Source of the DNA: a virus
Strand: one strand, 5' to 3'
Length of the DNA stretch: 20,308 nt
Virus record (IMG/VR): IMGVR_UViG_3300010334_000363
Coordinates: 1-20,308 of that record
Shown here: piece after piece, positions 1 to 20,308 of the stretch
Numbering within the stretch: position 1 is the stretch's first letter
Layout of the letters: each line of letters opens with the position of its first letter
Translations under genes and position numbers: made by a program
The notes under the pieces: model-generated
Database searches by the model: none
The model's input: only the letters and a program-made list of their open reading frames with translations
Told to the model about the DNA's origin: nothing

Positions 1-1710
1 ACTGTTATTTGTAAATGAAACATAACCGCCAGTAGACAAATTACCATCAGTAATATTTAACGCTGTTCCAGATGGGGTTACAAAATCTAAACTACCGCCA
101 ATAAATTTGATACTTGATGCGGACCCCACCGTAACATAAGCAGCAGCACCGCTACCACCACCGCCTGAGAAGGTTACTGTGGGTTGTTCAACGTATCCTG
201 AACCTGCTGCCGTGATGGTGAAAGAGTTGTTTGTAATACCGTAATTGATTGTAAAAGTTGCGCTTGTACCCGTACCTCCAGTAACAGAAACAGGATTTGT
301 TGGCAACACCGTATATCCCGGATTTACGTTTACTACAACAGCAGTAATAACACCAGAAGATACAGTTGAAACTGTCAAAGTTGTGGGGCCGCCCGTACCG
401 CCAACAACAGTTAAAGAATCTCCAGCGGTATAACCTGTACCGCCAGATACGATTGCTACACCTGTTGCAGCAAGCGTAAATGAAGTTGTTGCTTGTACGC
501 CGCCAGCCGTAGTAGGAGCTGAAATTACAACGGCAGGAAAACTTGTATAACCAGAACCCGGAGCACTTCTAGTCACCGCAGTAACAGTATTACCGTTACT
601 AATGTTCACACCGCTAGAACCCGCTGCTAAGTCAATTGCGCCTGTGCCCTTGCTTTGCAGCACCTTGGAGATATTAGCGTCTGTACCAAGCGTTTGGAAC
701 TGTACAGCCTTGGTCGTTGCCCCGCCCGTAATCTGTTCGTAGTTGGCCGAGCCTGCGCCGCCAATAAGCGTAGTGAACGATCCTGCCGCAGGTGTTGTTC
801 CGCCGATAGTAACGCCATCAATGCTTGAGGAAAATGCAGGCGCACTTGCACCTGCGGACGTTAAAACCTGTCCTGAAGTTCCCGCAGCGGTAACCGCCAT
901 CACAGTTGTTGTGGAGCCATAAACAACCCCGCCAGCAACAAACACAGATGATTGGCCTGTACCGCCACGGTTATAGGCTATTACGTTTCCGTTCCATGTT
1001 GCGCTTGTGATTGATCCTGCGTAGTCAAGCGTATTTGTAGACCACGATACGTTAGATGGTGTTAGGTCATGTCTGTCCCAAGAACCCGCAGCAGTTGCAT
1101 TGGATAGTAAATTTACGCTAACAATGCCGCCGCTAGGAACAGAAACAACTAGGGTATTTGAGTTATTGTTAACCGTTATTGCGCCACTGCTTTGGTTGTT
1201 GTCAAACTCAAAAATAGTGCCGTTTACCAAGGTGGTTGCATCAGGCAATTTAATAACTTGCCCGCCAGACCCAGTGATCGTGTACCTACGGGCAGAGGCA
1301 ACAGTCAGCGTGATCTGCGTACCGGAAGCTGCAGTATTTACGTAGGCACCATCAAAGGCGTTTGCAGTGACGTTTTGGTTTGCATCCCGCAGAACTATGC
1401 TGTTCGCGCCTGTTGATGCGGTGACGCCTGTACCGCCGTTTGCCACGGGCAAAGCGGTACCCGAGTACGTGATTGCGATAGTCCCGCTGGTGGTTATGGG
1501 AACCCCAGAGACAGACAGGAACGCCGGTACGGTGGCATCCACAGAAGTGACTGTGCCACCGCTCGCTGCAATCCACCCTGATGCCGAAAGAATGTAGGTC
1601 TGCTGCCCAGCAAGGGGTTTAGGTACCTGCCCCTGGAGCCCGTCCTCACTTGCCGTGGGCGACTTGAAGTTATCGAGCGCTACTACGCCCGCATAAGGGG
1701 CGACGGACAC
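1..1710 (-). CDS. Tail fibre-like virion protein, 3' end outside window
   Basis: An uninterrupted minus-strand frame of 570 codons runs from a GTG at 1710 off the left edge. The GTG lies 2 nt after the stop of the upstream gene, and an AAGGGG at the end of that gene serves as SD. No ATG starts this frame near the upstream gene. The first 60 residues resemble the head of phage fibre proteins. Residues 88-95 read PVANGGTG, a hallmark of tail-fibre repeats, followed by an IVLRDANQNVTANAF-type segment. From about residue 371 a Gly/Thr/Ser-rich beta region has four G-[ST/P]-G-Y-[TV] units (Tyr near 388, 427, 466, 506), 39-40 residues apart. The distal part is visibly richer in A+T than the first 130 codons, suggesting a swapped host-recognition end. 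The likely role is receptor binding or a fibre shaft; the receptor and the C-terminal domain cannot be seen. Confidence 0.8.
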   Translation of the reverse strand, partial: MSVAPYAGVVALDNFKSPTASEDGLQGQVPKPLAGQQTYILSASGWIAASGGTVTSVDATVPAFLSVSGVPITTSGTIAITYSGTALPVANGGTGVTASTGANSIVLRDANQNVTANAFDGAYVNTAASGTQITLTVASARRYTITGSGGQVIKLPDATTLVNGTIFEFDNNQSSGAITVNNNSNTLVVSVPSGGIVSVNLLSNATAAGSWDRHDLTPSNVSWSTNTLDYAGSITSATWNGNVIAYNRGGTGQSSVFVAGGVVYGSTTTVMAVTAAGTSGQVLTSAGASAPAFSSSIDGVTIGGTTPAAGSFTTLIGGAGSANYEQITGGATTKAVQFQTLGTDANISKVLQSKGTGAIDLAAGSSGVNISNGNTVTAVTRSAPGSGYTSFPAVVISAPTTAGGVQATTSFTLAATGVAIVSGGTGYTAGDSLTVVGGTGGPTTLTVSTVSSGVITAVVVNVNPGYTVLPTNPVSVTGGTGTSATFTINYGITNNSFTITAAGSGYVEQPTVTFSGGGGSGAAAYVTVGSASSIKFIGGSLDFVTPSGTALNITDGNLSTGGYVSFTNNS

Positions 1711-1712
1711 CG

Positions 1713-2267
1713 CTACAGCCCCTTGGCAAACGCCTGGGCTTTAGCCGCCAAGCTGTCTCGGTATGCTTCCGCCTCTGCTTGGGCTGTGGCGGCTGCTGTC
1801 ATGCGGGCCTCCAAATCAGCGGCTTTGGTTTCGTAGTCGGCTTGGGCAGCGGTAGCTGCTGCAACTGCCGCGTCAACCTGCGCTTGGGCACCCAAAGCCT
1901 TGTCCATCAATGCGTCCGCAGCGTCCGCTTTTGTTTTGGCTGCCGCGACCAACTTTTTGGCTTGATCTTTGGCGTCGGCGACTATCGTGGCTGCTTGGTC
2001 TTTTGCGGCGGCCAAAACAGCGTCGGCTTCTGCTGTTGTGGTTGTTTTATAGGCATCCGCTTCTTCACGTGAAGCCTTGGCCTTGTCGCGCAGATCTACG
2101 ATCTCGCTGGCCGGACCAAGGGCCTCTACGTACTTTTTGTTTTCGGCAGTGGCTGCTTCCAGCGCGTCAAGTTTGGCCTTGTACGCATTCGGATCGGCCA
2201 TGACGGTCAGCAAGTCCATGAGCTGGCTTGAAGCGCTTCCACCGGTGATGCTTGTGGCAATGCTCAT
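1713..2267 (-). CDS. Alanine-rich coiled-coil protein of unknown function
   Basis: This gene encodes 184 aa. ATG at 2267 follows the upstream stop by 2 nt, with GGGGA as SD inside the end of the upstream gene. After about 25 N-terminal residues the protein is nearly all Ala, Lys, Glu, Asp and Gln in heptad-like order, for example runs of AEADAVLAAAKDQA and AAQADYETKAADLEARM, so a long helical coiled coil is expected. There is no signal peptide or membrane segment. It sits directly before the fibre-like gene, where phages often keep fibre chaperones, fibre attachment proteins or tail assembly factors. That role is inferred from position only. I do not recognise a named family. Confidence 0.85.
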   Translation of the reverse strand: MSIATSITGGSASSQLMDLLTVMADPNAYKAKLDALEAATAENKKYVEALGPASEIVDLRDKAKASREEADAYKTTTTAEADAVLAAAKDQAATIVADAKDQAKKLVAAAKTKADAADALMDKALGAQAQVDAAVAAATAAQADYETKAADLEARMTAAATAQAEAEAYRDSLAAKAQAFAKGL

Positions 2268-2269
2268 GG

Positions 2270-2584
2270 TTAGTTCCCCGCTTGGATGATTGTCAAGGTG
2301 GCGGTACCGGTTCCCGCAGTAGTAGTCAACCGGATGCCAGTGACAGGGTAGGCGATGTTCGATTCGGCTGATGTAGTTCCAACCAATGTCGGGTGGTCAA
2401 ACCAATTGCCCGCAGATGGGCTATACCCGGTAGCAAAAATGTTGTCGAAGGTGTACTGCACTTTATAAGTAATAGTTCCAGTAACTATTACAGCCATGCC
2501 CATATTGGCTGGTGCGACGTAATTGTCAACCGCATAGACAGCCGAGTTACCGACACCCGTTACCGATAAATTTACTGGTCTCAT
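2270..2584 (-). CDS. Small beta-rich putative virion protein
   Basis: This gene encodes 104 aa. ATG at 2584 has SD AGGTGA about 6 nt upstream, and the gene is the first after the intrinsic terminator at 2601-2631. The sequence starts MRPVNLSVTGVGNS and alternates beta-forming stretches (AVIVTGTITYKVQYTF, GIRLTTTAGTGTATLTII) with Gly/Asn turns. No cysteines, helices or membrane segments are visible. Proteins of this appearance are common but uncharacterised in the structural modules of aquatic tailed phages. A virion component such as a tail or decoration subunit is the most reasonable guess. No function can be assigned from the sequence. Confidence 0.8.
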   Translation of the reverse strand: MRPVNLSVTGVGNSAVYAVDNYVAPANMGMAVIVTGTITYKVQYTFDNIFATGYSPSAGNWFDHPTLVGTTSAESNIAYPVTGIRLTTTAGTGTATLTIIQAGN

Positions 2585-2600
2585 GGTTTCACCTAATAAT

Positions 2601-2631
2601 TAAAAAGTAAGGGGCATTTTAAGCCCCTTAC
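2601..2631 (-). terminator. Intrinsic (Rho-independent) terminator
   Basis: On the minus strand a perfect 9-bp stem (GTAAGGGGC pairing with GCCCCTTAC) closes a 7-nt loop, TTAAAAT, and is followed directly by TTTTT. It begins 3 nt after the TGA of the KGG-repeat gene and ends before the SD of the 104-aa gene. It should end, or strongly reduce, transcription from the head operon, leaving the three leftmost genes to read-through or to a promoter further upstream. No clear promoter is visible in the 16 nt between the T-run and the next start codon. Confidence 0.85.
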
Positions 2632-2634
2632 CTA

Positions 2635-3918
2635 TCAGCACTTGGCGTTGCCGCCTTTTTTGTACCCACCGGTGTGGACGACCTGCTTTTCCGTTGGCGC
2701 GGGGCTTACTCCCAGCAGCTTTTTCATGCTGCCAATTGGATCTCGGAAAGCTCTTGCCATCTCCAGCTCGTCTGCTCCCGGCCCGATAGACCGGTCGTAG
2801 GCGCCTTTAGAGGCGTCGACCAAATCGGAATCAACTGAGCCGCCCTTCTTAAATGTACCAGACTGGCGGGTGTTGCTTATGGGCTGCGAGACGAAATGCT
2901 TTGGCATTGCCACGGCGCGGCCAGTGCTAACACTGCCCCCCGTGGCGTAGTGCTTTTTTGCGGCACCGCCTTTTTTCATCGGGTTGGTTAAGCCGCCGGT
3001 TGCGTAGCGCTCATAGCCGGAATCGGCTTTTGAAGTATTGGCTGGGCGATTTTCCCAGTCAACGCTCCCACCTTTTTTCATCGGGTTGGTCAAACCGCCA
3101 GTGGCCATGCCGTTTACGACACCACCGGTTGCGTAGCGCTCGTACCCAGGATTGGTTTTCTTGCGCTCCATCTTGGTCTTGGCAAAAGCGCTTTCATTGC
3201 CTTCCACGGTGCCGCCAGCGGCATAGCGCTCGTAACCTGGGTCAGTTGCTTTGCGCTCCATCTTGGTCTTGGCAAAAGTGCTTTCGTTGCCCTTTACGGT
3301 GGTCTTGTCCATTGCGGTGTCAATGGCCGCACCAGAGACCTTGCCGCCGGTCTTCATGCCGTTGGTCACGCCGCCCGTGGCCAGCTTGAGCTTGGTACCC
3401 TTGCCGCCCTTGTGCTCCTGCGCGTCGTGCTGTTTGAAGGCCTTGGCCAGCATGGCCTTGTCTTGGGCCTTGTCGTCAGCTTTGCCGCCCTTCTTCATGG
3501 CGGGCATACCTGGGGCAGCCATACGTGCTGCGGGGGCCGCCATCGCAGGAGCGCCCATAGCGGCCTTGCGGGCCATCATGGCCTTGAGCATAGCCGCCTT
3601 GCGTGGGTCCATGGGGGCCGCCGCCATTGCTGGCGCGCCCATAATGCCGCCCATGGCCTTCTTCTCAACCTTGCCGCCTTTTTTGGAGTTCAGCAGGGCG
3701 CCGGACATGGCCTTGCGGCGATCCGACATCGAAGGTTTCTTGGGAGACTCGCCGTCTTCGCAAGCCTCTTCATTGCCACCCTTCATGAAGTTTTTACCCT
3801 TCATGTTGGTGTGGCCGTTGTCATCCTTGTCCATCGCGACGTGCCCGCCCTTTTTCAGCTTCAGAATCACCGAAGGCTCGGTGGTCTCCATCTTCACCAT
3901 TGGTTTAAATTGGCCCAT
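2635..3918 (-). CDS. Lys/Gly-rich KGG-repeat protein
   Basis: This gene encodes 427 aa. ATG at 3918 has a strong AAGGAG SD that overlaps the stop of the preceding gene. The protein is basic and low-complexity. It contains many KGG units (for example residues 22-25, 79-82, 142-144, 281-284, 315-318, 358-360, 420-423) and A-[TA]-G-G-x-[VT] units (near 180, 233, 263, 272, 307, 325). Residues 93-144 are Met/Ala/Pro-rich, with MGAPAMAA occurring twice. Residues 210-239 and 240-269 are a tandem 30-residue duplication. The last 65 residues look more ordinary. It lies at the end of the main structural operon, just before the terminator. The basic repeats would suit DNA binding or packing inside the capsid, or a multivalent binding partner, but this is inference. 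The function is unknown. Confidence 0.88.
   Translation of the reverse strand: MGQFKPMVKMETTEPSVILKLKKGGHVAMDKDDNGHTNMKGKNFMKGGNEEACEDGESPKKPSMSDRRKAMSGALLNSKKGGKVEKKAMGGIMGAPAMAAAPMDPRKAAMLKAMMARKAAMGAPAMAAPAARMAAPGMPAMKKGGKADDKAQDKAMLAKAFKQHDAQEHKGGKGTKLKLATGGVTNGMKTGGKVSGAAIDTAMDKTTVKGNESTFAKTKMERKATDPGYERYAAGGTVEGNESAFAKTKMERKKTNPGYERYATGGVVNGMATGGLTNPMKKGGSVDWENRPANTSKADSGYERYATGGLTNPMKKGGAAKKHYATGGSVSTGRAVAMPKHFVSQPISNTRQSGTFKKGGSVDSDLVDASKGAYDRSIGPGADELEMARAFRDPIGSMKKLLGVSPAPTEKQVVHTGGYKKGGNAKC
3112..3291 (-). repeat. Two-copy 90-bp tandem repeat inside the KGG-repeat gene
   Basis: Two adjacent 90-bp units (3202-3291 and 3112-3201) encode 30-residue copies that begin GNES[TA]FAKTKMERK and end PGYERYA[AT]GG plus three residues. 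The copies differ at only a few codons. A truncated third copy of the GYERYATGGL end recurs near residues 301-310. The period is an exact number of codons, so the reading frame is preserved. Confidence 0.9.
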
Positions 3919-3928
3919 GATCTACTCC

Positions 3929-4891
3929 TTACGCTTGAGTTACGCCAAGAGCACCAACGCGGGTTGCGTTGGGGCCGACTGCGATAGCGGGCAGCAGGAT
4001 GCCCATCGTCGTGCGGACAATGCCATCCGAAGCTGTGGCAGGGGTATACGTGCCGCGAACGTCGCCGGTGCCGGTGGTAGCGGTAGCGGTGTCTGCAGCA
4101 ACAAAGGTTCCGGCGTCTTGCGCCAAGGTGTTGTTGGACTTTACGCTGGCCACGTAGGACACGTTGAACACGCGGACCGGAAGGCCCAGAACGTCACTGG
4201 TACCAACCACAACAGCAGTTGCGGAGCCAGCAATGGTCACGCTAGAGACTTGGTAGAAAGCCTTCTTGCCAGTGACTGCCGTACCCGCAACGGTAACGGT
4301 GATGACCTCGCTCATGGCTTGGCCGTAGTAGTCGTAGCCAGAAACGGTGAACGCGCGGGCCGTAGTAGAACCGTTCACCTTAACTGCGCGGGGCAGGTCC
4401 AACTGCAGCACGGTCGTGCCGTCGGTGCGAACCACAGACTTTACAGAGGTGCCAGCAGTCAACGTCAAAGCGCCAGCGGCAGCAGGTGCTTGCGATGCGG
4501 CAATGTTGTTGGTGACTGCGGCTTGGGGAACAACGTCCCACATAAATATGCGACCAACGGGACCGACGCCAAGATCCATGGGAGACGGGTTGTCAAAGGG
4601 CGTGTTGGCGTGGGCGGTCATCGTGGTGCTAGAAGCAGTCACGGACTGGTTGATGGTGTACGTACCCGTACCGCCATTGCCAGTAACAAACGCGGTGATA
4701 TACGTGCCGTCGGTCACGCTTGAACCGTCAACGTACATGCCCAAAACAATTGGGTTACCAGACAACAAGGCCGTGACGGTCAAGGTCGTTCCCGACATTG
4801 AGCCGGTAAAAGTGTTGCTGTATGGGCGAAGTCCGGTGCCCATGTAGGTTTGGGCCGGGCCGAGAAATAGATCGTCTGCAAATGATGGCAT
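3929..4891 (-). CDS. Beta-rich virion structural protein with an inserted repeat module
   Basis: This gene encodes 320 aa. ATG at 4891 has SD AAGGAG 7 nt upstream. The N-terminus MPSFADDLFLGPAQTYMGTG and the segment NPSPMDLGVGPVGRIFMWDVVP (around 101-122) form a framework. Between them, residues about 26-93 are a Thr/Gly/Ser beta module ending GGTGTYTINQSVTASSTTMTA, a type found inserted in many phage structural proteins. The rest is Ala/Val/Thr-rich, with further strands (RAFTVSGYDYYGQ, SEVITVTVAGTAVTG) and no cysteines. Lying between the capsid gene (with HNH insertion) and the KGG protein, it is probably a head decoration, head-fibre or tail-associated subunit. The exact role is not determinable. 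Confidence 0.82.
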   Translation of the reverse strand: MPSFADDLFLGPAQTYMGTGLRPYSNTFTGSMSGTTLTVTALLSGNPIVLGMYVDGSSVTDGTYITAFVTGNGGTGTYTINQSVTASSTTMTAHANTPFDNPSPMDLGVGPVGRIFMWDVVPQAAVTNNIAASQAPAAAGALTLTAGTSVKSVVRTDGTTVLQLDLPRAVKVNGSTTARAFTVSGYDYYGQAMSEVITVTVAGTAVTGKKAFYQVSSVTIAGSATAVVVGTSDVLGLPVRVFNVSYVASVKSNNTLAQDAGTFVAADTATATTGTGDVRGTYTPATASDGIVRTTMGILLPAIAVGPNATRVGALGVTQA

Positions 4892-4920
4892 GGTCTGCTC
4901 CTTGAAAAGTTTGACCGATG

Positions 4921-5589
4921 TTACTTAAATTTCTCCAAGTAGCCAATGGCCGCCTGAAGTGTTGCGGGATCATCCCCGAAAAGTCCAAGAGCTCGATTGC
5001 ATTGTGTGCAAAGTAGCCCCCTGACCTTACCCGTAGTATGACAGTGATCCACCGCCATTGCTATGGTTTTGTTGCGTATCTGCGTTGTCTCTGGCTTGGC
5101 GCAGATAGCGCACACATTGTTCTGTTCGGCAAGAGTTGTACGGTACCATTCAAGCGTAACTTTGTAATTGCGTTTGAGGTCCTGATTCAGATAGTAATCT
5201 GGGTTAGCAAGTCTGGCTTTTTTATGCCACTCTCTCGCGTATTCCTTTTCATCGTCTGAACTAACCCGATTCTCTTTCCAGTAAAAATTGTCCTTTGACC
5301 AAGGTTTGGAGGTATCAGAACGAAACGCGCGAGTTTTGTTTGGTTTAACCCCTACGTCCTCAGCAAACTTCCAAAAATCTTCAAGCCATGTAGCACACAT
5401 GTCTTGCCGGTGGTTTCTTTGCAAGTTGCACCAAGCGGTATACGCTGAATGCTTTTCGCGATTCCCCCAATCGGCAGGACGGGTGTTAACGGGTTCCCCG
5501 TGACGTTGCACTTGCATGTAGTGCTTCCGGCATAAACCTTTAGCAACTACGGGCGCGGTGCAGTTATGAACGTGGCATTTTTCAGGCAT
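4921..5589 (-). CDS. Endonuclease VII-type HNH (free-standing homing-like) endonuclease
   Basis: This gene encodes 222 aa. ATG at 5589 has SD GGAG 7 nt upstream, inside a hairpin arm. The C-terminal half has the recombination endonuclease VII signature: C160-x2-C163, DHCH at 181-184 followed by TTGKVRGLLC, C194-x2-C197, then NRALGLFGDDP and a final helix. The two Cys pairs are expected to bind structural zinc, and the DHCH segment to carry the catalytic histidine and metal ligands. The N-terminus has a second zinc-like set (C5, C10, C20, H23), probably a DNA-binding module. The gene lies between two structural genes and is less G+C-rich than its neighbours, as expected for a mobile homing gene cleaving near the capsid locus. 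A true Holliday-junction resolvase role is possible but less likely here. Confidence 0.9.
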   Translation of the reverse strand: MPEKCHVHNCTAPVVAKGLCRKHYMQVQRHGEPVNTRPADWGNREKHSAYTAWCNLQRNHRQDMCATWLEDFWKFAEDVGVKPNKTRAFRSDTSKPWSKDNFYWKENRVSSDDEKEYAREWHKKARLANPDYYLNQDLKRNYKVTLEWYRTTLAEQNNVCAICAKPETTQIRNKTIAMAVDHCHTTGKVRGLLCTQCNRALGLFGDDPATLQAAIGYLEKFK

Positions 5590-5592
5590 TTG

Positions 5593-5624
5593 TAAACTCC
5601 AAGGTTGCTACACCTTGAAGTTTA
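5593..5624 (-). promoter_or_regulatory. RNA hairpin covering the HNH gene ribosome binding site
   Basis: In the 61-nt gap between the capsid stop and the HNH start, plus-strand arms 5593-5605 and 5612-5624 are inverted repeats separated by 6 nt. The single mismatch (C5599/A5618) becomes a G-U pair in the minus-strand transcript, so the RNA forms a continuous 13-bp stem with a 6-nt loop. The GGAG SD of the HNH gene (plus 5597-5600) is entirely in the 3' arm, 7 nt from the ATG. No U-run follows the stem, so it is not a typical terminator. Hairpins hiding ribosome binding sites are known for T4-type homing endonuclease genes, where they limit translation from read-through transcripts. The same role is inferred here. 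Confidence 0.72.
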
Positions 5625-5650
5625 ACACATACCTGTTTTACACGTCCCCG

Positions 5651-6565
5651 TCAGATACCCGGCGTGCCATAAAGGCAGCGTGGGTCGGTAAATCCGACGT
5701 CATAACGCTCGGTGGCCTTGTAGCGCATCGAGTCAGTTTCAAAGTCACCTTCCATGGTCTTCTCCAGACGACGGCGCATCAAGAGCTTCAAGCCCTCGGG
5801 AGCGTCGGTCTGGACCCACCATGCGTTGGCGCTGGTCAAGCGAGACAACACCGTTGCGCCGCCGTCCAGCAAGCCGATGGACTTGATGGGGTTGACGTCG
5901 TTGTTGGCATTGCCTGCGCGCAGAACCGACTTCAGCAACACTTCCGACTGGAAGACGTTACCGGGAGCCACGACGAGCTGCTTGGGCACCAAACGGATTT
6001 TCTTGCCGTTGTTGTCCACAGCCTGGCGTACTTGGATAAGCATCTGCTCAAGGGAGGTTTGCGAAAGCACAGCAGCGGTGGCCAACTGGTTGCTGAACGT
6101 GCCGTTCACGATGGGGTGAGCGGTGTTGATCAACGACACGCCGTCGCCGCCTGGGTACGAGCTGTTGAAGGCCGTATTCAGAACGTTAGCGGACAGCAGT
6201 TCCTTGGTCTCCACCAACGACTGTGCCAAGTGACGTGCGTACACCTGGCCCAAACGGATGTGGTCGCCGTCTTCCACGAGAACTTTGGTCAAGGCAAAAG
6301 CCAGACCGTAGACCTTGTAGACGTAGCGCTTCAGGAACAGCACGCCACCTTGTTGGTACGTCACCGGTGTGCCGTCAGGCAGTTGGGGTGCCGCGCCGAA
6401 ACCGTACAGGACGGGCTCTTCGTGGTAGTTACGTGGGATACCATCTTCCTCGCGGAAAACACGAGACCATTCGTCGGCGCGCTGGTCGTAAACGCCATCA
6501 AAGCATTCGTTCAAGATTGGTTCAACAATCGAACGAAAGTCCGTACTTCTCATTGGTGCAGCCAT
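5651..6565 (-). CDS. Major capsid protein (HK97 fold)
   Basis: This gene encodes 304 aa. ATG at 6565 has GGGAG upstream. The sequence fits a compact HK97-type coat protein. There is an N-terminal helical segment with MRSTDFRSIVEPILNECF, an extended region around 50-80 that could form the E-loop, and a long helix near 100-135. A P-domain-like stretch RLVPKQLVVAPGN lies at 191-203, followed by QSEVLLKSVL. There is a beta segment AWWVQTDAPEGLK at 248-260, and a C-terminal DFETDSMRYKATERYDVGF (274-292) of the kind shared by Mu-like and related coat proteins. Gene order (portal, scaffold, decoration, capsid) agrees. There is no obvious N-terminal propeptide, which fits a separate scaffold. It builds the icosahedral shell. 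Confidence 0.92.
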   Translation of the reverse strand: MAAPMRSTDFRSIVEPILNECFDGVYDQRADEWSRVFREEDGIPRNYHEEPVLYGFGAAPQLPDGTPVTYQQGGVLFLKRYVYKVYGLAFALTKVLVEDGDHIRLGQVYARHLAQSLVETKELLSANVLNTAFNSSYPGGDGVSLINTAHPIVNGTFSNQLATAAVLSQTSLEQMLIQVRQAVDNNGKKIRLVPKQLVVAPGNVFQSEVLLKSVLRAGNANNDVNPIKSIGLLDGGATVLSRLTSANAWWVQTDAPEGLKLLMRRRLEKTMEGDFETDSMRYKATERYDVGFTDPRCLYGTPGI

Positions 6566-6581
6566 TATTTATGCTCCCTTA

Positions 6582-7181
6582 TTAGATAGAAACAACGCTA
6601 CCGAAGAACTGGGATTGGCAGTTCACGACGCGGACGATTACATAAGCATCGCCCCAATTGTTGTCTTGATATGGAGCCAAATCAACCACACGCATCTGGC
6701 CTTGACCAGAACTTGCAGTAGCCACACTGGCGGAGTTCAGAGTAGCTTGCGACAAACCAGTGGTGGTAGAACCAGCCGTGGTGTTGTTGAAGTTGTACTC
6801 GTAGCCGATGGTGGTTTGCGCCATTGAGCCGCTGGATTGGATTTCGTAAACGATGTTCGGATCGTTGTAGAAATACGCAACGCATGAGCCGGTTTGGTAT
6901 GCGGTGTTGGCGGGCCAGAAGTTGCTGATTTGGCGACGGCCACCGGTGTCAGTCCACTCAACACCCGCGAAGGCGCCAGACCAAGCAACTGCCGAACCGG
7001 CAGCGGGAGACGTGGTCAAAGGAACAATAACGCCAGCACCTGCGCTGTACGCAACGGGTTGGCCTTTCAAGATTCCGGTTGCATAACCGGACGTAATACC
7101 GCCAGCAAGCGCCTGTGCGCGATCCAAACCAGAAGGGTGGAACGCAGGACGCAAGCCAAACGGAGCAGAGGTAGCACTCAT
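6582..7181 (-). CDS. Putative head decoration/capsid-associated protein
   Basis: This gene encodes 199 aa. ATG at 7181 has a strong AAGGAG SD 7 nt upstream. The N-terminus MSATSAPFGLRPAFHPSG is typical of small capsid-associated proteins that precede a coat gene. The body is Gly/Ala/Ser/Thr-rich with beta segments (ATGILKGQPVAY, GAGVIVPL, DAYVIVRVVNCQSQFFGSVV) and an aromatic, polar stretch around 88-115. It lies 16 nt upstream of the capsid gene and was probably made in similarly high amounts. A cement or decoration role is inferred from position and composition. I cannot exclude another minor head protein. Confidence 0.82.
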   Translation of the reverse strand: MSATSAPFGLRPAFHPSGLDRAQALAGGITSGYATGILKGQPVAYSAGAGVIVPLTTSPAAGSAVAWSGAFAGVEWTDTGGRRQISNFWPANTAYQTGSCVAYFYNDPNIVYEIQSSGSMAQTTIGYEYNFNNTTAGSTTTGLSQATLNSASVATASSGQGQMRVVDLAPYQDNNWGDAYVIVRVVNCQSQFFGSVVSI

Positions 7182-7194
7182 AGAAACTCCTTAG

Positions 7195-7740
7195 TTAGCC
7201 GGAAAATACCGGCGTGCGATTGGTTTGCTTGTCAAAATTGCCCATTCCGTCGCCCTCAACACCCACCAGCGACTTACCGTTGCTGTCCCTTGCGCCTTGG
7301 AGTTGCTCCACTTGGACGCGGATTTTTTCCGCCTCATCACGGGGCTTCTCGTCGTGCATGTACGCCATGATCTCTTGGAAGACATCCATGGGTATCTTGA
7401 ACAGCAACATTTCGTTACAGGAGATGTACCCAACATGCTCGCCGCTCTTGACGCGCAGGTCTTCGTAGCCGGGTAACTCTTCAGTTTTCACTGGGACGTA
7501 CCCCTGCCGAATCCTTTTGTCAATGGAGTCGTAGGTGTTGGTTGTTGAGAGCCAGCAAAGATGCCACCCACTCATGCTGGGCAGTTTAGGCAACGCTGAT
7601 TGCGTCCACTCCTCGTTCCACATCTTGCGACGTTCTTGCGTAGAAGCGAACTTGTCCTCAGGTGCTGCGCGGCTTGCGTCCTCGCTTGCGCGATCCTCGC
7701 GTCCGCCAGCATTGAGAGATTTTTTTAAACGTGATTCCAT
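7195..7740 (-). CDS. Conserved-looking phage head-module protein, unknown function
   Basis: This gene encodes 181 aa. ATG at 7740 follows the scaffold-like gene stop by 2 nt, with GGAG about 12 nt upstream. The N-terminal 45 residues are charged and probably disordered (LKKSLNAGGREDRASEDASR). A folded part follows with WTQSALPKLPSMSGWHLCWLSTTN and YDSIDKRIRQGYVPVKTEELPGYED. There is then KSGEHVGYISCNEMLLFKIPMDVFQEIM and a short charged helix (DEAEKIRVQVEQLQGA). It always appears to be a soluble protein: no signal or membrane segment is visible. Position between scaffold and decoration genes suggests a head assembly or head completion factor. I do not recognise a named family. Confidence 0.85.
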   Translation of the reverse strand: MESRLKKSLNAGGREDRASEDASRAAPEDKFASTQERRKMWNEEWTQSALPKLPSMSGWHLCWLSTTNTYDSIDKRIRQGYVPVKTEELPGYEDLRVKSGEHVGYISCNEMLLFKIPMDVFQEIMAYMHDEKPRDEAEKIRVQVEQLQGARDSNGKSLVGVEGDGMGNFDKQTNRTPVFSG

Positions 7741-7742
7741 GA

Positions 7743-8693
7743 TTAGTTACTCCGGTTACGTGATTCGGCTGCATATCGTTTGATCATCTTGGCGCGCTTT
7801 TCGGGGTTATCCCACATACCCGCATCTTTCATCGCTCGCACTTGTTCAGCGGAGAGAGTAAAGGTGCGGTTTGTGCCCCCGAATGCGGCAGATGCTTCAC
7901 GGCCTGAGCTTCCCACGGTATTCCTTGGTGTTCGTTGACTGGATTCACGCTTGTCCGCGTCATTATAACGATGCGGCAAATATTTTTGCAAGCGGTTGTC
8001 CAATTCGTCCCAATAATCGGGATCGGAGGGGCTAAAACCCTCTTTTGCAAGCACTTCGTCGACCTGTTTTGCAATTTTGCTGTCCGTGTCCGATAAATCG
8101 GGCTTGTACCAGCTATTTCGCTCAATCCAAGTGGCCGCGTTGGCTTGAATTGCAGGATCAATGGTCGGAGGGGCTTGTCTTTCACCCTGTTCCGCCTGTT
8201 TTCGCAGTCTGGCGAGCTGCTCTACCTGCTGACGTGCCTCAAAAAGCGCCTCCTGGGCCTTCACAGCGCTCTCGCCGTCGCCCGCGCTGGTGGCCTCGGC
8301 CAGTTTCATGCGGTGGTACTCCAGCCGCACCTGCTGGTCCTCGATGGTTTTGTCGATACGAGCCAGATCCGCACCCTGGGTGCGCTGTTCCATGCGCGCC
8401 AACCGGTTCATCATCTCCTCGTTCTGCCGACGAAGCATCTGGAGCTGGACGTCCTTCTCCTTGTTGGTGTTGCGAATCAGTTCTTTCTTGGAACGTCGGC
8501 GTGCGCGGCGCGCTGCGCGTACCGCGTCGCTGTCATCGGGGTGGTCCTCGTCGCCGCCATCGTCTGCGGGGGCTTGCGCGGAGGTGTTGTCACCGTCATC
8601 GGAAGGCAAAATGCCCTCGGGCAGCTCCACCGTGGCGGTTCCGTCCTGTCCTTCTTGGATTTTCAGGTCGTCTTCTTTGTTTTCTGTGGCCAT
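7743..8693 (-). CDS. Scaffold-like head assembly protein
   Basis: This gene encodes 316 aa. ATG at 8693 has SD GGAG. The layout is that of a phage scaffolding protein. An acidic, Gly/Asp-rich N-terminus (1-55) is followed by a very basic patch AARRARRRSKKELIRN (about 60-75). A long predicted coiled coil runs from about 78 to 170, and a C-terminal part with TFTLSAEQVRAMKDAGMWD ends in a basic helix. Such proteins direct coat subunits around the portal and are then removed. No protease motif is seen. Residues 16-28 (QDGTATVELPEGI) closely match residues 18-30 of the portal. Assignment rests on architecture and on placement three genes before the capsid gene, not on a recognised signature. Confidence 0.75.
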   Translation of the reverse strand: MATENKEDDLKIQEGQDGTATVELPEGILPSDDGDNTSAQAPADDGGDEDHPDDSDAVRAARRARRRSKKELIRNTNKEKDVQLQMLRRQNEEMMNRLARMEQRTQGADLARIDKTIEDQQVRLEYHRMKLAEATSAGDGESAVKAQEALFEARQQVEQLARLRKQAEQGERQAPPTIDPAIQANAATWIERNSWYKPDLSDTDSKIAKQVDEVLAKEGFSPSDPDYWDELDNRLQKYLPHRYNDADKRESSQRTPRNTVGSSGREASAAFGGTNRTFTLSAEQVRAMKDAGMWDNPEKRAKMIKRYAAESRNRSN

Positions 8694-8702
8694 GGTATCT
8701 CC

Positions 8703-9167
8703 TTAAATGTAAGTTCGGAACGACAGCGGGTCGTCGGTGACCTTGGCAATCAACTCGTGATCGTTAAGGGTCATGAATAGCACAGGGTCTTTTTCATCTT
8801 CCCCCGGCACATTGCGCTCCCAACGGTCCCCGCCCCAGCGCGGCACGCGGACGTAGTCCCCAATCTGCGCCCAACTTCCTTCAGGCCATGAGGCCATTGT
8901 GTCTCTGTTTTTGAACGCCAAAGGTCCAATGGCCACGACCTTGCCGATCATGTTGTTCCATTTTTCGTTTTCTTTGGTTTCTGTTGGAAGAATTAACTTA
9001 AAGTGCCCCATATCGACATCTTTTTTAATTCTGCGCAACTGCACGATAACTCGGCCCCCGTAAGGAGCCTGCCCCGGATTTACATCAGGAAACGCTTGCG
9101 CCATTTGATTTGAATCAAACGTTTTTTTACTTCCCTCAATGGTGGGGATTTTTTCTTTCTCGCTCAT
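8703..9167 (-). CDS. GroES-like (co-chaperonin-like) protein
   Basis: This gene encodes 154 aa. ATG at 9167 has SD GATAGGAG 9 nt upstream. After a polar 35-residue N-terminus, the order of segments follows the GroES fold: GGRVIVQLRRIKK (38-49), a loop with GHFKLILPTE (54-63) at the place of the mobile loop, GKVVAIGP (75-82), GSWAQIGDYVRVPRWGGDRWE (97-117) matching the VKVGDRVLFPKYGG strand of co-chaperonins, and a final LFMTLNDHELIAKV (130-143). Phage co-chaperonins such as T4 gp31 replace host GroES so that GroEL can fold the coat protein. Location two genes from the scaffold and near the capsid gene fits that role. Similarity is by pattern only. Key uncertainty: the loop lacks a clear GroEL-binding hydrophobic tripeptide beyond LIL. 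Confidence 0.65.
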   Translation of the reverse strand: MSEKEKIPTIEGSKKTFDSNQMAQAFPDVNPGQAPYGGRVIVQLRRIKKDVDMGHFKLILPTETKENEKWNNMIGKVVAIGPLAFKNRDTMASWPEGSWAQIGDYVRVPRWGGDRWERNVPGEDEKDPVLFMTLNDHELIAKVTDDPLSFRTYI

Positions 9168-9244
9168 TACTTACTCCTATCGACAAAACCATATCTCAGG
9201 TTCAAAAATGCGCATATTTCAGCGCTGCTTGGGGCCTTGCGGCC

Positions 9245-9415
9245 TTATTCGTTTTCGGCGAGTTTCATGTTGAGGGCGTCCATGACCCATTGCAGGCCTT
9301 GGTACTCCCCCACGATGCGGGAATATATTGCGTGATCGCTCACGGGGTTGTTCACCAGCGACAGGCGAAGTTCCGCCTGCCGTACTTGGATCTGGTGGAT
9401 TAACTCCGAGATCAC
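9245..9415 (-). CDS. Small phage protein (56 aa), GTG start
   Basis: GTG at 9415 overlaps the TGA of the 50-aa gene (GTGA), and the frame ends in TAA at 9245. The product reads MISELIHQIQVRQAELR and continues LSLVNNPVSDHAIYSRIVGEY, ending QWVMDALNMKLAENE. It is a compact amphipathic helical protein. An A/G-rich stretch in the preceding gene (AAGAAGAAAAA) could act as a weak SD, so translation is probably coupled to the upstream gene. No ATG is available in frame upstream. Similar small helical genes often sit between portal and scaffold genes, but I cannot name a function. Confidence 0.75.
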   Translation of the reverse strand: MISELIHQIQVRQAELRLSLVNNPVSDHAIYSRIVGEYQGLQWVMDALNMKLAENE

Positions 9416-9564
9416 TTTTTCTTCTTGGCCAGCGCGCTCAGGCCACCGGCGGGTTTACTGCCGCCCTTGGGGCCCATGCTCTGGCCGTCAAGCTTCTCGC
9501 CCATGGCAAGACGAGCGTGCTGCTTTACGAGAATACTTTTCTGTTCGGTATCAGACGTTGCCAT
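9412..9564 (-). CDS. Small basic phage protein (50 aa)
   Basis: ATG at 9564 lies inside the end of the portal gene, overlapping it by 14 nt in another frame. SD AGGAG is 7 nt upstream, within portal codons. The product begins MATSDTEQKSILVKQHARLAMGEK in a helix-like N-terminal half, then turns Gly/Pro-rich with SMGPKGGSKPAGG and ends KKKK. The KGG unit and basic tail resemble the larger KGG-repeat protein at 2635-3918, although the similarity is short. The next gene starts within its stop codon. The function is unknown; a role in portal assembly or DNA contact would be speculation. Confidence 0.78.
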   Translation of the reverse strand: MATSDTEQKSILVKQHARLAMGEKLDGQSMGPKGGSKPAGGLSALAKKKK

Positions 9565-12052
9565 TTGGGGCTCCTAGTTGAGGTTGGACCATGGTTTGTA
9601 TGGTCTGGTGGGTTAACTTTGCGTTCTCAATTTCAACGCGCGCCTGGTTGTTGATCCGCGCTATTTCCAATTGTAATTGCGCGTCCTGCTGGTCGCGCTG
9701 CGCGGCGGCCTGCATCTCGGCCTGCCCGCGCATCTGGCCGTCTTGGATCTTGGCCTGCGCGATCTGGGCGTCCTGCTTGTCCTTGGCGGCCTTGCGCTGC
9801 GTCTCGGCCATTGCGGTGTCCTTGACCACCTGGGCGTCGGGTGGCAACACGGCAGGCTTGGCGGTAGATTGCAGGGTCTGCTGGAGCTGTTGCATCACCG
9901 GCAGGATCTGCGCAAACACCTGCTCGCTGTCCAATGTGACGTGCTGGCCCACGGTGGCGTAGAGCTTGTCGATGATGGCCGTGAGCTTGGGGTTCTCGTA
10001 GTCGTCCACGGGCTTGCCGCCGCGGAGGTTGGCCACGTAGCCGTTCATGCGGTTCAGGTACCACAGCGTCATGTGCTCCTTGATGTGGTCCACCACCTTG
10101 GGCAGGAACGTCGGGGCAATGAACGGGTTCGAGCCAAAGGACGGGTCCATGGCAAACATCAGGTGGCCCTGGATGTGCGCTAGGTGGTCCTGCTGCATGT
10201 AGGCATACGCTGGGTGGTTCATGCACATGGCCGCGTTCTCGTCGGCCAGCGTGCGCTGCTCGGGCTCGGGCACCTCTTTGAGCAGCTCGCTGACGTTCGG
10301 GATCTTGAGCTGCTTGAGGAACCGCTCCTCCACGGCCTTGGCTTCGTACAGGTCGGGCTTGGCGTCCGCGCGGGACAGCACGGCCTGCATCTGCGCCATG
10401 CGCTGGGTCTCGCTGAAGATGTGCGGGTCGGACACCGGTATCACGTCGGTGTTCTTCTCAAAGTCCTTGCGCTCAATCTCAAGATCGGCGACCATGTCGC
10501 CCTTGCGCATCTCGTCAAAGTGCCACCGGTTCAGGCGGCACAGCACCTTGATCAAGCGGGCCTGCGACTGGTGCAGGCGTGCGTGGATCGCGGAGTAGAC
10601 GGCAGCGCCCTGCTCAATCAGCGCCTGGGTGGTGCCCACGGGCGCGTTGGAGTTGACGTCGGCAATCTTCTCCTCGGACGTGGTCACCACGCCCTTGGCG
10701 GCGTTGTCCAGCCAGCCCAGCAGCTCAAACAGCACGGGGCTGGGCGGGTTGAACGGCATGGGCATAGCGATCTTGCGGATGTCGTCCACACCCGGTGCGC
10801 CCTCAATCTCGGCCACTTGGGTGACCTCAATCTGCTGGGTCTGGCCGCTGATCTTGGCGCCCTTGAGCTTGAGCATGGTGGCGGCGTTGTTGATGTGGGC
10901 GCTGTCCAGCAGCGCGCGCAGGGCGCCAGTCAGGGCCGCGCTCAGTCCACCGATCAGGTGCGGCAGGCCGATGGCAAACACGCCGCGCCACGGGATGAAC
11001 TTAAACTCGATGATCCAGTCGAGCTTGGTCATCGTCTCGTCGCCGTCTTCCCAGTTGCGGTACAGGCCTATTACCTCCGAGCTTTGCTCGTCGATCATCA
11101 TGATATACGGGGCCATCTTGCCGCCGGACTCCTTGTCGTCTTCCAGCTCCAGCCAGGTGTAGACGTGGTACACCTTGCGCAGGCCGTCCTCGTTGTCTTG
11201 GAACTTGCGGCCTTCAATCTTGTCGTTGGCCTTCTGCGAGCGGGTCTGCTCGGGCTCTTGGCCGGAAGTGACGTGGGTGCCGTCCTTGTACATGCCGCTG
11301 GCAATGCGCCGGTCGTACTCCCACTCGGTGATCTCATGCACCTCAGCCGCGCGCTGGGCGGTGTAGAAGTTGCTGGCCGCAAAGGGCAGGATCATGCGGT
11401 CAATGGGCAGGAACTCAATCACAGGGCGCTTTTGGTTCTCGTCGTACCAAAGCTTGAGGTACTGCGAGCCGCCCAGCGGTAGCTGCGTCAGCATCTGCTC
11501 CTGCTCATCGCGAAACTCCTCAATCTGCTCAGTGATCTGCCAGTTCAAGAAATCGCGTTTGCGCTCGGCACGCTCGGTCTTGAGGTCGTCCACCTTGCCA
11601 AGGATCTTGGTGCGCACAGGACCGTCTGGTGGGAACAGCTCCTTGATGGCGCGGCTGGCAAAGTCCACGCAGCCCTCGGCCATGACTGGGTGGACTGCTT
11701 TGCTGGCGCCCATGAAGTTAGCGCCGCCTGGGGCGTCCTTGCCCAAGCCGGTGCGCCGTAGGCCTTCTTCGTACTGCTTGTCGCGCTCCTCACGGGCGTC
11801 CTTGTCCTTGTCCAGCAGGCTGATGTAGCGCATGCCCATCGTGTCCAGCTCAAAGCCGTCCATCGACTCAGCCAAGTTGGAGTAGAAGTCGGGCGACTCC
11901 TCTGGGCCGCTGGTTTCCATGCTCACCACGGCAGAGCCGTCGGGCATCTCCATCACGTCGGAAATGTCCTCTGGCAGCTCCACGTCCGCCGAACCGTCCT
12001 CGTTCAAGTCGGGGTCCATCTCGTCGTTTTGGTTGTCGTAGGTGTCAGCCAT
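9551..12052 (-). CDS. Portal protein
   Basis: This gene encodes 833 aa. ATG at 12052 shares one base with the TAA of the upstream gene (TAATG), and AGGAAAG serves as SD. An acidic N-terminal tail of about 60 residues contains EDGSADVELPEDI (18-30). The core shows portal-type features: an N-terminal helical region with GASKAVHPVMAEGCVDFASRAIKELFPPDGPVR, a central mixed region with LKLWYDENQKRPVIEFLPIDRMILPFAA and GAVYSAIHARLHQSQARL-type helices. A Gln/Ala-rich coiled coil fills the last 95 residues, expected in the barrel reaching into the head. A dodecameric portal anchors the terminase, forms the DNA channel and nucleates the head. The length and the helical C-terminus suggest a podovirus-type portal. 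Confidence 0.92.
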   Translation of the reverse strand: MADTYDNQNDEMDPDLNEDGSADVELPEDISDVMEMPDGSAVVSMETSGPEESPDFYSNLAESMDGFELDTMGMRYISLLDKDKDAREERDKQYEEGLRRTGLGKDAPGGANFMGASKAVHPVMAEGCVDFASRAIKELFPPDGPVRTKILGKVDDLKTERAERKRDFLNWQITEQIEEFRDEQEQMLTQLPLGGSQYLKLWYDENQKRPVIEFLPIDRMILPFAASNFYTAQRAAEVHEITEWEYDRRIASGMYKDGTHVTSGQEPEQTRSQKANDKIEGRKFQDNEDGLRKVYHVYTWLELEDDKESGGKMAPYIMMIDEQSSEVIGLYRNWEDGDETMTKLDWIIEFKFIPWRGVFAIGLPHLIGGLSAALTGALRALLDSAHINNAATMLKLKGAKISGQTQQIEVTQVAEIEGAPGVDDIRKIAMPMPFNPPSPVLFELLGWLDNAAKGVVTTSEEKIADVNSNAPVGTTQALIEQGAAVYSAIHARLHQSQARLIKVLCRLNRWHFDEMRKGDMVADLEIERKDFEKNTDVIPVSDPHIFSETQRMAQMQAVLSRADAKPDLYEAKAVEERFLKQLKIPNVSELLKEVPEPEQRTLADENAAMCMNHPAYAYMQQDHLAHIQGHLMFAMDPSFGSNPFIAPTFLPKVVDHIKEHMTLWYLNRMNGYVANLRGGKPVDDYENPKLTAIIDKLYATVGQHVTLDSEQVFAQILPVMQQLQQTLQSTAKPAVLPPDAQVVKDTAMAETQRKAAKDKQDAQIAQAKIQDGQMRGQAEMQAAAQRDQQDAQLQLEIARINNQARVEIENAKLTHQTIQTMVQPQLGAPNGNV

Positions 12053-13971
12053 TATTTTGCTTTCCTGTTGATCAGCTCGTACTGCATCACGTCCATGTTG
12101 GGCGAGATTGTAACTTTCTCTTTGACTACACCGCCGGTGGCTTTGACTGTTTCACGTGGAACATTGCTCTTAGCATCCTTAATTTCTTCAGGATGGTAAC
12201 CCCATTCATGGATAGAGTCGGCGTTTGTCCACACGTGGCTGGCAGGCACGCGCATGCTGGCAACCTTGTAGTCGCCACGAAGAACGCTGTCGCCGTGTTG
12301 CTTGGCGTAATCCTTGTTAATGGCAACCCAATCACCCTTGCGGATCATGTGCTTGAGCGGCGCTTCTTGTTTCATCGCCTCGTTGTACACGCTCGTTGGG
12401 ATTGCGCGATGGATGAACACCATGGCGTTTGGTTTGCCCTTGACCCTTGTAATCTTGCTGTACGCATCACGGTCTGTTGGATCGCTGGCATTGGCATAGT
12501 AGTGCAACCCCTTGGCACTATAGAAGTCTTGGGGGTACATGCCATTGCCAGACACGTCGTGCATCTGCGCCCCAAAATGTGGGCCGGGCGCTTGGTGTGA
12601 GCCACGGTAGTCGTCATCATCGACCTCGCCGCCCTCGGCGTAGCGCGGGATGCCGTTCTTGAGCACGTCCTCGCGCATGGCTGGGGTGATGTCGAACGTA
12701 TGGACTGGTGCCACTCTTTTGTTTCCGGAGCGGATCATGCCAAGCCCAGCGTTGTCGGGCACCATTTCGTCTTCATCGGTCTGAATGCCGCCCTGCTGAA
12801 CCTGCACGCCGTGCTTCTTGCCAAACTTGTTCAAGAAGGTGGGCACCATCTTGTCGTAGAACCCCTTCATGCCCTCGCCACCAACTTCAAGGTCTACCCC
12901 TTTAAGTGAATGTTCTTGATTGTTTTTAGGTTGCGCAAGAAGTTTTGTTGCTACGTCTTTTCCGATGTAATTTGAAAGTTGTTCGGGCTCAACATCAGCC
13001 TGATAAATAACCGGAGTTCCTGATTTATCAAACCCCGCCAATCTTTTAAACGTGTGGTTGTACTGTATTTCATTTAAATGTTTTGCCAAACCGTACCGTT
13101 TGGCCTGCTCCACGCCCGGTGTAACAGCAATCTGGTCGTAGCCGTTCTCGGCGGCGTGCTGGATCATGGCCTTGAGCGCCAGCTCGTGCCAGTCCTTGGC
13201 GTGAGGGCCGTAGGGTACTTTGTTTTTTTGAGATTCTGCGTATTGTTTAATTTCATACGCTCTATCGGCTGGGGTCAACTCATCAAACGGCACTGCGTTG
13301 TATGGTTGGGCGTTGTAGGCTTTGCGAACATCATTTTCAGACGTTGCGGATCGATATCCCTCTTCGCGCCCCTGTTGGTGCCAGTCGGACTGGATTTCCT
13401 CAATGTGCAGAATTTTCTTTCCAGGGGCGCGGCTGTACGCCAACTGCAACATAGGGCGAAGGTGCTCAGGGTAATTTTCTCTTGCGGCTTTTGCTTCTTC
13501 TACCGTTTTGAAATGCGGCCCCTTGAAACCGGATTTTTTATTTTGAAGGGTGTAGCCCATCTGTTCAGGACCAACACGGTCCTTTACCCGAACGCTAGCC
13601 AAGATGTTGGGCATGCCACCAAAGTGGTGACCAACACCCGGAAAACCTTCACCCTTGGGCATGGGCGTGTGCAGCAGGATCTCGCGGTAGTTCTCGCCAC
13701 CGGGCAGCGTGTAACTCTCATGGTGCGTCTGGCTGCCGGTCAGCTCGCGCTGCTTAAGCGGAAACTTGTTGGCTTGAGCTTTGAGCTTCTCCATGAACTC
13801 CGCACGCGCCATCTGGGGCAGCGCCATGAGCGCCTGCAAGTCGCGGTCCTCAGCCTCAGCGGGCTTGTAGCCGGGTTTCTTGGCCAGCTCGGTCATGTAC
13901 TCCGCACCAGTGCCCTTGGGGCGGGTGACCTGCTCCATGAGCCGGTTGATGGGTGAGTACAGTCCGGTCAT
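12052..13971 (-). CDS. Polyvalent-type protein: EIQSD-type domain plus ADP-ribosyltransferase-like domain
   Basis: This gene encodes 639 aa. I chose ATG at 13971, not an ATG at 14091 that would add 40 Cys/His/Arg-rich residues read from the preceding gene. At 13971 the start overlaps the upstream stop (ATGA) and has GGAG 8 nt before it. Residues about 80-435 carry segments typical of a domain found in giant phage polyvalent proteins: GGENYREILL, HIEEIQSDWHQ (189-199), ALKAMIQHAAENGYD, VTPGVEQAKRY, GMKGFYDKMVP and FDITPAMRE. Residues about 485-595 (FIHRAIP, GDWVAINKDYAKQHG, HEWGYHP) resemble the ADP-ribosyltransferase-like domain of such proteins, with R522 and E589 as candidate active residues. 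Spacers RYAEGGEV (443-450) and ATGGVV (611-616) follow the two domains. It is probably a virion-borne or early effector; no activity is proven. Confidence 0.8.
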   Translation of the reverse strand: MTGLYSPINRLMEQVTRPKGTGAEYMTELAKKPGYKPAEAEDRDLQALMALPQMARAEFMEKLKAQANKFPLKQRELTGSQTHHESYTLPGGENYREILLHTPMPKGEGFPGVGHHFGGMPNILASVRVKDRVGPEQMGYTLQNKKSGFKGPHFKTVEEAKAARENYPEHLRPMLQLAYSRAPGKKILHIEEIQSDWHQQGREEGYRSATSENDVRKAYNAQPYNAVPFDELTPADRAYEIKQYAESQKNKVPYGPHAKDWHELALKAMIQHAAENGYDQIAVTPGVEQAKRYGLAKHLNEIQYNHTFKRLAGFDKSGTPVIYQADVEPEQLSNYIGKDVATKLLAQPKNNQEHSLKGVDLEVGGEGMKGFYDKMVPTFLNKFGKKHGVQVQQGGIQTDEDEMVPDNAGLGMIRSGNKRVAPVHTFDITPAMREDVLKNGIPRYAEGGEVDDDDYRGSHQAPGPHFGAQMHDVSGNGMYPQDFYSAKGLHYYANASDPTDRDAYSKITRVKGKPNAMVFIHRAIPTSVYNEAMKQEAPLKHMIRKGDWVAINKDYAKQHGDSVLRGDYKVASMRVPASHVWTNADSIHEWGYHPEEIKDAKSNVPRETVKATGGVVKEKVTISPNMDVMQYELINRKAK

Positions 13972-16958
13972 AGTGGGCGCTCCGTGATGCGAATGTAGTC
14001 CTTGACCGTGCCGCCCCCGGCGTAAATGTCTGGCATTTTGATGGCAGGACGGCGCACGATGGCAGGAGGGCGCACAGGCGTTTCTGTCCAACCCTCATCT
14101 TTTGATTCAGAATACCGTTGTGGCAGAACCAAACCCTTCGTCATGGCCAGTTCTTTTTTCATGGCCTCAATGTAATCCTCCTGCGACCGGCGGGGAAAAG
14201 GCTCGCGCAACTCGGAACGGGGAAGCATGCGGACAAGGCCTTTTTGCTGCCCAGCTTGCGCCATGGCTCGGCTACGGTGCCGCCCTTCATGCCCCGAGAT
14301 AAAAGGGGTCAAAGGTAGCCCTGCCTCTTCTTTGTTCAACTCCAACATGGGCACGTCGTGAAATTTGCCCACGCTTTGCAGATACCGGATGTAATCCGCC
14401 GTCGGGAGGTTTTCCTTGTTGCTTTCTTCTCCGGGCCAGCGTTTGGTTCTTTCCGGGATAGGCGAGGCGTATTGCTCAAAGCGCGCTGGGTCCATCGTCA
14501 TCATGGCTTGCGCATTGTCCCCGCTGAACGCATGCTTCAAGGCTTCCAAGGTGTACAGGTCTTCCAGATTCGGAATCTCATCCGCAGCGCGCTGTACGCG
14601 CCTTGCGCCATACCCACCCTTGTGCTGCCGGATGTATTCTTCCAATTCCTTGATGCTCCCGCCCCCCGCCATGCGCGGCATGGGCTGGTTAGGGCGCATG
14701 GCCGCCAGTGCTTGGCCCTGCTGCGTCATCTGTAGGATGTTGCTGCGCGGGGCGCCGGGTGCTGGCGCTGGTGGCTGGCCTTGCGGCTGACCCGTTGGGG
14801 GCACTTGCCCTGCTGGCTGCCCTGGTTGGGGCGGCATTGCTCCCATCGGGGCAGCGGGCTGGCCCGGTAGGATCTGCTGGCCGGGCATCTCAGGCTGGAA
14901 GTCCACGCCGCCCACGGGCAGGCCTGGGCCGGTACCCGGTGCCACGTACTCCTTGACCTTCAGGTTGGGCGCCTCATTGGCACCGACGTTCTTGAGGCTG
15001 GCCACCCTGTTGAGCATGACGTGCGCCAGCATCTCGTCGTGGCTGGGCTCGTCGGCCTTGACCTCGCCGCCTTCGGCCATGCGCCGTGGTTCGGGCTTTT
15101 GGAAAGCCTTGTGCTGGCCCGCCATAGAGCGGATGTGCTTGGCACCAGCCAAGTAGGGCCTGACGCCGATCTCGTCAACCTCTTCAGGGTCGTGCCGGTA
15201 CGCAAGGCGGTGCTGGGCCGCAAAGCTCTGTTCGGGAAACGCCATGTGCCCGTCAAACTCTTCGTTGTCGATGTCGTCGCCTACCGGGCCGCCAGTGGCC
15301 AAGCGCTTCATGAACTTTATGGGCTGGGGCGCCACGTACTCTTTACCCTTAGCCGCGATCTGCTCCTGCGGGGTGTCGATCTGGTACTCGCCGTTGTTTT
15401 GTTTGGCGTGCTCAATGTGGTGCTCGCCCACGTGGTGCGTGAACGACGTCTGGTGGCCAACGTTGCTGGTGGACTCGGTGGGCGTGGTCATGACGATGGC
15501 GCCCGCCACCTTGCCGTTCTTGGTCTTGAACCGGTTCTTTGGTAAGAACTCGTCGTCCTTGAACCGCGAGTCGGTCGGGATCATGTGCGGCGTGCCGTCT
15601 TCGTTCTTGCCTACCTGCACCAGCCGAGGATGAAGGATGTGCTGCTTCTGGTAGTCGAAGCGCAGGCCATCGTGGGTCTCGTGGCCGAAGTGCGCCTTGT
15701 CGGGCGTCGTGGGCTTGCCGTTGGGCCCGAAGTGTCCTTCCGGCCCCTCCTTGCGCTCGTCCTCGTCCAGCTCGTGTGGCTCGCGCCCGGTAGACCAATA
15801 CTTGGCGTGCGTTATGGCACTTTGCATTTTCTTGTCAAGCGGTGAGCGTTTTTTAACGTCGGTCACCATGTATGAGTTCTTGGGCGGCGTTTGCTCGCCC
15901 TCGTCGTTGACAAAATCCTTGCCGCTGGCCGTGGCCGCGTTGATGGTGCGGCTGATGCGCTGCTTGTCGCGGTCAATGTTCTCTTGGATTGCCGCGCCCT
16001 TCTTAACCTTAGGGCCGATGTTGGAGTGCGTGACGTAGTACCCGTTGGCCGGGTCGTGCATCTCATTGGTCTTGCCGTAGGAGTTGGCGGTGATGGGCGG
16101 CTTGCCCTCCAGCGCCCGCTGCTTGTTCAGGTGCTTGATGACGTGGCGCGATGACACGTCCGTCTCGTCCACTACGTTCGGGCGAAACAACAAGCGCTTA
16201 TTGCTCCTGTCCGCCAGCCGGGCGGCGTTGCGCAGCGAGCCGGTGTGCGCCAATATCCAATCCTGCGTCATGGCGGGATCATGCTTGGCCTGCTCGTGGC
16301 TTGCGCGGCGCACGGCTGCCGCCGGGTACTGGGCCTCGGCGTTGGGGGCGAAGCACGTGCCTTTCATGGTGTCCACCACGCCGTTCTCGTGGCCGCCGCC
16401 GCAACCGGCGGTCTGGCCGGGGCAGGTGTTGACAACGTGGTACTTTTGGTTCTTGCCTTCACCGGATGAGTACAGCGCGTGGCCTGCGACGCCCTTGGAC
16501 GCGAAGCCGATGTACGTGCGCCCCTGCTCGTCGTGCTCGTGGTTGACGGTGTCGAGCTTCTTACTCTTGTCCAGCGTGTTGGCCGTTGCCCCGATGTGTT
16601 GGGCCGCGCGCAAGCGCCCTAGCGCCGCGTCTTCGGCGGCCATCTGTTCGTTCAGGGGTTTTTGGAAGTGCTCGTCCAACGCGTTCTTGTGGATGCGCCC
16701 GATCTGGCCGATGTTCAGCGGGGGGCGGTTCTCTGAGCCGTAGACTTTTGCCCGCGCCTTGTTGATGTCCAGCATGCCGGGCACGCCGGTCATCGTGCCG
16801 GACTTGCCCAGCTTGCGACTACCTTCGAGCATGTGCCGGGGAACTTTGATAGCTGTCACGCCGCCGGGGCCTGTGGCGTTCACTTGCACGCGGGTGGGGC
16901 TGCCGGAGTCGTCTTTCTTGGCAAGCTCCTGCTTCATCTGCTCTACGGTTGGTTCCAT
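13968..16958 (-). CDS. Large multidomain polyvalent-type protein with GHEGRHR domain
   Basis: This gene encodes 996 aa. ATG at 16958 lies 27 nt after the terminase stop, with a weak CGGGA SD. Residues about 145-450 form one domain with three cysteines (C179, C186, C202) in CPGQTAGC...GTC, then AVRRASHEQAKHDPAMTQDW, LLFRPNVVDETDVSSR and NSYGKTNEMHDP. This weakly recalls Gp88-type phage proteins. After ATGGPV (554-559) and AEGGEV (628-633) comes a Pro/Gln linker (672-740). AGGGSI (764-769) introduces a domain with IPNLEDLYTLEALKHA and GHEGRHRSRAMAQAG (889-903), a ParB-like motif common in polyvalent proteins. AGGGTV (980-985) precedes the C-terminus. Its place between terminase and portal suggests a virion or ejected protein. 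Biochemical functions are unknown. Confidence 0.82.
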   Translation of the reverse strand: MEPTVEQMKQELAKKDDSGSPTRVQVNATGPGGVTAIKVPRHMLEGSRKLGKSGTMTGVPGMLDINKARAKVYGSENRPPLNIGQIGRIHKNALDEHFQKPLNEQMAAEDAALGRLRAAQHIGATANTLDKSKKLDTVNHEHDEQGRTYIGFASKGVAGHALYSSGEGKNQKYHVVNTCPGQTAGCGGGHENGVVDTMKGTCFAPNAEAQYPAAAVRRASHEQAKHDPAMTQDWILAHTGSLRNAARLADRSNKRLLFRPNVVDETDVSSRHVIKHLNKQRALEGKPPITANSYGKTNEMHDPANGYYVTHSNIGPKVKKGAAIQENIDRDKQRISRTINAATASGKDFVNDEGEQTPPKNSYMVTDVKKRSPLDKKMQSAITHAKYWSTGREPHELDEDERKEGPEGHFGPNGKPTTPDKAHFGHETHDGLRFDYQKQHILHPRLVQVGKNEDGTPHMIPTDSRFKDDEFLPKNRFKTKNGKVAGAIVMTTPTESTSNVGHQTSFTHHVGEHHIEHAKQNNGEYQIDTPQEQIAAKGKEYVAPQPIKFMKRLATGGPVGDDIDNEEFDGHMAFPEQSFAAQHRLAYRHDPEEVDEIGVRPYLAGAKHIRSMAGQHKAFQKPEPRRMAEGGEVKADEPSHDEMLAHVMLNRVASLKNVGANEAPNLKVKEYVAPGTGPGLPVGGVDFQPEMPGQQILPGQPAAPMGAMPPQPGQPAGQVPPTGQPQGQPPAPAPGAPRSNILQMTQQGQALAAMRPNQPMPRMAGGGSIKELEEYIRQHKGGYGARRVQRAADEIPNLEDLYTLEALKHAFSGDNAQAMMTMDPARFEQYASPIPERTKRWPGEESNKENLPTADYIRYLQSVGKFHDVPMLELNKEEAGLPLTPFISGHEGRHRSRAMAQAGQQKGLVRMLPRSELREPFPRRSQEDYIEAMKKELAMTKGLVLPQRYSESKDEGWTETPVRPPAIVRRPAIKMPDIYAGGGTVKDYIRITERPL

Positions 16959-16985
16959 GTCGTGTCCCGGTAGTTCGCGCGCATT

Positions 16986-18404
16986 TTATACCGCGTAAGG
17001 GTTTTCGGCCTTGCGCGGGTTGGCGTCGGCGTAGTCCTCCTCGTCCACCCACTCGTGGGGGAAGTCGATGGTGAGCCAGCCAGCGTCGCGCAAGTATCGC
17101 AGGGCTTGGCTCATGGCGTCAACAAAGTCGTCGTGCGCCGTGCCCTCGGGGAAGCTGCAAACCTGGCTGACCATGCCCTCGGCCCAGTCCCGCACGAAGC
17201 CCTTGCGGTTGCCTGACTCGGGTATCCAGACGCGCCCGGCCTTGATGATGTTGGCCACGATGGACAGGCGCTGGATCTTGTCGGCGCGCCCAGGGTTGTA
17301 GGCCTGGACCGGCACGCCCGCCCTGCGCAGGTCTTGTATAAGACTGATGCCCGCGCTCTTGTCCTCAATCAGCAGCAGGTCGACGCGCTTCTTGGCCTTG
17401 CCCTCACCATAGACCGTCTCGTACTCGTCCAGGATCTTGGGCCGCAGGTCGGGGTACTGCAGGTGGTCCTGCCAGCAGTCGACCACCATCGCGCACATGC
17501 CGCCGTCCTCGGGCTTGAACACGCCGAAGGTGATGTGGGCGGTCGGGTCGTTGTGCGTCTTCTCGCTGGCGGCGCAGTCCACAGACTGCACGATGTACTC
17601 GAAGCGCGGGAAGGGCTTGCCGTTGGGCCAGAGCTTGAACCAGTCGCGCTTGACGATGCCCGACTCTTCAGGGTCGATGATCTCCGCGTGGATCTCTTGG
17701 CGGCCCAGCTTGGTGCCCTCGTATTGCAGGATCTGCTTTTGGAACGATGGGGCCAGGTTCTTGATGTTGACGTAGGTGCTGGCGGTGGTCACTACGACGT
17801 CGTCGCCGTTGCGGTCGATCAGGTCCATGACCACCGGCTTTGGCTTCGGGGTGGTGGAGCAGATGATCCGGGTGTGCAAGCCCAGGCGGACCGCGAACTG
17901 GATCATGTCCCAGGCCTCTTGCAGGTACTCCCAGGCGGCCAGCTCATCGAGCCAAGCGCCGTGCCACTGGCCACCGCGGAAGCGCTCGGGCTCGCTGGCC
18001 GGTATGCCCTTGATCAGGCTGCCGTTGGTGAGCGTGATCTCGTGCAGCGAGCTGTTGTACTTCTCCACCAGCATCGGCGGGATGACGGCCAGCAGCCCCG
18101 ACTCGCCCTCGTAGCATGTGCCGCGCAAGTCGGCACTGGTGGGCGCCGACACCAGCCAGCGGGTGTTGGGCTGCTCCCATGCCCACCAGCCCACGGTCTC
18201 CGCCGATGTGCGGGTCTTGCCTGAGCCGCGGCCACCTAGCATGAGCCATATGCCCCAGGCGGTGCCCGCGGGCTCGAGCTGGAACTTGTGGGCCTTGAGT
18301 AGCCACCTGGCGCGCCACTCGAAGGCCGCGCGCTGCTCGGGCTTGAGCTTGGCGTACTGCTCGCGGACCTTGGGGTCCTGCAGCAGGGCGACTGCGCTAC
18401 TCAC
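16986..18404 (-). CDS. terL: Terminase large subunit
   Basis: This gene encodes 472 aa. It starts at a GTG (18404) that overlaps the small-subunit stop by 8 nt. No closer ATG exists and the SD is poor, so translation is probably coupled. The ATPase domain has Walker A GGRGSGKT at 57-64, Walker B WLDE at 151-154 preceded by GGQWHGA, and the coupling motif STT at 183-185. The nuclease domain has acidic residues in SVDCAAS (D276), LLIEDKSAG (E347, D348) and HDDFVDAM (D425, D426, D429), the RNase H-like arrangement of terminases. The enzyme drives DNA into the prohead through the portal and cuts the concatemer. The length is on the short side of the family but all key motifs are present. Confidence 0.96.
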   Translation of the reverse strand: MSSAVALLQDPKVREQYAKLKPEQRAAFEWRARWLLKAHKFQLEPAGTAWGIWLMLGGRGSGKTRTSAETVGWWAWEQPNTRWLVSAPTSADLRGTCYEGESGLLAVIPPMLVEKYNSSLHEITLTNGSLIKGIPASEPERFRGGQWHGAWLDELAAWEYLQEAWDMIQFAVRLGLHTRIICSTTPKPKPVVMDLIDRNGDDVVVTTASTYVNIKNLAPSFQKQILQYEGTKLGRQEIHAEIIDPEESGIVKRDWFKLWPNGKPFPRFEYIVQSVDCAASEKTHNDPTAHITFGVFKPEDGGMCAMVVDCWQDHLQYPDLRPKILDEYETVYGEGKAKKRVDLLLIEDKSAGISLIQDLRRAGVPVQAYNPGRADKIQRLSIVANIIKAGRVWIPESGNRKGFVRDWAEGMVSQVCSFPEGTAHDDFVDAMSQALRYLRDAGWLTIDFPHEWVDEEDYADANPRKAENPYAV

Positions 18405-18921
18405 TTGACTGTCGGGTAAGCGCGATGTTTTTCAGCAGCTCGCCGAACACGTCGAAGCTCACCTCGACGGCCAGGGGGGCTTCCTCGTCACCGGCTACCG
18501 TGGTGCGGTCGCCGTACTTCTTGGGGTGCCAAGCCTTGAGCAGGCGCATGCGTGTGTCGATCTGCAGCTTGCGGTGGCCGAGCATATCCTCCTCGGTCAC
18601 CGTCATGGTGTCTTCGTCTTCGGTCGCGCCGCTGTTGGTTACGATCTTGCGGCCCACGTGCGTGTTGTCAGCGATGTGTAAGGCCTCTTCCGCAAGGATC
18701 TCAAAGCCCACTTCTCTACCGCGCGCGTAGTCTATGGCAAACTGCTTGTCTTGGTCGAGCCAAGCGAAAATTGTCGGATAGCTCGGAAGCCCTTCGCGAC
18801 TCTTGCAGTAATCGCGCAGCGTCTTTCCTTCAGACAGCCACGCCACAATTTCCGCCTTGATCTTTTCCTGTGGGTAAAGCGTGCCACCTGGTGGACGCCC
18901 AACTTTCTTTCCTGTTGCCAT
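18397..18921 (-). CDS. terS: Terminase small subunit
   Basis: This gene encodes 174 aa. ATG at 18921 has SD TAAGGAG 7-8 nt upstream. The N-terminal helix-turn-helix region reads AEIVAWLSEGKTLRDYCK and YPTIFAWLDQDKQFAIDYARGRE (about 23-70). The core has ILAEEALHIADN and, after an acidic loop (100-112), HRKLQIDTRMRLLKAWHPKKYGDR (116-139), the signature of Sf6 gp1-like small terminases. It recognises the packaging site and loads the large subunit, whose gene it overlaps. A hairpin spans its own SD (18926-18958), suggesting translational control. The packaging site itself, often in or near this gene, cannot be located by eye. Confidence 0.9.
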   Translation of the reverse strand: MATGKKVGRPPGGTLYPQEKIKAEIVAWLSEGKTLRDYCKSREGLPSYPTIFAWLDQDKQFAIDYARGREVGFEILAEEALHIADNTHVGRKIVTNSGATEDEDTMTVTEEDMLGHRKLQIDTRMRLLKAWHPKKYGDRTTVAGDEEAPLAVEVSFDVFGELLKNIALTRQSSE

Positions 18922-18925
18922 ATCC

Positions 18926-18958
18926 GCTCCTTAGCGCATCTCTCAGCGCGTTAGGAGC
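18926..18958 (-). promoter_or_regulatory. Imperfect hairpin over the terS ribosome binding site
   Basis: In the 42-nt gap before terS the minus-strand RNA can pair GCTCCT with AGGAGC (6 bp) and, after a small internal loop, GCGC with GCGC around an 8-nt loop. The AGGAGC arm is the SD of terS. The pairing is weaker than that before the HNH gene. It could reduce terminase translation relative to the upstream small genes, or simply be chance. Confidence 0.4.
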
Positions 18959-18963
18959 AAAGT

Positions 18964-19155
18964 CTACCCCAAATCGCCAATGGGGCACTCCCCAGGCCAG
19001 CGGCCCGAAGGGAGCCTCCGAAACGCGGGCACTGCCCACGGGAGAGGGGTCAACCCCCTCTTTTTCAGAATGCGGCAAAACCGCTGAACCTCCGCCACGG
19101 TCATTTCGACCATGTAGCGAGTTGTATTTGAGTCGATGATGTACAAATTTTTCAT
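18964..19155 (-). CDS. Small hypothetical protein (63 aa)
   Basis: ATG at 19155 is 5 nt after the preceding stop, with SD AGAGGA at good distance. The N-terminal half (MKNLYIIDSNTTRYMVEMT, then VAEVQRFCRILKKRG) looks like a small globular or helical protein. The rest is Pro/Arg/Gly-rich and may be poorly structured. An inverted repeat, better suited to terminating plus-strand transcripts, lies within the gene (19043-19065). I do not recognise the family. Spacing and SD are the main support. Confidence 0.65.
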   Translation of the reverse strand: MKNLYIIDSNTTRYMVEMTVAEVQRFCRILKKRGLTPLPWAVPAFRRLPSGRWPGECPIGDLG

Positions 19156-19160
19156 AATGA

Positions 19161-19376
19161 TTATCCTCTGTAGTTGCGGCTTGGATAGTAGTCCTCCTCC
19201 GGGTCCTGATCGGACTCGTAAGGCTCAGCGGAGATCTCGTACACGTACCGCCCTATCGTGCCGCTGAACAGCACCTTCTCCACCGCATCTTCCTCGTTCC
19301 AAGCCTCGACGGTTGTGTGCTCGTTGCCGTTCACGAAGACAACCCATTCCTGGGGGTGCATCTGTACTTGGCTCAT
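19161..19376 (-). CDS. Small acidic hypothetical protein (71 aa)
   Basis: ATG at 19376 overlaps the upstream TGA (ATGA) and has SD GGAGG 6 nt before it. The sequence has MHPQEWVVFVNGNEHTTVEAW and EEDAVEKVLFSGTIGRYVYEIS, a likely small alpha/beta fold, and an acidic Tyr-rich tail (EPYESDQDPEEDYYPSRNY). No cysteines or membrane segment. It is one of a run of small genes before the terminase genes. The function is unknown. An anti-host or accessory role would fit the location but has no direct support. Confidence 0.78.
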   Translation of the reverse strand: MSQVQMHPQEWVVFVNGNEHTTVEAWNEEDAVEKVLFSGTIGRYVYEISAEPYESDQDPEEDYYPSRNYRG

Positions 19377-19570
19377 GCTGCCTCCGCGAATGCGATAAGG
19401 GCTGCAGCCAGCTCTCTGGCCTGGGCAGGTGTCAGCACCGCGCTGGCACTGGCCATCGGCACCGCAATGCTCAGCCAGACATCGTCTGGGGCTTTGGGAT
19501 CCTCCCAGTTGGCGTATACGTCAACGCTGACTCGTGCGCCGCGCTCTGTGGTGATTGTGGTGGGGTCCAT
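19373..19570 (-). CDS. Small hypothetical protein (65 aa)
   Basis: ATG at 19570 has SD TAGGAG about 8 nt upstream. The gene overlaps the next one by 4 nt. The N-terminal 45 residues are beta-like (ARVSVDVYANWEDP, VWLSIAVPMASAS), and the end LTPAQARELAAALIAFAEAA is a clear amphipathic helix. Small phage proteins with this LTP-x-QA-x-ELA ending are widespread and uncharacterised. No catalytic motif is visible. Confidence 0.8.
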   Translation of the reverse strand: MDPTTITTERGARVSVDVYANWEDPKAPDDVWLSIAVPMASASAVLTPAQARELAAALIAFAEAA

Positions 19571-19594
19571 GGTTTTCTCCTATGTGGGTGTGGA

Positions 19595-19813
19595 TTAGTA
19601 ACGGATACCAACGGTGGCTGGGTCGATACCGGCTTCGCTCAAACGCTCACCAGCCGAATTGTGAAGGGCAACCAACATTGCGGCCCAGAACTCTTCGGAA
19701 TCGTCATCCTTGACGCCGCAGTTTTCGCTATCGACGCATACATCCGTGAAGTCCCAACCGTGAGCGGCTGTTACTTTTTCTGTCAAGGCTTCGTATTTTG
19801 CTTTGCTGTTCAT
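19595..19813 (-). CDS. Small acidic hypothetical protein (72 aa)
   Basis: ATG at 19813 has SD CGGAGA 7 nt upstream. It is the first gene after the candidate promoter/operator at 19849-19904. The product has KYEALTEKVTAAHGWDFTDVC, two cysteines (26 and 32), a strongly acidic middle (KDDDSEEF) and a helical AAMLVALHNSAGERL segment. The family is not recognised. A 24-nt gap separates it from the next gene. Confidence 0.78.
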   Translation of the reverse strand: MNSKAKYEALTEKVTAAHGWDFTDVCVDSENCGVKDDDSEEFWAAMLVALHNSAGERLSEAGIDPATVGIRY

Positions 19814-19848
19814 GGTGTTCTCCGATGTGTGTGTGTTGAAGAGCCTCT

Positions 19849-19904
19849 ACTGTAACACGGAGTTACAGTTTGGGGCATGACCTATTGTAAAGTTTTGTAA
19901 AGTT
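19849..19904 (-). promoter_or_regulatory. Candidate promoter/operator with inverted and tandem repeats
   Basis: The 90-nt gap upstream of the 72-aa gene contains ACTGTAAC and GTTACAGT (19849-19856, 19862-19869), a perfect 8-bp inverted repeat with a 5-nt spacer. It also contains a perfect 10-bp tandem repeat, TTGTAAAGTT twice (19885-19894, 19895-19904). On the minus strand TTTACA (plus 19886-19891) could be a -35 box, 18 nt from TGTAAC (plus 19862-19867) as a -10 box. The -10 candidate lies inside the palindrome, so a bound protein would block it. This would drive the small genes and the packaging operon. The box match is only moderate. Confidence 0.45.
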
Positions 19905-20158
19905 CAGTGCTCCGTTGGCCGCCTCCAGCGGTTGCGGATCGTGTCGGCCAACTTCTCGATGTCCACGCAGTTCTCGGCCAGCTCTGCGCAGGCCTCGTTC
20001 TCAATGCCGATGGCGTGCCTGGTGGCCTGCACCGCCATGTCGATGATCTCGGCCTTGGCCAGCGCCAGCGCGGCATCGAACTCCTGCTGGGTGAAAAATT
20101 TCACGTGGTTGTTGGCGCCCAGCAGTTGCCGGGCGAGGGGGCTCAGTTCTTTTTCCAT
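19904..20158 (-). CDS. Small helical hypothetical protein (84 aa)
   Basis: ATG at 20158 has SD AGGAG 7 nt upstream and starts 3 nt after the previous stop. The product is mainly helical: KELSPLARQLLGANN, EFDAALALAKAEIIDMAVQA and CAELAENCVDIEKLADTIRNR, ending in a basic WRRPTEH. It has two cysteines (57 and 64 approximately) but no recognisable motif. It is likely co-transcribed with the coiled-coil gene to its right. Function unknown. Confidence 0.78.
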   Translation of the reverse strand: MEKELSPLARQLLGANNHVKFFTQQEFDAALALAKAEIIDMAVQATRHAIGIENEACAELAENCVDIEKLADTIRNRWRRPTEH

Positions 20159-20161
20159 GTG

Positions 20162-20308
20162 CTACTCCTGACTTTGACCCATGACTCTTTGCTCCATCAG
20201 CTTGTGCGAGCGCTTCAGGCCCGCATTCTCCGTCTTCAACTCGTCGACCCTGGTGGTCAGGTACCGGATGCGGGCCTCAGCCTGACGTATCCAATCCGCG
20301 ACCTCGGC
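20162..20308 (-). CDS. C-terminal end of a coiled-coil protein (partial)
   Basis: An open minus-strand frame enters at the right edge and ends in TAG at 20162, giving 48 residues. It contains ADWIRQAEARIRYLTTRVDE and LKTENAGLKRSHKLMEQRV, a heptad-like coiled coil. The start is outside the window, so neither length nor family can be judged. The 3-nt gap to the next start and the open frame to the edge support it being real. Confidence 0.65.
   Translation of the reverse strand, partial: AEVADWIRQAEARIRYLTTRVDELKTENAGLKRSHKLMEQRVMGQSQE

Follow-up and report, generated by a model that had tools for sequence, protein, structure and literature searches.

How can an endonuclease gene that stands directly behind a phage major capsid gene be expressed when its start site is buried in a stable RNA hairpin? 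The question arises from a 20-kb virus contig (20,308 nucleotides), referred to here as the window, in which an earlier note had reported a hairpin hiding the ribosome binding site of such a gene. We think it probable, with some room for doubt, that the leader is a two-transcript switch travelling with a mobile endonuclease gene. On long read-through mRNA from the capsid gene, the hairpin would lock both the Shine-Dalgarno (SD) sequence and the AUG, and almost no endonuclease would be made. A sigma70-like promoter would share the hairpin's DNA, with its -10 box forming the base of the 5' arm, so that RNA polymerase would begin close to the loop; the resulting short mRNA, with most of the 5' arm gone, would form no hairpin and would be translated. 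The sequences themselves show the fold with its conservation and covariation, where the cassette begins and ends, the replacement of a terminator and the enrichment of promoter elements; from these we infer the block on translation, the use of the promoter and its timing.

The hairpin over the endonuclease start

The genes at the locus, and a small hairpin between two of them, are as follows.

5651-6565, minus strand: major capsid protein gene, upstream of the nuclease (PF25209; annotated as major capsid in the relative MW202545)
4921-5589, minus strand: Endonuclease VII-type (His-Me finger) nuclease of 222 aa, catalytic and zinc residues intact (profile match, conservation)
4892-4916, minus strand: small hairpin ggtcaaacttttcaaggagcagacc covering the next gene's SD, found whether or not the cassette is there
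3929-4891, minus strand: next structural gene, tail-fibre-like (annotation by profile)

The earlier note's identification of the neighbour as a major capsid gene agrees with the PF25209 match and with the major-capsid annotation of the related gene in MW202545, a siphovirus. The same capsid gene occurs in Caulobacter phage RW, whose annotation shows no endonuclease after it, and the leader DNA had no match among isolated phages. The nuclease had been described as an HNH homing-like endonuclease; its N-terminal segment is indeed HNH-type and zinc-finger-like, and its class proper is Endonuclease VII, with a score of 82.9 bits against PF02945 (curated cut-off 23.6) and PHROG matches to endonuclease VII families. 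Residues C160, C163, D181, H182, H184, C194, C197 and N198 are invariant among 24 sequences and make up the D-H-x-H ... N motif and two zinc-binding CxxC pairs. The nearest solved chains by sequence are Hpy99I (2.7e-11, the best PDB match, to the catalytic domain) and T4 endonuclease VII structures (7e-6); Hpy99I and T4 endonuclease VII are also the top-ranked folds for the predicted model (pTM 0.47), as weak matches with E of 8e-3 and worse and TM of about 0.2.

The hairpin and its parts are:

5583-5635, minus strand: full RNA hairpin, comprising inner stem, 6-nt loop and an outer stem that pairs the AUG (fold z-score, compensatory changes in relatives)
5612-5624, minus strand: 5' arm; TAAACT at its base doubles as the proposed -10 box (fold, promoter scoring)
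5606-5611, minus strand: 6-nt loop GUAGCA; transcription is predicted to begin at the loop's 5' edge, near 5612
5594-5605, minus strand: 3' arm, containing the SD (fold)
5597-5600, minus strand: SD sequence GGAG, 7 nt before the AUG and wholly within the 3' arm (sequence)

When minus-strand RNA 5651-5570 was folded, the hairpin was both the minimum free energy and the centroid structure (-33.5 kcal/mol, z -5.67), and none of 200 dinucleotide shuffles reached its stability. The note had described a 13-bp stem with one G-U pair, a 6-nt loop and a GGAG SD lying entirely in the 3' arm. This observation is confirmed: the inner stem (5623-5612 with 5605-5594) has 12 bp including one U-G, a 13th U-A pair is possible, and the SD at 5600-5597 has an unpaired probability of 0.00 in the long RNA. 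Beyond what had been noted, an outer helix of CAGGUAU (5635-5629) with AUGCCUG (5589-5583) pairs the start codon too (AUG, 5589-5587). No known RNA family in Rfam matched in the window.

The cost of opening the ribosome site (-16 to +6) was computed for 17 window genes. The endonuclease start was the most costly at 24.7 kcal/mol, and the other 16 spanned 3 to 15.5 kcal/mol, most of them 3-9; the second-highest value, 15.5 kcal/mol, belongs to the start of TerS (small terminase) at 18921. Long-RNA opening costs at the relatives' endonuclease starts averaged 21.2 kcal/mol (33 leaders), compared with 8.5 +/- 2.5 kcal/mol for capsid-gene starts (n=133).

Scans of viral contigs gave at least 80 relatives of the capsid gene and 47 endonuclease loci, to which genome contigs added one full-length locus. 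A hairpin covers the start in all 43 full-length endonuclease relatives, which have about 33 distinct leaders and protein identities as low as 48%; L206, L207, L208 and L210 are distant, partial matches and lie outside this set. Every full-length endonuclease with upstream sequence stands directly behind the same capsid gene, its start codon about 55-75 nt from the capsid stop. This includes the one full-length relative from bacterial genomes, on a 6.5-kb metagenome-assembled contig, which is probably phage because it adjoins the same capsid gene. Stem sequence, stem length and loop differ widely among relatives. With the leaders clustered at 70% identity, the fold z-score was below -2 in 21 of the 23 clusters (mean -4.9; exceptions L086 and L107).

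Compensatory changes in relatives, proposed earlier as a check on the hairpin, are present. Among the eight closest leaders, 99% of cells are paired and four pairs have changed on both sides; covariation was 0.327 against a shuffled mean of 0.197 (0/500), and registers slid along the alignment gave at most 0.154. A set of ten leaders (A4) gave 0.289 against 0.201 (0/500) and a more divergent set of eight gave 4/500 shuffles, the shuffles throughout being uncorrected for kinship, for which the slid-register controls correct in part. The stems with their compensatory changes, together with the match to published cases, support the note's interpretation of a T4-type control that hides the SD, and the predicted lock on the start site appears well supported by sequence.

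Empty loci have hairpins at this intergenic site as well, including the small one over the next gene's SD, which would be expected if the structure were a chance palindrome or an ordinary trait of the site. The hairpin over the endonuclease start differs from the next gene's in sequence, is far more stable (24.7 versus 7.3 kcal/mol to open) and is absent from a near-isogenic empty site; shuffles do not match its stability, and the covariation refutes a chance palindrome. We regard this explanation as scarcely credible. The small hairpin itself (ggtcaaacttttcaaggagcagacc or a variant such as cctgagtggttcaagccacaagg) is kept in the window and in most empty loci (L002-L080), with a modest mean opening cost of 6.8 kcal/mol at the next gene's start. 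Six annotated Endonuclease VII genes of other phages have no hairpin like that over the endonuclease start and cost 7-14 kcal/mol to open, which rules the hairpin out as a general trait of the class.

A candidate promoter in the hairpin DNA

The promoter-like elements of the window leader are:

5619-5627, minus strand: proposed extended -10 element TGT-TAAACT, the highest-scoring promoter-like site in the leader (p 0.026 relative to the remainder of the contig)
5643-5648, minus strand: weak -35-like hexamer GGGACG with an 18-nt spacer, poor in the window

Sites were scored with published sigma70 base frequencies, and this sigma factor may not be the one the host uses. The window's p value comes from the extended -10, despite the poor -35; a simple promoter scanner found no site in the window's hairpin, because it demands 9 of 12 matches. 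Most relatives have good -35 hexamers. Leaders aligned by eye show a hexamer resembling TTGACA, TTGTAA or TTGTGA 16-17 nt before TAAACT, TAAAAT, TATACT or TATATT, and the latter hexamer coincides with the bottom of the 5' arm (for example TTGACA-17-TATATT in L110 and TTGACA-16-TAAAAT in L112). In 21 of 23 clusters the best-scoring site has this register, its -10 beginning between -42 and -33. The chance rate is 0.186, and the resulting p of about 8e-14 measures pattern strength rather than a blind test, since the register was spotted by eye before scoring. Promoter scores reach p < 0.05 against their own locus in 20/23 clusters (L086, L107 and L203 have no good promoter), and, as kinship makes the sequences non-independent, these p values are optimistic. 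Pairing, in the case of TAAACT with the SD spacer, dictates part of the -10 hexamer, and the -35 was therefore scored separately, with the hairpin held fixed and the upstream segment shuffled; at the correct spacing its z was 9.5 in the sense direction and 2.9 in the antisense control. Selection on the 5' arm and -10 box beyond pairing was suggestive and not significant (9 wins, 3 losses, p 0.15).

The predicted start, about 7 nt behind the -10, is at or near the loop. An RNA beginning there loses at least 79% of the stem pairs in 23/23 clusters and retains the SD in every cluster except L203. The mean opening cost falls accordingly from 21.2 to 5.2 kcal/mol (33 leaders), and that of the window leader from 24.7 to 4.0 kcal/mol. 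A promoter positioned so that short transcripts would miss the hairpin's 5' arm is a well-supported signature across relatives. The claim for the window's own promoter leans largely on these relatives and, within the window itself, seems moderately supported.

The stem could instead act by silencing alone, holding the endonuclease very low on read-through mRNA, with occasional synthesis through breathing or rare ribosome entry and no internal promoter. In the window, conservation and covariation of the hairpin do outweigh the promoter signal. This account nevertheless leaves aside the correctly spaced -35 of most relatives and the best-scoring site in register, and with 20 kcal/mol or more needed to open the start, almost no expression would be expected unless a second transcript existed. 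We consider it unlikely, and favor a switch between two transcripts.

Mismatched internal loops are kept in the stem of one subgroup (L090, L094, L087, L089 and L112), where TAAAAT of the 5' arm faces AGATTA; full pairing would spoil the -10 box. These mismatches may be due to two constraints acting together or to binding of a protein. Their retention in L090, L094, L087 and L112 is in line with an operator to which the endonuclease binds, as RNA or cruciform DNA, in regulating its own synthesis, and enzymes of the Endonuclease VII class bind branched nucleic acid. The stem's sequence, length and loop vary so much, however, that the fold alone would be recognisable; autoregulation of this kind seems to us very improbable.

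The cassette and its site

The unit that carries the proposed switch is:

4923-5648, minus strand: cassette of promoter/hairpin leader plus nuclease, not present in L114, a near-isogenic locus

Identity between L114 and the window is 98.3% across the 2.9 kb that end at 5649, and 94.7% beginning at 4922, with no endonuclease in L114; in place of the gene are about 48 nt holding GGCGGGGGGCCTTAATCCCCCGCC, a terminator-like hairpin. As L114 is empty and near-isogenic, leader and gene were gained or lost together, a unit of about 726 bp. Occupied and empty alleles of one site thus occur in close relatives (the window and L114), a pattern expected of homing endonucleases. In a tree built from 140 capsid genes the cassette switches between present and absent 16 times, with at least 12 of these changes forced by well-supported branches, a patchiness that fits homing or repeated loss, the counts giving no direction. 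We infer that the nuclease gene moves by homing.

Because the cassette stands where L114 has a terminator-like hairpin, its own hairpin might be a substitute transcription terminator for the capsid operon. A stem followed by at least 4 U in 8 lies behind the capsid gene in 82 of 102 distinct empty loci in which the next gene is retained, versus 5 of 35 occupied ones, a count on which we reject a terminator for most members. The tail of the window's stem has 1 U in 8, short of the GC stem plus U-tract of an intrinsic terminator, and a terminator needs neither an SD in its stem nor covariation around the SD. One clade, with leaders L098, L099, L100 and L195, does have an SD-bearing stem with at least seven U directly between it and the AUG; with such a tail the element could terminate too, and in these leaders it could be SD lock, promoter and intrinsic terminator at once. 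As an explanation of the hairpin in general, termination is a distant prospect, and a lock with its own promoter is preferred.

A more speculative proposal, which we think rather unlikely, is that the structure-selective, Endonuclease VII-type homing nuclease targets the inverted repeat of the capsid-gene terminator and swaps this palindrome, its landing site, for its own promoter-hairpin of about 50 bp, which in one clade would have become a terminator again. In L024 the position behind the capsid gene is taken by a different gene, HNH-like and 159 aa long (3913-4445), with the terminator kept, no clear SD and no hairpin over its start. The site therefore seems to attract nuclease genes.

Relation to known systems

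Sequestration of the SD in a stable hairpin on long transcripts, as found here, is a feature of T4-type control. Edgell, Gibb and Belfort (PMC2988022) describe the same arrangement in I-TevI, I-TevII, I-TevIII, T4 segB and Aeh1 mobE, where late promoters give transcripts too short for the structure that hides the SD; a second review cites T4 e, soc, 49 and I-TevI for an SD and/or AUG held in a helix (PMC3014915). I-TevI, I-TevII and I-TevIII resemble the present case in that a stable hairpin hides the SD on long transcripts and short ones escape (PMC2988022), but they belong to group I introns and use T4 late promoters, whereas here the gene is free-standing, the promoter sigma70-like and the nuclease of the Endonuclease VII class. 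T4 segB and mobE of Aeromonas phage Aeh1 are, as here, free-standing mobile endonucleases with an SD-sequestering hairpin, and have an I-TevI-style promoter. Going by the reviews (PMC2988022; PMC3014915), these two differ in belonging to T4-like phages, with a tRNA region and ribonucleotide reductase as neighbors, and replacement of a capsid terminator is not described for them, unlike the cassette here.

The leader has no match to the T4 late promoter (TATAAATA) with at most 1 mismatch. The control would act like the T4 version, and appears to be a different one, with sigma70-like elements instead of a T4 late element. The earlier note had suggested independent evolution; the capsid gene is not T4-like, and the hairpin-promoter control probably evolved independently of T4, a likelihood that rests on the absence of detectable similarity.

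T4 gene 49 is a resident phage recombination gene and, given the Endonuclease VII class of the nuclease here, also a precedent. It encodes recombination endonuclease VII, and its SD and/or AUG lies in an inhibitory helix (PMC3014915); it differs in not being a patchy cassette, and the likeness of the leaders is by description only. Hpy99I, a bacterial restriction enzyme, shares the catalytic domain, the match being confined to the C-terminal catalytic part.

Control of this kind is thus already known; the present case differs in the phage group, the sigma70-like promoter and the replacement of a capsid terminator. The reviews describe hairpin control of phage endonuclease genes for T4-like phages only (PMC2988022, PMC3014915). 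Finding it conserved in about 33 divergent leaders of an unrelated (freshwater) phage group, whose leader DNA also contains a host-type promoter, argues for a repeated need of double control, in which selfish nucleases within strong structural-gene operons require a lock and a separate promoter. The natural leader variants are a ready set for studying one sequence as promoter, RNA lock and, in some, terminator. Among the head genes, a GroES-like co-chaperonin gene is present both in the window (8703-9167, minus strand) and in MW202545.
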